Source: Prevotella intermedia ATCC 25611 = DSM 20706
GTDB taxonomy: Bacteria; Bacteroidota; Bacteroidia; Bacteroidales; Bacteroidaceae
Direction: 5' to 3'
Length of the DNA: 64,000 nucleotides
Assembly: GCF_001953955.1 (NCBI RefSeq)
Contig: NZ_CP019301.1
Location: forward strand, 133,501 to 197,500
Shown: positions 1 to 64,000 of the stretch, one piece after another
Layout of the letters: every line of letters begins with the position of its first letter
Numbering within the stretch: the first letter of the stretch is position 1
Made by a program: the position numbers and the translations under genes
Notes under the pieces: model-generated
What the model was told of the DNA's origin: nothing
Seen by the model: the letters and a program-made list of their open reading frames with translations, nothing else
The model's database searches: none

Positions 1-840
1 CTATGTTTACCATCTTATAACAGCAATGGAAAACGTTGCAGGAATCGTAAGGGAAGGCTTTCTGAGAGTGAAATCATGACAATCCTTGTGTGCTATCACT
101 TCGGTACATATCGTAATTTCAAGGAGTATTATCAGAACTGTATCCGTGGGTGGCTCAGGCATGAATTCCCTGCTGCCGTCTCCTATAACCGTTTTGTGGA
201 ACTCACGCCCCGTGTGTTCCTCAAGATGATGTTGTTCATGAAGCTCCATGCCTTCGGCAGGTGTACAGGCATAACGTTCGTTGACAGCACGATGATTCCT
301 GTATGTCACAATGTAAGACGGAATTTCAACAAGGTCTTTGCCGGTCTTGCCAAGAACGGCAAGGGTACCATGGGCTGGTGTCATGGATTCAAGCTGCATC
401 TGCTCTGCAATGATTCCGGTGAAGTGATAACATTCTGTCTTACAGGGGAAAACGTAGATGACAGGGACAGTAGAGTGTGGTCGGTGTTTGCAAAGGTTCT
501 CTATGGAAAGGTATTTGCTGACAGAGGATACATCAAACAGGAACTCTTCGAGAGTCTGTTCAGTCAAGGTATCGGGCTCGTTCATGGACTTAAAGCAAGA
601 ATGAAGAATAAGCTTATGCCTGTATGGGACAAGATTATGATGAGAAAAAGATACATCATCGAGTGCATTAATGAACTGCTAAAGAACAAGGCGAACCTTG
701 TACACTCACGACACCGGTCAATACATAACTTTATCATGAACTTATGTTCTGCCCTTACGGCGTATTGCTTTTATGAGAATAAGCCAGAGGCACTGCCGGT
801 ATATGTAGAAAATTCAAGACAGTTAGAACTATTTGCATAA
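1..840 (+). CDS. IS982-family transposase, 5' end outside the window
   Basis: DDE transposase that would catalyse movement of an IS982-type insertion sequence. The frame is open from base 1 (LCLPSYNSNG...), so the true start lies upstream; the ATG at 76 is internal. Family signatures are visible: SEIMTIL..HF..YRNFK near the start, VDSTMIPVCH holding the first catalytic Asp, GFKLHLLCNDSGE, GENVDDRD, FADRGYI, and the late IIECINELLKN..LVHSRHRS block with the catalytic Glu. No frameshift is seen in the part present. The bases just after the stop (cttatcccgaactggcgt, from about 845) resemble the sequence after the second IS982 copy at 5565-5585 and are probably the right terminal repeat. It is only moderately similar to that second copy, so they are different elements. 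Confidence 0.85.
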   Translation, partial: LCLPSYNSNGKRCRNRKGRLSESEIMTILVCYHFGTYRNFKEYYQNCIRGWLRHEFPAAVSYNRFVELTPRVFLKMMLFMKLHAFGRCTGITFVDSTMIPVCHNVRRNFNKVFAGLAKNGKGTMGWCHGFKLHLLCNDSGEVITFCLTGENVDDRDSRVWSVFAKVLYGKVFADRGYIKQELFESLFSQGIGLVHGLKARMKNKLMPVWDKIMMRKRYIIECINELLKNKANLVHSRHRSIHNFIMNLCSALTAYCFYENKPEALPVYVENSRQLELFA

Positions 841-868
841 TAAACTTATCCCGAACTGGCGTAGAGTT

Positions 869-946
869 TCTAGAAAATTCTAGTTCTCCTAGAATTTTTA
901 GACGAATCTACTTTTTCTTCGGTACCAGCAGCGTGATAAACCACGC
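869..946. repeat. CTAG-rich palindrome cluster plus GCGTG/CACGC hairpin
   Basis: Bases 869-902 hold overlapping TCTAGAA/TTCTAG and CCTAGAA/TTTTTAGA half-sites. Bases 931-946 form a perfect 5-bp hairpin (GCGTG, 6-nt loop, CACGC) preceded by ccagca. The same pair of motifs recurs at about 8745-8823. No gene is seen from 841 to 1178; the stretch holds this cluster and a terminator. Confidence 0.6.
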
Positions 947-1048
947 CCATACATATAAAAAGCTATGTTTATAAATGTGCGCCAATATAGGCTTTATGCT
1001 GTATACGGCATTCTGTTTTTACTCTCATCGGTGGCATTACAAATAAAA

Positions 1049-1090
1049 ACGCGGAACGTATAGATATTCTATCGTTCTGCGTTCTTTATT
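1049..1090. terminator. bidirectional terminator hairpin
   Basis: ACGCGGAACG and CGTTCTGCGT pair around an AT-rich centre (ATAGA..TCTAT also pairs), followed by TTCTTTATTTT on the + strand and preceded by A-rich sequence for the minus strand. It lies between two converging genes. Confidence 0.7.
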
Positions 1091-1178
1091 TTAAAGAGTT
1101 TATTATCTCCTCACTGGTTGTGTGAACTACCTCTGTGAGAGGTACAAAATATTTCTCTTTTTATAGTTTCCTCATATT

Positions 1179-4100
1179 TTACTTGATGATAACCTTGCGT
1201 CCGCCCTTAATGAAGATACCACGCTGAGGATTTGTAACACGCTGACCATTGAGGTTGTAGTAAGCGTTATCAGCGTTCTTCTCTTCTGCGTCAATCGTTA
1301 CAATGGCATTTGTAGTGTTATCGTCAGAGAAAGAGAACTCTACCTTAGAGCCTGCAGGCATTCCTTCTATCTTGGCATAAGCCTTGTGTACAGGGATAGA
1401 AACGGTGCTAGCCATAGCCTTTTTAAAGATACCTTTCTGCATTACATAGATAACCTCGTCGACTGTTGATGCCCCTACATTGCGAGGATTTACAGTAACA
1501 CCATGCATAATGTTGTTGGCAATGGTGTAGTTCTTGTCATCGTCCTCACCGATAGCGTAGTAGAAGTCGCTTGGTGTGGTTTCGTTGTCGAGAGCCTTAA
1601 GCAATACGCCTGTATAAGCAGGCACATAGCCAAAGTTACCGTTGCCAACGCCGTTCACATCTACACTTGACATTCTGATGTGGTAAGTAGAGGTTCCATA
1701 GTCACCATTGCCTGGCTTCACTTCGCCCAACTTAGCAACGAAGGCACCTATTTTAGCAGTACTCTTTTCTCTGCTGTAGATGTTGAAGTCTACGTCAAAC
1801 TCACGAGCAAACGTTCCGTACTTGTAACTGATCTTCACGTCCTTAATTTGGTAATCAATTTGTGAGGTGAAGTTGAATTTACTCGTTTCCTCCTTATCGG
1901 TATCTTTGTTGTAGACAGTCTTAGCCCACTTTTCCTTATAGGTATCGAGCGCTGACTTCTTTACATATATTGTGGTTGTTGGTGCAAACTCGCTGTAGTT
2001 AGTTCCTGTTTCGTCTAACTCGAAGCGAGTGGTACTCAACATCTCCTTGGTAGGATTGCTCTCGATGAAGAACACGCTCTTCACAGTGCTCTCGAGCTTA
2101 TTTTTGTCTTTGCTGGTGATGAAAGCCTTGGCACCAATGTACTTGACATCTTTTCTCACCACTACTTCCTGAACTTTCTCGCTTAGACCTTCGAAAGCGT
2201 AATCACCTATCAGGCTCACGTTGTAAGTCTTGCCTTCATGCTTGATACTTGTAGGCAACACAAAGGTGTGGTCTTCGCGTTTCGTGCTGAGCATATCTAC
2301 GGCGTTGTCTGACACAGCGATATATTCCTCACGACCTTCGGTGAACGACTGTCCTATGCCTTTAAACTTCTTGTAGAAAGCTTCGGCATTATATTGGCTA
2401 TAGAGTTCCTTGCGAACGTTAATGGTGATGTTCTTGAACATTTCAGGAGCCTGAGAACCATCGTCGAACGACATTGTATTCTTCGACTGATTGATGTTGT
2501 TCGGATTAATCATCTTATCGCAGAGGAAGGTAATAGTATTCAAGTTCTTGCAGAGACCGAAAGCACGTTCACCAATTGTAGTTACCTTGTTAGGAATTGT
2601 AACATTGGTAAGTTTGGTACAATCGAAGAAAGCGTAATTTCCAATCTTCACTATAGATGGAGGGAGCAATGTGAAATTGCTGTTCGCCTTTCCAGGAGGG
2701 AAGATACGAAGTTCTTTCTTGTCTTTTGACAGCAAGTAGCCGTCTACGCTTGAGTATACTTCATTCTTCTTGCTTACATTGATATCTGTCAGGTTGTCGC
2801 AATACTTAAACGCTTCAGGGTCTATCTTGGTTGTGAACTCGGTTACATCAATCTTGTTGAGAACCTTACAGCTACGGAAAGCTTCGCGTTCGATGGTCTT
2901 CACCTTCTTAGGTATGCTGATACTTGTCAAACCACAGTCGGCAAAGGCACCTGCGCCAATTTTTTCAATATCTGCATCATCATGAAACTTCACGGTGGTC
3001 ATATTCTTACAACCACTGAAAGCATTAAGTTCTATATTCTTCACTGACTTGGGGAAGTTGAATGATTCAAGTTTCTCGGCATTGGCAAAGGCATTAGACT
3101 CAATGGTTTCCAAATCGCAGCTACCCTCAATATTGAAATTCTTGAGTTTCTTATTTGTCGCAAATGCAGAGGCTTTGATTGTCTTCAGCTTCGAACCTTC
3201 AGGAATTGTGATTTTCTCTAACTCCCCACATTCGTAGAAGGCAGCAGCAATCTCGGTAATAGAAGCTGGCAAAACCACTTCTTTCAATTTATCGCAAGCT
3301 CGGAACACATCGGCTTTGAGTTCTTTAACTTTAGAAGGGGTTTGAAAATTAACAGTAACAAGTTCTTTCATATTACGGAAAGCTTCCACACCGATGGTTT
3401 CCACTGTGTTAGGAATATCCATTGATTTAAGTTTGTTTGCCCCTTGGAAGGCTTTCTGTGCTAACTCCTTAACAGTTGTTGGGATATTGTACTTTTCTCC
3501 GTCCTTAGCAGGTGGATAGAAATAGAGGATATCCTTGTTTTTAGAAAAGAGGACGCCTGCTTCGTCAGTAAAGTCAGGATTGTCTGAATGCACCTTGTAT
3601 TCTTTAAGTTTTGAACACTCCTCAAAGGCTCCTTCTTTTAATCCAGTTGTTCCAGTCCCTTTTAAGAGGGTCTTAGGTATCGTAATCGTCTCGAGCTTCT
3701 GTGGTTTGTAAAGTGCAGATACTTCCATTGTTTCCACATTATTCAAATCAAGAGAAGTCATATGTAGATTAAGCATTATTGCAAATACAGCAATCCTCTT
3801 GATGTCAGCTGGAACCTGGTAAGCCGCAGTAGTTTTTGCTCTTGGATAGCAAACCAACGTTTTCGTAACGTCATTGAACAGTACGCCATCTTCGACTCTA
3901 TAGTTTGTTGTACCACCAGCAGGCATCTCAAATTCTACCAAGTTGGTAGAAACAACAATAGAAGGGTATTTCTCTTGTACGTCTTTCAAATTCTTAGGTA
4001 GCACTATCTTCGTAAGATTGGTAATGCCGTGAAAAGCATTGACGCAAATTCTTTCCACTTCGCCGTCAACCGTATAAGTGCCAGTTGAATTTCCCTCCAT

Positions 4101-4622
4101 TACTTTTGATGGAACGCAACGAAGTTCTTTTTTGCCTTTCGTATAGAGTGCGCCTTTGTCATCAGACTCAAATACGGTATGACCAGACTCAACAGTACAC
4201 TTGGGAACCTCTTCCACCGCCGACCATGCCGTTTCTAATATTTGTGTTACACTTTTGGGAATGTTTATTTCGGTGAGTTTCGCACCCTTGAAACAATCAT
4301 TGTTTAACTTTATAATGGTTTCAGGCAATTTTACAGAGGTAACCCCAAAAGAAGTATAACCACTTTGGAAACCCACCTCGGTAACCTTGAAAGTTGTTCC
4401 CTTATTATCGTTTATCGTAGCAGGAATCTTCAACGCTCCAGTTATTTTTGTGCCCAAAAACATTAAAGAAGCGTTTTCCTTTTCTGGCACAAGAACTTTG
4501 TAGTAGGTATTACCATTATCGAACGAAACAATCTCATGGACTGTGTAAGCCCAAAGGCTTTGGGGTATTGCCATGAGCAGCAATGGTAATAATAAAAATC
4601 TAATTTTTCTCATATTTATCAT
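1179..4622 (-). CDS. BspA-type leucine-rich repeat surface protein
   Basis: Secreted or surface adhesin-like protein of about 1147 residues. The N-terminus (MRKIRFLLLPLLLMAIPQSLWA) is a typical signal peptide. Most of the body is tandem LRR_5 (BspA-like) repeats of about 23 residues with the pattern LKEIxIPxSVTxIgxxAFxxCxxL. The last 25 or so residues (YYNLNGQRVTNPQRGIF then IKGGRKVIIK) resemble the short C-terminal sorting tail common in Prevotella secreted proteins, so type IX export is plausible. BspA proteins of oral Bacteroidetes bind host matrix proteins and other bacteria; the role here is inferred. Two starts are possible: ATG 4622, or ATG 4613, which begins exactly at the signal peptide and is perhaps the better choice. 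The promoter at 4762-4793 leaves a 5' UTR of about 130 nt. Confidence 0.88.
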   Translation of the reverse strand: MINMRKIRFLLLPLLLMAIPQSLWAYTVHEIVSFDNGNTYYKVLVPEKENASLMFLGTKITGALKIPATINDNKGTTFKVTEVGFQSGYTSFGVTSVKLPETIIKLNNDCFKGAKLTEINIPKSVTQILETAWSAVEEVPKCTVESGHTVFESDDKGALYTKGKKELRCVPSKVMEGNSTGTYTVDGEVERICVNAFHGITNLTKIVLPKNLKDVQEKYPSIVVSTNLVEFEMPAGGTTNYRVEDGVLFNDVTKTLVCYPRAKTTAAYQVPADIKRIAVFAIMLNLHMTSLDLNNVETMEVSALYKPQKLETITIPKTLLKGTGTTGLKEGAFEECSKLKEYKVHSDNPDFTDEAGVLFSKNKDILYFYPPAKDGEKYNIPTTVKELAQKAFQGANKLKSMDIPNTVETIGVEAFRNMKELVTVNFQTPSKVKELKADVFRACDKLKEVVLPASITEIAAAFYECGELEKITIPEGSKLKTIKASAFATNKKLKNFNIEGSCDLETIESNAFANAEKLESFNFPKSVKNIELNAFSGCKNMTTVKFHDDADIEKIGAGAFADCGLTSISIPKKVKTIEREAFRSCKVLNKIDVTEFTTKIDPEAFKYCDNLTDINVSKKNEVYSSVDGYLLSKDKKELRIFPPGKANSNFTLLPPSIVKIGNYAFFDCTKLTNVTIPNKVTTIGERAFGLCKNLNTITFLCDKMINPNNINQSKNTMSFDDGSQAPEMFKNITINVRKELYSQYNAEAFYKKFKGIGQSFTEGREEYIAVSDNAVDMLSTKREDHTFVLPTSIKHEGKTYNVSLIGDYAFEGLSEKVQEVVVRKDVKYIGAKAFITSKDKNKLESTVKSVFFIESNPTKEMLSTTRFELDETGTNYSEFAPTTTIYVKKSALDTYKEKWAKTVYNKDTDKEETSKFNFTSQIDYQIKDVKISYKYGTFAREFDVDFNIYSREKSTAKIGAFVAKLGEVKPGNGDYGTSTYHIRMSSVDVNGVGNGNFGYVPAYTGVLLKALDNETTPSDFYYAIGEDDDKNYTIANNIMHGVTVNPRNVGASTVDEVIYVMQKGIFKKAMASTVSIPVHKAYAKIEGMPAGSKVEFSFSDDNTTNAIVTIDAEEKNADNAYYNLNGQRVTNPQRGIFIKGGRKVIIK

Positions 4623-4761
4623 TTAACGTGATTAATCTTACCCTCAAGCTAATTTTGTCCATACTTACCATTGGACTACTCTTAATACTTAAATAAAGAT
4701 GAAATTCTTTCAAACTATGGTTTACCCATATTATCCTTAGTCATTGATTACATAATGTTTG

Positions 4762-4793
4762 CAAAGTTAAACATTTTATTGAAAATAAACAAA
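4762..4793 (-). promoter_or_regulatory. promoter of the BspA-like gene
   Basis: On the minus strand a TTTG box (4790-4793) is followed after 20 nt by TAACTTTG (4762-4769), the Bacteroidetes -33/-7 consensus. The truncated IS982 copy begins within a few tens of bases upstream, so an insertion may have set the present upstream boundary. Confidence 0.7.
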
Positions 4794-4819
4794 CTTTTAT
4801 TGAAAAAATACATTATTGC

Positions 4820-5563
4820 TATGCAAAACAGACTCACCGCTTCCGAGACCTCAAGTCCTTCTACTTAGGCTATATCTGCCAGCATATGCGTGGAGACTTC
4901 CCACATCGGATTTCCTACAACCGCTTCATCGAGCGTCAAGCACAGGTCGCACTGCACCTGTTGCTGTTTCTCCAGACATGTGCACTGGGCAAGTGTTCAG
5001 GCATATCCATCATTGATTCCACACCACTGTCTTCCTGCCACATCAAGCGTGAGCGGCAGCACAGGACCATGAGGGGCTGGGCGGCAAAGGGAAAGTGCAC
5101 CATGGGCTGGTTCTACGGCTTCAAGCTACATCTTGTCATCAATGACAAGGGAGAGATTATCCAGTGGAAGCTCACGCCAGGAAACGTAGATGACAGGGAA
5201 CCATTGAAGGATAAACGCTTCACCGAGAGGTTGTTTGGAAAACTCTTCGCAGACAGGGGGTATATCAGTCAGAACCTCTTTGAGATGCTCTTTGTGGACA
5301 ATATACATTTGGTGACCAAGATAAAGAAGAACATGAAGAACTCCCTGATGAGCCTGTATGATAAGTTGTTGCTCAGAAAGCGTTCTGTGATAGAGACGGT
5401 GAACGATGAACTGAAGAATGTGTGTCAGATAGAACACACCAGACATCGCTCTTTTGATAACTTTGCAACAAATCTGATAGCAGGAATCATTGCATACAAT
5501 CTGTTGCCAAAGAAGCCAGAAATGAACATAGAGATAATTGATAAAAGCAGGATAATTGCATAG
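4820..5563 (+). pseudogene. IS982-family transposase, 5'-truncated
   Basis: The catalytic part of an IS982 transposase is intact: IIDSTPLSSCH, GWFYGFKLHLVINDKGE, GNVDDREP, LFADRGYIS, VIETVNDELKN, IEHTRHRSFDNF. The first 60-70 residues of the family are missing. The recognisable frame (YAKQTHRFRDLKSFYLGYI) begins near 4820 without a start codon and runs back to a stop at 4787. The first ATG in frame is at 4886 and would give 225 residues. The element probably cannot move by itself. Bases 5565-5585 (cttatatcgaactcacgtt) look like its right terminal repeat. Confidence 0.8.
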
Positions 5564-5697
5564 AGCTTATATCGAACTCACGTTAAATGAGTTACACAAC
5601 AGGAACGTCTGTGAAAAATGTTTACACGCTTTTCCCCTTTCTCTTCTTTATTGGAAGGCTTATAGTAAGGTGTTTGTTAAAACTTTTCGCTTATGTT

Positions 5698-5728
5698 TTT
5701 GCCATGTAAACTTTAATGTTTATCTTTG
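5698..5728 (+). promoter_or_regulatory. promoter of the four-helix-bundle gene
   Basis: TTTG at 5698-5701, a 19-nt spacer, then TATCTTTG at 5721-5728. Transcription should start near 5735, which excludes the upstream TTG at 5726 as start codon and points to ATG 5774. Confidence 0.75.
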
Positions 5729-5773
5729 CAGGAGTGGGCTGAAAAGGAAGTAAAGCCATACTTTGCAATTACT

Positions 5774-6442
5774 ATGAAAGAACAACAAGATGATAAACAG
5801 GGGGCACAGAAAGGCGTTTTGCGGCAGAGTGTGCCCTACAACAAACTATTTTTCTATCAAAAGGCAGATGCCATATACCAACTGACGTATGTATTTTGTC
5901 AGCGTTTTCTGCCCAAATATGGCGACCGTACAGTAGACCAAATGGTGCAGGCCGCACGTTCGGGCAAGCAAAACATTGTAGAAGGAATAGAAGACGGCAG
6001 CACTTCGACAGAGATGGAGCTCAAGCTGCTCAACGTGGCTCGCAGTTCGCTGCAGGAGTTGCGCGAAGACTATGACGACTATCTGCACACGCGTTGTCTT
6101 ACACGATGGACGCCTGAGCATTCGCGCTACAATGCTATGCTCGATTTCTGCAAGCGGCACAACAAGGCGGGAGATTATCTGTTGTACGCCAATAAGTGGA
6201 CAGCCGAGGAGTTTTGCAATACGTTGCTTACGCTCTGCCACATAACAGACAAGATGATGTGCAGCTATCTTGCTCGTTTAGAAAAGCAGTTTGTGGAGCA
6301 GGGAGGCATTAAGGAGCGTATGTATGCTGCCCGCACGGGGTATAGGAAAGCGCAAGAGGAACTGCTGAAAAGGCTGCAAGCCGAGAATGTGCAGCTGAAA
6401 GCAGAGGTGGAAAAACTGAAGGCAGAGTTGGCGAAGCGGTAG
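5774..6442 (+). CDS. four-helix-bundle protein (S23/IVP-like)
   Basis: Protein of 222 residues related to the four-helix-bundle proteins first noticed in 23S rRNA intervening sequences. The conserved region runs from FFYQKADAIYQLTYVFCQRFLP through DRTVDQMVQAARSGKQNIVEG to the helices around residues 90-180. The last 30 residues (from EELLKRLQAENVQLKAEVEK) form a heptad-like coiled coil. The start at 5774 is chosen because the promoter ends at 5728. The biochemical role of these proteins is unknown. Related four-helix proteins serve as Avd factors in diversity-generating retroelements, but no reverse transcriptase is nearby. It follows the IS982 remnant and is a stand-alone gene. Confidence 0.75.
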   Translation: MKEQQDDKQGAQKGVLRQSVPYNKLFFYQKADAIYQLTYVFCQRFLPKYGDRTVDQMVQAARSGKQNIVEGIEDGSTSTEMELKLLNVARSSLQELREDYDDYLHTRCLTRWTPEHSRYNAMLDFCKRHNKAGDYLLYANKWTAEEFCNTLLTLCHITDKMMCSYLARLEKQFVEQGGIKERMYAARTGYRKAQEELLKRLQAENVQLKAEVEKLKAELAKR

Positions 6443-6481
6443 GGGTAGGTTGCTTTAGGGCTGATAGGGGTTTATAGAGGC

Positions 6482-6514
6482 TTTAGAACTCCTAGAAAGA
6501 CTAGGAATTCTAAA
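6482..6514. terminator. inverted repeat between converging genes
   Basis: TTTAGAACTCCTAG and CTAGGAATTCTAAA pair around aaaga. It probably ends both converging transcripts, and it belongs with the CTAG-rich palindromes seen elsewhere in the window. Confidence 0.5.
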
Positions 6515-6527
6515 AGCTTTAAAGCAT

Positions 6528-7688
6528 TTACCGCTGCTTCGCCTTCCTTGCATATTCAAAGAGCGAAGAGGGTAGGTGGCAATACCCTGTGGGATTTTTC
6601 TCAAGATAGTCTTGGTGGTATTCCTCGGCAGGGTAGAAGTTCTTGAGCGGAAGGAGTTCCACTTCGAGGGGCACAGAGTGCTTGCGCTCTTCTGCATCGA
6701 ACACCTTTTTAATGATAGCACGGTCGGCAGGGTCGGTGTAGTAGACCCCTGTGCGATATTGCGAGCCGCGGTCGTTGCCCTGCTGATTGTGGCTTGTAGG
6801 GTCGATAGACACGAAGTAGAGCTTCACAAGGAAGTCTAACGAAACCACGTCGGGGTCGTACTTTATGTGTACGGCTTCGGCAAAGCCTGTGGCATCGGTG
6901 CATACTTCCTTGTAGGTGGGGTTCTTTGTGTTGCCGTTGGCATAGCCCACTTCGGTAGACAGCACGCCCTTCACCTGCTTTATGTAGTGTTCTGTGCCCC
7001 AGAAACAGCCGCCAGCCACGTATATTTCCTTCTCTCGGCGCAACAATTTGGTGTACTCTCCGTAGCCTTCCTTTTCCATTTCGGCAAGCGGAACGAAACG
7101 CAGCGACGCACTGTTGATGCAGTAGCGCAGTCCGCCCTTGTCGGAAGGACCGTCATTGAACACGTGTCCGAGGTGGGCATTGCCCGTTCGGCTCTTCACT
7201 TCGGTGCGCTGCATACCGTGCGAATTGTCGGCTTTCTCTACCACGAGACGTTTGTCGATAGGCTTCGAGAATGCAGGCCAGCCGCAGCCAGAGTCGTATT
7301 TGTCGGTAGACGAGAATAGCGGCTCGCCCGTGGTAATGTCTACATAGATGCCTGGGCGAAACTCGTTGTCGTACTGGTTGGTAAACGGTCGCTCCGTAGC
7401 CGCTTGCTGTGTAACGGCATACTGTTCGGCTGTGAGTTGGCGGCGCAGCGTTGCGTCGTCGGGTCGTGTGAATGTTCTTGTTGTCATATTGCTTTTATTG
7501 ATGATAGAGTCGCCACTTTCTTGGGTGGCCGACTTGGTGTTATTGCTGCACGATGCGCCTACGGCAGTGAAGAGCAAAGCCAGTAGAGGCAGCAGCAGAC
7601 GGAATGTTCCTGTTATCTTTCGGTACGCCATTAACGAACTGATGAATGGCGAAAATGCAGTGGTTGTGTTAAGATGTTTCTTCATCAT
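6528..7688 (-). CDS. msrAB: MsrB-MsrA fusion methionine sulfoxide reductase
   Basis: Bifunctional enzyme of up to 386 residues that reduces both diastereomers of methionine sulfoxide, repairing oxidised proteins. The MsrB domain comes first: CGWPAF (Cys135), [10 protein letters not shown], and [11 protein letters not shown] with catalytic Cys190. MsrA follows: [10 protein letters not shown] with catalytic Cys228, then GYANG and [24 protein letters not shown]. The N-terminus has a hydrophobic stretch ending in a lipobox-like GASC (Cys47), so it is probably an exported lipoprotein. Met20 ([10 protein letters not shown]) may be the real start. In an anaerobe with ferritin and Mrp close by it fits oxidative-stress defence. 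Confidence 0.92.
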
Positions 7689-7831
7689 AATTCTATTAGT
7701 TTTATTGTTTTACTTTGCTAAAGTAGCAAAAAACATTCGTTCTGCCGTTACTTCTTTATTTTATTTAACAAAAAGAATTGTAAAGGAAACAGTGGGCTAG
7801 ACAGAAAAAGTTGTAAAAATTCTATTTATTG

Positions 7832-7863
7832 TTTGGCGTGTTCGCAATAAATAACTATATTTG
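7832..7863 (+). promoter_or_regulatory. promoter of the ferritin gene
   Basis: TTTG (7832-7835), a 20-nt spacer, then TATATTTG (7856-7863). The start codon is 53 nt further on. An 8-nt inverted match (CCGACAATAACGTCGG, 7877-7892) lies in the 5' UTR. Confidence 0.75.
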
Positions 7864-7915
7864 CAATATGAAAATCCGACAATAACGTCGGCAATAGTAA
7901 ACAAGATTTGTAATT

Positions 7916-8401
7916 ATGGACATTAACAAAACAATGCAAGATGCATTCAACAAGCAGATTGAAGCCGAACTTTGGTCGTCTAATCTCTATTTAGGTATGG
8001 CTTTTTGGTTCAAGAAAGAGGGCTGGAACGGTTTTGCAAACTGGTTGTTCAAGCAGGCAGACGAAGAAAGAGAGCACGCACTCGATATGGCAAACTATCT
8101 GGTAACTCGTGGCGGTGTGCCTACAATGAGTGCAATTCCTGCTGTAAAGAACGATTGGAAAGATGCCAAGGAGGTGTTCGAGGCTGTGTTGAAGCACGAA
8201 CAGCACGTTACCGACCTTATCAACAAGTTGGCAGATGTTGCTGACGAGGAGAAAGACCGTGCATCGCAGAACTTCGTAGCGAAGTATATCGACGAACAGG
8301 TAGAGGAAGAGAAGAACGTACGAGACATTCTCTTGCTCTTCAAGCAAATGCCAATGCACACACTCGCACACATCGACCGCAAGGTTGGCGAGCGCGAATA
8401 G
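7916..8401 (+). CDS. ftnA: non-haem ferritin
   Basis: Iron-storage protein of 161 residues, the usual length of bacterial FtnA, expected to form a 24-subunit cage in the cytoplasm. Ferroxidase-centre ligands align with E. coli FtnA: Glu18 in EAELWSSNLYL, Glu51 and His54 in DEEREHA, Glu95 in KHEQ, and Gln128/Glu131 in DEQVEEE. It has its own promoter and a strong terminator, so it is a single-gene unit. It stores iron and limits Fenton chemistry during oxygen exposure. Confidence 0.95.
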   Translation: MDINKTMQDAFNKQIEAELWSSNLYLGMAFWFKKEGWNGFANWLFKQADEEREHALDMANYLVTRGGVPTMSAIPAVKNDWKDAKEVFEAVLKHEQHVTDLINKLADVADEEKDRASQNFVAKYIDEQVEEEKNVRDILLLFKQMPMHTLAHIDRKVGERE

Positions 8402-8433
8402 GCAAGGCAATCATAAGCAATTTTTTGTTTTTA

Positions 8434-8466
8434 GGGGACTGTCCGCAAGGGTAGTCCCCTTTTTTG
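8434..8466 (+). terminator. rho-independent terminator after ftnA
   Basis: GGGGACT (8434-8440) pairs with AGTCCCC (8453-8459) and is followed by TTTTTT. Confidence 0.85.
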
Positions 8467-8524
8467 GCACTGCAGAAACTTAATGGAACAGTCTTCTTTA
8501 GGAACGAAAGGAAAGCCGTAAAGC

Positions 8525-8777
8525 TGTAAATATTTTTCGCAAGCGTAGCTGTTGTGTAACTATCTTGTTATCAATGCTTTGCAAAACCTATTGTTTTGCG
8601 TTCCAAAAGCGGCTGTTTTGCACGGTAAAAGCGTAGGTTTTGCAGCGCAAAAGAGCCGCTTTCGCAATGCCAAATCGAAATTAGCGTTTTTCAAAGAAAT
8701 TATCTTTACAAAATTAAGGCTGTTTCTATTTGTTGGTTTAAAGTTCTAGGTATTTTAGGGAAACTAGAATTTCTATA
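8525..8777 (-). repeat. dispersed palindromic element, copy A
   Basis: The only copy in reverse orientation. Read on the minus strand the core order is inverted alpha (GCGGCTCTTTTGC), beta (GCAAAACCTACGC), alpha (GCAAAACAGCCGC), then the tail GCAAAACAATAGGTTTTGC. The ends carry TTTTGTAAAGATAATT and AAATATTTACAG, an imperfect terminal inverted repeat. A CTAG cluster (about 8745-8777) lies at the outer end, followed by a GCGTG/CACGC hairpin at 8808-8823. Confidence 0.75.
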
Positions 8778-8907
8778 TGAAACTTTATTTTTTCAGCTGT
8801 GCCAGCAGCGTGATACTTCACGCCTCTATACACCCAATCGTCTTGTTGCGTGGGTATCAACGGCGCACTGAAAAACCACTCCCCGAAAATATCGGCTACG
8901 TTATTCC

Positions 8908-8938
8908 TTTGCAACTTCGAGTTTTTTCAGTAACTTTG
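8908..8938 (+). promoter_or_regulatory. promoter of the Mrp gene
   Basis: TTTG (8908-8911), a 19-nt spacer, then TAACTTTG (8931-8938). It sits inside the longest possible reading frame (from 8777) and therefore decides for the ATG at 8969. Confidence 0.8.
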
Positions 8939-8968
8939 CAAGCACTATACAATATAAACAAGGTAAAT

Positions 8969-10072
8969 ATGGCACTATATCCAAAACTCATTACCGACGC
9001 ATTGGAGCAGGTAATGTACCCCGGAACAAAGAAAAACCTCATAGAAAGCGAAATGCTTGCCGACGATATACGCATCGATGGAAACAAAGTGAGCTTCACT
9101 TTGGTGTTTCCACGCGAGACTGACCCCTTTATGAAGTCTACCATCAAGGCTGCCGAAGCGCAGATACACTACTCGGTGGGCAAAGATGTGGAAGTAGAAA
9201 TAAACACCGAATTCAAGTCTGCGCCACGCCCTGAGGTGGGCAAAATGCTGCCGCAGGTGAAGAATGTAATCGCCGTCAGTTCGGGAAAAGGCGGCGTGGG
9301 CAAGAGCACCGTATCTGCCAATCTCGCCATTGCCTTGGCTCGCTTGGGCTACAAGGTGGGCTTGTTGGACACCGACGTGTTCGGTCCCAGTATGCCGAAG
9401 ATGTTTGGCGTAGAACAGGAACGCCCTTTCGCCGTAGAGAAAGACGGCAGGCAACTCATCGAACCCATCGAAAAGTATGGCGTGAAGTTGCTTTCCATCG
9501 GCTTTTTCGTAAACCCCGACACCGCAACGCTGTGGCGTGGCAGTATGGCTTGCAACGCTTTGAAGCAGCTGATTGCCGATGCCGACTGGGGCGAGTTGGA
9601 CTATTTCATTCTCGATACGCCTCCGGGCACGAGCGACATTCACCTCACGCTTCTCCAAACTTTGGCTATCACGGGCGCAGTCATCGTTTCTACCCCGCAA
9701 AACGTGGCACTTGCCGATGCGCGTAAGGGCATAGATATGTACCGAAACGAAAAGGTGAATGTGCCAATTCTTGGTTTGGTGGAGAATATGGCGTACTTCA
9801 CGCCTGCCGAACTGCCCAACAACAAGTATTACATCTTCGGCAAAGACGGTGCAAAGAACCTCGCCAAGGAAATGAACTGTCCGCTTTTGGCACAGATTCC
9901 GTTGGTACAGAGCATCTGCGAGAACGGCGACAAGGGCGAGCCATCGGCAGTAGACATCGACAGCGTAACGGGTCAGGCATTCATAAACCTTGCACAAGCT
10001 GTGGTTACGGTGGTGAACCGACGCAACAAGGAGCAAGACCCTACGAAGATAGTGAAGGTGTCGCAGCAGTAA
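8969..10072 (+). CDS. Mrp/ApbC-type P-loop Fe-S cluster carrier
   Basis: ATP-dependent scaffold or carrier that helps mature iron-sulfur proteins in the cytoplasm, 367 residues. An N-terminal DUF59 (MIP18-like) domain covers about residues 1-85. The deviant Walker A motif SSGKGGVGKST follows, then LLDTDVFGPSMPKMFG and LDYFILDTPPGTSD (Walker B/switch), and VIVSTPQNVALADARKGI. I do not see the CxxC pair found in some homologues. The start is set by the promoter and agrees with the family start (MALYPKLITDALEQV). It is followed by a terminator, so it stands alone. Confidence 0.92.
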   Translation: MALYPKLITDALEQVMYPGTKKNLIESEMLADDIRIDGNKVSFTLVFPRETDPFMKSTIKAAEAQIHYSVGKDVEVEINTEFKSAPRPEVGKMLPQVKNVIAVSSGKGGVGKSTVSANLAIALARLGYKVGLLDTDVFGPSMPKMFGVEQERPFAVEKDGRQLIEPIEKYGVKLLSIGFFVNPDTATLWRGSMACNALKQLIADADWGELDYFILDTPPGTSDIHLTLLQTLAITGAVIVSTPQNVALADARKGIDMYRNEKVNVPILGLVENMAYFTPAELPNNKYYIFGKDGAKNLAKEMNCPLLAQIPLVQSICENGDKGEPSAVDIDSVTGQAFINLAQAVVTVVNRRNKEQDPTKIVKVSQQ

Positions 10073-10098
10073 AAAAGATAACGAAACAATAACAAAAA

Positions 10099-10132
10099 AT
10101 GGGAAGCCGTGTTGGGCTTCCCATTCTTTTTT
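10099..10132 (+). terminator. rho-independent terminator after the Mrp gene
   Basis: ATGGGAAGCC pairs with GGCTTCCCAT across gtgttg, followed by TCTTTTTT. Confidence 0.9.
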
Positions 10133-10219
10133 CTGCTTGTAAAGGCGTTGTTCATCGCCTTCTTCGCATTTTACGTTATATGGTGTTGAACATCAGACAG
10201 ATAAACGGAGTATGGCGAG

Positions 10220-10705
10220 TTATGCCTTTGTGTTTTTCTGCTGTTGTTCCAACTTCTCTGCTTCGCGCACCTTCTTTAGTTTTCTGTGTGCAGCGATGTG
10301 CGTTACGAATACGATGGAAACGACAGTACCGCCCTTTATTACCTCGGGTACCTTGTCTTTGAAGTGTATTAAACCGTTGATGGCAATGAACAAGCCAATT
10401 GTGGCAACCTCTATGGCGAAGATGCGGTAGAATTTGCTTGCCACAACGGCTTGACGTACAGTCTTTATTTCAAAGTCGTTGCGTACCCAACGCTGCGTGG
10501 GGCGATAGGAAGCGAGGTGCAATAGCACAGCGGCAATACTGATAGTGGTTAGTGCTATGAGTATATCGGTTTCGGCTTTGTGCCTTGCAATAGCCACAAT
10601 GCCTATTATCCACATAACGAGGAGGATAGCTGCCGACACGGCTTCGTAGATAGTAGATTGCTGCGTACGGCGTAGTCGGAGTTTTTCAATCGGTGTTGTT
10701 GCCAT
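10220..10705 (-). CDS. four-helix membrane protein, unknown function
   Basis: 161 residues with about four predicted membrane spans (residues 20-40, 47-66, 92-112 and 122-140) and a charged C-terminal tail (HRKLKKVREAEKLEQQQ). I do not recognise the family. Its start overlaps the last 20 nt of the upstream ribbon-helix-helix gene, so the two are almost certainly translated from one mRNA and may act together. Confidence 0.7.
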   Translation of the reverse strand: MATTPIEKLRLRRTQQSTIYEAVSAAILLVMWIIGIVAIARHKAETDILIALTTISIAAVLLHLASYRPTQRWVRNDFEIKTVRQAVVASKFYRIFAIEVATIGLFIAINGLIHFKDKVPEVIKGGTVVSIVFVTHIAAHRKLKKVREAEKLEQQQKNTKA

Positions 10706-10910
10706 CTTTATTGTTTGTTTTTATTGTAGCTTCACCCTTCGTTTTCTGCTTCGGAAGGCGGCGTGCCTTGCGCAGTGCTTCGGTTATAATCCACTGCAGC
10801 TGTCCGTTGGTAGACCGAAACTCGTCGGCTGCCCACTTCTCTATGGCACTCATCGTGTCCGCATCGACCCGAAGAATGAAGCTTTTGGTGTTGTTGTCTT
10901 TCTTTGCCAT
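10686..10910 (-). CDS. Arc-like ribbon-helix-helix DNA-binding protein
   Basis: 74 residues. The segment [23 protein letters not shown] then [17 protein letters not shown] matches the Arc/MetJ ribbon-helix-helix layout: a beta strand, then two helices with the NGQL turn. The C-terminal tail is Lys/Asn rich. It overlaps the following membrane protein gene by 20 nt. Small regulators of this type often control their own operon. There is no sign of a toxin partner, so an antitoxin role is not supported. Confidence 0.75.
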
Positions 10911-11049
10911 GTACTTTTTCGCTTACGGCTACAAAGCCATTGGTTCTTTTTCTGTTCGTCAAAGCGTCGTTTTCTTGCCGTGGCAATGCTCAAGGAAGTT
11001 GCGTATTGCTCGTTTGGCTTGATGAAAACGCCTTGTATACTGAACGTAT

Positions 11050-11073
11050 CGTTGGGGCGGAGGTGCCCCAACG
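11050..11073. terminator. strong inverted repeat after the SPFH gene
   Basis: CGTTGGGGC pairs perfectly with GCCCCAACG around ggaggt. It lies 10 nt beyond the minus-strand SPFH stop. A T-run follows only on the + strand, so its terminator role for the minus strand is uncertain. Confidence 0.45.
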
Positions 11074-11082
11074 AGTTTGTTT

Positions 11083-12048
11083 TTACATATTCAGCGTGCC
11101 CGAATTTACAACAGGTTGGGTTGCGCTTTCGCTGCACAACACCACCATAAGGTTGCTCACCATGGCTGCTTTCTTGTCCTCGTCAAGCTCTACAATGTTT
11201 TCCTTGTCGAGCTTTTTCAGTGCCATATCCACCATTGACACTGCTCCTTCTACGATTTTCTCGCGTGCAGAGATGATAGCACTTGCCTGTTGGCGGCGCA
11301 ACATAACGGCGGCAATCTCTGGAGCGTACGCAAGATAGTTGATGCGAGCCTCTATAATCTCGATGCCAGCCATCTCTAAACGCTCGTCGAGAGTCTGCTC
11401 CAACAGTTTGTTTATCTCTTCGCTGTTGTCTCGGAGGGTTTGTGCCTCGCCGTCGTCGTCGAGGTTGTCGTAGGCGTATTGACCTGCCACGTGGCGCAAG
11501 GCAGCATCGCCCTGTATGCGCACGAAGCGTTCGAACGCCTCCATAATGTTGCCTACAGCTGCTTTTGTGCTTATCTCTTCGCTTGAACCAGCCATTGTCT
11601 CAGAGTCAATCTCAAAGATTGCCTTGTACGTATCTTTGAGTCGCCACACCAACATCATACCAATCATAACGGGGTTGCCCGTCTTATCGTTCACTTTGAT
11701 AGGCTCAGCGTCGATGTTGCGTGCACGGAACGACAGCTTTTTGGTGTTGATGAAAGGGTTTACCCAGTGGAAACCCACCTCGGTGAAGGTTCCCTTGTAT
11801 TGTCCGAAGAACATCATAACGCGCGCCTCGTTGGGTTCTATCTTCACGAAACCGCAGGCACAAAAGAGGAAACTCAGCAGCAGCACCGCAGCAAGAGCAA
11901 GCCAGATTCCGCCGTTTTGGTCGTCGTCCAGCAATATAAAACCATAAATCGCACTTGCCACACCACCTATAAAGGCTGCAAGAACGAGTACGAGCATAAC
12001 AAAACCGTTTATTACACTTCCTTTAAATGCAAATTCTTTCTTTTCCAT
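11083..12048 (-). CDS. SPFH/Band 7 domain membrane protein
   Basis: 321 residues from ATG 12048 ([10 protein letters not shown]). Two hydrophobic segments near the N-terminus (about residues 13-37 and 45-65) anchor it. The SPFH region follows, with [55 protein letters not shown] and a helical part (residues 170-300) rich in Glu/Ala. Such proteins oligomerise at membrane microdomains and often assist proteases or membrane repair. The start follows from the promoter at 12100-12132; an in-frame ATG at 12102 lies in the promoter itself. The gene appears monocistronic. Confidence 0.85.
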
Positions 12049-12099
12049 AGTTCTATTGTTTTTGAATGTTATCTTAAAAGTAATATCATTTTGATATCG

Positions 12100-12132
12100 C
12101 AAAGATATGCTTTTAATTTTGAATTTGCCAAA
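12100..12132 (-). promoter_or_regulatory. promoter of the SPFH gene
   Basis: On the minus strand TTTG (12129-12132), a 21-nt spacer, then TATCTTTG (12100-12107). Confidence 0.75.
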
Positions 12133-12174
12133 TGTTTCTGCAATAATTAAGATACATTAACGATACTATCAGAC

Positions 12175-12345
12175 AGCGGAACGCCCTTGCAGCATTGGTG
12201 CAGACCATACTGCACTGACGCTGCAAAGGCGTTGCATCGTTGTTGCAAAGGCATTACACTGAAAGTGCAGAAGCCGTTGCACAACATAAAAACTTACGCA
12301 AGACCGTGTGGAAGTCTGCGCAAAACCGTTCGAAAGTCTGTTCGT
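12175..12345. repeat. TTGCA-rich degenerate repeat tract
   Basis: This tract lies between the SPFH and HutD genes. TGCA occurs many times in degenerate units (ctgcaaaggcgttgca, ttgcaaaggcattaca, gcagaagccgttgca). It then gives two 22-nt imperfect copies beginning gcaagaccgtgtggaagtct and gcaaaaccgttcgaaagtct. No gene is supported here. Confidence 0.45.
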
Positions 12346-12359
12346 TGCTGCACAGAAGC

Positions 12360-12875
12360 CTATTCGGAGAATCTTGCGATAGCGGCTTTGCCCTTCAAGC
12401 AGAATGGTTTTGCGAGGGTGGCAGTGTCGTGTTTGCCGATGCGTTCGCCGTCTACGAAGATGTCTTCGAGGGCAAATACCACCGTTTTTCGGCTGTCGCT
12501 GAAGCATTCGTCCTGCACGATGCCCACTTCAACGTCTATGCCGTGCCGCACGATAATGTTGAAGTCGATAGCCCCCTTTGTGTTTTCAGAGCTTACAACC
12601 TCGTTGCCTTCAAACCTGTATAATTCGTTGTGCGACAGCAGTATGCGGCGTCCGTCTTTCAACAACGTTATTTCGCCCTCCAAGGGGAGTATGTAGCGTG
12701 TGAAGCCCGTGAAGTCGGAGAAGTCGCTTTCCGTCAGTTCGATGATGGCAGACGATATGCGCAAGTCGAAGCGGCGTGCCGCCAAGTCGCCGTCAGCGGG
12801 GCTGATGAATATCTGTCGTGTAGTTCCGCCCTTCCACATTGTGGTCTGGTACTGTTCTTGGGTTGTTATTTCCAT
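12360..12875 (-). CDS. HutD/Ves family protein
   Basis: 171 residues of cupin-like HutD/Ves type. The family signature WKGGTTRQIFISP lies at residues 14-26, followed by RFDLRISSAIIELTESDFSDF and TRYILPLEGEITLL. HutD is linked to histidine utilisation in other bacteria, but no hut genes are present here, so the substrate is unknown. A -7 box (TATATTTG, 12924-12931 on the minus strand) lies about 50 nt upstream; no clear -33 box goes with it. Confidence 0.8.
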   Translation of the reverse strand: MEITTQEQYQTTMWKGGTTRQIFISPADGDLAARRFDLRISSAIIELTESDFSDFTGFTRYILPLEGEITLLKDGRRILLSHNELYRFEGNEVVSSENTKGAIDFNIIVRHGIDVEVGIVQDECFSDSRKTVVFALEDIFVDGERIGKHDTATLAKPFCLKGKAAIARFSE

Positions 12876-12923
12876 GTTTTCCGAAGCATTTTTTGTTTAT
12901 TTATCGTAGTTGTTTCAACACTG

Positions 12924-12931
12924 CAAATATA
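12924..12931 (-). promoter_or_regulatory. -7 box of the HutD gene
   Basis: TATATTTG on the minus strand matches TAnnTTTG. The -33 region is weak. Confidence 0.5.
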
Positions 12932-13006
12932 TGAATTTAATTCCGAAAACCCCTTGTTTTCGTGCGGATAATTGCTGCGTTGGGGAAGGTGAAACTGCAC
13001 TGGATA

Positions 13007-13038
13007 TTTGGTGTTGTGAACGAAAAGTGGTATATTTG
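13007..13038 (+). promoter_or_regulatory. promoter of the 122-residue protein gene
   Basis: TTTG (13007-13010), a 20-nt spacer, then TATATTTG (13031-13038). The start codon is at 13084. Confidence 0.75.
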
Positions 13039-13083
13039 CAGTAGAAACGCAAACACCAATAAGTATTATTCAAACAGTAACCG

Positions 13084-13452
13084 ATGGGAAGAAACAAGTT
13101 TTCGGAAAGCGAAATAAAGGAAATAGCAAAGCTCTTGCGACTTAAAAATGCGGGCAACCGCTACCAACAGAAGCTCGTGCGCCACGACTTGCGTGTGGAT
13201 TACGAGTTCAACATCTCCGATTTCAACCAACCGGGCAAAGCCTTTGGAGAGAAAGAACTGCACGATACGATACGCCGTGGTGCTATCGTTATACTCGACG
13301 AGCAGACCATTGCCGATATGAAAGCAAAGCGAGCACGCGACAAGGCGCGCGACCAAGCACGCCAAGAGGCAGAAGCCATTGCCAGCGGAGAGGTTACGGA
13401 CTGGAAAGAAGCAATGAAAGAGTGGGAAGCACAGACGGAAAACCAGCAATAG
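13084..13452 (+). CDS. conserved small protein of unknown function
   Basis: 122 residues, basic and helical. The N-terminal part (FSESEIKEIAKLLRLKNAG, then YQQKLVRHDLRVDYEFNISDF) looks conserved among Bacteroidetes; I know of no assigned function. The middle (GKAFGEKELHDTIRRGAIVILD) resembles a small winged or SpoVT-like fold, but this is a guess. The C-terminal part (KAKRARDKARDQARQEAEAI) is a charged helix. The segment from 13228 onward, including the 3' flank, is duplicated at 15628-16190. Confidence 0.75.
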   Translation: MGRNKFSESEIKEIAKLLRLKNAGNRYQQKLVRHDLRVDYEFNISDFNQPGKAFGEKELHDTIRRGAIVILDEQTIADMKAKRARDKARDQARQEAEAIASGEVTDWKEAMKEWEAQTENQQ

Positions 13453-13530
13453 CGCATAGGTATTTGTAAGACGCAATGTTGGTTGGGGTGCAATTTATTA
13501 CGCTGCTAACACAGTAGAAAAAATAAAGTG

Positions 13531-13790
13531 TCATATAGAAATTGTAGTTTTCCTAGAATACCTAGAACTTTAAGCCAACGCATAGAAACAACTTTGATTT
13601 TGTAAAGATAATTTATAAGGAAAACGCTAATTTTGATTTGGCATTGCGAAAGCGGCTGTTTTGCATCGCAAAACAGCCGCTTTTACCGTGCAAAACCTAC
13701 GCTTTTGGATTGCAAAACAATAGGTTTTGCAATGCGTTGATAACGAGGTGGTTATACGATAGTTATGCTTGTGAAAAATATTTACACATT
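13531..13790 (+). repeat. dispersed palindromic element, copy B
   Basis: A CTAG-type cluster (13531-13575) is followed by the core: inverted alpha and alpha close together (AAAGCGGCTGTTTTGC, loop atc, GCAAAACAGCCGCTTT), then beta (GCAAAACCTACGCTTT), the tail (GCAAAACAATAGGTTTTGC) and the end GTGAAAAATATTTACAC. It forms a nearly loopless 16-bp hairpin. Copy C is its duplicate. Confidence 0.8.
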
Positions 13791-14136
13791 TGTAACCTGC
13801 TTATCGTTGGTATGGAGGAAGGAGAGAAGGTGCGGACTTCTGTAATAAAGAGGGGGCGATATTTTTCGAGCGAAGTTCTCAACAACTTGTGGGCGGACGA
13901 GATACTGTGCATTTTCATTAAGGTTATTATGTGTTGCTGAGAGTTTTGCTCGAAAATAGAATAACTCTATCTGGTAACAAATAAGAGTTAAGGTCAGTAA
14001 TCAATAAGATAGCCAAAGAAACGGAACTTGATAAATTCTTTGTCTATGGCTATATACTCATAGTGAAAGCCACCAAATACTTTCATTAACCTTACTAAAT
14101 ACTTTTGTTATCTATGCGTGATACAAAAAGATTTTG

Positions 14137-14144
14137 TAACTTTG
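14137..14144 (+). promoter_or_regulatory. -7 box ahead of the S41 protease gene
   Basis: TAACTTTG 30 nt before the start codon. A good -33 box at the normal distance is not visible. The rest of 13791-14136 holds no gene that I can support. Confidence 0.5.
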
Positions 14145-14174
14145 TGGCGACAATTTAATAATACTTGAAATGCT

Positions 14175-15458
14175 ATGAAGAAGTTTTTTATATTTATCAT
14201 CGTTGTTTTAGGACTGATGGTTGCTGTGTTTGCAGCTTATGTTCTGATTAAGTGGTATCCAATCCGTGGACATGCTGAGTTGGAGGAGATTCAACAGTAT
14301 GATACAGATAAGATACCAGTCGAGCCAAAAGATTTCAGAAATGATTTCGAAGAGATATTCGAACTGGTCAAGGATAGGTACCCATATACAGATAAGAAAC
14401 ATATAAACTTCGATTCGATTCACGACACATACCTTCAGCGCATTGATACTATGCAGTCGAAGGTGGCTTATTCATTGCTGATAATGGAATTCTTCAGCAA
14501 TTTGAAATGCGCTCATGCTGATAATTACTGCATACAGTTTCCTTGGTTTATACAAGGACAGAATATCGCAGTCGTTGAGAATCGTGTATTTATTGATAAC
14601 CCATTGGACTTTGCAGTCAAGGCTGGATTGCAGGATAAAGACGAGATTGTTTCAGTAGATGGTGTACCAACAAGAAAATGGGTGATGCGCAATGCCAAGT
14701 ATATCTCTGCCTCTACCGATGCCTACCGTTACCTACGGTCGGCAATGGATATACTCTGTAGTTATACAGACTCTATAAAGACGCTTGGTATTATTCGGCA
14801 TGGCAAACCACTAACGCTCACAGTTCGTTTGCAATCTGAATATTTCCCCACAAAGACAGGGGGACAAAGCGTAACATGGAAAAGCTTATCTTCAAAGGTT
14901 GGATATATTGATGTGAGAAGTATGGAAGATGGTGCTGATACGAAGTTTTATGAAGCTTTGAAACAACTAAGCAAGCTACCATTCCTGATAGTTGATATGC
15001 GTAATAATGGTGGAGGAAACAGTAGGATAGGAGACAGTATTGCGCAGTACCTGATAACAAGTGAACAGGTAATCTGGAATGGTTCTTCAATGTCGCCTTC
15101 TCCTAACCGTTATCAGGGCAAGGTAATTATCCTGATGGGTACTTACACCTGCTCTTCGGCTGAGAGTTTTCTCATTACAATGAAGGAGAGCGGTGATGCT
15201 GTATTGGTTGGTACACCTTCAGCAGGCGATACAGGTGGAAACCCATGCTTATTTAAAACCTCGCATGGAATATTCTATCGGATTCCTGTGGGTCATAGTT
15301 TCACTACTTCCCCCAAGGGCTTCCCTTTAGAAGGCAAAGGGGTAGTTCCCGATTATCTTGTACCGATGCGGGTCAATGATTTCTTATTGGGGAAGGATAC
15401 CCAACTATCTTATGCACTGGAACTGACAGAGAAATATTCACGGCACTTTGCTCGATGA
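14175..15458 (+). CDS. S41-family (C-terminal processing) peptidase
   Basis: 427 residues. An N-terminal membrane anchor or uncleaved signal (FFIFIIVVLGLMVAVFAAYVL, split FFIFIIVVLG and LMVAVFAAYVL) is followed by a periplasmic domain. A PDZ-like stretch lies near residues 135-220 (AGLQDKDEIVSVDGVP), and the S41 catalytic core near 240-420 has KVGYIDVRSM, LIVDMRNNGGGN and TCSSAES. The nucleophile is probably Ser328. The family degrades or trims exported proteins. The gene is bracketed by two copies of a duplicated segment and ends in a good terminator. Its codon use looks more AT-rich than its neighbours, consistent with a later insertion. Confidence 0.87.
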   Translation: MKKFFIFIIVVLGLMVAVFAAYVLIKWYPIRGHAELEEIQQYDTDKIPVEPKDFRNDFEEIFELVKDRYPYTDKKHINFDSIHDTYLQRIDTMQSKVAYSLLIMEFFSNLKCAHADNYCIQFPWFIQGQNIAVVENRVFIDNPLDFAVKAGLQDKDEIVSVDGVPTRKWVMRNAKYISASTDAYRYLRSAMDILCSYTDSIKTLGIIRHGKPLTLTVRLQSEYFPTKTGGQSVTWKSLSSKVGYIDVRSMEDGADTKFYEALKQLSKLPFLIVDMRNNGGGNSRIGDSIAQYLITSEQVIWNGSSMSPSPNRYQGKVIILMGTYTCSSAESFLITMKESGDAVLVGTPSAGDTGGNPCLFKTSHGIFYRIPVGHSFTTSPKGFPLEGKGVVPDYLVPMRVNDFLLGKDTQLSYALELTEKYSRHFAR

Positions 15459-15547
15459 CGAACTAAATCGGACTTTTGATATTTATTCCGATAAAAGGAT
15501 AGATAGAATAACGAAAGTGCAGAAATTATCATACAGAATAATAGCAA

Positions 15548-15587
15548 AAGCCACGCAAACCGACAATTTGCGTGGCTTCTTTTTTTC
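15548..15587 (+). terminator. rho-independent terminator after the S41 gene
   Basis: AAGCCACGCAAA pairs with TTTGCGTGGCTT over a 7-nt loop, followed by CTTTTTTT. Confidence 0.9.
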
Positions 15588-15627
15588 GCTTTGCTCAACA
15601 ACCCGTATTTGTCTTTGAGCGAGTAGG

Positions 15628-15844
15628 CAAAGCCTTTGGCGAAGAGGAACTGCACGATGCAATACGTCGTGGTGCTATCGTTATCCTCGACGAGCAGACC
15701 ATTGCCGATATGAAAGCAAAGCGGGCACGCGACAAGGCGCGCGACCAAGCACGCCAAGAGGCAGAAGCCATTGCCAGCGGAGAAGTTACGGACTGGAAAG
15801 AAGCAATGAAAGAGTGGGAAGCACAGGCAGAAAGCCAGCAATAG
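15628..15844 (+). pseudogene. truncated duplicate of the 122-residue protein gene
   Basis: The reading frame GKAFGEEELHDAIRRGAIVI and the rest up to EWEAQAESQQ is nearly identical to residues 49-122 of the protein encoded at 13084-13452. The first 48 codons are missing; upstream sequence is unrelated and begins right after the S41 terminator. No normal start codon or promoter is present. It is a by-product of the duplication that brackets the protease gene. Confidence 0.85.
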
Positions 15845-15922
15845 CGCATAGGTATTTGTAAGGCGCAATGCAGTTTGGGGTGCAATTCATTACGCTGCTA
15901 ACACAGTAGAAAGAATTAAGGG

Positions 15923-16185
15923 TCATATAGAAATTATAGTTTCTCTATAATCCATAGAACTTTAAGCCAACGCATAGAAATAGCCTTAATTTTGTAAAGA
16001 TAATTTCTTTGAAAAATGCTAATTTCGATTTGGCGTTGCGAAAGCGGCTGTTTTGCGATGCAAAACAGCCGCTTTTACCGTGCAAAACCTACGCTTTTGG
16101 AATACAAAACAATAGGTTTTGCAATGCGTTGATAATGAAGCGGTTATGCAATAGATACACTTGTGAAAAATATTTACACTTTTAT
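15923..16185 (+). repeat. dispersed palindromic element, copy C
   Basis: Same layout as copy B (inverted alpha, alpha, beta, tail; ends TTTTGTAAAGATAATT and GTGAAAAATATTTACAC). It belongs to the duplicated segment starting at 15628. The hairpin loop differs (gat against atc) while the stem is kept. From 16186 to 16329 I see nothing further. Confidence 0.8.
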
Positions 16186-16329
16186 TGCCTACTTTCCGTC
16201 TATAAAACGAGGAATGTAGGGGTAGTTGTGTAGCTGCTGAAAGGGATTCGTCTATGCGGTAAGGCGAAGCGATAGGAGCATTCTGCTGATTATCAGCTGG
16301 CTTTGAGGTGTTGTTTTGGGGCTGCCAAA

Positions 16330-17148
16330 TTATTGGTCGGGGTTCTCCACAAAACCTTTGTATTGGTCTTCCAAGCCGCTGTTTATGCTTTCGTAAGCTT
16401 TTTTCAGGGTTGCCTGCTCGAACTCCGCATCCTTTCCTTTCGGCTCTATGGGTTTGTGAATGGTAAGGGTGAGGGGGTGCCAAACAGGGAAATGCCAGTC
16501 TTTGGTGCGTGGCATTACGTCGAAAGAGCCGTTGATGGTTATCGGACAAACGGGCAGTTGCAGCTCGTTTGCCAGCATGAATGCGCCACGGCGAAATATG
16601 CCCAAATGACCCGTAAAGGTGCGTGCGCCTTCAGGAAATACCACTACCGACATACCTTCGCGAAGGGTTTCGCGGGCTTGGTCGTAGGTTCGCTTTATCT
16701 TGCTCGCTCCTGACTTGTCTACAAATATGTGGTGGGCGGACTCGCAGGCTATGCCTACGAAGGGTATTTTGCGTATTGCCTTCTTCATCAGCCACTTGAA
16801 GTTGCGACCGAGAAAGCCGTAAATAAGGAATATGTCGAACGCTCCTTGGTGATTGGCAACGAACACATAGCTTTGTTTGTCGCACAGATGCTCTCGTCCT
16901 TCAACCTTTACGGGCAGCAAGAGGGCACGAATGACGAACCGTCCCCACAGTTTGCCAGGGTGATAACCCCAGAAATGCCCGTCGCCAAGCCTACACCCAA
17001 CGGCTGTTACAATGGCTGTTATGAGCGATGCAAGCAGGAAGAGGGGCAGGAAAATGAAGAACGCATAGAGCCGATAGAGCAGTGTGAGGACTGCGTTGAG
17101 CGGTGTTTTGCGTTTGGCGAGTGTAGTTGTTTGGTTGTGTTGTTGCAT
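16330..17148 (-). CDS. plsC: 1-acyl-sn-glycerol-3-phosphate acyltransferase (PlsC family)
   Basis: 272 residues. Adds the second acyl chain to lysophosphatidic acid in phospholipid synthesis at the inner membrane. A membrane segment lies at about residues 27-50. The acyltransferase motifs are in order: NHQGAFD (NHx4D), GRNFKWLMKKAIRKIPFVG, FPEGARTF, and PVCPITINGS. Last gene of a probable minus-strand operon with the metallophosphoesterase (21 nt apart) and dihydroorotase. Confidence 0.9.
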   Translation of the reverse strand: MQQHNQTTTLAKRKTPLNAVLTLLYRLYAFFIFLPLFLLASLITAIVTAVGCRLGDGHFWGYHPGKLWGRFVIRALLLPVKVEGREHLCDKQSYVFVANHQGAFDIFLIYGFLGRNFKWLMKKAIRKIPFVGIACESAHHIFVDKSGASKIKRTYDQARETLREGMSVVVFPEGARTFTGHLGIFRRGAFMLANELQLPVCPITINGSFDVMPRTKDWHFPVWHPLTLTIHKPIEPKGKDAEFEQATLKKAYESINSGLEDQYKGFVENPDQ

Positions 17149-17169
17149 TGTAGTTCGGTTTTATGTCGG

Positions 17170-18345
17170 CTATTTTGTTGTTGCGGCTCTGAGTGTAATC
17201 ACCACAATCTCGTTCGGCATATTCAGTCGGAACGGTGCAAAGCCTCCCAATCCTGCGGTTACGTTGAGTATATGGTCGCCACTTCGGTAGACGCCGTAGT
17301 CGTTTTTCTCTTTCAACTGTGTGGGGCGGAAGCCGAATATCTCCATTTGTCCGGCGTGGGTGTGGCCGCACAGCGTTATCTGTGCCAAGTTTTGAGGCAG
17401 TATGTGGCGACGCCATGCCGACGGGTCGTGCTGCAACATAATGACGAATGCGTTTGGTTTCACTCCCTTCAGTGTTTGCTTGTAGTCGGCTTTCTGTGGG
17501 AAGGGCGGCTTGCCGTCGTTCTCTGCTCCTGCAATAACGATGCTGTCGTTGCCTCGCCGTATGATTTTGTTGCTGTTGTTCAGCAGTGTCCAGCCTAATT
17601 TATTGCGCACAATGTCGGCAAACAGTGCCACTTGCTTCTTCTCTTCTTCGGGTGTAACGTCCACATATTCAGCATAGTCGTGGTTTCCTGCCACGGCTAT
17701 GGTGCCCTTCATCGACGACTTCAGCAGCGGCGCGAAGAGCAAAATCTCGTCGGGTCGCATATTCTGCAAGTCGCCCGTGAACACTATTTGGTCGGCTTTT
17801 ATGCTTCTTATGCTGTCCATTTCGTTTTCGAGAATGCCTTTTCGCCACCCTTTGAACGAGCCGACGTGGAGGTCGGACACGTGAATGATGCGGTATCCGT
17901 CGAAGCTTTTGGGCAGATTGGGCACCGTTAGTGTTTCGTGGCGCACCCTAATCTGCGAAAAGCCGTAGGTGAGTCCGAACATATAGGCTGAAAGAGCTAC
18001 GCTGCCGACTGCCACACCTACGTAATGACCATAGTTTCGGCGCGTGCGAATGATGGTTTTGCGCACTATCCAGCCTATGAGCGAGCAGATGCCGAAGATG
18101 GTTTTCGGTCCTACGAATGCGCCCAAGAGAAACAAATAGGTGTTGAGCCACGTAAGATTGCTCGGTGCAAAGTTGCGTATCGATGCCAAGACACAGGTGT
18201 AAATGACGAGGAAGATGGTGGGAATCCACCAAGCAAGCCTCTGTTGCCACGACAGGCGAATGCGCTTGCGGAAGTAGTGGGCGTCTATATAAACGTCGGA
18301 AAGTACGATGACGAGCAGTAGGGGAATGGCTATTCGGGCAATCAT
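17170..18345 (-). CDS. membrane-anchored metallophosphoesterase
   Basis: 391 residues. The first 125 hold about four membrane spans. The calcineurin-like domain follows with all metal motifs: HVSDLHVG (DxH), VFTGDLQN (GD), VAGNHDY (GNHD), MLQHDP and CGHTHAGQ (GHTH). This resembles YkuE/YaeI-type enzymes that act on lipid or nucleotide phosphoesters; the substrate is unknown. It starts 4 nt after the dihydroorotase stop, so the two are translationally close. Confidence 0.9.
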   Translation of the reverse strand: MIARIAIPLLLVIVLSDVYIDAHYFRKRIRLSWQQRLAWWIPTIFLVIYTCVLASIRNFAPSNLTWLNTYLFLLGAFVGPKTIFGICSLIGWIVRKTIIRTRRNYGHYVGVAVGSVALSAYMFGLTYGFSQIRVRHETLTVPNLPKSFDGYRIIHVSDLHVGSFKGWRKGILENEMDSIRSIKADQIVFTGDLQNMRPDEILLFAPLLKSSMKGTIAVAGNHDYAEYVDVTPEEEKKQVALFADIVRNKLGWTLLNNSNKIIRRGNDSIVIAGAENDGKPPFPQKADYKQTLKGVKPNAFVIMLQHDPSAWRRHILPQNLAQITLCGHTHAGQMEIFGFRPTQLKEKNDYGVYRSGDHILNVTAGLGGFAPFRLNMPNEIVVITLRAATTK

Positions 18346-18349
18346 AGAT

Positions 18350-19702
18350 TTACTGTTTTATGTTTCGGAAAGTTATTTGTTCGCCTCGATAGTCGGCATC
18401 GAACTTGCCGTTGTCGAGTATATGGACGCCGTTGCAAAGCGTATGCAGTACCTGCCAGCTGTATTGGTGTCCCTGCATCGGGCTCCATTTGCACTTGCTC
18501 TGTATGTTTGCTTCGGTTACAGTCCAAGGCGTGTTGGGCTTTACGATGGCGATGTCGGCACGATAGCCCTTGCGCAAGAAGCCCCGCTCGTCGATTTGGA
18601 AGAGTCGGGCAGGGGAGTGCGCCATCAGTTCGACGAGCCTTTCGATGGTCAGCACGCCGTTATCGACAAGTTCCAGCATCGTCGGCAGCGAGTATTGCAC
18701 CATCGGCATGCCCGAAGTGGCACGTGCGCAGCCGCCCTGTTTCTGCGATAAGAGGTGGGGTGCGTGGTCGGTTGCCACAGTCGTGATGCGTCCGTCGGCA
18801 AGTGCTCGGCGCAGTTCGGCACGGTCGTGCGCTGTTTTCACCGAGGGATTGCACTTTATCAGTGCCCGCTTCGTGGTGTAGTCGTCGTTCGTGAAGTAGA
18901 GATGCGCTATCACAGCCTCCATCGTTACGAAGTCGCGGACGTGCGGTTGCTGCAGCAAATCCAGCTCTCGAGCCGTCGAAAGGTGGGCAATGTGCAGGCG
19001 TGTCTTGTGTTTCAGTGCCAGTTCCACTGCCAATCGTGAACTTTCGCAGCACGCTTTTTCGCTCCGAATCTTGTAGTGGTGGCTGATGTCGGGGTCGTCG
19101 CCGTAGCGTGCTTTCGCCTCTTTCATGTTCTCGTTGATGATGCCCGAATCCTCGCAGTGCGTCATTACGGGTAGCCCTTCGGCTGCTGCGGTGGCAAAAA
19201 TGCTCTCCAATGCGTTGCGTCGGTCTACCAGCATATTGCCCGTAGATGCGCCCATAAAGAGTTTTACGGCTGGTACAAGGTGCTTGTCGAGCTGCTTTAT
19301 GGTGTCGCTGTTGGTGTTTGTGGCACCGAAAAAGAACGAATAGTTGATGTGGCTGCTACGTTTGGCACGCTCGAACTTGTCGTTCAGTGCGTCAATCGTC
19401 GTGGTCTGCGGGTTTGTGTTGGGCATTTCGCAGAACGAAGTAACTCCTCCGTAGGCTGCCGCACGGCTTTCGCTCTCTATGTTCGCCTTGTCTTCCATTC
19501 CCGGTTCGCGGAAATGGACGTGCGTATCTATAACTCCGGGAATAACAAAGCACCCCGTAGCATCGATGATTTCATCGAAATTGCTACGGGGTGCTTCGTT
19601 TTCGGGTATGATATTGGCAATCCGATTGTCTTCAATGACGATTGCGCCATTGAAACTTTGTCCTTCATTGACAATCGTTCCGCCGTGAATGAGTTTCCTC
19701 AT
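18350..19702 (-). CDS. pyrC: dihydroorotase
   Basis: Third step of de novo pyrimidine synthesis: reversible closure of carbamoyl aspartate to dihydroorotate. 450 residues, the long (class I-like) type. Zinc ligands are visible at HVHFREPG (His61, His63); a probably carboxylated Lys147 lies in AVKLFMGAS; further metal sites are THCED, HIAHLST and ATDHAPH. A C-terminal amidohydrolase strand region (ADIAIVKPNTPW) follows. It sits in an operon with the downstream phosphoesterase and the upstream DUF4369 gene (32 nt gap). Confidence 0.95.
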   Translation of the reverse strand: MRKLIHGGTIVNEGQSFNGAIVIEDNRIANIIPENEAPRSNFDEIIDATGCFVIPGVIDTHVHFREPGMEDKANIESESRAAAYGGVTSFCEMPNTNPQTTTIDALNDKFERAKRSSHINYSFFFGATNTNSDTIKQLDKHLVPAVKLFMGASTGNMLVDRRNALESIFATAAAEGLPVMTHCEDSGIINENMKEAKARYGDDPDISHHYKIRSEKACCESSRLAVELALKHKTRLHIAHLSTARELDLLQQPHVRDFVTMEAVIAHLYFTNDDYTTKRALIKCNPSVKTAHDRAELRRALADGRITTVATDHAPHLLSQKQGGCARATSGMPMVQYSLPTMLELVDNGVLTIERLVELMAHSPARLFQIDERGFLRKGYRADIAIVKPNTPWTVTEANIQSKCKWSPMQGHQYSWQVLHTLCNGVHILDNGKFDADYRGEQITFRNIKQ

Positions 19703-19734
19703 CGTGTGTCGTGTCTATATATAATGTGTAGTTT

Positions 19735-20595
19735 TTATTGTCTTGCCGTCAGTGTGTCGCCTGCCATTTCGGCTGGTGTCGGCGGCACAATGTCGCTGTT
19801 GGGCGTTTCTGCCATACCTGTCTGCATTGGTTCCTGCGCAGGCATTTCCATACCATTCATTTCCTTTTGCGCACGTTGGAAGTTCTCGTAGAAGTCCTTT
19901 ATTGCACTGTTGGCTTTGAAACTGTCGGGTGCTTTCGCTATAATGAACTCCACCCACGAGGGCAATTGGCTGATTGCGTTCATGTAAAGATAGTCGTTCA
20001 TCCATACAGGGTACGCATTCGGCGTCATATCGTACGACACTCGCGTGAGAAAGCCCCACGGCGAGAGCGCATTGTCGAAGTTTTCGGTTACGAAAGCCGT
20101 AAAAAGCTTGTCGATATTGGCATATACCTGCAATGCTTTCTTTATAAGACGGGCGTCGGTAGCTTGCTCGTCGTGTCCGTTCATAATGGCTGCGCCTTCC
20201 TCGTGGTCTATTTCAACATACTGATTGCGCAGCTGTGTGAACTTCTTCCAGAAGGTATTGAGCTTGTCGTTCAGCGGTGTGCCGCTCACATTCAGCTGTG
20301 TATTGTCGAGTTTCAGGTGTATATTGCCTTCCTCGAGTACGAGGGGAAACTGCAAATTCATATCGTCCATATACACTTGCACTATCTGTACGGAGTCGAG
20401 TGTGCCTCTGAAAGCGAACTCTCCGTGTACGACATCGCACGAATCGATGGTTATCAGCGTGTCGGCAGAGCCTCCTTTCAGGTACAGTTTCCGTCCGTCG
20501 AGGTTGGAAATGTTTGACGAACCCTGTATATAATATGACTTGGCGCACGACGTGAATGTCATTAAGACAATGAAAGCGTATAGTATTTTCTTCAT
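19735..20595 (-). CDS. DUF4369 lipoprotein
   Basis: 286 residues from ATG 20595 (MKKILYAFIVLMTFTSCAKS), with a clear lipobox TFTSC. The N-terminal part (KLYLKGGSADTLITIDSCDV, GEFAFRGTLDS) matches DUF4369, a beta-rich domain common in Bacteroidetes, often ahead of thioredoxin folds. Here no CxxC thioredoxin motif follows; instead a helical region and a Pro/Met-rich tail. An earlier in-frame ATG (20622) lies within the -7 box region and is unlikely. Function unknown. Confidence 0.82.
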   Translation of the reverse strand: MKKILYAFIVLMTFTSCAKSYYIQGSSNISNLDGRKLYLKGGSADTLITIDSCDVVHGEFAFRGTLDSVQIVQVYMDDMNLQFPLVLEEGNIHLKLDNTQLNVSGTPLNDKLNTFWKKFTQLRNQYVEIDHEEGAAIMNGHDEQATDARLIKKALQVYANIDKLFTAFVTENFDNALSPWGFLTRVSYDMTPNAYPVWMNDYLYMNAISQLPSWVEFIIAKAPDSFKANSAIKDFYENFQRAQKEMNGMEMPAQEPMQTGMAETPNSDIVPPTPAEMAGDTLTARQ

Positions 20596-20619
20596 AGAAT
20601 GCGTTCTTATTCTGACATA

Positions 20620-20627
20620 CAAATTTA
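20620..20627 (-). promoter_or_regulatory. -7 box of the DUF4369-pyrC operon
   Basis: TAAATTTG on the minus strand matches TAnnTTTG, 25 nt before the start codon; the -33 region is poor. Confidence 0.5.
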
Positions 20628-20702
20628 CAATGTATTTGTGAAGTAGCGAAAGTTTTTCATTGAATTTAATTTATTCACGGTGTTTTTAGGCTTTTTTCAA
20701 GT

Positions 20703-21128
20703 TTATGATTGTTTCTCTTTCCCTATCAGATAGTCTATTCTGTGTATGGTATAAATCTCGAGTGCGGTTGCAATGAGCAGGATTACGACCCAATTATGAT
20801 AGAAAATGTTCACGTAGGTGGTATATCCGCCAATGGAATTGGCAAGATATTGCTTTACGAAACCGTAGCTGTCTTCCACCATGAACAAGCCTGCAAGAAT
20901 GAAACCTATGTCTGCCAGCACCATAATCTTGCGCAGGCGGCGTATGGTAAGGTTTGTTCCGAGGTATTGTTGGCGCATCTGCATGGTGGCAAAGCATATT
21001 GCGCCTATCAGCATTATTATGCAAGCCACGTCTTGTATGATAAAGAAAGCGTAAAGACCAGTGCCCACTGCCATCAGCAAACCGCCGATGGCGTAGATGA
21101 TGCTTTCCGTTTTATTCAGTTGTCTCAT
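20703..21128 (-). CDS. four-span membrane protein, unknown function
   Basis: 141 residues with about four hydrophobic segments (residues 10-30, 33-47, 67-85 and 110-128). No motif that I recognise. Its start overlaps the 3' end of the FtsB/DivIC-like gene by 17 nt, so it is co-translated with it, and a role at the cell envelope is likely. Confidence 0.7.
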   Translation of the reverse strand: MRQLNKTESIIYAIGGLLMAVGTGLYAFFIIQDVACIIMLIGAICFATMQMRQQYLGTNLTIRRLRKIMVLADIGFILAGLFMVEDSYGFVKQYLANSIGGYTTYVNIFYHNWVVILLIATALEIYTIHRIDYLIGKEKQS

Positions 21129-21507
21129 ATTGGTTTTTGCCCTTTAAGGGTTGCTCGTCGTCGCTCAATACGAATATATCTTCGTCGTCCGCCTTCATGA
21201 AGTATCGTTCGCGGGCTATCTTTGCGATGGCGCGAGGACTTTTTTTCAGTTCCCGCAGCCTTTCCGTATCGTGCTGATACATCTTCTCGTATTTGTCAAT
21301 CTCGGTGTTGAGGTCTTTTATCTGATAATAGCATTCCACGCGACGGCGGAAGCTGTTCTCGTCGAGAACGCCCACGATGAGCACACCAAGTATGATGACG
21401 ATATGATACCTGAAGCGACTTAGGAATGAAAAAATATGTCCTGTAATTTTGCTCACTTTGTTCCTTGTTACTATGTGTAGCCTTTCGCCAATGCCATTGC
21501 GCTGCAA
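21112..21507 (-). CDS. FtsB/DivIC-type septum initiator
   Basis: 131 residues. One membrane span (YHIVIILGVLIVGVL, about residues 34-48), then a coiled coil (ECYYQIKDLNTEIDKYEKMY) and the family's end motif (ARERYFMKADDEDIFVL). Such proteins link FtsQ/FtsL at the division septum. A GTG start at residue 19 (VSKITGHIF), after a purine-rich stretch, is an alternative. A -7 box (TACTTTTG, 21540-21547) 33 nt upstream supports the first ATG. Confidence 0.85.
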   Translation of the reverse strand: MQRNGIGERLHIVTRNKVSKITGHIFSFLSRFRYHIVIILGVLIVGVLDENSFRRRVECYYQIKDLNTEIDKYEKMYQHDTERLRELKKSPRAIAKIARERYFMKADDEDIFVLSDDEQPLKGKNQYETTE

Positions 21508-21539
21508 AGCGGTGCAGACATCGTCGTGGCTATCTTCTG

Positions 21540-21547
21540 CAAAAGTA
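21540..21547 (-). promoter_or_regulatory. -7 box of the divIC-like gene
   Basis: TACTTTTG on the minus strand fits TAnnTTTG; no clear -33 box. It is divergent from the dnaX promoter about 100 nt away. Confidence 0.45.
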
Positions 21548-21643
21548 ATGAAAACTTTTGGAAAATGCAGGAACGGTGTGCAGATTTTACGCTAATTAAC
21601 AATTAAATCTTCCTTGCTGTCCTGCCATTCCCTTACTTTTTAT

Positions 21644-21651
21644 TATCTTTG
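21644..21651 (+). promoter_or_regulatory. -7 box of dnaX
   Basis: TATCTTTG 24 nt before the dnaX start codon; the -33 region is weak. Confidence 0.55.
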
Positions 21652-21674
21652 CAACACCAAAAGAAAATAGAACT

Positions 21675-23459
21675 ATGGACGAATATATCGTTTCGGCACG
21701 AAAATACCGACCCATGTCGTTCTCTACCGTGGTGGGACAGCAGGCTCTTACCACAACGTTGATGAACGCCGTGAAGAACGGAAAACTTGCCCACGCTTAC
21801 CTTTTCTGCGGCCCCCGTGGCGTAGGAAAGACCACTTGCGCACGCATTTTTGCCAAGACCATCAACTGCGAACACCCTACCGAGCAGGGCGAAGCGTGCA
21901 ACGAGTGCGAGAGTTGCCAGTCGTTCAACGAGGGACGAAGCTACAACATCTTCGAACTTGATGCGGCAAGCAACAACTCTGTTGAGAATATCAAGACGCT
22001 GATGGAACAGACTCGCATTCCGCCACAGGTGGGACGATACAAGGTTTTCATCATCGACGAGGTGCACATGCTGTCTACTGCGGCTTTCAACGCTTTTCTG
22101 AAAACGCTGGAAGAACCGCCCGCACACGTCATCTTCATTCTCGCTACGACCGAAAAGCACAAGATTCTGCCCACCATACTCTCGCGTTGTCAGATTTACG
22201 ACTTCGAGCGTATGTCGGTGTCGGGCATCATCAACCACCTGAAAGCAGTGGCAGAGAAAGAGGGAATCGCTTACGAAGAGCAGGCATTGAACGTGATTGC
22301 CGAGAAAGCCGACGGCGGAATGCGCGACGCACTCTCCATTTTCGACCAGGCAGCGAGCTTCTCGCAGGGCAACATAACCTATCAGAAAGTGATAGAAGAC
22401 CTTAACGTGCTGGACACGGAAAACTATTTCAACATCGTAGACCTATCGGTTGAAAACAAGGTACCCGAAATAATGGTGCTCCTGAACAACGTCATCAACA
22501 AGGGTTTCGATGCAGGCAACCTCGTGAACGGCTTAGCTTCGCACGTGCGCAACGTGCTGATGGCGAAAGACCCACAGACACTTCCGCTGCTCGAAACCAG
22601 CCAGCAGCAACGCCAACGCTATCAGGAACAGGCGGCAAAGTGCCCCACACAGTTCCTCTACAAGGCACTGGAGGTTATGAACCGCTGCGATGTGGAATAC
22701 CGCCAAAGCTCGAACAAGCGACTTTTGGTGGAACTTACGCTCATACAAGTGGCACAAATCACGCAGAAAGACGACGATGTGCCCAGTTCGGGGCGTAGCC
22801 CCAAGCAGCTGAAAACCCTGTTCAGAAATCTTATTGTAAAGGCTCAACCGCAAACAGCGTCGCAGGTAGCTGGGGCGAGCCGTAAGCATAATGCCCACGA
22901 CGATGGGCGCAGCAGCGTGGCAACCCACGTTACCGTCAGCACCACAACCCCTCCCGCGAGCACTCCTCCCGCCGTTCCCACCATGCCGAAAGTAAAGCTC
23001 GGCGGTCTCGGAATGTCGTTTGCAAACTTGCTGAACGAAGGAAAGAAAGAGGAAAAGCAAGAAGAAGAGGTAGAAATAACCAACAAGGACGAGAACCAAA
23101 GCTTCACCCCACAGGAGCTAATCGTGGAATGGAAGGGTATGTGCACCCGCATTGCCAAGACGAACGCAGGCTTGGCGCAGCGTATGAAGTTTATAAAGCC
23201 ACAGATTCTGCCCGACGGAAAGATAGAAATAGTGGCAGGAAACAAAATCCTACTCGACGAAATGCACGCCATTCAAGGTCGCATACGTGCCACGATGGCG
23301 CAGCGTCTGCACAACGGACAAATCGACGTGGTGTTGCGATTGGCAAAGGCAGAGGAGATAAAACCCATTCTCACCCCTCGCCAAGAACTCGAGAAAATGA
23401 AGCAACAGAACAGTTCCATCGCTAAGCTCATTGAGCAGTTGGGGCTCGATTTAGCGTAA
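21675..23459 (+). CDS. dnaX: DNA polymerase III subunits gamma/tau
   Basis: 594 residues. The ATPase loads the beta clamp and ties polymerase cores together. In order: Walker A GPRGVGKTT (residues 46-54), a zinc module with cysteines in NCEHP and CNECESC, Walker B FIIDEVHML, sensor 1 FILATTEKHK, and SRC in ILSRCQIYDF. AAA+ lid and domain III reach about residue 370, followed by a low-complexity linker rich in Thr/Pro/Glu and a tau-type C-terminal domain. I see no slippery A-run that would force a gamma frameshift. It stands alone; no clear terminator is seen before repeat copy D. Confidence 0.95.
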   Translation: MDEYIVSARKYRPMSFSTVVGQQALTTTLMNAVKNGKLAHAYLFCGPRGVGKTTCARIFAKTINCEHPTEQGEACNECESCQSFNEGRSYNIFELDAASNNSVENIKTLMEQTRIPPQVGRYKVFIIDEVHMLSTAAFNAFLKTLEEPPAHVIFILATTEKHKILPTILSRCQIYDFERMSVSGIINHLKAVAEKEGIAYEEQALNVIAEKADGGMRDALSIFDQAASFSQGNITYQKVIEDLNVLDTENYFNIVDLSVENKVPEIMVLLNNVINKGFDAGNLVNGLASHVRNVLMAKDPQTLPLLETSQQQRQRYQEQAAKCPTQFLYKALEVMNRCDVEYRQSSNKRLLVELTLIQVAQITQKDDDVPSSGRSPKQLKTLFRNLIVKAQPQTASQVAGASRKHNAHDDGRSSVATHVTVSTTTPPASTPPAVPTMPKVKLGGLGMSFANLLNEGKKEEKQEEEVEITNKDENQSFTPQELIVEWKGMCTRIAKTNAGLAQRMKFIKPQILPDGKIEIVAGNKILLDEMHAIQGRIRATMAQRLHNGQIDVVLRLAKAEEIKPILTPRQELEKMKQQNSSIAKLIEQLGLDLA

Positions 23460-23505
23460 AGGGCAGCGCAAAGCCAGCGTTTCTACGCTGCATTAACAGC
23501 GTGTT

Positions 23506-23766
23506 CATCTAGAAATTCTAGTTTTCCTAGAGCTTCTAGAAACTCTAGCATAAAACTTTAAAACAGCCTTCCTTTTGTAAAGATAATTCCAACGAAAAAC
23601 GCTAATTTCGATTTTGCACTGCGAAAGCGGCTGTTTTGCAACGCAAAACCTACGCTTTTACCGTGCAAAACAGCCGCTTTTGGAATGCAAAACAATAGGT
23701 TTTGCAAAGTGTTGATAATTAAGCCATTACGCAACAGTTACGCTTGTGAAAAATATTTACACTTTT
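23506..23766 (+). repeat. dispersed palindromic element, copy D
   Basis: A dense CTAG cluster (five CTAG between 23508 and 23550) is followed by TTTTGTAAAGATAATT and the core in the order inverted alpha, beta, alpha, tail, ending GTGAAAAATATTTACAC. Beta lies in the loop between the alpha arms and can also pair with TAGGTTTTGC in the tail, which would give a pseudoknot. From 23767 to 23998 I see no gene. Confidence 0.8.
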
Positions 23767-23998
23767 GCCGCTTGCTTTTCGTCCATAAAACGAGTTGTAC
23801 GGGCGAAAGTTTCGTGGTGGCGCAAAGGGTTTTTGCCTGTCGGTTCGTGCTTTTGGCGGTGTGTGGAAATGGGGCAAATAGAGTAATAATTGTTACCACT
23901 GCCCCCTTATTCCTCAAAGTTTCTTAATTTATTGCGCTTGTCAATCTTTTTTAATATAATTTAGTTGGAAAGCTTACATATTTACGCTTTTAAAGTGT

Positions 23999-24006
23999 TA
24001 CTTTTG
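23999..24006 (+). promoter_or_regulatory. -7 box of the moxR-bat operon
   Basis: TACTTTTG 38 nt before the moxR start. The -33 region is not convincing. Confidence 0.5.
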
Positions 24007-24044
24007 CGTGAATATTAAAAGAAAGTAGTACAAAATCCAGAATT

Positions 24045-25040
24045 ATGGCAGAAGCTATAGACATTCGCGAACTAAACATAAGGATAGAACAGAAGAGTGC
24101 ATTCGTAACAAATCTTGTTACAGGAATGAATCAAGTCATCGTGGGGCAGCAGCATCTTATCGACTCGCTGCTCATTGGTCTGCTCAGCGACGGACATATC
24201 TTGCTCGAAGGTGTGCCGGGACTGGCAAAGACACTGGCTATAAAAACGCTTTCGCAGCTTATCAGCGCAAAGTACAGCCGCATACAGTTCACCCCCGACC
24301 TTCTTCCTGCCGATGTCATAGGTACGCAAATCTATTCGCAAAAGGAAGAAAAGTTCCAAGTAAAGAAAGGTCCGGTGTTTGCCAACTTCGTCTTGGCCGA
24401 CGAAATAAACCGTGCGCCGGCGAAGGTTCAGAGTGCGTTGCTCGAAGCGATGCAGGAACACCAAGTAACTATCGGCGAGGAAACCTTCACGCTGCCGACG
24501 CCTTTCATGGTAATGGCAACGCAAAACCCAATAGAGCAGGAGGGAACCTATATGCTCCCAGAAGCACAGGTAGACCGTTTCATGCTGAAAGTAGTTATCA
24601 ACTACCCAACACTCGAGGAAGAAAAGCGTGTCATTCGTGAAAACCTGAGCGAGCATCTGCCCATCGTAACCCCCGTAACATCGGCAGACGACATACTCGA
24701 AGCCCGCAGCGTGGTGCGCGAGGTGTATATCGACGAGAAGATAGAGCAATACATTGCCGACATCGTTTTTGCTACCCGCTACCCCGAACGCTACGATTTG
24801 GCGAGCCTCCGACAGATGATTACCTTCGGCGGAAGTCCACGTGCCAGCATCAACCTTGCCAAGGCAGCACGTGCATACGCCTTCATAAAGCGTCGCGGAT
24901 ATGTTGTTCCAGAAGATGTTCGCGCCGTGGCACACGATGTTCTGCGCCACCGCATCGGTCTTTCCTACGAGGCTGAGGCCAGCAACGTAAACACCGAAGG
25001 CATCGTAAGCGATATTATCAACAAAGTACAGGTTCCCTAA
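24045..25040 (+). CDS. MoxR-type AAA+ ATPase
   Basis: 331 residues. Chaperone-like ATPase that works with von Willebrand A-domain partners. Walker A GVPGLAKT (residues 56-63), Walker B FVLADEIN (115-122), ATQNPIEQEGTY (sensor 1) and GGSPRASINL (sensor 2). First gene of the aerotolerance cluster, 20 nt before the DUF58 gene, which is its usual partner. Confidence 0.93.
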   Translation: MAEAIDIRELNIRIEQKSAFVTNLVTGMNQVIVGQQHLIDSLLIGLLSDGHILLEGVPGLAKTLAIKTLSQLISAKYSRIQFTPDLLPADVIGTQIYSQKEEKFQVKKGPVFANFVLADEINRAPAKVQSALLEAMQEHQVTIGEETFTLPTPFMVMATQNPIEQEGTYMLPEAQVDRFMLKVVINYPTLEEEKRVIRENLSEHLPIVTPVTSADDILEARSVVREVYIDEKIEQYIADIVFATRYPERYDLASLRQMITFGGSPRASINLAKAARAYAFIKRRGYVVPEDVRAVAHDVLRHRIGLSYEAEASNVNTEGIVSDIINKVQVP

Positions 25041-25060
25041 ACGCAACGGACGGATAACGT

Positions 25061-25930
25061 ATGAACACCACCGAAATGCTCAGTCGGGTACGAAAGATTG
25101 AGATTAAGACGCGTCGTCTTAGTCAGAACATCTTTGCAGGGCAATACCATTCAGCCTTCAAGGGGCGTGGTATGGCTTTCTCGGAGGTGCGTGAATACCA
25201 GTACGGCGACGATGTCCGCGATATAGAATGGAACGTTACGGCACGTTTCCATCACCCCTTTGTGAAGGTTTTCGAGGAAGAACGAGAACTCACCGTGATG
25301 CTGCTCATCGACGTCAGCGGCTCGTTGGACTTCGGAACAACCCACCAGATGAAGCGCGATATGGCAACCGAGATTGCCGCAACCCTTGCTTTCTCTGCCA
25401 TACAGAACAACGATAAAATCGGCGTTATCTTCTTTTCCGACCGCATAGAGAAATATATTGCACCCAAGAAGGGGCGCAAGCACATTCTCTACATCATACG
25501 TGAGATGCTCAACTTCGAGCCCGAAAGCAAGAAAACCGACGTCAATGCAGCCATAGAGTTCCTCACCCGTGTGGTGAAGCGACCTTGCACGGCGTTCGTG
25601 CTGAGCGATTTCTACGTGCGTTCCGACTTCGAGCACGTGTTGCAGATAGCTAACCGAAAGCACGACGTCATAGCCGTTCAGGTGTACGACATTCGTGCCA
25701 AGGAGTTGCCCGACGTAGGACTGATGAAGGTCAGCGATGCCGAAACAGGGCACGAAATGCTGGTAGATACGGGCAGCGTAAAGTTGCGCAACGCCTATAA
25801 AGCCAATTGGCTGAAACGGCAGGACGAATTGCAGGCAGTGTTCTCGAAGAGCAATGTAGACTGTATATCCATTGCAACGAACGACGATTACGTTAAAAAA
25901 CTAATGGCACTATTTGCCCAACGAAGCTGA
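25061..25930 (+). CDS. DUF58 domain protein
   Basis: 289 residues, cytoplasmic, with no membrane span. The DUF58 signature GRGMAFSEVREYQYGDD and VRDIEWNVTAR lies at about residues 35-62. A von Willebrand A-like region starts at MLLIDVSGS (MIDAS-like DxSxS, residues 84-88). It overlaps the next gene by one base (stop/start at 25930). In other bacteria DUF58 proteins pair with MoxR ATPases; the exact client is unknown. Confidence 0.9.
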   Translation: MNTTEMLSRVRKIEIKTRRLSQNIFAGQYHSAFKGRGMAFSEVREYQYGDDVRDIEWNVTARFHHPFVKVFEEERELTVMLLIDVSGSLDFGTTHQMKRDMATEIAATLAFSAIQNNDKIGVIFFSDRIEKYIAPKKGRKHILYIIREMLNFEPESKKTDVNAAIEFLTRVVKRPCTAFVLSDFYVRSDFEHVLQIANRKHDVIAVQVYDIRAKELPDVGLMKVSDAETGHEMLVDTGSVKLRNAYKANWLKRQDELQAVFSKSNVDCISIATNDDYVKKLMALFAQRS

Positions 25931-26997
25931 TGAAGAAGTTTTTCCTAACCATAACCCTCGCTCTCGTGGCTGTACTCGCCTCTGCACAGGTGCGTGTGAA
26001 AGCCGTGTTGGACTCTGCGAAGATACTCATAGGCGAGCCAACCCACTGGTCTGTCGTGGTAGATGCCCCCAAGGGTGCGAAGGTGGCGTATGCCCACTTT
26101 GCCGATACCACCAATGTGCCGCGCGGAATAGAGGTTATGGAACAGCACATCGACACCGTTCGCAACGGCAATGCCTACACGCTGGCATTCCGTCGCACCC
26201 TTACGGCGTGGGACGCACGCAACTACGAGCTGCCTGCCGTTACCGTTCAGGTAGACGGAAAGGACTATACCACCGACAAACTCGCCTTCGATGTCGAGGA
26301 AGTGAAGGTAGACACCGCTGCTACGGCACCTGCACGACCCAACGACGGCATACAGAAACCACCGTTTCAGCTAAGCGAGTGGTTACCATATTACGGTCTT
26401 TGCGTACTCGCCTTGCTGCTCTTGGCAGTGGCATACGCCATCAGTCTGCGGTTGAAGAACCAGAAACCGCTTGTGAAACGCAAGCAACCCGAACGCAAAC
26501 TGCTGCCACACGAGAAGGCAATGCGTGCCATAGAGCAGGTGAAGACTCAGAACAGCAGTACTGACAACGCCGACGAAAAGGCGTATTACACCGCACTCAC
26601 CGACATTCTCCGTGAGTATCTGGAAGACCGATTCGGCATTAAGGCAATGGAAATGACGTCGGCAGAAATCGTGGAAACGCTGCGACGCGAGAGCAACAGC
26701 GAGACCAACGCCGAGTTGGAGCGTGTGTTTGCCACTGCCGACCTTGTGAAGTTTGCCAAGTATTCCACACAGGACAACGAGAAGAACTACTATCTCGGCA
26801 ATGTCGTGGACTATATAGAAGAAACCAAGGCTGGCTATCAGCCACCGCAGGAACCGACCCTTTCGGCTGCCGAACAGGAAGACTTGCGCAATCAGCGTAT
26901 GCGTCGCATCTTGCGTTGGTGCAAGTATGCCGCCATCGTGGCAGCCCTCGCACTTGCTGCTATCGCAGCGTGGGGCATAACCGAACTGATGAATTAA
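25930..26997 (+). CDS. membrane protein of the aerotolerance operon
   Basis: 355 residues. Signal peptide (MKKFFLTITLALVAVLASAQ), a beta-rich periplasmic domain of about 130 residues resembling the start of BatD proteins, one membrane span at about 158-178 (YYGLCVLALLLLAVAYAISL), a helical cytoplasmic domain (HEKAMRAIEQV..YYTALTDILREYLEDRFGIK) and a last hydrophobic segment at 332-350. Its position between DUF58 and batA is the usual one in Bacteroidetes. The function is not established beyond membership of the operon. Confidence 0.8.
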   Translation: MKKFFLTITLALVAVLASAQVRVKAVLDSAKILIGEPTHWSVVVDAPKGAKVAYAHFADTTNVPRGIEVMEQHIDTVRNGNAYTLAFRRTLTAWDARNYELPAVTVQVDGKDYTTDKLAFDVEEVKVDTAATAPARPNDGIQKPPFQLSEWLPYYGLCVLALLLLAVAYAISLRLKNQKPLVKRKQPERKLLPHEKAMRAIEQVKTQNSSTDNADEKAYYTALTDILREYLEDRFGIKAMEMTSAEIVETLRRESNSETNAELERVFATADLVKFAKYSTQDNEKNYYLGNVVDYIEETKAGYQPPQEPTLSAAEQEDLRNQRMRRILRWCKYAAIVAALALAAIAAWGITELMN

Positions 26998-27015
26998 GAG
27001 GAGGACGAAGCGAAA

Positions 27016-27984
27016 ATGGAATTTGCAAACAAAGAATACTTATTGCTGCTTTTGCTCCTTATACCTTATATAATATGGTATTTCCTTTACAGGAACAAAA
27101 GCGAGCCCACGCTGCGTATGGGCGATACCTTTACGTTTCGGTATGCACCGAAGAGCTGGAAGGTGCGCCTTGTGCATCTGCCCATGCTCCTGCGCTGTGT
27201 GGTATATGCACTGGTGGTCATCGTTCTGGCTCGTCCGCAGTCCAATAGTCCCGTTGGCGACGAGCAGGTAGAGGGCATCAATATTATGTTGGCGGTCGAT
27301 GTGTCTGCCAGTATGCTGTCCGACGATGTGGAACCCAACCGCATCGAAGTGGCAAAAGACGTGGCACGGGAGTTTATTTCCTCACGTCCGAACGACAATA
27401 TAGGGCTTACTATCTTTGCAGGAGAGGCGTTTACGCAGTGCCCAATGACCACCGACCACGCCTCGTTGCTTAATTTGCTGGCTGGCGTAAGAGCCGATTT
27501 GTCGGTGAACAAGCTGATACAAGACGGTACGGCAATCGGTATGGGATTGGCAAATGCTGTCGGACGCCTCAAGAACGTTGAGGCTAAGAGCAAGGTTGTA
27601 ATACTCTTGACCGACGGAAGCAACAATGTGGGCGACATTTCGCCCCTCACAGCCGCTGCCATAGCAAAGAAGTTCGGCGTGCGTGTCTACACCATCGGAC
27701 TTGGAACCGAAGGTACCGATGCGCAGGGAAGGGTCGTAGGCGAGATAGACTATAAGACCTTGCAGGACATTGCCATGCAAACCGACGGCGAGTTCTACCG
27801 TGCACAGAGCCGAAGCGAGCTGTCGCAGATATACAAGGACATCGACAAATTGGAGAAAACAAAGCTCGATGCCACCTCCTACGGTAAGCGATACGAGGCT
27901 TATGTGCCTTTCGCTATGTTGGCATTGTTGGTGTTTTTTGTCGAAGTAGTGTTGCGAATAACAGTGTTTAAACGTATTCCTTAA
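27016..27984 (+). CDS. batA: BatA, von Willebrand A-domain membrane protein
   Basis: 322 residues. Membrane spans near the N-terminus (8-25, 57-73) and at the C-terminus (about 297-315) frame a periplasmic VWA domain. The MIDAS motif MLAVDVSASM (DxSxS at 95-99) and ILLTDGSNNVGD are intact, so metal-dependent protein binding is expected. In Bacteroides fragilis the Bat proteins increase survival in oxygen. Confidence 0.92.
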   Translation: MEFANKEYLLLLLLLIPYIIWYFLYRNKSEPTLRMGDTFTFRYAPKSWKVRLVHLPMLLRCVVYALVVIVLARPQSNSPVGDEQVEGINIMLAVDVSASMLSDDVEPNRIEVAKDVAREFISSRPNDNIGLTIFAGEAFTQCPMTTDHASLLNLLAGVRADLSVNKLIQDGTAIGMGLANAVGRLKNVEAKSKVVILLTDGSNNVGDISPLTAAAIAKKFGVRVYTIGLGTEGTDAQGRVVGEIDYKTLQDIAMQTDGEFYRAQSRSELSQIYKDIDKLEKTKLDATSYGKRYEAYVPFAMLALLVFFVEVVLRITVFKRIP

Positions 27985-28026
27985 CGGACATAAGGGCGTT
28001 CGGAGAGGACAAGAATAAAAGAAAGA

Positions 28027-29049
28027 ATGTTCAGATTTGCTAATCCCACATACCTATGGTTGCTTCTGCTGATTCCCATATTGGCAGCAGTCTACCATAT
28101 TTGGGCTTTCAAGCGCAGCAAACGTATGGCTCGTTTCGGCGACAAAACGCTGTTGAGGCAACTCGTGCCAGGCTATTCAAAGCATCGTCCGCTGCTGAAA
28201 TTCTACCTTATGGAGGTTATCCTGACGCTCTTGGTCGTTATGATAGCACGTCCGCAAATGGGTACGAAGATATCGAAAGACAAGCGTGAGGGCATCGAAG
28301 CGATGATTGCGTTGGACATCAGCAACTCTATGCTTGCCGAAGATGTCGCTCCGTCGAGGTTGGAACGCAGCAAACGGCTCGTTGAAGACCTGCTGAATCA
28401 TTTCACAAACGATAAAATCGGACTCGTAGTCTTCGCTGGCGACGCTTTCGTACAGCTGCCAATTACTGCCGATTACATATCTGCAAAGATGTTCTTGGAC
28501 AATATCAGTCCTTCGCTCATAGGCTCTCAAGGCACCGATATAGCAAAGGCAATCGAGCTTTCGCAGCATAGTTTCACGCAGAACAGCAAGTTCGGCAAAG
28601 CCATCATCATCATTACCGACGGCGAAAACCACGAGGGCGGGGCAGAAGAGATGGCTCGGAAGGCGCAGAAAGCAGGCATTCGGGTCTTCATTCTCGGCAT
28701 CGGTTCAACGGCAGGAGCACCCATTCCGATGGACGACGGCAGCTATTTGCAGGACAAGAACGGACAAACCGTGATGACAAAGCTCAACGAGGATATGTGC
28801 AGAAAGGTTGCCGAGGCTGGAAAAGGTATGTACATACATGTCGATAACACGGCGGCGGCAGAGCAGATGCTCGACAACGAGATTGCAAAAATGCAGCACG
28901 GCGAAATTGAAAGTGTGTCGTACAGCGATTATGCCGACCAGTTTCCCGCCCTTGCAGCCATCGTCTTGCTTCTCCTTATCGTAGAGGCATTGCTTATGGA
29001 ACGCAAGAATCCGCTGCTCAATCGCATAAATCTGTTTACTAAGAAATAA
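28027..29049 (+). CDS. batB: BatB, von Willebrand A-domain membrane protein
   Basis: 340 residues with the same layout as BatA: two N-terminal spans (8-25, 59-75), a VWA domain with MIALDISNSM (DxSxS at 97-101) and IIITDGENHEGG, and a C-terminal span (about 307-325). BatA and BatB probably form a hetero-complex. The next gene starts directly after the stop codon. Confidence 0.92.
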   Translation: MFRFANPTYLWLLLLIPILAAVYHIWAFKRSKRMARFGDKTLLRQLVPGYSKHRPLLKFYLMEVILTLLVVMIARPQMGTKISKDKREGIEAMIALDISNSMLAEDVAPSRLERSKRLVEDLLNHFTNDKIGLVVFAGDAFVQLPITADYISAKMFLDNISPSLIGSQGTDIAKAIELSQHSFTQNSKFGKAIIIITDGENHEGGAEEMARKAQKAGIRVFILGIGSTAGAPIPMDDGSYLQDKNGQTVMTKLNEDMCRKVAEAGKGMYIHVDNTAAAEQMLDNEIAKMQHGEIESVSYSDYADQFPALAAIVLLLLIVEALLMERKNPLLNRINLFTKK

Positions 29050-29727
29050 ATGATAAGGAAATTATACATATTGCTTTGCCTTGCTTTTGTCGTACTTGCG
29101 GCAACGGCACAGACCGATAGGCAGTACATTCGCAAGGGTAATGCAGCCTTTGCAGCCAAGAAGTACGGCGAAGCAGAGGTGAATTACCGAAAGGCTCTCG
29201 CTGCCAACGGGCAGAATGCGATAGCCGCTTACGACCTCGGTTGTGCCATGCAGGCGCAGCACAAGGATTCTTTGGCGATACAGAACTACACGTTGGCGGC
29301 GGAAAACGAGGCGAACAAAGTCCGCCGTGCAAGTGCTTTCCACAATCTGGGAACGGTATTTCAAGGTAAAAAAGACTATCAGAAAGCGGTGGAAGCCTAC
29401 AAGAATGCACTGCGCAACAACCCCAAACACACCAACGCACGCTACAATCTGACCCAGTGTATGCGACTTCTGAAGAAGCAACAGCAGCAACAACAGCAGA
29501 ACAAGCAGCAGCAAAAGGACGATAAAAAGGATAAGAACAAGAATAAGAACAACGATAAAAACAAGCAGCAGAATCCTCAAGACAAGAAGAAAGAGGACGA
29601 CGGAATGAGCAAGGACAACGCCGAGCAGATGCTGAATGCAGCCATGCAGGAAGAAAAAGCAACGTTGCAACGGCTCAAGGAACACATGAAGCAGTCTCCA
29701 AGCAGACATTTAGAAAAGAACTGGTAA
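29050..29727 (+). CDS. batC: BatC, TPR protein
   Basis: 225 residues. Signal peptide (MIRKLYILLCLAFVVLAATAQ), then about three TPR units (residues 25-140: IRKGNAAFAAKKYGEAEVNY, NAIAAYDLGCAMQAQHKDSL, ASAFHNLGTVFQGKKDYQKA). A low-complexity Gln/Lys/Asn-rich stretch fills residues 143-190, and a short helical tail follows. It starts with zero spacing after batB. A scaffold role in the periplasm is inferred. Confidence 0.88.
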   Translation: MIRKLYILLCLAFVVLAATAQTDRQYIRKGNAAFAAKKYGEAEVNYRKALAANGQNAIAAYDLGCAMQAQHKDSLAIQNYTLAAENEANKVRRASAFHNLGTVFQGKKDYQKAVEAYKNALRNNPKHTNARYNLTQCMRLLKKQQQQQQQNKQQQKDDKKDKNKNKNNDKNKQQNPQDKKKEDDGMSKDNAEQMLNAAMQEEKATLQRLKEHMKQSPSRHLEKNW

Positions 29728-29734
29728 CGACATT

Positions 29735-32311
29735 ATGAAACGACATATCAACATACTGCTATCCTTTCTGCTACCGCTTGCAGCGTTGGCACAGCACGTT
29801 CGTGTGGCAGCACCGCGACAAGTAGAGGTAGGAGAGCAATTCCAAGTAGAGTATATTATTTATACTGAAGATGTAGAAGAACTGAAATTGGGCAAGATGC
29901 CGCACGGTATCGAACTGTTGGCAGGTCCTTATCGTACTTCGCAAAGGAACTTACAGATGGTGAACGGCCACATGAGCAGTTCGTCGTCAGAGTCGTACAC
30001 CTACGTCTTCATGGCAACAAAGCGAGGCAATTTCAATATTCCGCCTGCACGGATTATCGTGAAAGGTCAGACATTGGCGTCTACACCGGTGAAGATAACG
30101 GCTGCGGGAAATGCCAATATTAGTCGTTCGGCACAGTCGAACGGTGGCGGAAGGCAGGACATAGCGATTACCCGCCCCGAAGTAAAGACCATTGGGAGCA
30201 AGGATTTGTTCGTCAAGGTAACGGCAAACAAGCGCACCGTGCACGAGCAAGAACCAGTGTTGCTTACCTATAAGGTATATACGAACGTGAACTTGGTGCG
30301 TATGGCAGGCAAGATGCCTGATATTAAAGGCTCTCATGTGCAAGAGATAACCCTGCCGCAACAGAAGGTTTTCCGCACCGAAAAGCTGAACGGACGCACC
30401 TATCGCACCACCACTTGGAGCCAGTATGTAGTCTATCCGCAGGCAACAGGCAAGCTTCGTGTGCCTTCCGTAACCTTTACAGGACTTGTGCGCCCCAATA
30501 TTGACGACTTCGACCCCTTTGCTTTTATGAACGATGGGGGCGATATACAGAAGCAGGTAGAAGCAGAAGGCATCGCCATCGACGTGCTGCCACTGCCCCA
30601 AAAACCCACCGACTTCTCGGGTGCAGTGGGCAAACTCAACATCAAGGCACAGCTGAACAAGACCGATGTAAAGGAAGGCGACCCCGTAAACCTGCGCATT
30701 GTCATTGCAGGTGTGGGCAACCTGAAGCTTATGCGCCAGCCCACAGTAACGTTTCCCGACGGTTTCGACGTCTACGACCCTAAGCTATCAGACAAGACAC
30801 ACCTCACCGCCAACGGCGTAGAGGGCAGTATGGTCTACGACTTCCTGGCTGTTCCACGCAAGGAGGGCAAATATACGGTGCCACCTGTAACCTTCGTTTA
30901 CTTCGACACGGCTACCAAATCGTACAAGACTTTGCGCACACAAGCGTTCAAAATCAACGTGGCTAAGGGCGACGGAACAACGCAAAACGTGGAAGCTTTC
31001 ACCGGAAACGGCAAACAGGACATACGCGGACTGAAGACAGGAGCAGAGCAAATGCTGGCTGAAACAAACTTCTTCGGCTCGTTCGGCTATTGGTTCGTGG
31101 CACTGTTGCTTGTCGCCGTGTTCGTCGTTGCCCTCATAATGCTGCGCAAACGTGCCAATATCCGTGGCGACATAGCCCGCCTGAAGGGCAAGAACGCCGA
31201 GCGTGTGGCACTCAATCGTCTGCATAAAGCCAAGGTATTCCTTGAGATGCGCAAGGCAGAAGACTTCTACGACGAGAACCTGCGGGCACTTTGGGGATAC
31301 GTCAGCGACAAGTTGAACATTCCCGTAGAGCAGCTCTCGCGCAACAATGTGAAGGAAAACTTTGCCGAATTGGGCATCGACGGCAGCGTGATAGACAAGT
31401 TCATAGCCGCTTTGGACGAATGCGAGTTCCAGCGTTATGCACCCGGCGACGAGCGTGGCAATATGTCGCTGACCTACGACGCGGCGGTGAAAGCCATTAC
31501 AGACATAGAAGAAGCAATGAGAAACCAACGCACAAAAGCGACTGACAAGGGTAACGGCACTACATTCCTGCTGCTGTCTGCACTCGTTTTCGCCCTTTTC
31601 GCCCTGTCGCAGCACGCCTCTGCCGTTACGATGGAGGAGGCTGCAAAGGCTTACAACAAAGGTAATTACCAAGAAGCGATAAAGGATTACCAAGCACTGA
31701 TAAAGCAAAAGCCATCGGCACCCCTTTATTACAACCTCGGCAATGCGTACTATCGCAACAGCGACGTTACGCAAGCCATCATCGCTTACGAACGTGCGCT
31801 GAAACTTGCGCCCAGCGACGAGGACACACGCTACAACCTACAGCTGGCTCAAGCAAAGACCATCGACCGCCTGTCGCCCGAATCCGACGTCTTCTTTATG
31901 CGATGGCTGCACGCCGTAGTCTATGCTATGAGCATCGACGCATGGGGCATAGTAAGCTTGGTGGTACTCTTTTTCAGTCTTGCCTTTGCGCTGATGTACT
32001 TCCTTGCCACCACCATATCGAAGCGCAAGGTGGGCTTTTTCGCTGCTTTTGGTTTCCTTTTGCTCTTTGTGCTCTGCGTTGTCTTTGCCAAAATGCAGCA
32101 GAACGAAAAGCGAAACTGCAATCAAGCCATCATCGTTGCCTCCATTGCCACCGTGAAAGCAACCCCCGATGCAAAGGGCGAAAATGCCATTACGCTGCAC
32201 GAAGGCACGAAGGTTGAAATCGTAGACAGCAGTATGGACGACTGGAAAGGCATACGCCTGCCCGACCAATCGACAGGCTGGATACCCGCAAACCAGTTAG
32301 AAGAAATATAA
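29735..32311 (+). CDS. BatD-BatE fusion protein
   Basis: 858 residues, about the sum of a BatD and a BatE. Residues 1-20 are a signal peptide. The BatD part has repeated beta domains to about residue 440 and a membrane span at about 447-468 (YWFVALLLVAVFVVALIML), then a cytoplasmic helical region. A second hydrophobic segment at about 608-627 (LLLSALVFALFALSQHASA) begins the BatE part. It contains TPR units (AKAYNKGNYQEAIKDYQALI; PLYYNLGNAYYRNSDVTQAI), two spans (about 734-758 and 765-783) and an SH3-like end (VKATPDAKGENAITLHEGTK, WIPANQLEEI). The frame is continuous across the join. It starts 7 nt after batC. Confidence 0.88.
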   Translation: MKRHINILLSFLLPLAALAQHVRVAAPRQVEVGEQFQVEYIIYTEDVEELKLGKMPHGIELLAGPYRTSQRNLQMVNGHMSSSSSESYTYVFMATKRGNFNIPPARIIVKGQTLASTPVKITAAGNANISRSAQSNGGGRQDIAITRPEVKTIGSKDLFVKVTANKRTVHEQEPVLLTYKVYTNVNLVRMAGKMPDIKGSHVQEITLPQQKVFRTEKLNGRTYRTTTWSQYVVYPQATGKLRVPSVTFTGLVRPNIDDFDPFAFMNDGGDIQKQVEAEGIAIDVLPLPQKPTDFSGAVGKLNIKAQLNKTDVKEGDPVNLRIVIAGVGNLKLMRQPTVTFPDGFDVYDPKLSDKTHLTANGVEGSMVYDFLAVPRKEGKYTVPPVTFVYFDTATKSYKTLRTQAFKINVAKGDGTTQNVEAFTGNGKQDIRGLKTGAEQMLAETNFFGSFGYWFVALLLVAVFVVALIMLRKRANIRGDIARLKGKNAERVALNRLHKAKVFLEMRKAEDFYDENLRALWGYVSDKLNIPVEQLSRNNVKENFAELGIDGSVIDKFIAALDECEFQRYAPGDERGNMSLTYDAAVKAITDIEEAMRNQRTKATDKGNGTTFLLLSALVFALFALSQHASAVTMEEAAKAYNKGNYQEAIKDYQALIKQKPSAPLYYNLGNAYYRNSDVTQAIIAYERALKLAPSDEDTRYNLQLAQAKTIDRLSPESDVFFMRWLHAVVYAMSIDAWGIVSLVVLFFSLAFALMYFLATTISKRKVGFFAAFGFLLLFVLCVVFAKMQQNEKRNCNQAIIVASIATVKATPDAKGENAITLHEGTKVEIVDSSMDDWKGIRLPDQSTGWIPANQLEEI

Positions 32312-32325
32312 AAACCGAAGATACA

Positions 32326-33027
32326 ATGGATTTGTTCACTATCATCGAATACGACAAAGCCTTGCTGTTGGTACTCAACGGCAGCAACAGCGCATTCCTC
32401 GACCACGTAGTACTCGTGTTCACATCGGGTCTTACGTGGATTCCCATGTATATATCCCTGCTCTATCTCGTAGTGAAGAACAACGAGAAGTGGAGCCGCA
32501 TCTTTCTCATTGTGGCTGCTGTGGCTGCGTGTATGCTGCTTTCCAACGGCATAAACGGCGGTTTGGTGAAACCATTGGTCGGTCGTCTGCGCCCATCGTT
32601 CGACCCTTCGCTGGCAGACAGCATATCGTTGGTGAACGGTTATACGGCAGACGGCTTCAGCTTCTTCTCCGCCCACTCCTGCAACGCCTTCACCGTGGTA
32701 GTGTTCTTTGTGCTTTTGGTGCGCAGCCGTGTGCTTTCCACCTTCCTCTTCGTTTGGGCGATAACCGTTGCGTGGACGCGTCTGTACCTCGGCGTGCACT
32801 TCCCAACCGATGTTCTCATGGGTACGCTGGCTGGAATAACCATCGCTTCGCTGTGCTACTTCGGCTACAGCAAGATAACAAGGCGTGTTGCGCCCATATC
32901 GCCCTATGTTACAGACCAATACACACAGACGGGTTACAGTCTGAAAGATATAGATGTTGTGCTTGCAACAATCGTTTTAACCTGCATTTACTGCGTCGTG
33001 CGTGGTGTGATAGAAGCAGGATTATAA
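32326..33027 (+). CDS. PAP2-family membrane phosphatase
   Basis: 233 residues with about six membrane spans. The three PAP2 motifs are present: KPLVGRLRP, FFSAHSCN (in place of PSGH), and TRLYLGVHFPTDV. In Bacteroidetes such enzymes act on undecaprenyl pyrophosphate, lipid A or phosphatidate phosphates; which one applies cannot be told. It is 14 nt after the bat fusion gene and 11 nt before queA, so it is probably in the same transcript. Confidence 0.88.
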   Translation: MDLFTIIEYDKALLLVLNGSNSAFLDHVVLVFTSGLTWIPMYISLLYLVVKNNEKWSRIFLIVAAVAACMLLSNGINGGLVKPLVGRLRPSFDPSLADSISLVNGYTADGFSFFSAHSCNAFTVVVFFVLLVRSRVLSTFLFVWAITVAWTRLYLGVHFPTDVLMGTLAGITIASLCYFGYSKITRRVAPISPYVTDQYTQTGYSLKDIDVVLATIVLTCIYCVVRGVIEAGL

Positions 33028-33038
33028 CCCCCAACAAC

Positions 33039-34313
33039 ATGTTAGAAAAAACAAGACATATTAAAATATCGGATTACGACTATCCGCTGCCCGACGAACG
33101 CATCGCAAAGTTCCCACTCGCACAGCGCGACCACAGCAAACTGTTGCTCTACAAGCATGGCGAAGTGGGCGAGGACGTGTTCTGCAACCTGCCCACCCAC
33201 CTGCCCAAAGGTGCGCTTATGGTGTTCAACAATACAAGGGTGATACAGGCACGTATGCACTTCCGCAAGGAAACAGGTGCGCTCATCGAGATATTCCTTA
33301 TGGAACCTGCACAGCCTACCGACTACGAACTGATGTTCCAGACCAATGCACGGTGCTCGTGGCTCTGTATGATAGGTAACCTGAAGAAGTGGAAAGAGGG
33401 CACGCTGAAACGTTCGTTTGAAATCAACGGCAACACGCTGGAACTCACAGCCACCGTAGACCGCACGAAGGCGAATGCGGCAGCAGCGGGCGGAACCAAC
33501 CATTGGGTAGACTTTGCGTGGGACAACAGCAAGGTGTCGTTTGCCGAAATACTCGAAGCAGTGGGCGAGTTGCCCATACCGCCCTACCTGAACCGCAACA
33601 CCCAAGAGAGCGACAAGCAGACCTATCAGACCGTTTATTCAAAGATAAAAGGCTCGGTGGCAGCACCTACGGCAGGTCTGCACTTCACTAACAAGGTGTT
33701 GGCAGCACTCGACGAGGCAGGCATCGTCCGCGACGAACTCACCCTTCACGTCGGCGCAGGCACCTTCAAGCCCGTAAAGAGCACCGAGATAGAAGGGCAC
33801 AACATGCACACCGAATACGTGGTGGTGCATCGCCACACCCTCGAAAACCTGCTTTCGCACGGCTGTTCTGCCATCGCCGTGGGCACAACCAGCGTGCGCA
33901 CGCTCGAAAGTCTTTACTATATGGGCGTGAAGTTGGAGCGCAATCCGCAGGCTGCGGAAGACGAACTGCATGTTTGCCAATGGGAACCTTACGAGCAGGA
34001 ACACAATGCCGATGGGCTCGTCATCGTGAATGGCACTGCCGTAACTGTAGAACGAGCATTGCAAAATCTGCTTGCCTACTTGGACAGCAATGACTTGTCG
34101 GCTCTCCATTCCAGCACGCAAATCATCATTGCGCCAGGCTTTAACTACAAGATAGTGAAGATGCTCGTAACCAACTTCCACCAACCGCAGTCTACGCTCC
34201 TGCTTCTTGTGAGCGCATTCCTCAAAGGCGATTGGCACAAAGTGTACGACTATGCCCTCGCAAACAACTTCCGCTTCTTGAGTTATGGCGACAGCAGTCT
34301 GCTCATACCGTAG
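33039..34313 (+). CDS. queA: tRNA ribosyltransferase-isomerase QueA
   Basis: 424 residues. Transfers the ribosyl group of S-adenosylmethionine to preQ1 in tRNA, making epoxyqueuosine. Start ATG 33039 (MLEKTRHIKISDYDYPLPDE) fits the family's N-terminus; the same frame is open much further upstream but there it overlaps the PAP2 gene. Family blocks: FPLAQRDHSKLL, VFNNTRVIQAR, GSVAAPTAGLHF, LHVGAGTF.PV, HTEYVVV, AVGTTSVRTLES, APGF.Y and NFHQPQSTLLLLVSAF. Confidence 0.95.
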   Translation: MLEKTRHIKISDYDYPLPDERIAKFPLAQRDHSKLLLYKHGEVGEDVFCNLPTHLPKGALMVFNNTRVIQARMHFRKETGALIEIFLMEPAQPTDYELMFQTNARCSWLCMIGNLKKWKEGTLKRSFEINGNTLELTATVDRTKANAAAAGGTNHWVDFAWDNSKVSFAEILEAVGELPIPPYLNRNTQESDKQTYQTVYSKIKGSVAAPTAGLHFTNKVLAALDEAGIVRDELTLHVGAGTFKPVKSTEIEGHNMHTEYVVVHRHTLENLLSHGCSAIAVGTTSVRTLESLYYMGVKLERNPQAAEDELHVCQWEPYEQEHNADGLVIVNGTAVTVERALQNLLAYLDSNDLSALHSSTQIIIAPGFNYKIVKMLVTNFHQPQSTLLLLVSAFLKGDWHKVYDYALANNFRFLSYGDSSLLIP

Positions 34314-34415
34314 CTTTGTCTGCGGATAGAAACAACAGAAAAAGGGCAAAAATACAATACAGAGTCAGTAAAAAAACATTACAAGGATACGAAAAGATAA
34401 TTATCTGTCAATCAG

Positions 34416-34552
34416 ATGTTTACAAAGGCGTTGTAAAAGCGGTTGTTTTGCAATGCGAAAGCGTAGGTTTTGCAAGGCAAAACAGCCGCTTTTACCGTGC
34501 AAAACCTACGCTTTTGAAATGCGATAGCGAAATTATGGTTTTTTGTAAACAT
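34416..34552 (+). repeat. dispersed palindromic element, copy E (compact)
   Basis: The shortest copy, and the one that shows the ends best: ATGTTTACAAA (34416-34426) and TTTGTAAACAT (34542-34552) form a perfect 11-bp terminal inverted repeat. Inside, the order is inverted alpha (GCGGTTGTTTTGC), inverted beta (AAAGCGTAGGTTTTGC), alpha (GCAAAACAGCCGCTTT), beta (GCAAAACCTACGCTTT), with no tail. The two stems interleave, so on RNA they would make a pseudoknot. The CTAG cluster is absent. Confidence 0.8.
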
Positions 34553-34585
34553 TTATTACAGCAATCGAAGTAAAAGATAAAGAAA

Positions 34586-35776
34586 ATGAAAATAGGCGAT
34601 AAGGTTAGATTTTTGAGCGAAGTTGGAGGTGGCACCATCTCTGGTTTCCAAGGCAACAAGATAGTTTTGGTGGAAGACGAAGACGGTTTTGAAATTCCTA
34701 CGCCCATCAACGACGTGGTGTTGGTGGGCAACGACGATATGTCGGAAGCCAAGATAAAAAGCTTGGAGCAGACAAAGCAGGAACAGGAAGAAGGCAAATC
34801 GAAGTCGATAAAAGCCCGACTGAGCGACCACGCCGATACGGTAGTCGACGAGAAGTGGGACGAAGTGGAAGAGCCAGACTACGACCCAGCAGACAATTTC
34901 ATTCCGCAGCCACGCGAACGAGAGGGTGGCAACACGCTCACGGCATATTTGGCGTTTGTTCCGACAAAGCTCCGGGAACTGAACAACACCGATTTTGAAT
35001 CGTATATGGTGAACGACAGCAACTATTATATACATTATATATATATGGTGGGCAACGGAAAAGAGTGGCGTTGCAAGTCGGTAGGCGAGATAGAACCCAA
35101 CACGAAGGTGTTTATGGAGCAGTTTGCCTACACCGATTTGAACGACCTTACCGAAACGTGCGTGCAGCTTTTTGCCTACAAAGCCGACAAACCGTTCGAG
35201 CGGAAGCCCGCACTCGACACGCGAATCCGCATCGATGCCACGAAGTTTTATAAGCTGAACACTTTCCGTGAGAACGATTTCTTCGACTCGCCCGCACTGC
35301 TTTACGCCATTACCGAGAAAGCAAAGGTGGAGGAAACACACATCGAGCCGAAGTTGGAACTGCCCAAGAAACTGCAGGGCAGCAACACCAAAAATGTGGT
35401 ACCACAACCACAGCCAGCCCGAAAATCATTGGAACGGAGGTACGAAAACAACCAAAGTAAGGCAAAACATTCCAAACAAATTCTTAAAAACGATAAAATT
35501 GTTGTAGATTTGCATGCTGAAGAGGTGTTGGAAACCACCGCAGGTATGTCGGCGGGCGATATCTTGGAATATCAGATGGGAATTTTCCACGCCACTTTGG
35601 AACAGTATAAGAACAAGAACCAGCAGAAAATAGTCTTTATTCACGGTAAAGGCGAAGGCGTTCTGCGCCGTGCCATACTCCGCGAACTGAACTATCGGTA
35701 CAAGAAATACCAGTTCCAAGACGCGTCGTTCCGCGAATACGGCTACGGCGCAACGCAAGTAACAATAATAACCTAA
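34586..35776 (+). CDS. DUF2027 and Smr-domain protein
   Basis: 396 residues. The N-terminus (KIGDKVRFLSEVGGGTISGF, then DEDGFEIPTPINDVVLV) is a DUF2027 start. The middle is DUF2027 (LTAYLAFVPTKLRELNNTDF). A charged linker follows. The C-terminal Smr domain, from about residue 305, carries DLHAEE and IHGKGEGVLR, the two motifs of the nuclease-like MutS2 C-terminal fold. Smr domains cut or bind nucleic acids; the role of this architecture in Bacteroidetes is not known to me. Palindromic element E ends 33 nt upstream. Confidence 0.87.
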   Translation: MKIGDKVRFLSEVGGGTISGFQGNKIVLVEDEDGFEIPTPINDVVLVGNDDMSEAKIKSLEQTKQEQEEGKSKSIKARLSDHADTVVDEKWDEVEEPDYDPADNFIPQPREREGGNTLTAYLAFVPTKLRELNNTDFESYMVNDSNYYIHYIYMVGNGKEWRCKSVGEIEPNTKVFMEQFAYTDLNDLTETCVQLFAYKADKPFERKPALDTRIRIDATKFYKLNTFRENDFFDSPALLYAITEKAKVEETHIEPKLELPKKLQGSNTKNVVPQPQPARKSLERRYENNQSKAKHSKQILKNDKIVVDLHAEEVLETTAGMSAGDILEYQMGIFHATLEQYKNKNQQKIVFIHGKGEGVLRRAILRELNYRYKKYQFQDASFREYGYGATQVTIIT

Positions 35777-35791
35777 TATAGATTTTTAAGA

Positions 35792-37747
35792 ATGAAATAC
35801 GGATTTATCAAAGTGGCTACGGCAATACCTGAAGTAAGGATTGCAGACACTAAGTTTAATCTTGAAGCTATTGAAAAGCAAATTGTGATGGCTGAGGGGC
35901 AGGGGGTTGAGATAATCGTCTTCCCAGAGTTCTGTATTACGGGCTATACGTGTCAGGACTTGTTCCGCCAACAATTGTTGCTCGACGACTCGGAGCACGC
36001 TATGATGATGTTGCTCGACTTCACACGCCAGCTCGACATCATTGCCATTGTCGGCATTCCTGTGTGCGTCGGTCCATTGTTGCTAAACTGTGCTGCCGTG
36101 GTTCAGCACGGAAAAATCATCGGAATCGTGCCCAAGACCTATCTGCCGAACTATGCAGAGTTCTACGAAAAGCGTTGGTTTGCATCGGCACGCGACCTTT
36201 GTCCAACACAAATACACTACGCTGGTCAGACCGTATTGGTTACGCCAGCACGTCAGATATTCCGTACAGCCGACGGAGTGAAGTTCGGAATCGAAATCTG
36301 CGAGGACATCTGGGCACCCATTCCGCCAAGCAATGCACTCACATTGGCAGGCGTAGAGATTATGTTCAACCTTTCGGCAAGTACCGAACAGATTGGTAAG
36401 CACCGCTATCTCGAGGCTTTGCTGGCACAGCAGAGTGCCCGTACCATCTCGGCGTATGTGTATAGCAGCTGCGGTTTCGGCGAAAGCTCGCAAGATGTAG
36501 TGTTCGGTGGCAATGCCTTCATATACGAAAACGGAACCCAGATAGCCGAGGCTGAACGCTTCTCGCTCGACCCACAACTCATCATAGGCGAGATTGACAT
36601 AGAGAAACTGCGCTCAGAGCGTCGCTCGAACACCACCTTTGCGAATGCACAGAAGGATATGTATGTAGACCCAATCGGCGGTGTGCTGCCCGAAAAGACC
36701 TACGTAAACTGTTTGCCAAAGGAGAATACGGAACGCGAATTCACCCTTACACGCAGGATAAATCCACAGCCTTTCATTCAAAGCGAGGATATGGAGGCTG
36801 CCTGCGAGGAGGTTTTCAACATTCAGGTAACGGGCTTGGCAAGGCGATTGCTACACACCAACTGCAAGACCATCGTAATCGGCGTGAGCGGCGGACTCGA
36901 TTCTACACTCGCATTGCTTGTCTGTGTGCGTGCTTTCGATAAGCTGAAGTTCGACCGCAAGGGCATTATCGGCGTTACGATGCCAGGCTTCGGTACGTCA
37001 GAACGTACACACAGAAATGCCATTGCACTTATGGAAGAGTTGGGTGTGGAGATAAAAGAGATAAGCATAGAGCCATCGGTGGTGCAGCATTTGAAGGATA
37101 TAGGGCACGATATAGACGTTCACGACTCTACCTACGAGAATGCACAGGCACGCGAACGCACACAAATCTTGATGGATTTGTCGAACAAATACGGTGGAAT
37201 GGTTATCGGAACGGGCGACCTAAGCGAACTTGCGCTCGGCTGGTGTACCTACAACGGCGACCACATGAGTATGTATGCCGTAAACGGAAGTGTGCCCAAG
37301 ACACTTGTGCGCCACCTCGTTACCTACGTTGCCGACCTTTCCGACAACGCCAAAGTGGCAGAAGCACTGCACGACATCGTGGCAACACCGATTTCGCCAG
37401 AGCTTACTCCTGCCGACGAAAAGGGCGAAATACAGCAGAAGACGGAAGACATCGTTGGCCCATACGAGTTGCACGACTTCTTCCTCTACTACTTCCTGCG
37501 CCACGGTTTCCACCCATCGAAGATTTATTACCTTGCAGGAAAGGCGTTCGAAGGCAAGTACACAGGCGAGGAAATAAAGAAATGGCTCTACACTTTCGTA
37601 AGTCGCTTCTTCAAACATCAGTTCAAACGCTCGTGTCTGCCCGATGGTCCGAAGGTAGGAACGGTGAGTCTGTCGCCCCGTGGCGATTGGCGCATGCCGT
37701 CAGATGCCAACAGCACCAACTGGTTGGCAGAGATTGAGCAACTCTAA
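35792..37747 (+). CDS. nadE: glutamine-dependent NAD+ synthase
   Basis: 651 residues. Final step of NAD synthesis: amidation of nicotinate adenine dinucleotide using ammonia from glutamine. The N-terminal nitrilase-like glutaminase has Glu46 (FPEFCITGY), Lys115 (PKTYLPNYAEFYEKRWF) and Cys170 (GIEICEDIW). The C-terminal synthetase has the P-loop GVSGGLDS (364-371) and GTGDLSELALGWCTY. It starts 15 nt after the Smr gene, so the two are probably co-transcribed. Confidence 0.95.
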   Translation: MKYGFIKVATAIPEVRIADTKFNLEAIEKQIVMAEGQGVEIIVFPEFCITGYTCQDLFRQQLLLDDSEHAMMMLLDFTRQLDIIAIVGIPVCVGPLLLNCAAVVQHGKIIGIVPKTYLPNYAEFYEKRWFASARDLCPTQIHYAGQTVLVTPARQIFRTADGVKFGIEICEDIWAPIPPSNALTLAGVEIMFNLSASTEQIGKHRYLEALLAQQSARTISAYVYSSCGFGESSQDVVFGGNAFIYENGTQIAEAERFSLDPQLIIGEIDIEKLRSERRSNTTFANAQKDMYVDPIGGVLPEKTYVNCLPKENTEREFTLTRRINPQPFIQSEDMEAACEEVFNIQVTGLARRLLHTNCKTIVIGVSGGLDSTLALLVCVRAFDKLKFDRKGIIGVTMPGFGTSERTHRNAIALMEELGVEIKEISIEPSVVQHLKDIGHDIDVHDSTYENAQARERTQILMDLSNKYGGMVIGTGDLSELALGWCTYNGDHMSMYAVNGSVPKTLVRHLVTYVADLSDNAKVAEALHDIVATPISPELTPADEKGEIQQKTEDIVGPYELHDFFLYYFLRHGFHPSKIYYLAGKAFEGKYTGEEIKKWLYTFVSRFFKHQFKRSCLPDGPKVGTVSLSPRGDWRMPSDANSTNWLAEIEQL

Positions 37748-37840
37748 AACAAACGTTTTCGCCAAGTCGGATTGTGCAATGGCAAACGTGTTTGAGCATT
37801 GCCACGACCAGAAAACGCACCTCTTGAGGAACGAAAAAGA

Positions 37841-38350
37841 ATGAAACGAATCCTTTTCACATTCCTATTACTCTTAATTGCCATATTGGGGAAAGCCCAG
37901 TATGGCAATTATGTCCAATTAACGGCAGTAGAATTGTTGCAATATCAGCTGCAAAAGACACGCAAGCAGCCCGCAACGCCACCCTTCCGCCGCTACGGTC
38001 TGCGCCGCATACGTGCCTCTAAGTACCTCGACGACAGCGACCCACGCCACATTTGGGGCTGGCATTTGCAGCCCAACGAGCAGTACGAAGCATCAGAACC
38101 CCTCTATAAACTCTTTCAAAAGGGCGACCTTTCCTCGCTCGGAATCATCGACACGCAAGGCGCAGGCATCGAAGTCGTGTTTTGGGACAAGACCTATTAT
38201 CGCCGCTTTTCGCAGCAACTGCGCAACATAGGTTTCATTCTGAGCAACAGTCCTGCAGCCACGAACGTGCTGCAATTCCGCAAACCCGACACCACCGTGC
38301 GGGTAGATGTTACCATTTGGGCTGATATATACATCTTTAAAATAGAGTAG
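37841..38350 (+). CDS. small secreted protein, unknown function
   Basis: 169 residues from ATG 37841, with a signal peptide (MKRILFTFLLLLIAILGKAQ). The mature part is basic and has no motif I recognise. An upstream frame extension (from 37799) lacks the signal peptide start and is not preferred. Confidence 0.7.
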   Translation: MKRILFTFLLLLIAILGKAQYGNYVQLTAVELLQYQLQKTRKQPATPPFRRYGLRRIRASKYLDDSDPRHIWGWHLQPNEQYEASEPLYKLFQKGDLSSLGIIDTQGAGIEVVFWDKTYYRRFSQQLRNIGFILSNSPAATNVLQFRKPDTTVRVDVTIWADIYIFKIE

Positions 38351-38419
38351 GGCGCACCACTTGGTTTGCTTTGGTAGCACCTTTTCCTCTCCTTTGCAAC
38401 CCTTTTTCCTTGCATTTAT

Positions 38420-38678
38420 ATAGAATTCCTAGGAGAACTAGAGTTTTCTAGAATCTCTAGCACAACCCCCGAAAACACCCTTAGCTTTGTAAATATAATT
38501 CGCAGGAAAAACGGTAATTTCGATTTGGCACTGCGAAAGCGGCTGTTTTGCAACGCAAAACCTACGCTTTTACCGTGCAAAACAGCCGCTTTTGGAATGC
38601 AAAACAATAGGTTTTGCAAAGCGTTGAAAGCAAGATAGTTATGCAATAGTTACGCCTGTGAAAAATATTTACACTTTT
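38420..38678 (+). repeat. dispersed palindromic element, copy F
   Basis: A CTAG cluster (CCTAGGAGAACTAG, TTCTAGAATCTCTAG; 38429-38460) precedes the core. Order: inverted alpha, beta, alpha, tail, ending GTGAAAAATATTTACAC. This copy matches copy D closely. The following 38679-38890 holds a short GC-rich inverted repeat (gagcgtgaaa/ttcacgctc, near 38728-38750) and no gene. Confidence 0.8.
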
Positions 38679-38900
38679 ATAATCTATTTTCCATATAACA
38701 GGCAGCATTAAAAGTCTATATGTTGGGAGCGTGAAATGTTCACGCTCCTATTTTTTTATCACTTACTTGGCAATGCCGTGAATGTGGGGTTGCAACATAA
38801 GCACATAATAGACACACCACAATATAGCAACTATTGGCAGGAAAAAGAAAAACATTGAGGGAATATTTGAGCGTATGGCATAAAAGCGTTACCTTTGCAT

Positions 38901-39164
38901 AAGATAAGCTGCACTCGAACATTCAAGAATAAATTCTTACGTTACTCGTTGGCATTATCTTTGCATAAGATAAGCTGCACTCGAACATTCAAGAATAAAT
39001 TCTTATGTTGCTCGCTGGCGTTATCTTTGCATAAGATAAGCTGCACTCGAACATTCAAGAATGAATTCTTATGTTGCTCGTTGGCATTACCTTTGCATAA
39101 GATAAGCTGCACTCGAACATTTAAGAATGAATTCTTATGTTTCTCGTTGGCATTATCTTTGCAT
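38901..39164 (+). repeat. four tandem 66-bp repeats with promoter -7 boxes
   Basis: Four near-identical units begin at 38901, 38967, 39033 and 39099 (AAGATAAGCTGCACTCGAAC, then attcaagaat.aattctta). Each unit ends in TATCTTTGC or TACCTTTGC, the Bacteroidetes -7 box. As 66 is a multiple of three, a frame stays open through all units (22-residue period HKISCTRTFKNKF...), but this is most likely not a protein. Confidence 0.9.
39154..39161 (+). promoter_or_regulatory. last -7 box of the tandem repeat promoter
   Basis: TATCTTTG closest to the secreted repeat-protein gene, leaving a 5' UTR of about 128 nt. Equivalent boxes end each upstream repeat unit. Confidence 0.6.
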
Positions 39165-39294
39165 ACGCTAAAAAAATCAATATTATGACCTTGTAATAAA
39201 TAAGGTAGAAATTTATTTTAACTTCTCAAACGCCCGCGCCTCCGACACGGCGTTGCTCTGAAAGAGTTTCAACAGGGAGGCACAAGTAAAAACA

Positions 39295-41328
39295 ATGATG
39301 ACAAACTTATTAAGAAACAGCTGCGCAACGTTCGTGGCGTTGTTCATTGCAATGTTTGCCCTGCCCACCACGACGCAGGCGCAAATCGAGTACAACCTTG
39401 CGGTTGGTGGCAAGGTGGTAACTTCAGATAACTGCAAAGACCTCTCCGAGATTGACGGCGTAAGCGGAACTGTAAACTACGAACCTAAAACCAAAACGCT
39501 AACACTGCAAGACGCAACGATAGAAGGCGACATTATGTACGCCATATCTTCAGACATCTACGGTCTGAAAATTAAAGTCTTGGGCACCAACAAGATAACT
39601 GCACAGGCTTATGGAATTATCTTCTCAAGACCAACAAGTATCATAGGCGACGGAACACTCGAGATAGTAGGTAGCGACGAAAGCGGTATCAACACCAGTG
39701 GCAACACGCTCACCGTCGAGGGCTGCACTCTGAATGTCAAGGGAGGAAAGTTTGGCATTAGAGGATATGACGGTAATCACGGCGAAGACATCACTGTCAA
39801 GAACGCCAAGATAACCGCAGAGGGCACAAGTGAAGGCTCTATCGGCAACATAGCATCGCTCGCTATGGAAGGCTGTGCCATCATCGAGCCTGCTGGAGCA
39901 GCGTTCGACGAATCTTTGCACGGCGTTGCACTGAACGGAGCGTTGGTGAAAGACAAGGTAATTATCGCACCAGCTTCGGCACCTGTTACCGAATACGAAC
40001 TCATTATTGCAGGTACAAAGGTGAACGATAAGAACTGTGGCAACCTTTCTGAGATTGAAGGGGTGAAGGGAACCGTGAAGTACGACCCTGAAACCAAGAC
40101 CCTAACACTCGAAGATGCTACGATAAATATCGAAAAAGAGGATGCAATTTACTCTGTAATCGACGGTTTGACACTCAAGGTTGTTGGTAACAACACGCTG
40201 AAAGGCACCAATACAGCCATCGGTTTCCAAAAGCCAATGACCATTACAGGCGGCGGTACGCTCAATGCAGAGAGCACTAAAGAAACTGCTATCTACGCTG
40301 TCGGTACTTCTCTTGTTATCGAAGATTGCACCATAAATGCGAAAGGATTAGCCTGTGGCATCTCTGGAAATGACGGAGAGAATAGCGAGCAGCTCACCAT
40401 CAAGAATGCCAAGGTAACTGCCGAAGGCAAAGAGGGAGGCTCTGTATGCGACTTTGTTACCCTCACGATGGAAGGTTGCGTTATCACCGAACCTGTGGGA
40501 GCAGCGTTCAACGAGTCGTTGCACGGCGTTGCACTGAACGGAGCGTTGGTAAAAGACAAGGTTGTCATTGGTCCTGCACCAGCACCTATAACCGAATACG
40601 AGCTTATGATTGCAGGCGTAAAGGTGAACGAGAAGAACTGTGGCAACCTTTCTGAGATTGAAGGCGTGGACGGAACAGTGAAGTACGACGATGAAACGAA
40701 GACCCTCACCCTCGAAAATGCTACGATAAATGTAGGAGAGAAGAATGCCATCTTCTCTGTAATCGACGGTCTGACAATCAAGGTTGTCGGCAACAACACG
40801 CTGAAAGGCAGCGAGGCAGCTATCGTCTTCTCAAAGCCAATGACCATTGCAGGTGGTGGTACGCTCAACGTGGAGAGCACCAAACAAACAGCTATCAACG
40901 CTATTGGTACTGCTCTCACCATTGAAGATTGCACCGTAAATGCGAAAGGATTGGACTGTGGTATCTCTGGAAACAGTGGAAAGGACGAAGAGAAGCTCAC
41001 TGTCAAGAAAGCTACGGTAAGTGCAGAGGGCACAAACTTGGGCTCAATCTGTAACTTGGCAATGCTCACCATGGAGGGTTGCGCCATTACCGAACCAGTG
41101 GTAGCTGAATTTGACGAATCGCTGAAAGGCGTTGCGCTCAAGGGAACATTGGTAAAGGGCAAGGTGGTGATAACCAACGGTGCAACAGCTATCGGCTCAT
41201 TGACAACCGACACAGCCACTGCAAAGCAGGGTATCTACACCCTTAGCGGTGTCCGTCTTTCTGTTGAACTGAACAAACTGCCAAAGGGCGTGTACATTGT
41301 AAACGGCAAGAAGGTAGTAAAGCAATAA
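39295..41328 (+). CDS. secreted protein with three 201-residue repeats and sorting tail
   Basis: 677 residues. Signal peptide to about residue 29 (LFIAMFALPTTTQAQ). Three tandem repeats start at residues 31, 232 and 433 (IEYNLAVGG; TEYELIIAG; TEYELMIAG), a period of exactly 201 residues. Each contains NCxxLSEIxGVxGTV, KTLTLxDATI, the xxIxGxGTLxxxS block and LTMEGCxITEP. The repeating Thr/Val/Gly pattern suggests a beta-helix or beta-sandwich. The end (GIYTLSGVRLS, LPKGVYIVNGKKVVKQ) is a type IX secretion-like sorting domain. Function unknown; surface exposure is likely. ATG 39298 is an equal start choice. Confidence 0.85.
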   Translation: MMTNLLRNSCATFVALFIAMFALPTTTQAQIEYNLAVGGKVVTSDNCKDLSEIDGVSGTVNYEPKTKTLTLQDATIEGDIMYAISSDIYGLKIKVLGTNKITAQAYGIIFSRPTSIIGDGTLEIVGSDESGINTSGNTLTVEGCTLNVKGGKFGIRGYDGNHGEDITVKNAKITAEGTSEGSIGNIASLAMEGCAIIEPAGAAFDESLHGVALNGALVKDKVIIAPASAPVTEYELIIAGTKVNDKNCGNLSEIEGVKGTVKYDPETKTLTLEDATINIEKEDAIYSVIDGLTLKVVGNNTLKGTNTAIGFQKPMTITGGGTLNAESTKETAIYAVGTSLVIEDCTINAKGLACGISGNDGENSEQLTIKNAKVTAEGKEGGSVCDFVTLTMEGCVITEPVGAAFNESLHGVALNGALVKDKVVIGPAPAPITEYELMIAGVKVNEKNCGNLSEIEGVDGTVKYDDETKTLTLENATINVGEKNAIFSVIDGLTIKVVGNNTLKGSEAAIVFSKPMTIAGGGTLNVESTKQTAINAIGTALTIEDCTVNAKGLDCGISGNSGKDEEKLTVKKATVSAEGTNLGSICNLAMLTMEGCAITEPVVAEFDESLKGVALKGTLVKGKVVITNGATAIGSLTTDTATAKQGIYTLSGVRLSVELNKLPKGVYIVNGKKVVKQ

Positions 41329-41340
41329 GAACAGTTTTGT

Positions 41341-41367
41341 AAGGGCGTACATTATTGCGCCCTTTTT
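41341..41367 (+). terminator. rho-independent terminator
   Basis: AAGGGCG pairs with CGCCCTT, followed by TTTCCCC. A second hairpin (AATCCCC..GGGGATT, 41398-41436, followed by TTTGTTGTTTTT) backs it up. Confidence 0.75.
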
Positions 41368-41465
41368 CCCCTCACGGGGAAGACGAAACTAACGGAAATC
41401 CCCTTACTCGGAATTGGTCGGGTGAGGGGATTTTGTTGTTTTTGCATCGTTACGCTTGTACGGTT

Positions 41466-41660
41466 GTTTTGTAAAGATAATTCTGACGAAAAACGGTAAT
41501 TTCGATTTGGCGTTGCGAAAGCGGCTGTTTTGCAACGCAAAACCTACGCTTTTACCGTGCAAAAGAGCCGCTTTTGGAATGCAAAACAATAGGTTTTGCA
41601 ACGTATTGATAATTAGGTTGTTATGCGATAGTTACGCTTGTGAAAAATATTTACAGTTTT
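41466..41660 (+). repeat. dispersed palindromic element, copy G
   Basis: Core order inverted alpha (GCGGCTGTTTTGC), beta, alpha' (GCAAAAGAGCCGC), tail, end GTGAAAAATATTTACAG. Here the alpha arms mismatch at one position (CTG against GAG). There is no CTAG cluster. The rest of 41661-41846 holds a small inverted tract (ccgataggtttctatcgg) and no gene. Confidence 0.8.
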
Positions 41661-41846
41661 ATAGTCTTATTTCTGCATATTGAGCAAGGAATAGAAGCGG
41701 AATAGAGGGAGTGGGCGAGGAGGTTTTCTGTTCGGAAGAGGATAGGTTCCGATAGGTTTCTATCGGTTTGTTGTGAATGTAAATGCCACAGCAAGATGAT
41801 AGGGCAGATAGGGTAGTTCAAGTTACTGTTGCTTCGTTATAAATGT

Positions 41847-41882
41847 AAACGCCACCTTGCTGAGGGCAGTAAGGTGGCGTTT
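41847..41882 (-). terminator. terminator hairpin of maeB
   Basis: AAACGCCACCTT pairs with AAGGTGGCGTTT across a 12-nt loop. The same hairpin with nearly the same loop recurs at 45026-45061. Confidence 0.75.
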
Positions 41883-41934
41883 GTATTATAATAAGGTAGC
41901 GTTTGTGTGGTAAGCACGCAGTTCTGGTGCTTGC

Positions 41935-44223
41935 TTATAGCTTGTTCTTTATCTTTTCTATATAGGCGTCGATTGCTGCAACTGCCGTGATGTTCACGAT
42001 GTCGCGTACAGAACATTCGAAGTCGGTGAAGTGGATAGGCTTGTTCAGTCCCATTTGGATAGGACCTATCACCTCTGTTTCGGGACTGAAGCCTTGCAGC
42101 AGCTTGTATGCACTGTTGGCAGAGGCAAGGTTCGGGAATATGAGCGTGTTCACGTCTTTGCCTTTCAAGCGTGTGAAGGGGTACTTCTCGTCGCGCAACT
42201 TCTTGTCCAACGCAAAGTTTATCTGCATTTCTCCGTCTATCAGCCAATCGGGGTGGGCTTCCTGTGTCATAGCCAACGCCTCGCGAACCTGCTGTGGTGA
42301 GCCGCCTTCGTCGCTGCCAAAGTTGGAGAACGACACCATTGCCATAACGGGATTGTCGTTGAAGAACTTCACGGAATGGTGGGCGAGCCGTGTTATATCG
42401 ACAAGCGTTTCGGTGTTTGGCATACGGTTTATCAGCGTGTCGGCAATGTAGTAGATGCCTCGTTTGGTATTCAATATGTGCATTGTGCCGAAGTGTTTGT
42501 ATTCGGGACGAATGCCGATAACGTCTTTCGCCATTTTAATGGTGTCGCTGTATTTGGTGTACAGTCCTGTTATCATGGCGTCGGCATCGCCGTTTTCAAC
42601 CATCGACATACCGAAATAGTTGCGTTCGTACATCTTGTCGTAAGCCTCGTCGAAGGTGTAGCCCTCGCGTGCACGCTTTTCCGCAAGGTGTTTGGCGTAT
42701 GTGGCTCTGCGTCCCTGCTCTTTGTCGGCACGCATATCAATGAGCTCTATGCCTGTCAGGTCGAGCTTCAGACGGTTGGCTACACGCTTTATACGGTCGG
42801 GGTGCCCCAGCAATATGGGTTGGCAGATGCCCTCTTGCTTGGCTTGCACGGCAGCCTTGAGCATATTTTGGTGCACTCCTTCGGCAAATACGACACGCTG
42901 TGGGTGCTGTGCTGCGGTGGCGTGCAGGTAGCGTGTGAATTTCGTTTCTTGTCCGAGCAGCTGCATCAGCTTGTCTTTGTATGCCTCGAAGTCCTCTATC
43001 TGTCTTCTTGCCACGCCGCTGTCGATAGCCGCTTTCGCCACTGCTGCGCTGACAACGGTTATCAGTCGTGGGTCTACGGGCTTCGGAATGAAGTATTTCT
43101 GTCCGAAGGTAAGGTCGTTCACGTGGTAAACCTCGTTTACAATGTCGGGCACGGGCTGCTTTGCCAGTTCGGCTATGGCGTGCACGGCTGCGAGTTTCAT
43201 TTCCTCGTTGATGGCTTTTGCGTGTACGTCGAGCGCACCGCGGAAGATGTAGGGGAAGCCTATGACGTTGTTGATTTGGTTCGGATAGTCCGAGCGACCA
43301 GTAGCCATAAGCACGTCGGGGCGTGCTACCATTGCGTCTTCGTACGATATTTCGGGTACTGGATTTGCCAATGCGAACACGATAGGGTTGTCGTTCATCG
43401 ACTGAATCATCTCTTTCGAGAGAATGTTGCCCTTTGATAGTCCCACGAAAACATCGGCACCCTTCATCGCTTCCTCCAATGTGTGCACGTCCTTGCGGTC
43501 GGTTGCGAAGAGTTTCTTTTGCTCCGTGAGGTTCGGACGGTCGGTTGTAATGACGCCGTGAGAGTCCAACATCAGTATGTTTTCCTTCTTCAAGCCCAAC
43601 GCCATATACAGTTTCGTGCACGAAATGGCAGCTGCGCCTGCGCCGTTCACCACCAGTTGCACCTTTGCGATGTCTTTTCCAGCCACTTCAAGCGCATTTT
43701 TAAGACCTGCCGAAGATATGATGGCTGTGCCGTGCTGGTCGTCGTGCATCACGGGAATGTCCAACGTGCGCTTTAGGCGTTCTTCTATTGCGAAACATTC
43801 GGGAGCCTTGATGTCCTCAAGGTTAATGCCACCAAATGTCGGAGCTATCTTTTCGACCGCTTCGCAGAACTTGTCGGGGTCGGTTTCGTCTATCTCTATA
43901 TCGAACACATCTATGCCACCGTAAATCTTGAACAGCAGTCCTTTGCCCTCCATCACAGGCTTACCGCTCATCGCACCGATGTTGCCAAGTCCGAGAACGG
44001 CTGTTCCGTTCGTTATAACGGCTACAAGGTTTCCCTTGTCGGTGTACTTGTAAGCATTGTCGGGGTTTTCTTGGATTTCCAAACAAGGATATGCAACGCC
44101 TGGAGAATAGGCAAGACTCAAGTCGGTTTGTGTGCTATATGATTTTGTTGGAATTACTTCTATCTTTCCTGGGCGGCCATTCTGGTGATATTCGAGAGCC
44201 GCCTCTTTTGTTATTTTTACCAT
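41935..44223 (-). CDS. maeB: NADP-dependent malic enzyme with phosphotransacetylase-like domain
   Basis: 762 residues, the length of MaeB-type enzymes. Oxidative decarboxylation of malate to pyruvate with NADP. The malic part (residues 1-410) has YSPGVAYPCLEI, NGTAVLGLGNIGAMSGKPVMEGK (split NGTAVLGLGN / IGAMSGKPVMEGK), HDDQHGTAI and VVNGAGAAAISC (nucleotide-binding). The C-terminal part from about 430 (QRVVFAEGVHQNMLKAA, MITGLYTKYSDTIK, GPIQMGLNKP) is PTA-like and usually regulatory. It is transcribed divergently from the tetR-like gene across a 136-nt region. Confidence 0.93.
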   Translation of the reverse strand: MVKITKEAALEYHQNGRPGKIEVIPTKSYSTQTDLSLAYSPGVAYPCLEIQENPDNAYKYTDKGNLVAVITNGTAVLGLGNIGAMSGKPVMEGKGLLFKIYGGIDVFDIEIDETDPDKFCEAVEKIAPTFGGINLEDIKAPECFAIEERLKRTLDIPVMHDDQHGTAIISSAGLKNALEVAGKDIAKVQLVVNGAGAAAISCTKLYMALGLKKENILMLDSHGVITTDRPNLTEQKKLFATDRKDVHTLEEAMKGADVFVGLSKGNILSKEMIQSMNDNPIVFALANPVPEISYEDAMVARPDVLMATGRSDYPNQINNVIGFPYIFRGALDVHAKAINEEMKLAAVHAIAELAKQPVPDIVNEVYHVNDLTFGQKYFIPKPVDPRLITVVSAAVAKAAIDSGVARRQIEDFEAYKDKLMQLLGQETKFTRYLHATAAQHPQRVVFAEGVHQNMLKAAVQAKQEGICQPILLGHPDRIKRVANRLKLDLTGIELIDMRADKEQGRRATYAKHLAEKRAREGYTFDEAYDKMYERNYFGMSMVENGDADAMITGLYTKYSDTIKMAKDVIGIRPEYKHFGTMHILNTKRGIYYIADTLINRMPNTETLVDITRLAHHSVKFFNDNPVMAMVSFSNFGSDEGGSPQQVREALAMTQEAHPDWLIDGEMQINFALDKKLRDEKYPFTRLKGKDVNTLIFPNLASANSAYKLLQGFSPETEVIGPIQMGLNKPIHFTDFECSVRDIVNITAVAAIDAYIEKIKNKL

Positions 44224-44275
44224 AATACGAGTTTAATACTGACTTTAATTCACTGCACAAAACTATGTAGAGATG

Positions 44276-44283
44276 CAAAGTTA
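44276..44283 (-). promoter_or_regulatory. -7 box of maeB
   Basis: TAACTTTG on the minus strand, 52 nt before the start codon. The promoter is nested in the shared divergent region with the tetR-like gene. Confidence 0.55.
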
Positions 44284-44304
44284 CTAAATAAAAACAACAA
44301 AAGG

Positions 44305-44336
44305 ATTGTGTTAATGATATTATTTTTGTAATTTTG
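44305..44336 (+). promoter_or_regulatory. promoter of the tetR-like gene
   Basis: ATTG (44305-44308), a 20-nt spacer, then TAATTTTG (44329-44336). The start codon is 23 nt later. Confidence 0.65.
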
Positions 44337-44359
44337 CGAATAAATAAAATACTTCACCT

Positions 44360-44977
44360 ATGGTTATAGAGAACGATTACAAGAAAGAAGTGAAGGCGAA
44401 AATACTTGAGTTAGCCACTACAATGTTTTTCCAATATGGCATTCGTAAGGTAAAGATGGACGATATTGCAGCACGTCTGAAAATATCAAAGCGAACGCTT
44501 TACGAAATATATCAGAACAAGGAAGACTTGCTTTATGAGGTTGTTGTGCTGAACGACAAGCGTGGTTTGGAGAAACTTGAGGAGTTCGACAAGCCCGGAG
44601 TCAATGTCATCAACATCATAATACACGTGTTTAAGCTGCAAACTGAAGAGTTCAGTAGGGTGAATCCTGTTTTCTTGGAGGACATTGGGAAGTATCCAAA
44701 GTTAATGGAGTACATTCAGAACAAGCGGAAACGCAAGCGTAAACAAGTGGTGGCGTTCATAGAGCGTGGCATCAGTGAGGGGTGTTTCCTGCCCGATATA
44801 AACATAGAGATAATGAACACGCTTGCCGATGCTTCGGCACACTACATTATGAGCAACAACCTCTACAACAAATACAACATCAAGGAGATATTCAGAACTG
44901 TTGTCTTGCTGTATATAAGAGGTATATGCACCGAGAAAGGCATAAGGTTGCTTGACGAAGAAATGAAAGGTTTTTAA
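44360..44977 (+). CDS. TetR-family transcriptional regulator
   Basis: 205 residues. The N-terminal TetR helix-turn-helix is clear: AKILELATTMFFQYGIRKVK, MDDIAARLKISKRTLYEIYQNKEDL. The rest is a helical ligand-binding domain with a basic run (KRKRKRK) at about residues 122-128. It faces maeB divergently and may control it or itself; no operator palindrome stands out in the shared region. Confidence 0.9.
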   Translation: MVIENDYKKEVKAKILELATTMFFQYGIRKVKMDDIAARLKISKRTLYEIYQNKEDLLYEVVVLNDKRGLEKLEEFDKPGVNVINIIIHVFKLQTEEFSRVNPVFLEDIGKYPKLMEYIQNKRKRKRKQVVAFIERGISEGCFLPDINIEIMNTLADASAHYIMSNNLYNKYNIKEIFRTVVLLYIRGICTEKGIRLLDEEMKGF

Positions 44978-45025
44978 GACTGTTTGCTCGGTCGGGCACC
45001 TTATATATAATAGGAACGGAAACGT

Positions 45026-45061
45026 AAACGCCACCTTGCTGAGAGCAACAAGGTGGCGTTT
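45026..45061. terminator. bidirectional terminator between tetR-like and rel genes
   Basis: AAACGCCACCTTG pairs with CAAGGTGGCGTTT across a 10-nt loop, between two converging genes. It is almost identical to the hairpin at 41847-41882. Confidence 0.75.
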
Positions 45062-45100
45062 ATAAGTTTATAAAATAGGAGTGGCAGGATTATAACGACG

Positions 45101-47299
45101 TTATAGTCTTGTTATTTGTTTTACTCCCCTTATGTTTTTCAGCTTCTTTATGAGGGCGTTCAGCTTCGATGTGTCTTCAATCAGCACAACGAGGTTTCCC
45201 GAAAACAGACCGTCGTGCGAGTCAATGTTGATGGAACGCATCACAACCTTCTCTTCTTTCGACATCACATTGGTAATATTGTTCACTATTCCAATATCGT
45301 CGTGCCCAATGATGCGCAGCGTTATGCTGTAATTTGCCCCGCCTTTGCCGCTCCATTTGGCTTTCACTACACGGTAGCCGAAGCGTTTGCGCAGTTCGGG
45401 AGCGTTGGGACAGTCCTCTCGGTGTATCTTTATTCCGCCGTTCACGGTAACGAATCCGAAGATGGGGTCGCCATAAATAGGGTTGCAACACTTCGATAAC
45501 GAGAAGTCGATGCCCTTTAAATTCTGGTCTATTACGAGCACGTCTTCGTTGTTCTTCAGCAGTTCTGCCGTTTCATCGGCAAGCTCGAATTTCTCAGCAC
45601 TTTCGGTTTCTTTCTGCGTATTCTGATTGTGCGTCTGATTGTAGAGCTGCTGATACGTTTCTATCACGTTGTTTACATCGAGCTTTTCGTCGGCTATTTG
45701 CTTGTAGAACTCCGTAATTTCCTTGAAGCCAAGATGCTTTATAAGGTGGAAAAGCGTTTGTTCCTCTATTTCAATCTTCTTGTTCTTGAACCTTCTTTCG
45801 AGCATTTCCTTTGCATATACACCTTCTTTCACCTGCGTTTCCTTCAATGCAAGGCGTATTTTCGACTTTGCACGAGCCGATTTTGCTATGTTCAGCCATT
45901 CTTGTTTCGGCTTTTGCGTGGCTGACGTCGTTACTTCCACGGTGTCGCCGCTGTGCAGTTCGGTTCTTATAGAGGCATTCTTGCCGTTTATCTTTCCACC
46001 AACGCATTGGTTTCCAATCTTTGAATGAATGTGATAGGCAAAGTCCAACAAGGTGGCACCTTTAGGAAACTTCAGCAAATCGCCTTTCGGTGTGAACACG
46101 TAAATCTCTTTGTCGTACAGGTCGCGCTTGAACTGCGTCATCACTTCCAAGTTGTCGCCTGCCTCCAACGCCGTTCTGATAGACGCCAACCACGTGTCCA
46201 TTCCTTCTTCTGCTTGTATTCCCTTGTATCGCCAGTGCGCTGCCAAGCCGTGTTCGGCAACTTCGTCCATACGTTCGGTGCGTATTTGCACCTCCACCCA
46301 TTTGGTATTAGGACCTAAAACCGTAATGTGCAGACACTCGTAGCCGTTCGATTTGGGCACAGATATCCAATCGCGCAAGCGTTTGGGGTTGGGTTGATAC
46401 ATATCGGTTACGATAGAGTACGCCTGCCAGCACTGCATTTTCTCCTTTTGGGTAGGCGAATCCAAGATGATTCTTATGGCAAAGAGGTCGTATATGCCCT
46501 CAAACGCACACTTCTGCTTCTTCATTTTCTGCCAGATGGAGTGTATCGACTTCGTCCTGCCCTTTATATGAAAGCGCAATCCTGCATTCTGAAGCTCCTT
46601 GCTGACAGGTTCTATGAACTCCTTTATGTAGGCATCGCGTGCCTTTTTCGTTTCATTCAGTTTCTCTTTTATGTGGTAATAGGCATCGTGTTCCAAGTAT
46701 TTCAGCGACAAATCTTCGAGTTCGCTCTTCAGCTGATAGAGTCCTAACTTGTGGGCGAGCGGTGCATACAGATAGTTTGCCTCCTCTGCGACCTGTCGTT
46801 GTGCCTCTTTGTTGTCGGTGTCGCGTATTTGTCGCATTAGATTCACGCGGTCGGCAATCATAATAAGTATGACGCGCATGTCTTCTGCAAACGAAAGCAA
46901 GAGATTGCGGAAGTTCTCGCTCTCGATGATAGGATTCTTTTTATACAGATTCTGAATGCGTGCCAAACCTTGAATAATCTGCGCGACACTCCTTCCGAAG
47001 TCGGTTTCTATTTGCTTTATCTCCAATGCGCCATTCTCAAAGCCTGCATAGAGCACGGTGGCAAGTACCGAATCGCGCTTCAAGCCGATGTTGCGGACAG
47101 CTATCAGTGATGTCTGCATGGCACAAAGCAACTCGCTCAGACCGAAGACATTGCGTTCCATAGCTCCCTTTTCTTCCATTAGCTTAATGTAGGAAGCCAG
47201 CTTTTCCTTGTCTTGTTCTGTTATGTCGTTCGCCAACTCTTCGTTCAATTCCTCGGTAAGAGCGTGAAAGCTTTTTAGTTCGTCGTCTGTGAAAATCAT
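45101..47299 (-). CDS. relA: RelA/SpoT-family (p)ppGpp synthetase
   Basis: 732 residues from ATG 47299 (MIFTDDELKSF). Makes (p)ppGpp from ATP and GDP/GTP in the stringent response. The N-terminal hydrolase-like domain lacks the HDxxED signature: where family members have LLHDVVEDT, this protein has VLYAGFENG (residues 82-90), so hydrolysis is unlikely. The synthetase region (GRTKSIHSIWQKM, IYDLFAIRII, NGYECLHITVLGP, AEHGLAAHWRYK) looks intact. TGS (IYVFTPKGDLLKFPKGAT) and ACT (IVNNITNVMSKEEKV) domains follow. A TTG start at 47335 would begin right at the edge of the -7 box and is rejected. Confidence 0.9.
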   Translation of the reverse strand: MIFTDDELKSFHALTEELNEELANDITEQDKEKLASYIKLMEEKGAMERNVFGLSELLCAMQTSLIAVRNIGLKRDSVLATVLYAGFENGALEIKQIETDFGRSVAQIIQGLARIQNLYKKNPIIESENFRNLLLSFAEDMRVILIMIADRVNLMRQIRDTDNKEAQRQVAEEANYLYAPLAHKLGLYQLKSELEDLSLKYLEHDAYYHIKEKLNETKKARDAYIKEFIEPVSKELQNAGLRFHIKGRTKSIHSIWQKMKKQKCAFEGIYDLFAIRIILDSPTQKEKMQCWQAYSIVTDMYQPNPKRLRDWISVPKSNGYECLHITVLGPNTKWVEVQIRTERMDEVAEHGLAAHWRYKGIQAEEGMDTWLASIRTALEAGDNLEVMTQFKRDLYDKEIYVFTPKGDLLKFPKGATLLDFAYHIHSKIGNQCVGGKINGKNASIRTELHSGDTVEVTTSATQKPKQEWLNIAKSARAKSKIRLALKETQVKEGVYAKEMLERRFKNKKIEIEEQTLFHLIKHLGFKEITEFYKQIADEKLDVNNVIETYQQLYNQTHNQNTQKETESAEKFELADETAELLKNNEDVLVIDQNLKGIDFSLSKCCNPIYGDPIFGFVTVNGGIKIHREDCPNAPELRKRFGYRVVKAKWSGKGGANYSITLRIIGHDDIGIVNNITNVMSKEEKVVMRSINIDSHDGLFSGNLVVLIEDTSKLNALIKKLKNIRGVKQITRL

Positions 47300-47324
47300 A
47301 TTCGTTGCCTTTAATAATACAATA

Positions 47325-47332
47325 CAAAGGTA
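47325..47332 (-). promoter_or_regulatory. -7 box of the rel gene
   Basis: TACCTTTG on the minus strand, 25 nt before ATG 47299; it decides the start. Confidence 0.55.
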
Positions 47333-47374
47333 CAAAAAAATGCCAAATTGTTCTCTAAATTAAGAAAAAGTAAG

Positions 47375-47382
47375 TAAATTTG
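47375..47382 (+). promoter_or_regulatory. -7 box of the DUF4301 gene
   Basis: TAAATTTG, divergent from the rel promoter; a TTG lies 24 nt upstream. Confidence 0.55.
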
Positions 47383-47451
47383 CGAAAGAGACAACAATTG
47401 CGGCACCCCTGTTTCGTTGCTGCATCTTAGTACATAAAAACTTATACTGTT

Positions 47452-48969
47452 ATGTTAACAAAGCAAGACGAACTATTATTGAACTCAAAAGGCATCACGC
47501 TTTCCGACTTTGAAAAGCAACTTGCCGACTTTAAAAACGGTTTTCCTTTCCTTAAAATAGAGAGCGCAGCCACAGTTGGCAATGGCGTTGTGCGTTTAAA
47601 GGAAAACGAAGTAAAGGAATTTACAACAGCTTGGGACAGTTACAAAGCCGAAAAACACAAGGTCGTGAAGTTTGTTCCTGCCTCCGGAGCAGCCAGCAGA
47701 ATGTTCAAAGACCTTTTCGCATTCCTCGAAGCAGCGTATGAAGTGCCTACGACCGACTTTGAAAAATTCTTTTTCGACAATCTGAAACACTTCGCTTTCT
47801 ACAACGAACTGAACGAAAAGTGCAAGGCTACACACGGAAAAGACATTGCGCAACTCGTGGAAGCAGGCAACCATAAAGCCATTGTTGCAACACTCTTGCA
47901 CACCGATGGACTTGACTACGGGCAGTTGCCGAAGGGCTTACTGCTATTCCACAAGTATGCCGAAGGCGAACGCACGGCAATGGAAGAACACCTTGTTGAG
48001 GCTGCCCAATACGCATCGTGCGGCGCAGAGGCACACGTTCACTTCACGGTATCGCACGAACACCTCGAACTTTTCAAGGCAAAGGCTGCCCAAAAGCAAC
48101 CTATGTACGAGGAAAACCACCGCACCCACTTCTCCATAACCTTCTCCGAGCAGAAGCCAAGCACCGATACCGTAGGTGCAAACCCCGACAATACGCCTTT
48201 CCGCAACGACGACGGCTCGCTTTTGTTCCGCCCCGGTGGGCACGGTGCGCTCATTCAGAATCTTAACGACATAGATGCCGACGTGGTATTCATCAAGAAT
48301 ATCGACAACGTAACGCCCGACCGACTGAAACCTGAAACCGTAACGTGGAAGAAGGTAATAGCAGGCGTATTGGTAACGTTGCAGGAAAAGACTTTCGAAT
48401 ACGTCAGGAAACTGAAGGCTGCCGACTATACGCCAGCCGACCTGCAGTGTATGAAGAACTTCTTGGAGAACGATTTGCACTGCCGCCGCAAGGACATCGA
48501 CCAGCTGAACAACGATGAATTGGCAGCCTACCTGCTCGAAAAGTTCAACCGTCCTATGCGTGTTTGCGGAATGGTAAGGAACAGCGGCGAGCCCGGTGGC
48601 GGTCCGTTCTATGCCTACAATGCCGATAACACCATCAGTTTGCAGATACTTGAAAGTTCGCAGATAGACAGCAACGACGCCGAATCGGTAAGAATGTTCA
48701 AGGAGGGAACCCACTTCAACCCCGTAGACTTGGTTTGCGCCACGAAGGACTATGCAGGAAAACCGTTCGATTTGCCACAGTTCGTAGACCCTGCCACAGG
48801 TTTCATCAGCAGCAAGTCGAAGAACGGAAAAGAGCTGAAAGCATTGGAACTCCCTGGTCTTTGGAACGGAGCAATGAGCAATTGGAACACTGTGTTCGTA
48901 GAAGTGCCCGCAATCACTTTCAATCCAGTAAAGACCGTAAACGACTTGTTGCGCGAGCAGCACCAGTAA
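47452..48969 (+). CDS. DUF4301 protein
   Basis: 505 residues, soluble. KVVKFVPASGAASRMFKDL near residue 70 resembles the G-rich signature of nucleotidyltransferase-type folds. Other blocks (FRNDDGSLLFRPGGHGALIQ, DIDADVVFIKNIDNV, GMVRNSGEPGGGPFYA) match DUF4301, found mostly in Bacteroidetes. Function is not established; sugar-nucleotide chemistry is a guess from the fold signature. It has its own promoter and terminator. Confidence 0.85.
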   Translation: MLTKQDELLLNSKGITLSDFEKQLADFKNGFPFLKIESAATVGNGVVRLKENEVKEFTTAWDSYKAEKHKVVKFVPASGAASRMFKDLFAFLEAAYEVPTTDFEKFFFDNLKHFAFYNELNEKCKATHGKDIAQLVEAGNHKAIVATLLHTDGLDYGQLPKGLLLFHKYAEGERTAMEEHLVEAAQYASCGAEAHVHFTVSHEHLELFKAKAAQKQPMYEENHRTHFSITFSEQKPSTDTVGANPDNTPFRNDDGSLLFRPGGHGALIQNLNDIDADVVFIKNIDNVTPDRLKPETVTWKKVIAGVLVTLQEKTFEYVRKLKAADYTPADLQCMKNFLENDLHCRRKDIDQLNNDELAAYLLEKFNRPMRVCGMVRNSGEPGGGPFYAYNADNTISLQILESSQIDSNDAESVRMFKEGTHFNPVDLVCATKDYAGKPFDLPQFVDPATGFISSKSKNGKELKALELPGLWNGAMSNWNTVFVEVPAITFNPVKTVNDLLREQHQ

Positions 48970-49001
48970 GCAGCATAAAAGCAGTGCAATAACTGCATAT
49001 A

Positions 49002-49044
49002 AACAGTCCCACAATCCGTAAAGATTGTGGGACTGTTGCTTTTT
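49002..49044 (+). terminator. rho-independent terminator after the DUF4301 gene
   Basis: AACAGTCCCACAATC pairs perfectly with GATTGTGGGACTGTT over a 6-nt loop, followed by GCTTTTT. Confidence 0.92.
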
Positions 49045-49129
49045 GGGCTATTTCTTTCGTAGGTTTTAAGAATATGTTTTATAGGCGTGGTTGTTTTAAA
49101 AAGTATTCAGCACTTTATTATTTCTTTGA

Positions 49130-49930
49130 TTACTTTAGTAGATTGCGATGATTTTCGTTTTCAAGAACAACCATTTGCTGTATGGCAATCTTATTCAATT
49201 TGAGCAGACGCTCGCTTTGTGGTACGCCCTGTTCAATGAATACCGCATTTAGATTTTCCATATTGGAAAGACATATCAGTTCGTTTATGGTTGCATAGTC
49301 GCGTATGTTTCCTTTCTTGCCTGCATTTTCTTCACGCCATTGTTTGGCTGTCATACCGAACATAGCAACATTCAGCACGTCAGCCTCATTGGCATATATA
49401 GCATTTGCCTGTTGTGGTGTTACTTCTTCAGGAATAATATTTCGTTTAATGGCGTCGGTATGAATACGATAATTTATCTTTGACAATTCGCGTTTAGCCG
49501 ACCAACCAAGCATTTTTTGCTCTTCTTCCTTTAGTCGCTGATACTCTTTAACAAGCAGTAGCTGAAATTTAGGTGAAAGCCACATTCCAAAATGATATGC
49601 TATATCGCGATGCGCGTACGTTCCGCCATATCGCCCAGCCTTGGAATAAATGCCGATAGCGTGGGTATGTTCTATCCAAGTCTTTACCGAAAGCACAAAA
49701 TTGTTGCTTCCTGCAGCATCTCTAATTGTACCGAATTCGGTACAATTAAAGTCTGGGTTATACAACATTTCCCATTCGCCTAAGTATTCAATGGTGCCTT
49801 TGAGGCTTAGCCAACGGAAGATAATATGTTCTTGCATTTGGCTTCGAGCCATATCCGTCAGGCTGATATAGTCTTCATCGTTGTGTCTGACAATATTTAC
49901 AGCAGTATTCTGTACATTGATTTTCACCAT
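49130..49930 (-). CDS. KilA-N domain protein
   Basis: 266 residues. The KilA-N DNA-binding domain covers about residues 1-110 (EDYISLTDMARSQMQEHIIF, WLSLKGTIEYLGEWE, GRYGGTYAHRDIAYHFGMWL, SPKFQLLLVKEYQRL). The C-terminal part (QANAIYANEADVLNVAMFGM, TAKQWREENAGKKGNIRDYA) is typical of stand-alone KilA-N proteins of Bacteroidetes. KilA-N comes from phages and large DNA viruses; the chromosomal role is unknown. A decayed copy lies at 50354-50536. Confidence 0.88.
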   Translation of the reverse strand: MVKINVQNTAVNIVRHNDEDYISLTDMARSQMQEHIIFRWLSLKGTIEYLGEWEMLYNPDFNCTEFGTIRDAAGSNNFVLSVKTWIEHTHAIGIYSKAGRYGGTYAHRDIAYHFGMWLSPKFQLLLVKEYQRLKEEEQKMLGWSAKRELSKINYRIHTDAIKRNIIPEEVTPQQANAIYANEADVLNVAMFGMTAKQWREENAGKKGNIRDYATINELICLSNMENLNAVFIEQGVPQSERLLKLNKIAIQQMVVLENENHRNLLK

Positions 49931-49963
49931 TTTTCTATTATTTATTTTTCAATATAATCTTAT

Positions 49964-50012
49964 TTCGGCTAACCGAATACAAAGGTATGGAATTATTTTT
50001 GTTTGTGGCAAA
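49964..50012 (-). promoter_or_regulatory. promoter and possible operator of the KilA-N gene
   Basis: On the minus strand TTTG (50009-50012), a 21-nt spacer, then TACCTTTG (49980-49987). Immediately downstream TTCGG/CCGAA (49964-49977) forms a palindrome close to the transcription start, a plausible operator. Confidence 0.65.
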
Positions 50013-50143
50013 TGGCAATAAAGTTTTGCATAGAAACGGCTTCTATATTTGCTAAAGACATCGATTAACCGATTTTTAGCAAACCCTGCCATAGGTTTTA
50101 TCAGCAGCATAGATAGGACGGTTTTAAAAGAAAACCACCTCCG

Positions 50144-50333
50144 TTTTGTAAAGATTATTCTGAAGAAAAACGGCAATTTCGATTTGGCATTGCGAAAGCG
50201 TAGGTTTTGCGATGCAAAACAGCCGCTTTTACCGTGCAAAACCTACGCTTTTGCAACGCAAAACAATAGGTTTTGTAAAGTGTTGATACATAGTTGGTTA
50301 TGCAAAACTTTCACTTGTAAAATTTCTTTACAT
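50144..50333 (+). repeat. dispersed palindromic element, copy H
   Basis: Core order inverted beta (AAAGCGTAGGTTTTGC), alpha, beta, tail. Here the long stem is made by the beta pair instead of the alpha pair, with alpha in the loop. The right end is degenerate (GTAAAATTTCTTTACA). It lies between the KilA-N gene and its decayed copy. Confidence 0.75.
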
Positions 50334-50353
50334 ATTTTTAGCTTGCTTCTTCC

Positions 50354-50536
50354 TTAATTCAAGGATAGCCAATGTTGCTGTATGGCTATCTCTATTGCTT
50401 TGCAAAATGTTTGCTTTATGGTGCGTATAGCGTGCTTTTGCATTGTGTTTAGAGCTACGTCCGACGTACTGATAGGATACTCGTCATAGCGTCTGACAAT
50501 ATGAATAAACATTTTTTGTAAAATAAAATCTGCCAA
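50354..50536 (-). pseudogene. decayed KilA-N gene remnant
   Basis: The short frame reads IHIVRRYDEYPISTSDVALN and TMQKHAI, matching VNIVRHNDEDYISLTDMARS and QMQEHII of the intact KilA-N protein. Its end (IEIAIQQHWLSLN) matches the C-terminus (NKIAIQQMVVLENEN). The roughly 200 residues in between are deleted. Nucleotide similarity is visible directly (cgtctgacaatat; ttgctgtatggc). It is a duplicated copy that lost its middle. Confidence 0.75.
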
Positions 50537-50563
50537 AAAGAATGTTTTTTCAAAAAATATACT

Positions 50564-50571
50564 TATCTTTG
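50564..50571 (+). promoter_or_regulatory. -7 box of the 1006-residue protein gene
   Basis: TATCTTTG with a T-rich stretch about 20 nt upstream. The 5' UTR would be about 150 nt. Confidence 0.55.
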
Positions 50572-50729
50572 CGAAGTGTCAAAAATTCACTTATTTGCGT
50601 TTTAAGCAGTGCGGAAGTAAACGAAATGTTGATATGCGTAAGCACTAAGTAACCTTTTTACCATTTTATTGCTTACTTTTTTTAAGAGTTATAAAACTGC
50701 TAAATTAAAGAACTAAAAACATCATTATT

Positions 50730-53700
50730 ATGAAAAAGCATTATTTGTTGGTTCTATTTCTGTTCTTCTTCTGTGGTATGCAGGCAGACGAAGTGAAAGT
50801 TTTAGATGTAAACACCTATTCTTTGGCAATATCGCCAAATGGTAAGTATCTTGTGGGATACAATCCAACTAAAGTCCAATCAGGAGTTGGAACAGAGAGC
50901 TTCGTGTACGATGTCGGCAGCGGAAGCCTCCAATGGGTAACAGCCGACGACCCTGAGCATTGGAAAACCTGCGGTTTGTTCAGAGATGTGAACGATGCAG
51001 GCACGCTGTGTGGCTCGGTTAAGGACTTAGACCACATTATAGAATTCTACGGAACAAGTGCTCCTACCAACATTGCAGCTATATTTGAGAATGGGGAAGT
51101 TGTGAAACTCCCTTATGGAAATCTGGATATGACGAAAATAAAGCAGCACGAAGACGGAACCTTCGCAGCAGCACTGTCGAACGATGGAAAAGTCGTTGCA
51201 GGCTATTGCAAATGTTCTAATTTCGCATTCAGCTATCCTTGCAAGTGGACTCGTGGTGCAAACAACGAGTGGAAAATGGAGCAACTGCCCTTGCCCGAGA
51301 GCTATAAATACGGTCTTGCAATCAATGTGTCGTCTGACGGACGCACCATTGTGGGATTGGCAATAGAAGGAGGTAGAGCAATTGCGTGTTATTGGATAGA
51401 CGGAAAATGCTATACTGTGAACTGCACGAACGAAGATGCCGAGCTGGCGAAGATGAAACAGATGCGTATGATTGATATGAGCCCCAATGGCAAGTACTTC
51501 ATCTTCTCGCTTTCAAGCCGTTCCGACTACCGACTTTTCGATGTAGAGAAAGGCACATACCGCGTATTGCCCACCTTTGAGAGAAACGAAACAATGCGCA
51601 TACCTACGGTTGCTGATAATGGCGACGTGTTCGGTGCAATAACTTACAGCACGGCTGGTATGGGCGAAGTTTCATACAGAAGTTTCTGGTATCAATATTC
51701 TTCAGACCGAATTTTCGATTTCACCTATTATCTATATTTGTTCAATCCTCAACTTACCATACCTTTCCCATTGAATTATGAAGACAAAGCACAGGCATTC
51801 CCGTCTGCAGTGTCGGCAAACGGAAATGTTGTTACTGGCAATAGAGACACTAATATTGCGTTTGGGCAAATTCCTAAGGCATGGGTATTGAATGTAACCA
51901 AGCGAGATGTGGAAATTCCTGCCACCCCCAATAAACCAAATGGAGGTTCAACAGGGTTACACCAAATTCAGCTTTCGTGGAAGATAGACAAGGCAACTTA
52001 CAATTCATTGACGCTGAAAGGCTACAATGTGTACTGTGATGGTAAAAAGGTTGCAATCTTGAAGGAATTGCAAGACGAGATGACATTTGCGCTGAAAGAT
52101 GTCTATGCAGGCTACCGTAAGTTTGCAATCGAAGCGATATACACTGACAAACAAGGAAAAGAGATGCTTTCGCCACGCTCTAATCCTGAAGTAATTGCCG
52201 TTCCTGACGACTATTCGTTCCCACTTTTCGAAAATTTCGAGAAGGGTTCGCTGAATACTAACTATTGGACGAAGAGCAAGGATTACGGCGACGATGCCGA
52301 TACAGAGTGGTTGGTGGCAGCCCAAGTAGGACACGACGCCTCAATCGGACTGTCTACCGGAGTGTGCACATTCAAGCCTTACTCGTCAAGTGTGATAAGT
52401 CGTCCGCTCGATGCAACCAAGATAAACAAGGTGAAATGTTCGTTCTTGATACTTTGCAACCAAGAACCTGCACAGGGAGGCGGTGAGGTTGATTTAACCA
52501 AAGACACACTCAGCGTGGAATATACCGTAGATGGCGGAAAGTCGTGGAGCGTAGCCAAGGAATGGACAGTGAAGGAACTGCCGAACTTGGAAGGCATCTT
52601 GACGGTCGATTTAACGAAGCACGTTGCTGGCAAAGTATTCCAAGTAAGGTTCCGCAAGCACGGAAAGGGCGCAGTGTCATACTATTTCTACCTTGACAAC
52701 ATTATGATAGGCAGTGGCGACAACGTCGATGCACCAAAGGGATTCACAGGCAAAGTGATGAACAACGAACTCTTCCTGATGTGGAAGAACAGCCGAAACG
52801 GCTACTCGCTCAACTATCTTTCCGACCCAGAATCGCCAGGCTACACACTCGGTAATGAAGGAAAGGAACTCATCGGAGCAAACAAATTCATGCAAGGCGA
52901 GCTTGCGCCATACCACGGCAAGTACCTTACTTCGGTAACAAGCTACATCAACTACTACGACGATGCAAGCGGCGATAAGGGCATTCACGCAGCTGTTGTG
53001 GTGTTCGAAGACGGAAAACTCATCTGCGAACAGGAGATAGAGAACATCAAGTACAACGAGAATACAACCCAAAAGCTCAATCAGCCCATCAAGATTGACA
53101 GCGGAAAGGAACTGATTGTGGGCATTAAGATTCACGATTACGACGCCGAGCAGATTCCTCTGACCTACGAAAGCTCTAAATCGAGCGTAACTGGAAAGAG
53201 CGACCTCTACTCTGAAGACAACGGAAAGACTTGGAAAACCGTGCGCGACTTCTACGAAGACGACCCACAGATGGGCTCTTGCTGCTGGCGAATTACAGGC
53301 AACATAACCGACCAGCCTAACGATGCTGTCGCAGAAGAGGACAATACCCTCATCGGTTACAACGTTTTCCGCAACGGTGTGCAGCTGAACAACGTCTGCA
53401 TTCCTTTCGAAGTAACACGCTATATCGACAAGCAACCACTCGACAAGGCTGAATATACCGTCGTGGCATACTACAATGACGGAAGAGAATCTTTTGCTTC
53501 TACACCGTACATACTCGACTTAACCAATGGAATAGCACCGTTGGTAAACAAGTCTGTCTTATCGGTAGACAAGTCTGCAATAAGGTTGAATGCTGAAGGA
53601 ACGCTGCGCCTCTACTCTGTCGATGGGCATTTTGTAGCCAAGAGTGCCAAGGGCATTATTCCGTTAGGCAACATTTCTTCGGGCATCTACATCGTATTGG

Positions 53701-53750
53701 TTGAATATAATAATCAAAGATTCACCCAAAAGATTCTCATCAACAAATAA
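50730..53750 (+). CDS. large secreted protein with type IX-like sorting tail
   Basis: 1006 residues. Signal peptide MKKHYLLVLFLFFFCGMQA. The first 390 residues hold repeated ISPNGKYLVGY-like and VSSDGRTIVGLA-like units, a beta-propeller pattern. A fibronectin III-like region (TGLHQIQLSWKI, LKGYNVYCDGKKV) follows at about 410-490, then jelly-roll-like domains (FPLFENFEKGSLNTNYW; YYFYLDNIMIG) and a second FN3-like part (IGYNVFRNGVQLN). The end (LRLYSVDGHFVAKSAKGIIP, GIYIVLVEYNNQRFTQKILI) is a type A sorting domain. Similar architectures occur in haemagglutinin/adhesin domains of Porphyromonas; the function here is inferred only. Confidence 0.87.
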   Translation: MKKHYLLVLFLFFFCGMQADEVKVLDVNTYSLAISPNGKYLVGYNPTKVQSGVGTESFVYDVGSGSLQWVTADDPEHWKTCGLFRDVNDAGTLCGSVKDLDHIIEFYGTSAPTNIAAIFENGEVVKLPYGNLDMTKIKQHEDGTFAAALSNDGKVVAGYCKCSNFAFSYPCKWTRGANNEWKMEQLPLPESYKYGLAINVSSDGRTIVGLAIEGGRAIACYWIDGKCYTVNCTNEDAELAKMKQMRMIDMSPNGKYFIFSLSSRSDYRLFDVEKGTYRVLPTFERNETMRIPTVADNGDVFGAITYSTAGMGEVSYRSFWYQYSSDRIFDFTYYLYLFNPQLTIPFPLNYEDKAQAFPSAVSANGNVVTGNRDTNIAFGQIPKAWVLNVTKRDVEIPATPNKPNGGSTGLHQIQLSWKIDKATYNSLTLKGYNVYCDGKKVAILKELQDEMTFALKDVYAGYRKFAIEAIYTDKQGKEMLSPRSNPEVIAVPDDYSFPLFENFEKGSLNTNYWTKSKDYGDDADTEWLVAAQVGHDASIGLSTGVCTFKPYSSSVISRPLDATKINKVKCSFLILCNQEPAQGGGEVDLTKDTLSVEYTVDGGKSWSVAKEWTVKELPNLEGILTVDLTKHVAGKVFQVRFRKHGKGAVSYYFYLDNIMIGSGDNVDAPKGFTGKVMNNELFLMWKNSRNGYSLNYLSDPESPGYTLGNEGKELIGANKFMQGELAPYHGKYLTSVTSYINYYDDASGDKGIHAAVVVFEDGKLICEQEIENIKYNENTTQKLNQPIKIDSGKELIVGIKIHDYDAEQIPLTYESSKSSVTGKSDLYSEDNGKTWKTVRDFYEDDPQMGSCCWRITGNITDQPNDAVAEEDNTLIGYNVFRNGVQLNNVCIPFEVTRYIDKQPLDKAEYTVVAYYNDGRESFASTPYILDLTNGIAPLVNKSVLSVDKSAIRLNAEGTLRLYSVDGHFVAKSAKGIIPLGNISSGIYIVLVEYNNQRFTQKILINK

Positions 53751-53796
53751 GATGAAGTAAAGAACCCCTGTTCTAAGGAACATATTACACTGCGAT

Positions 53797-53844
53797 TGAC
53801 CTTTAATTATGGCGAAACTGCCATAGTTAAAGGTCATTTGTTTT
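53797..53844 (+). terminator. rho-independent terminator
   Basis: TGACCTTTAATTATGGC pairs with GCCATAGTTAAAGGTCA across gaaact, followed by TTTGTTTTA. Confidence 0.88.
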
Positions 53845-54077
53845 AGGCAGCTGGCAATAGTTTAAAGGGTTTCTCCCTAGAACATCTACTACCCCTAGAA
53901 CCCCTAAAACCACCAACCCCGCCACCCCCGCACCCATATTTCCCCCTCCCAGCTACCCCATACTCGCCGAAAATGCCTATCTTTGCACAGCGGAACAATA
54001 CTGGGCTGCCTCCCATTTGCGGCACGTTGCAGCACCCACTCCGCACAACACGCCAACTCAAAACAACTGATAACGAT

Positions 54078-54281
54078 ATGAGAAAACATCTTATCTTGCT
54101 CTGTACAGCGGCTTTCCTGTCGTCGCTGCACATCAACCGAAGCCAACAGAACCGAACGAGCCACCGCATCGAGCCGATGCAAAAGCCCCAACCACCCTTG
54201 CCGATGTCGCACTATCGGCAAAGCCGCCCTTGTGCTGCCGTCCGAATCCACGCCACAACCTCTACACTTTCCACGACGTAA
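54078..54281 (+). CDS. possible small exported peptide or gene remnant
   Basis: 67 codons beginning MRKHLILLCTAAFLSSLHIN, which looks like the start of a signal peptide. After that the composition turns Pro/Arg/His rich and unlike a normal protein. A -7 box (TATCTTTG, 53978-53985) lies about 90 nt upstream. It may be the head of a gene that was frameshifted or cut. The surrounding 53845-54077 is unusually C-rich on the + strand and holds decayed CTAG motifs. Confidence 0.25.
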   Translation: MRKHLILLCTAAFLSSLHINRSQQNRTSHRIEPMQKPQPPLPMSHYRQSRPCAAVRIHATTSTLSTT

Positions 54282-54292
54282 AACCACTCCTA

Positions 54293-54483
54293 TTTTGTAA
54301 AGATAATTCCATAGAAAAACCATAATTTCGATTTTACATTCCAAAAGCGGCTCTTTTGCAACGCAAAAGAGCCGCTTTTACCGTGTAAAACCTACGCTTT
54401 CGCAATGCAAAACAATAGGTTTTACAATGTGCTGATAACGAGATAGTTACGCAATAGTTTTGCTTGTGAAAAATATTTACACC
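54293..54483 (+). repeat. dispersed palindromic element, copy I
   Basis: Core order inverted alpha' (AAAGCGGCTCTTTTGC), loop aac, alpha' (GCAAAAGAGCCGCTTT), beta, tail, end GTGAAAAATATTTACAC. Compared with copy B, both arms have changed together (CTG to CTC, CAG to GAG), a compensatory change that keeps the stem. It ends 85 nt before the CRISPR array. That interval (54484-54568) holds a weak hairpin (GCCTTTT..AAAAGGC) and no gene. Confidence 0.8.
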
Positions 54484-54568
54484 TTTCTCGCCTTTTTTCA
54501 CCCCTTAAAAGGCGTGTTCCCCCTTTCATTTTTACTTCCCTCAGTTCCATTCCCTTGCTTGTTAATAA

Positions 54569-55392
54569 GTTGTTTGTGCCTTGCAAACAGCAGGCAGATG
54601 CAACGTGGCGGCGTTAGCATTAATATATTACACCGTTGTTTTTACCTTGCAAACAGCAGGCAGATGCAACTTACTCAGGTAGAATTATTCAAGGTATATG
54701 TTGTTTTTACCTTGCAAACAGCAGGCAGATGCAACGCAGCCAATTTTGAAATCAAACACAATGGCGTTGTTTTTACCTTGCAAACAGCAGGCAGATGCAA
54801 CAAAGAAGCGTAACTCTCTTTTCAAAAGCTCGTTGTTTTTACCTTGCAAACAGCAGGCAGATGCAACACAAAAGAACAACTAAAAAAAAGCGTTGAAGTT
54901 GTTTTTACCTTGCAAACAGCAGGCAGATGCAACTTAACCGATAGAGAGTTATTCTTACTCAGAGTTGTTTTTACCTTGCAAACAGCAGGCAGATGCAACC
55001 AATCGGTAGCTATTGCACCGTCTTAGGTGTTGTTTTTACCTTGCAAACAGCAGGCAGATGCAACTTACAGTATGCTCAAGAAATGGGTTATGAGGTTGTT
55101 TTTACCTTGCAAATAGCAGGCAGATGCAACTGTATTGCAGAACCGACACTTGCGGGTGCAGTTGTTTTTACCTTGCAAATAGCAGGCAGATGCAACCAAA
55201 ACGAACTTTTAAATATAAAATGTCATGTTGTTTGTGCCTTGCAAACAGCAGGCAGATGCAACCTTTTGCAGGTGGTATGATAAGTTTTTTAGTTGTTTTT
55301 ACCTTGCAAACAGCAGGCAGATGCAACTTGAAAATAAAAAACTTAAATTATTAATCGTTGTTTTTACCTTGCAAACAGCAGGCAGATGCCAC
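54569..55392 (-). CRISPR. type VI-B CRISPR array, 13 repeats and 12 spacers
   Basis: 36-nt repeats start at 54569, 54635, 54700, 54766, 54832, 54898, 54964, 55029, 55095, 55161, 55227, 55292 and 55357. Spacers are 29 or 30 nt. On the + strand the repeat begins GTTGTTTTTACC and ends GGCAGATGCAAC; the ends GTTG..CAAC are complementary, as in Cas13b repeats. Variants: TTTGTGCC in repeats 1 and 11, AAATAGC in 9 and 10, and ..GATGCCAC at the end of 13. Read on the minus strand the repeat (GTTGCATCTGCC..AAAAACAAC) agrees with the known Cas13b crRNA orientation, with the repeat 3' of the spacer, so minus-strand transcription is inferred. Only 25 nt separate it from csx28, so a separate leader on that side would have to lie inside csx28. 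Confidence 0.97.
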
Positions 55393-55417
55393 CGCACCTA
55401 ACCTAACTGTCTGATTC

Positions 55418-56023
55418 TTATATGTTTTGTTTCTTTCTTTTCCACCAGTATTTTTTTCCTTTCTTATTATGGTTATATAAATTTCGTTGTTGTAAATCTA
55501 TATCTTTTCTGATTTGTATTGAGAGGCTCTGGTTAATTTCTATCATTTCCTTTACAACCTCCCGATTATGTATCATTATCTTCTCATCAGGGTTGTTCTT
55601 TTCAGCAAGCAAAAGTTTATGAACAAGGGTTCTATATTTAAATATCAGCGACATAACCTCTTTTGATAGATAGATGCCATTGCCTTTGTTGTATACCTCT
55701 TCGGTTAGCTCTTTGAAGAATTGGCGTATATTGGCTTGTCTGAAGTAATAAGTTTTCTCTCCGCCATCCTTAGGCTGTTCCCACACCAGTATGCAGTCGT
55801 CATTTTCTGTGTCTGTGGTAAACCTAAGCAATTTATAAATGCTTTGGTGTGCCTTCAGTATAGCTTCATAGTGCGCACGTTTAATGTTCTCAATACTCTC
55901 TTCACGTAGCTTCTTGATAGCATTGCGATACGTTCGGTAGCCTGCAAAAATGATAGTTGCCGAGCTAAATAAGGAAGTAATTAAAGCAATAATCATATCT
56001 TGTAATATTGATGTACAGTCCAT
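55418..56023 (-). CDS. csx28: Csx28-like membrane HEPN accessory protein
   Basis: 201 residues. One membrane span near the N-terminus (MIIALITSLFSSATIIFAG, residues 10-28), then a basic, mostly helical domain. A divergent HEPN-type R-x4-H motif, RNLYNH, lies at residues 180-185, and a Lys/Trp-rich tail ends the protein. Size, span, motif and position directly behind cas13b match Csx28 of type VI-B2 loci, which enhances Cas13b interference and in a related species forms a membrane pore. It starts 4 nt after the cas13b stop codon. Csx27, the alternative partner, has several membrane spans and represses Cas13b, so it is less likely. Confidence 0.9.
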   Translation of the reverse strand: MDCTSILQDMIIALITSLFSSATIIFAGYRTYRNAIKKLREESIENIKRAHYEAILKAHQSIYKLLRFTTDTENDDCILVWEQPKDGGEKTYYFRQANIRQFFKELTEEVYNKGNGIYLSKEVMSLIFKYRTLVHKLLLAEKNNPDEKIMIHNREVVKEMIEINQSLSIQIRKDIDLQQRNLYNHNKKGKKYWWKRKKQNI

Positions 56024-56027
56024 AATC

Positions 56028-59000
56028 TTATTCTTTAGTTTCTATTGGCTTTTCTATTTCTATTATTTTTTCTATCGTTTTGTGGGTTTTATCCTTCAGC
56101 TGATTGGCAATACCAAGTCCCTTTTCTTCAGAAGTATTAGCAGAAGAAAGGCTGAATGGATTAATGTTTGCGAATGCTATTCTATTGCGCATTGGGTATT
56201 GGTTGTGCGAAAAGGCATTCCGTACGGCAATAAGGAGGTCTACGTCGTTCTGGAAACTTGCTTTGTCTGGCTCGCCTTTGAGTTCCAGCCAATCAGTAAG
56301 CATTTTGTTGAAGTTGTCGGTGTCCAAGCTATTGTATTTGTCTATCAGCGTTTTTTCTAACGCCAACATATCTTTGATAATTTCTATTCTTGCTTTTTGA
56401 TACTCTCCGAGTTCATATTCTACACGCAATTTACTGATAGTATTACTCTTCGATTCTGCTTTAGAAGGAGTTTTAACGAACGAGAATAGACCACCCAATC
56501 TGCGGTCTCTTTCCAAAGCTTTGAAGTTGCCTTGTTTTAAGAGTTTAGTTCCTTTTTCTTCAATGTAAACGGTAAAAAAAGTATTCCTTCTTATCTTCTT
56601 CTTTTTGTTCTTAGAGAAGTTTTCTCTCCCATATACTTTAATAGGTAATCGCATTGGCATTATCCTATTCAGAATATTGTTCTTTTCCTTTATATTCTTT
56701 TCTTCTCCGTTCTTTTCTTCTGTATTTTTTTCTTTTTTTGTTGTATTTGTATTAATATTCTTTAAATATATTTTTTCGACGTTTAGTTCCTTTATCTTCT
56801 TTTTATTAAACAGCTCCATACACAACAACCACGTTACGATGTCTTGGTTTCGCACAAGTCGTAGCTCCCGTTCAAACTTATTCCAAGATTTAAATTCGAG
56901 ATAAGAAGGGTTTTCTTCTTTTTCCTTGTCCGTCATCTTCTTGAACTCGTCTTTCTTCTTACGCAATAGTTCTCTACGTTCCTCACAATTTAAGAAATTC
57001 TTTTCATCGGGTTTGTTTATGTTACCAACGTTAAAATGATAGTTGTAAAATGGCTGTACGCTGTCCTTATATTCTTCACTGAAGAACAAAGGAATTACTT
57101 TTGCAACCAAGCCAACTCTTTTTAACTCGGCTACTGTTATGTTTTCCCGATGCTTCATAAACCATTTCCTTATGGGTTCCGTAAAGATTCCACGTGGTAG
57201 ATTAAAGCCGTTCTTCCACCCTTGCACCAATGTTTTGGGCTTGGTCTTTGGCTCTTTAAGCTTAAGGAAGTATTGGTTCTTCTCCCAATCTTCTGGCTTT
57301 AGACTTTCAAGAAAGTTTTTCTTTGCTTCCAAATAGCTGCGATAGAAAGACAAGATATTGTTGCACTTTTCCCACTCGGTATCCTTCAAGAATGGGTGAG
57401 GGTTGCTACTCTCTATGAGCTTCGTTTGTTTGAAGTAAGGGGCAAGGCGTTCGTGTTCGCTGCCGAAGAATGCAAGCGTACGTTGCAACAGCTGATATTC
57501 TGTGCTGTTGGCTTTACTGTTGTTCAGTGGTTTGCCCTCATTGTCTTTTTGAACAGGCTGAAAACGCATCATATCGTTTACCAACCAGCTGGCAATCTTG
57601 CCAGATTTCAATGAGCTGTTCTTTCTTTCAACGTTTTCTATCTCTTCATTTATTTGATTATCAAGAGATTCAAGGCTCTTTTGGACATCAACTAACATTT
57701 CTTCTTGTTTGCGTTCCGCCTCTGTTGCCATAACTTTATGCTCATCTTTCAATATGGCAATCATTTGTTTGGGCAGATGTCCTATTTCAATATCTTTGCC
57801 TTTACAGTATTCTTCTAACTCGTCTATGCTTTTTATCTCACCATTGGCAAAAGTATCGTAAAGAGCATATATTTCTGTTATTTTATTCTCAATGATTTCT
57901 TCTATCTTATGTTTTTCCTGTTTATCGTTTTTATTTTCTTTCTTCTTTGTTTCTATTTCATTGTCATTATCAGTGTTTTCCGTCTTTAACAACAGATAGT
58001 AGAACATCATTGGCAATAGTTCGTGTACACTTAGGAAAGCCTCTGCTTGGAATGATTTATCAAGTTTATACTTACTTTTTTCATTCTTTTCGCTATTTGT
58101 TTTGAGCGATGGCCAAATTTTATCGTTATCATTCCTAAATCTAATGCCTATCTTTTGGTTCTCCAAATGATAATGCGGTGTGGTTTCTGGGATATACGGC
58201 TCTTTTGAAGTTTCGAAAGAGTTGAAAGTCTTTACAAATTTTCTCCATTCATCGGGGCGATTCTGCTTGGTAAATTCTTGTATGCGTTCAAAACCATACA
58301 GCTTATGCGTAAGATGATGGCTTTCTTTATAATCACCGATTTGTTTCTTATAAATGGAGAAGTGATAGGTGCCCAAGTCTATTTGGAAACGAAGATTTGT
58401 GAATATCTCGTTATAGTCGAAATAGCGCAATGCAAAGTAAGGGAAACGGTCTTGGTGTCTTACCAATGTGTTTTTGAAAGGCTCTTGCTCTGCGTCGTAG
58501 TCTTCGTCTGCGATTTCGATGGGAACTCTGAACTTTTCTCTGTCCTCTTCTCGCAGGCGTTCGTACAGCGATTTGGGGCAACGTATCAGCTCGTTGAGCA
58601 TATCGAGCAATATCCAGTCTTGTGTTTGTGTGCTTTGCAATCGTAGTTTTGGCAAGAGCATTCGGCTCCTGCAAAACACTTCATTGGTCATTTTCTTTTT
58701 GTTTTCCCTATTGTCTTTAAAGCCTCTAAGCTTTTGCTGCATCCATATTGCATCTTTCTTTTCAAGGAATAAGGATACAAAGAAGAGCAAACCACTTTCA
58801 GTTATGTTTCCTTCGTTATCTTTTGTAAAATAATAATTGAATTCTTCTTCTGTTCTGTCAAGATGCTTGAAGTCTTCGTCAGGGTTTATATCTTTGTTAT
58901 ATTGGTAATCTTCTTTTACTAAGCGGATACTTGCGTTAAAGATATTATACATCTTTTCCAATAATCCTTCCTCAAACTTTGGTCTTTCTAAAGATTTAGA

Positions 59001-59408
59001 ATGCTTGTAGTGGGAATAATGATTTCTTAGGTCTCGAAGTTTATATATAAAAACAAAAAAAGACTTTCTCAGACTTTCAAGAGATTGGGCTTCGGCTTGT
59101 TTCTCTTCTTTTTGTTTTGTGGTATCGGTAGGATTCAGTCGATATGTCGCAGCTTCCAAGAATGGGAAGTGTTTTATTATCAGTTTGCTTAGTCGGTCTT
59201 TCTTATTAATATCTTTAATTTCGTTCCAAGTATTCTTAAGGGTAGTTTCGTATCCGTCACGGTTGATTTCGCCTTCTTCCAGTATCTTGTTAATGTGGTT
59301 CACTGTAATATAGACATTGTGGCGTGCCAAATTAAGGAACGCCGCCCAAAAATGCTTATCTTTTAACTCGTAGCGAATTGAGTCTGTGGTTTTCTTGTCG
59401 TCTTCCAT
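56028..59408 (-). CDS. cas13b: Cas13b, RNA-guided RNA nuclease
   Basis: 1126 residues from ATG 59408; a GTG two codons earlier (59414) is possible. Single effector of type VI-B CRISPR: it processes its crRNA and cuts target RNA, then nearby RNA, with two HEPN domains. Both R-x4-H catalytic motifs are present: RNHYSH (Arg128, His133) near the N-terminus and RNAFSH (Arg1063, His1068) near the C-terminus, the placement typical of Cas13b. The middle matches family blocks I recall (AEAFLSVHELLPMMFYYLLL; GWKNGFNLPRGIF; ERELRLVRNQDIVTWL). Two Lys/Glu/Asn-rich low-complexity stretches (about 490-515 and 900-925) look like insertions relative to shorter homologues. Clearly more AT-rich than neighbouring genes, which suggests acquisition. 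No cas1 or cas2 is nearby. Confidence 0.97.
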   Translation of the reverse strand: MEDDKKTTDSIRYELKDKHFWAAFLNLARHNVYITVNHINKILEEGEINRDGYETTLKNTWNEIKDINKKDRLSKLIIKHFPFLEAATYRLNPTDTTKQKEEKQAEAQSLESLRKSFFVFIYKLRDLRNHYSHYKHSKSLERPKFEEGLLEKMYNIFNASIRLVKEDYQYNKDINPDEDFKHLDRTEEEFNYYFTKDNEGNITESGLLFFVSLFLEKKDAIWMQQKLRGFKDNRENKKKMTNEVFCRSRMLLPKLRLQSTQTQDWILLDMLNELIRCPKSLYERLREEDREKFRVPIEIADEDYDAEQEPFKNTLVRHQDRFPYFALRYFDYNEIFTNLRFQIDLGTYHFSIYKKQIGDYKESHHLTHKLYGFERIQEFTKQNRPDEWRKFVKTFNSFETSKEPYIPETTPHYHLENQKIGIRFRNDNDKIWPSLKTNSEKNEKSKYKLDKSFQAEAFLSVHELLPMMFYYLLLKTENTDNDNEIETKKKENKNDKQEKHKIEEIIENKITEIYALYDTFANGEIKSIDELEEYCKGKDIEIGHLPKQMIAILKDEHKVMATEAERKQEEMLVDVQKSLESLDNQINEEIENVERKNSSLKSGKIASWLVNDMMRFQPVQKDNEGKPLNNSKANSTEYQLLQRTLAFFGSEHERLAPYFKQTKLIESSNPHPFLKDTEWEKCNNILSFYRSYLEAKKNFLESLKPEDWEKNQYFLKLKEPKTKPKTLVQGWKNGFNLPRGIFTEPIRKWFMKHRENITVAELKRVGLVAKVIPLFFSEEYKDSVQPFYNYHFNVGNINKPDEKNFLNCEERRELLRKKKDEFKKMTDKEKEENPSYLEFKSWNKFERELRLVRNQDIVTWLLCMELFNKKKIKELNVEKIYLKNINTNTTKKEKNTEEKNGEEKNIKEKNNILNRIMPMRLPIKVYGRENFSKNKKKKIRRNTFFTVYIEEKGTKLLKQGNFKALERDRRLGGLFSFVKTPSKAESKSNTISKLRVEYELGEYQKARIEIIKDMLALEKTLIDKYNSLDTDNFNKMLTDWLELKGEPDKASFQNDVDLLIAVRNAFSHNQYPMRNRIAFANINPFSLSSANTSEEKGLGIANQLKDKTHKTIEKIIEIEKPIETKE

Positions 59409-59451
59409 TTTCACTATGTATGATTTTATTTTAATATTTTATAAAGGCTTG

Positions 59452-59575
59452 AGCAATGGTAAATTGCTTAGGTTCTTGCCCAATTGTAAAACTCGCCTGT
59501 CTTAGCATTGCGATGTAAGAACGGCGAATGATACAACTGATATGGCAAAGATACAAATAAAATCAGATAAACAAA
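59452..59575 (-). promoter_or_regulatory. promoter and 5' UTR hairpin of cas13b-csx28
   Basis: On the minus strand TTTG (59572-59575), an 18-nt spacer, then TATCTTTG (59546-59553). The predicted 5' UTR is about 130 nt and holds a small hairpin (AGCAAT/ATTGCT, 59452-59468). The bases from 59576 to 59687 contain no gene that I can support. Confidence 0.7.
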
Positions 59576-59687
59576 CGCCTTTTGTAAGAATTTTCTCGAT
59601 TATGGAGAAGTTTGAAAATACAGTCAGTACCTGCAATGGGCTATGCGCTTTTTATCTGTCTTGAAGATTGTATGGAGGTCTTTTCCT

Positions 59688-60581
59688 TTAGAAAGATATG
59701 TCGATGCCAGCATCAACGGCAGTATAATTCTTGCGTATGGGCACGATGGGGGCGGTGTCGTAGATGATGCGGTAGGTGCCACGGACGCCAATTTTAGGTG
59801 TGATGCGGTAGGCAAGGTCTACTGCGCCGCCAAATCGGGCACTCTTGAAATAGCTGTTGGGCTTAGCTTGGTGGATAGCCGTGGCGGTTATTTCCCAATG
59901 TTCTCCGAGCGAAAGTCTGTAACTAAGCGACAAATGGCTCTTTACGCTGCGGCTGTAAGCGTGAGGGTTTGTGCCTGCGGGTGGGTTGGGATATTCCCAT
60001 TTCTCGAACTCATAGAACAAGCCTATGGCTGCAAACATAAGGCTGTGTTCGGTGTTCACCAATCGGTAGCGCGACTGTAATCCGGTAGAAACCTTGAAAG
60101 TCATGCCACGGCTGCCTGCCCATTGCGATTCTACATAGGGGTAAACCTCAAAAGCGTGCTGGAGCAAGTAGCGGTATTCGGCGTGTACGTAGCCTCCGCT
60201 CACAGTGATTTCCTTGCCATAAGTCGAAAATTCGAGCTTGTTTATAAGGTTTACTACACGGTTTCGCTTTATCAACAAATTGAGATTGGCTGTATTCTTA
60301 AGCGTGAGAACGTTCTCTTTCTCGGTTTTGAAATCGATCACAGGCTGCAACGAACCTTGTATGGTTTTTGCACTGTCGATGCTCATCGTCAGGTTTTCAG
60401 AGAAAAGCATCTGTGCTTGTGCGGGAAGCGAAGCCATTATGCAAATCAGCATGTAGGCACACCGCTTTGCATAGACCTTCTTGTTATGGGCTTGTTGAAA
60501 TAGAAATGCAAATAAATAAAAAAATATATTGCCGTTTTTCTCGTCGTAGTTGGGGTGTTTTAATCCTTTTTCTTTAATCAT
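59688..60581 (-). CDS. DUF481-like outer-membrane beta-barrel protein
   Basis: 297 residues. An unusually long basic N-terminus precedes a signal-like stretch (AYMLICIMASLPAQAQ, about residues 42-57); Met44 could be an alternative start. The mature part alternates polar and hydrophobic residues (NLNLLIKRNRVVNLINKLEF, GGYVHAEYRYLLQHAFEVYP, MTFKVSTGLQSRYRLV) and ends in Phe, as barrel proteins do. It resembles the DUF481 family. No evidence ties it to the CRISPR locus beyond adjacency. Confidence 0.78.
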   Translation of the reverse strand: MIKEKGLKHPNYDEKNGNIFFYLFAFLFQQAHNKKVYAKRCAYMLICIMASLPAQAQMLFSENLTMSIDSAKTIQGSLQPVIDFKTEKENVLTLKNTANLNLLIKRNRVVNLINKLEFSTYGKEITVSGGYVHAEYRYLLQHAFEVYPYVESQWAGSRGMTFKVSTGLQSRYRLVNTEHSLMFAAIGLFYEFEKWEYPNPPAGTNPHAYSRSVKSHLSLSYRLSLGEHWEITATAIHQAKPNSYFKSARFGGAVDLAYRITPKIGVRGTYRIIYDTAPIVPIRKNYTAVDAGIDISF

Positions 60582-60622
60582 TTTTACCTATTTTATTGTT
60601 TGTTTTTTATTCATATTAGTTG

Positions 60623-60630
60623 CAAAAGTA
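60623..60630 (-). promoter_or_regulatory. -7 box of the DUF481-like gene
   Basis: TACTTTTG on the minus strand, with a TTG 22 nt upstream of it; the start codon is about 42 nt downstream. Confidence 0.5.
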
Positions 60631-60700
60631 AAGATAATATTCTGTTTAGATGCAATATTGTTCTAAATATTTAACGGCGAAGCATATATTTGGATAAAAA

Positions 60701-60732
60701 TTTGCGTGTTAAGAAAAACATATTTACCTTTG
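60701..60732 (+). promoter_or_regulatory. promoter of the 138-residue coiled-coil gene
   Basis: TTTG (60701-60704), a 20-nt spacer, then TACCTTTG (60725-60732). Confidence 0.75.
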
Positions 60733-60757
60733 CAGTATTAATAAAATTAACAAAGAA

Positions 60758-61174
60758 ATGAAAAGATTATTTTTAATTGGGATAATGGCTTTAGCAGCCG
60801 TTTCTGGCTTTGCGCAAGATGTAAATAGAGTGGATAAGTTGAAGGAACAACAGAAAGTGTTGGACTTAACCTCTAAATTAAACAAACTTCAGCTCGACTT
60901 AGAGAAAGAGAAGGCTACCTACAACGACCTTGTAAACAAGGCATCTGAAGTGAATGCAGAGGCAAATGTTGTAACAACAGAATTTAATTCGTCGGACGCA
61001 AAGAGCACCGTAAAAGATGCAAAGGAGACGATTAAGGTTTTGAAAGAAGCAAAGGCTGTTAACAAGAAGTTGAAGAATGCTCAGAAAAAAACGAGTAAAA
61101 TGGAAAAGAAAATAGCCAAATTGCAGGCTCGCATAGACGACTTAAACAAGAGAATTAAGTTTGTAGACCAATAA
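60758..61174 (+). CDS. secreted coiled-coil protein
   Basis: 138 residues. Signal peptide MKRLFLIGIMALAAVSGFAQ. The rest is nearly all charged heptad helix (LDLTSKLNKLQLDLEKEKAT; AQKKTSKMEKKIAKLQARID). It is small and abundant-looking, with a strong promoter and a terminator. Function unknown; a periplasmic or envelope scaffold is a guess. Confidence 0.8.
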   Translation: MKRLFLIGIMALAAVSGFAQDVNRVDKLKEQQKVLDLTSKLNKLQLDLEKEKATYNDLVNKASEVNAEANVVTTEFNSSDAKSTVKDAKETIKVLKEAKAVNKKLKNAQKKTSKMEKKIAKLQARIDDLNKRIKFVDQ

Positions 61175-61236
61175 TATTGACACCGAGCGCAGCATATAGT
61201 GCGTTTGGGTTATATACATTTATATTGCAGATAAGT

Positions 61237-61278
61237 GCCCTATATTCTCTTTCATAGAGGATATAGGGCTATTTCTTT
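61237..61278 (+). terminator. rho-independent terminator
   Basis: GCCCTATATTCTCT pairs with AGAGGATATAGGGC over ttcat, followed by TATTTCTTT. From 61279 to 61518 nothing is seen apart from AT-rich sequence leading to the rRNA promoter. Confidence 0.85.
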
Positions 61279-61518
61279 CTATGGTTTTTGCTTTTGGAAG
61301 AAGAAGAGTTGCTCGTTTGCTGCTAAAACGGCACTTCTTTCTTAGTCTTACAGCCTTTTTTATCTATTCCAAAACGCTTATAAAGATAATTTTGCCAACA
61401 AACTTTCGAATTTCTGAAGGCAACATTTGAAGCCCCTATATAATATAAGGTGTAAATTCGTTCTATTTGTTAAGTAACTTGAAAATTTTATTTTCATCGA
61501 AATTTTCTTCTTAAAACA

Positions 61519-61550
61519 TTTGGTTCGTATGTTTTTTTGTTCTACCTTTG
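61519..61550 (+). promoter_or_regulatory. rRNA operon promoter
   Basis: TTTG (61519-61522), a 20-nt spacer, then TACCTTTG (61543-61550). An AT-rich stretch upstream (61430-61518) may act as an UP-like element. The leader to 16S is about 290 nt. Confidence 0.8.
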
Positions 61551-61563
61551 CACTCGCTTTCAA

Positions 61564-61589
61564 GAAATGCCGCCCTGCGGTTTCTTTTT
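61564..61589 (+). promoter_or_regulatory. terminator-like hairpin in the rRNA leader
   Basis: GAAAtgCCGC pairs with GCGGTTTC over a 3-nt loop and is followed by TTTTT, starting only about 7 nt after the predicted transcription start. It could be an attenuator or part of an antitermination signal. The remainder of the leader (61590-61845) holds another short hairpin (GATGGGA/TCCCATT) and no gene. Confidence 0.4.
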
Positions 61590-61845
61590 AGCGGATTCGT
61601 TCTTTGAAAAGATTTACATATACAGAGAAGTAGTACAAGAAGCGTCTGCCTCGTCTTTTGATGTTGGCAGATGGGTAAAAGAAACGTCCTATCATTTTTC
61701 TTGATTTTGGTGTTTTGAACTTGATACTTCGGATGAAGGTTCTGAGCAGAGACAAATTGAATGCGTCGCTCGCTTATGGGACGATGGGATTTTTCCCATT
61801 GTTGTTTATGAGTGTCCGCGATTGCGTTTTCTTTATATGATTTTT

Positions 61846-63380
<1,535 letters not shown>

Positions 63381-63534
63381 TGGATTGGGCTTTTGTTTGT
63401 TCGTATCTTATATTGTTCGATACACTTTTTTTGAGAGAGGGATATGGAGTTTCCCTTCTTGTACCTGCGTCTTTGTTTACATATATGGAAATGAAGGAAG
63501 CCGTGGTAGTAGCCTGGAGGCTCTTACCCAACTC

Positions 63535-63608
63535 AGTCCTATAGCTCAGTTGGTTAGAGCGCCACACTGATAATGTGGAGGTCGGCAGTTCAAGTCTGCC
63601 TGGGACTA
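63535..63608 (+). tRNA. tRNA-Ile (GAU)
   Basis: 74 nt. Acceptor AGTCCTA pairs with TGGGACT, the anticodon loop is CTGATAA (GAT), the T-loop is TTCAAGT and the discriminator is A. CCA is not encoded. It is in the usual place in the 16S-23S spacer. The preceding 63381-63534 holds no feature I can name. Confidence 0.97.
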
Positions 63609-63629
63609 CACTTCTTTTATGTTCTTTTC

Positions 63630-63703
63630 GGGGGATTAGCTCAGCTGGCTAGAGCACCTGCTTTGCAAGCAGGGGGTCAACGGTTCGAATCCGTTATTCT
63701 CCA
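63630..63703 (+). tRNA. tRNA-Ala (UGC)
   Basis: 74 nt. Acceptor GGGGGAT pairs with ATTCTCC with two G-U pairs, the anticodon loop is TTTGCAA (TGC) and the T-loop is TTCGAAT. CCA is not encoded. It is 21 nt after tRNA-Ile. Confidence 0.97.
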
Positions 63704-63895
63704 CTTTTTCGATGCATCTCATGCTTCATGCGTTTTGTTGCATTGACATCGTTCTTTGACTTATTGACACAAGCAAGACTGTAAAGTAAGACATTTCATT
63801 CCGCTTTTTTGTGGAGTGGTTATAGATTTCAAGATACAGCTGAAAGTATGAGCAACCCTGTGGCGCGTATTTCATATATGTGCCACTTGGCGAAT

Positions 63896-64000
63896 AGAAA
63901 GTAACTAAGGGCGTATGGCGGATGCCTAGGCTCACGGAGGCGATGAAGGACGTGATAAGCTGCGATAAGCTCCGGGTAGGTGCAAATGACCTTTGATCCG
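63896..64000 (+). rRNA. rrl: 23S ribosomal RNA, 5' part
   Basis: The sequence gtaactaagggcgtatggcg, followed by gatgcctaggctcacggagg and cgatgaaggacgtg, matches the start of bacterial 23S. It continues past the window. The exact 5' end is uncertain by a few bases. The spacer 63704-63895 holds nothing else that I can identify. Confidence 0.93.

What the first reader, a model, noticed from the sequence alone, without database searches (positions are those of the whole stretch)
54569..59408. Complete type VI-B2 RNA-targeting CRISPR locus (Cas13b, Csx28, array) without adaptation genes
A 1126-residue protein carries two HEPN R-x4-H motifs close to its two ends (128-133 and 1063-1068) and no DNA-nuclease motif. 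It is followed 4 nt later by a one-span membrane protein with a divergent R-x4-H motif, and 25 nt later by a 13-repeat array. The order, spacing and repeat ends (GTTG..CAAC) are those known for Cas13b/Csx28 systems. cas1 and cas2 are absent from at least 50 kb on one side and about 4.6 kb on the other, so new spacers must be acquired in trans or not at all.
Basis: partly seen in the sequence, partly recalled or inferred. Interest (0 to 1): 0.95.

Follow-up and report, generated by a model that had tools for sequence, protein, structure and literature searches.

The report
RNA-cutting CRISPR without spacer-writing genes
A Prevotella bacterium carries a complete Cas13b/Csx28 CRISPR locus with a 12-spacer memory, one spacer exactly matching a phage gene in the direction that would let its RNA guide pair with that gene's messenger; the locus has no spacer-writing genes of its own and likely borrows those of the Cas9 system found elsewhere in the same genome.

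Summary
Window 54569-59408 (minus strand) encodes Cas13b (NCBIfam 983 bits, cut-off 150), Csx28 (277, cut-off 50) and a 13-repeat, 12-spacer array: a canonical type VI-B2 locus, a new member of a known kind. Its Csx28 lacks the family's R-x4-H (present in 51 of 59) and bears another one further on. Cas1 and Cas2 are absent in cis; the genome's only copies sit in a Cas9 (II-C) locus on the other contig. VI-B spacers (29-30 nt) have the II-C length, the repeats share a 20-nt end, and only 1 of 12 spacers is shared with the 91%-identical P. pallens locus. Trans adaptation by II-C Cas1-Cas2, shown by others in Flavobacterium columnare, is the best reading here. Spacer 10 matches two viral contigs 30/30, antisense to a phage ORF; 10 of 12 spacers score as antisense to coding sequence, against 18 of 38 in the II-C array. 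The larger surprise lies in relatives: two Prevotella genomes carry Cas13b beside RT-Cas1, Cas2 and a VI-B array, which I did not find reported for VI-B, and VI-B arrays of the genus fall into two spacer-length classes, as if written by two machines.

The parts
56028..59408 (-). cas13b, 1126 aa, two HEPN motifs (residues 128-133 and 1063-1068)
   Evidence: NF038190 983 bits vs cut-off 150; PADLOC Cas13b; PDB 6dtd 1269 bits; motifs
55418..56023 (-). csx28, 201 aa; family motif R159-x4-H164 replaced by E and N, another R-x4-H at 180-185
   Evidence: NF040556 277 bits vs cut-off 50; PADLOC Csx28/tm_HEPN; PDB 8gi1 E 1.1e-53; motif
54569..55392 (-). CRISPR array, 13 repeats of 36 nt (crRNA-sense GTTGCATCTGCCTGCTGTTTGCAAGGTAAAAACAAC), 12 spacers of 29-30 nt
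   Evidence: the crRNA strand is taken from recalled Cas13b repeats and the gene direction
55357..55392 (-). repeat next to csx28 with one change found in no other repeat of this array, GTTGC to GTGGC, which removes the outer stem in the predicted fold; also the first repeat in P. pallens
55372..55413 (-). predicted leader / first-repeat hairpin (18 pairs, -23.0 kcal/mol)
   Evidence: prediction only, 29 of 200 shuffled leaders give as many pairs
54736..54765 (-). spacer 10: 30/30 in two viral contigs, antisense to a ~565-aa phage ORF
55131..55160 (-). spacer 4: 29/30 to lipA of a related Prevotella (27/30 to this genome's own lipA), same sense as the mRNA
54868..54897 (-). spacer 8: the only spacer shared (26/30) with the P. 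pallens array
55065..55094 (-). spacer 5: 20-nt core found in one viral contig (24/30 overall), antisense to a 1055-aa ORF that looks like a tape-measure gene; weak

Best explanation
This is a complete type VI-B2 CRISPR locus, encoding a Cas13b with both HEPN motifs, a Csx28 homologue and a 12-spacer array, which is predicted to cut RNA of invading phages with guides that were likely written into the array by the Cas1-Cas2 of a Cas9 (II-C) system on the genome's other contig. Shown: the genes, the motifs, the array, the absence of cas1/cas2 in cis and their single occurrence in the II-C locus, the exact match of spacer 10 to two viral contigs in antisense orientation, and the different spacer content relative to P. 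pallens. Inferred: (1) the array is transcribed from the csx28 side and Cas13b processes it to spacer-repeat crRNAs; (2) a crRNA pairing with phage mRNA activates the HEPN nuclease; (3) Csx28 then acts at the membrane to strengthen defence, as reported for its homologue; (4) the II-C integrase inserts ~30-bp pieces of DNA at the VI-B array, and selection keeps mainly those whose crRNA is complementary to mRNA.
For: Profiles and PDB-sequence matches. HEPN R/H conserved (18 of 18 and 19 of 19). II-C locus: Cas9 523 bits, type II Cas1 319 bits, Cas2 65 bits; only cas1 and only cas2 of the genome. Spacer length: VI-B 30 nt in 8, 29 in 4 of 12; II-C 30 nt in 35 of 40, 29-31 in the rest. Repeat ends: 20-nt local match, 2 of 5000 shuffles as good. 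Turnover: 1 of 12 spacers shared with P. pallens although the locus is 91% identical. Seven of 9 Prevotella genomes in the two short-spacer Cas13b clades have II-C against 1 of 9 others (Fisher p 0.015). Orientation: VI-B spacers score antisense to coding in 166 of 216 (own 10 of 12) against 45 of 91 II-C spacers, p 4e-6; composition-shuffled VI-B spacers reach at most 0.690 against 0.773. Precedent: F. columnare VI-B needs II-C cas1 (PMC8092290; outline, passages, sections 9 and 11 seen).
Against: P. pallens (G383) and G060 have short-spacer VI-B arrays but no detected cas1, so a resident II-C is not needed to keep such an array. The shared repeat end may be common descent: P. pallens has nearly the same VI-B repeat without II-C. 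II-C repeats are 47 nt and VI-B 36, an objection raised in PMC8092290. G017 and G143 have further cas1 genes besides II-C, and absence of cas1 in G023 (56% complete) and G238 (86%) is weak. Spacer 4 is sense to lipA. Eight viral scans, one core each, gave hits for 2 of 8 spacers. Counting open frames alone shows no strand bias (10 against 8 discordant), and one small II-C array (G336) scored 6 of 7 antisense. No expression or activity data.
Confidence: 0.75

Rival explanations
1. The locus arrived by horizontal transfer and its array is a frozen heirloom: it still makes crRNAs but no longer gains spacers, and the resident II-C Cas1-Cas2 does not serve it.
For: The P. pallens locus is 91% identical while two neighbouring genes of the window are 74-77% identical there and lie at other places, so the locus moves; P. 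pallens has the system without any detected cas1; II-C adaptation in Riemerella did not feed its VI-B array according to PMC8092290 (section 11).
Against: 11 of 12 spacers are not shared with the P. pallens array, though this dates no gain to the present host; 7 of 9 short-spacer VI-B genomes have II-C.
Confidence: 0.2
2. The array was written by another machine: an RT-Cas1 module once in cis, as seen in two related genomes, or a type I or III integrase.
For: Two Prevotella genomes carry RT-Cas1 and Cas2 beside Cas13b.
Against: Spacers here are 29-30 nt; the two RT-Cas1 VI-B arrays have 31-37 nt and arrays beside other RT-Cas1 genes mostly 31-38 nt; no RT-Cas1 match in this genome.
Confidence: 0.05
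3. The array serves host regulation rather than defence, with guides such as spacer 4 acting on host transcripts.
For: Spacer 4 matches host-type lipA.
Against: Its crRNA has the same sense as lipA mRNA and 3 mismatches to the own gene, so it would not pair with the mRNA; the next best own-genome match of the array outside itself has E 0.08; spacer 10 matches phage contigs exactly.
Confidence: 0.03

Closest known systems
Type VI-B2 Cas13b/Csx28 systems (PDB 6dtd Cas13b; 8gi1 Csx28)
   Same: Both proteins over nearly full length, gene order, 36-nt repeats, no cas1/cas2 in cis
   Different: Own spacer set; Csx28 has lost the family R-x4-H (E159, N164) that 8gi1 has (RMKKIH) and carries one at 180-185; repeat next to csx28 reads GTGGC
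Flavobacterium columnare VI-B fed by II-C Cas1 in trans (Hoikkala 2021, PMC8092290)
   Same: VI-B without cas1/cas2 and a II-C in one genome, mostly 30-nt spacers in both arrays, shared leader-distal repeat end, a self-type spacer that does not target mRNA
   Different: Repeats here are 36 and 47 nt (36 and 36 there); no experiment here
P. gingivalis VI-B2 leader-repeat hairpin (PMC13187072)
   Same: Predicted pairing of leader with first repeat
   Different: Here only a prediction, seen in 3 of 6 loci of this Cas13b clade and not clearly beyond shuffled leaders in pair count
Type VI-A with RT-Cas1 (Toro 2019, PMC6753606)
   Same: Cas13 effector with RT-Cas1 and Cas2, as in relatives L072 and L073
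   Different: Those are Cas13a; that paper reports none among 236 Cas13b

Membership tests
Type VI-B (Cas13b) | Effector matches the Cas13b family over its length | tested here: met
   NF038190 983 bits, residues 15-1114
Type VI-B (Cas13b) | Two HEPN R-x4-H motifs near the termini | tested here: met
   128-133 and 1063-1068, conserved in 18/18 and 19/19
Type VI-B (Cas13b) | RNA-guided RNase, crRNA with 3' repeat | not testable with these tools
   needs small-RNA sequencing and assay
Variant VI-B2 | csx28 next to cas13b | tested here: met
   NF040556 277 bits, 4-nt gap
Csx28 family | R-x4-H at the family position (R159-H164; not a criterion of the NCBIfam model) | tested here: not met
   E159 and N164 here; R and H in 51 of 59; membership rests on the whole-length profile and 8gi1 matches
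Type VI-B | cas1/cas2 absent from the locus (usual, not required) | tested here: met
   single genome copies on the other contig
II-C (partner locus) | cas9, type II cas1, cas2, no csn2 or cas4 | tested here: met
   TIGR01865, TIGR03639, TIGR01573; absence of csn2/cas4 judged from the ORF list only
Trans adaptation by II-C | Equal spacer length in both arrays | tested here: met
   29-30 against 29-31, mode 30 in both
Trans adaptation by II-C | Similar repeat ends | tested here: inconclusive
   20-nt match, 2 of 5000 shuffles, but a near-identical VI-B repeat exists in a genome without detected cas1
Trans adaptation by II-C | Shared protospacer motif | not tested
   only one secure phage protospacer
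Trans adaptation by II-C | Loss of VI-B acquisition in a cas1 mutant | not testable with these tools
   experiment
Leader-repeat hairpin of type VI | First repeat pairs with leader rather than itself | tested here: inconclusive
   18 pairs, but 29 of 200 shuffled leaders reach that; whole 124-nt fold beaten by 2 of 200 shuffles

The most novel reading that the evidence does not exclude
In Prevotella, Cas13b immunity has no fixed spacer-writer: VI-B arrays are written by two interchangeable machines, a II-C Cas1-Cas2 borrowed in trans (29-30-nt spacers, as in the window) or a captured RT-Cas1-Cas2 (31-38-nt spacers). The RT branch is a VI-B/RT system that can write spacers from RNA into an RNA-targeting CRISPR, and one array (G212) records a switch from one writer to the other.
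Probability: 0.5. Interest if true: 0.85.

Novelty: new member of a known kind. Interest (0 to 1): 0.55.

Why it matters
How RNA-targeting type VI-B systems gain spacers without cas1/cas2 has, in what I read, been answered by experiment in one fish pathogen, and its authors doubted that it holds elsewhere because repeat lengths differ. Here spacer length may serve as a fingerprint of the writing enzyme: the window's VI-B array has the II-C length, while a sister branch has the length of RT-Cas1 arrays and in two genomes carries RT-Cas1 itself. That makes the question testable by removing one gene or by sequencing strains. The orientation test needs no known target: VI-B arrays look filtered for guides that pair with mRNA, II-C arrays as a group do not. 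The window's Csx28 is also a natural variant without the family R-x4-H, useful for asking whether that motif matters.
Full report
What is there. The window lies at 133501-197500 of contig C2 (0.71 Mb) of a two-contig, 2.67-Mb genome. It belongs to the genus of P. pallens: G383, listed as same genus, has a contig of the same length as P. pallens ATCC 700821. I did not fix the species. On the minus strand, 59408-56028 encodes a 1126-aa protein, 56023-55418 a 201-aa protein, and 55392-54569 an array of 13 repeats of 36 nt with 12 spacers of 29-30 nt. The gaps are 4 and 25 nt. The repeat (up to 3 mismatches) occurs 13 times in the genome, all here.

Identity. The large protein is Cas13b (NF038190, 983 bits against a cut-off of 150; nearest PDB sequence 6dtd, 1269 bits). 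The small one is Csx28 (277 bits against 50; PDB 8gi1, E 1.1e-53). HEPN residues R128/H133 align in 18 of 18 Cas13b proteins (a nineteenth is truncated there) and R1063/H1068 in 19 of 19. Csx28 was aligned with 58 of the 64 relatives listed (left out: the 100% copy and five shorter or partial matches). The family's R-x4-H is R159-H164, present in 51 of 59 and seen in the solved 8gi1 sequence (RMKKIH). Whether the later motif replaces the earlier one is open.

Adaptation genes. The genome has one cas1 and one cas2, both in a II-C locus on contig C1: Cas9 (523 bits), type II Cas1 (319 bits), Cas2, with an array of 41-42 repeats of 47 nt interrupted by an IS982 transposase gene. Its spacers are 30 nt in 35 of 40, otherwise 29 or 31; the VI-B spacers are 30 nt in 8 and 29 in 4 of 12. 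The last 20 nt of the two repeats align with one gap; 2 of 5000 shuffled repeats do as well. In F. columnare, VI-B acquisition depends on II-C Cas1, both arrays take mostly 30-bp spacers, and the repeats of nine species share the leader-distal end (PMC8092290; outline, passages and sections 9 and 11 seen). The same paper doubts that other species do this because their repeat lengths differ, as here.

Turnover and transfer. P. pallens ATCC 700821 (L013, G383) has the nearest locus: 91% identical DNA over 54696-59572, Cas13b 92% and Csx28 100% identical. Two neighbouring genes of the window are only 74-77% identical there and lie elsewhere. This points to horizontal transfer. In another relative, G017, the locus sits beside the same neighbours (84-93% identical) but is itself only 76% identical, which also fits replacement. 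Of 12 spacers, one (spacer 8, 26/30) is shared with the ten P. pallens spacers, seven of them different. Spacer content has thus changed since the loci parted, in one or both lineages. P. pallens has no detected cas1.

Targets. Spacer 10 matches two of six viral contigs found with its core at 30/30 and the other four with 2-4 mismatches, in each case antisense to a frame of 555-567 aa. Spacer 5 has a 20-nt core match in one viral contig, 24/30 overall, antisense to a 1055-aa frame; this is weak. Six further cores gave nothing; four spacers were not scanned. Spacer 4 reads as the LipA motif CTRKCRFCNT: 29/30 in G017, 28/30 in a P. nigrescens replicon annotated lipA, 27/30 in the own genome. It has the sense of the mRNA and would not pair with it; F. 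columnare self spacers are likewise biased away from mRNA.

Orientation without known targets. A codon model trained on half of 195 ORFs of at least 300 aa calls the strand of held-out 30-nt coding pieces correctly in 72%. It calls VI-B spacers antisense to coding in 166 of 216 (16 of 16 array means positive; window 10 of 12) and II-C spacers in 45 of 91 (window genome 18 of 38; G336 6 of 7 is the exception) (Fisher p 4e-6). A type I array of G124 gives 31 of 57 (type judged by eye). Shuffling letters within VI-B spacers gives 0.603 on average and at most 0.690 in 200 rounds, against 0.773 with a model retrained on 180 ORFs. The rate is about what the model gives on pure antisense pieces, so nearly all VI-B spacers may be antisense (inference). 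The test is imperfect: it calls lipA spacer 4 antisense, weakly, where the match shows sense. Counting open frames alone shows nothing (10 against 8). The 216 are the different spacers among 219 extracted.

Two length classes. In 398 genus genomes Cas13b passes its cut-off in 18. Eight VI-B arrays (window, G383, G017, G336, G167, G235, G143, G060) have 57 spacers of 29-31 nt; the arrays of G124 and G293 have 35 of 31-37 nt; G072, G205, G264, G023, G337 have 115, of which 114 are 31-38 nt and one is 27. Two of the 18 (G289, G238) gave no array. On the Cas13b tree each class needs 2 changes against 6.4-6.6 in shuffles. G212 has both classes in one array: six spacers of 29-30 nt between leader-proximal repeats of one variant, six of 32-36 nt between leader-distal repeats of another; a 35-nt spacer between a degenerate repeat and the first of these breaks the pattern, and the leader side is inferred from the assumed direction. 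II-C lies in 7 of 9 genomes of the two short-spacer clades and 1 of 9 others (in the relatives Cas9 was judged by ORF start, size and position, not by profile).

VI-B with RT-Cas1. G293 (L073) has, on one strand, cas13b, a 475-aa and a 154-aa gene, RT-cas1 (757 aa), cas2 and a VI-B array. G124 (L072) has cas13b and a 487-aa gene facing RT-cas1 and cas2, with the array before RT-cas1. Profiles confirm RT, Cas1, Cas2 and Cas13b. The two RT-Cas1 are 43% identical and are the only Cas1 frames above 700 aa among the matches listed for 398 genomes. In a sample of 399 genomes of the family, 7 have RT-Cas1 relatives; stretches around six of them (G506 is on a 3.4-kb contig) hold no Cas13b match, and several have type III-like neighbours by eye. 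Arrays in those stretches have mostly 31-38-nt spacers, like the long VI-B class; two (in L146, L149) read longer because the repeat was called short, and L148 has one of 30. Toro 2019 found RT-Cas1 only with Cas13a, none among 236 Cas13b (PMC6753606, passages), and a figure legend of the 2025 classification names cas1/cas2 for a subset of VI-A and VI-D loci only (PMC12669027, passages). My literature searches (5 of 5 papers listed; 15 of 38; 20 of 57) showed no report of it for VI-B in titles, abstract starts or the passages I opened; the library holds open-licence papers only. The 120 listed relatives of the G293 protein are 71-97% identical, one named from a Prevotella MAG; their gene neighbours are unknown.

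First repeat and leader. The repeat next to csx28 differs by one base (GTGGC), which removes the outer stem of the repeat in the predicted fold, and the leader can pair with it over 18 pairs, as in P. gingivalis VI-B2 (PMC13187072, passages). Of six loci of this Cas13b clade (csx28 found in five, not in G167), the window, P. pallens and G336 show 18 pairs and G017, G167 and H. pleuritidis 3-8; shuffled leaders reach the count in 29, 17 and 35 of 200 for the first three, so this stays a suggestion. The long-clade locus G293 pairs over 24 with 0 of 200.

Verdict. An ordinary, apparently intact VI-B2 locus in a Prevotella genome, most likely working by RNA-guided RNA cleavage with Csx28 at the membrane (a pore according to a passage of PMC12669027; the primary paper was not held) and fed in trans by II-C. 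The unusual part is in its relatives.

Noticed in passing
L072:5384-14096 and L073:3586-14904: Cas13b next to an RT-Cas1 fusion, Cas2 and a VI-B array in two Prevotella genomes (G124, G293): a VI-B system with its own reverse-transcriptase-bearing spacer-writing module.
   Followed up: partly
L083 (G212), array on the minus strand at about L083:3709-4978: One VI-B array with a sharp switch: one run of repeats carries 29-30-nt spacers, the next run, of another repeat variant, carries 32-36-nt spacers.
   Followed up: partly
window 55418-56023 (Csx28): Family R-x4-H (R159-H164) lost together with gain of R180-x4-H185, in the same 5 of 59 proteins; identical protein in P. pallens ATCC 700821.
   Followed up: partly
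L073:8936-10360, L072:8842-10302 and relatives in L089, L083, L084, L086, L087, L088: Large genes beside long-spacer Cas13b, in two sequence families of 4 genomes each, with predicted membrane spans in the two examined; weak CorA profile hits and a 475-aa model (pLDDT 83) whose first 15 Foldseek rows are 14 CorA chains and CmaX, best E 2.4e-3.
   Followed up: partly
window 55131-55160: Spacer 4 derives from lipA, closest to another Prevotella genome rather than the own gene, in the orientation that cannot pair with the mRNA.
   Followed up: yes
L010:4421-8579: The II-C array of the same genome is interrupted by an IS982 transposase gene.
   Followed up: no
L074 (G383, P. pallens) array: Repeats of two main variants and tandem copies of two spacers (three and two copies) in a genome without detected cas1.
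   Followed up: no
window 50144-50343 and 54292-54482: A dispersed ~190-nt element, also at L011:16838-17028 and in more than 30 places in G017.
   Followed up: no
window 13659, 16051, 23634, 38546, 50205 and others: Short arrays of 22-nt units around TTTTGCAATGCAAAACAGACGC, recurring through the window.
   Followed up: no
window 38889-39165: A 66-nt tandem repeat, 4.2 copies, 94% matches; not examined.
   Followed up: no
L098 (G143) array: An array with type III-like neighbours (judged by eye) is as strongly strand-biased as VI-B arrays (11 of 13 one way, array direction unknown).
   Followed up: no
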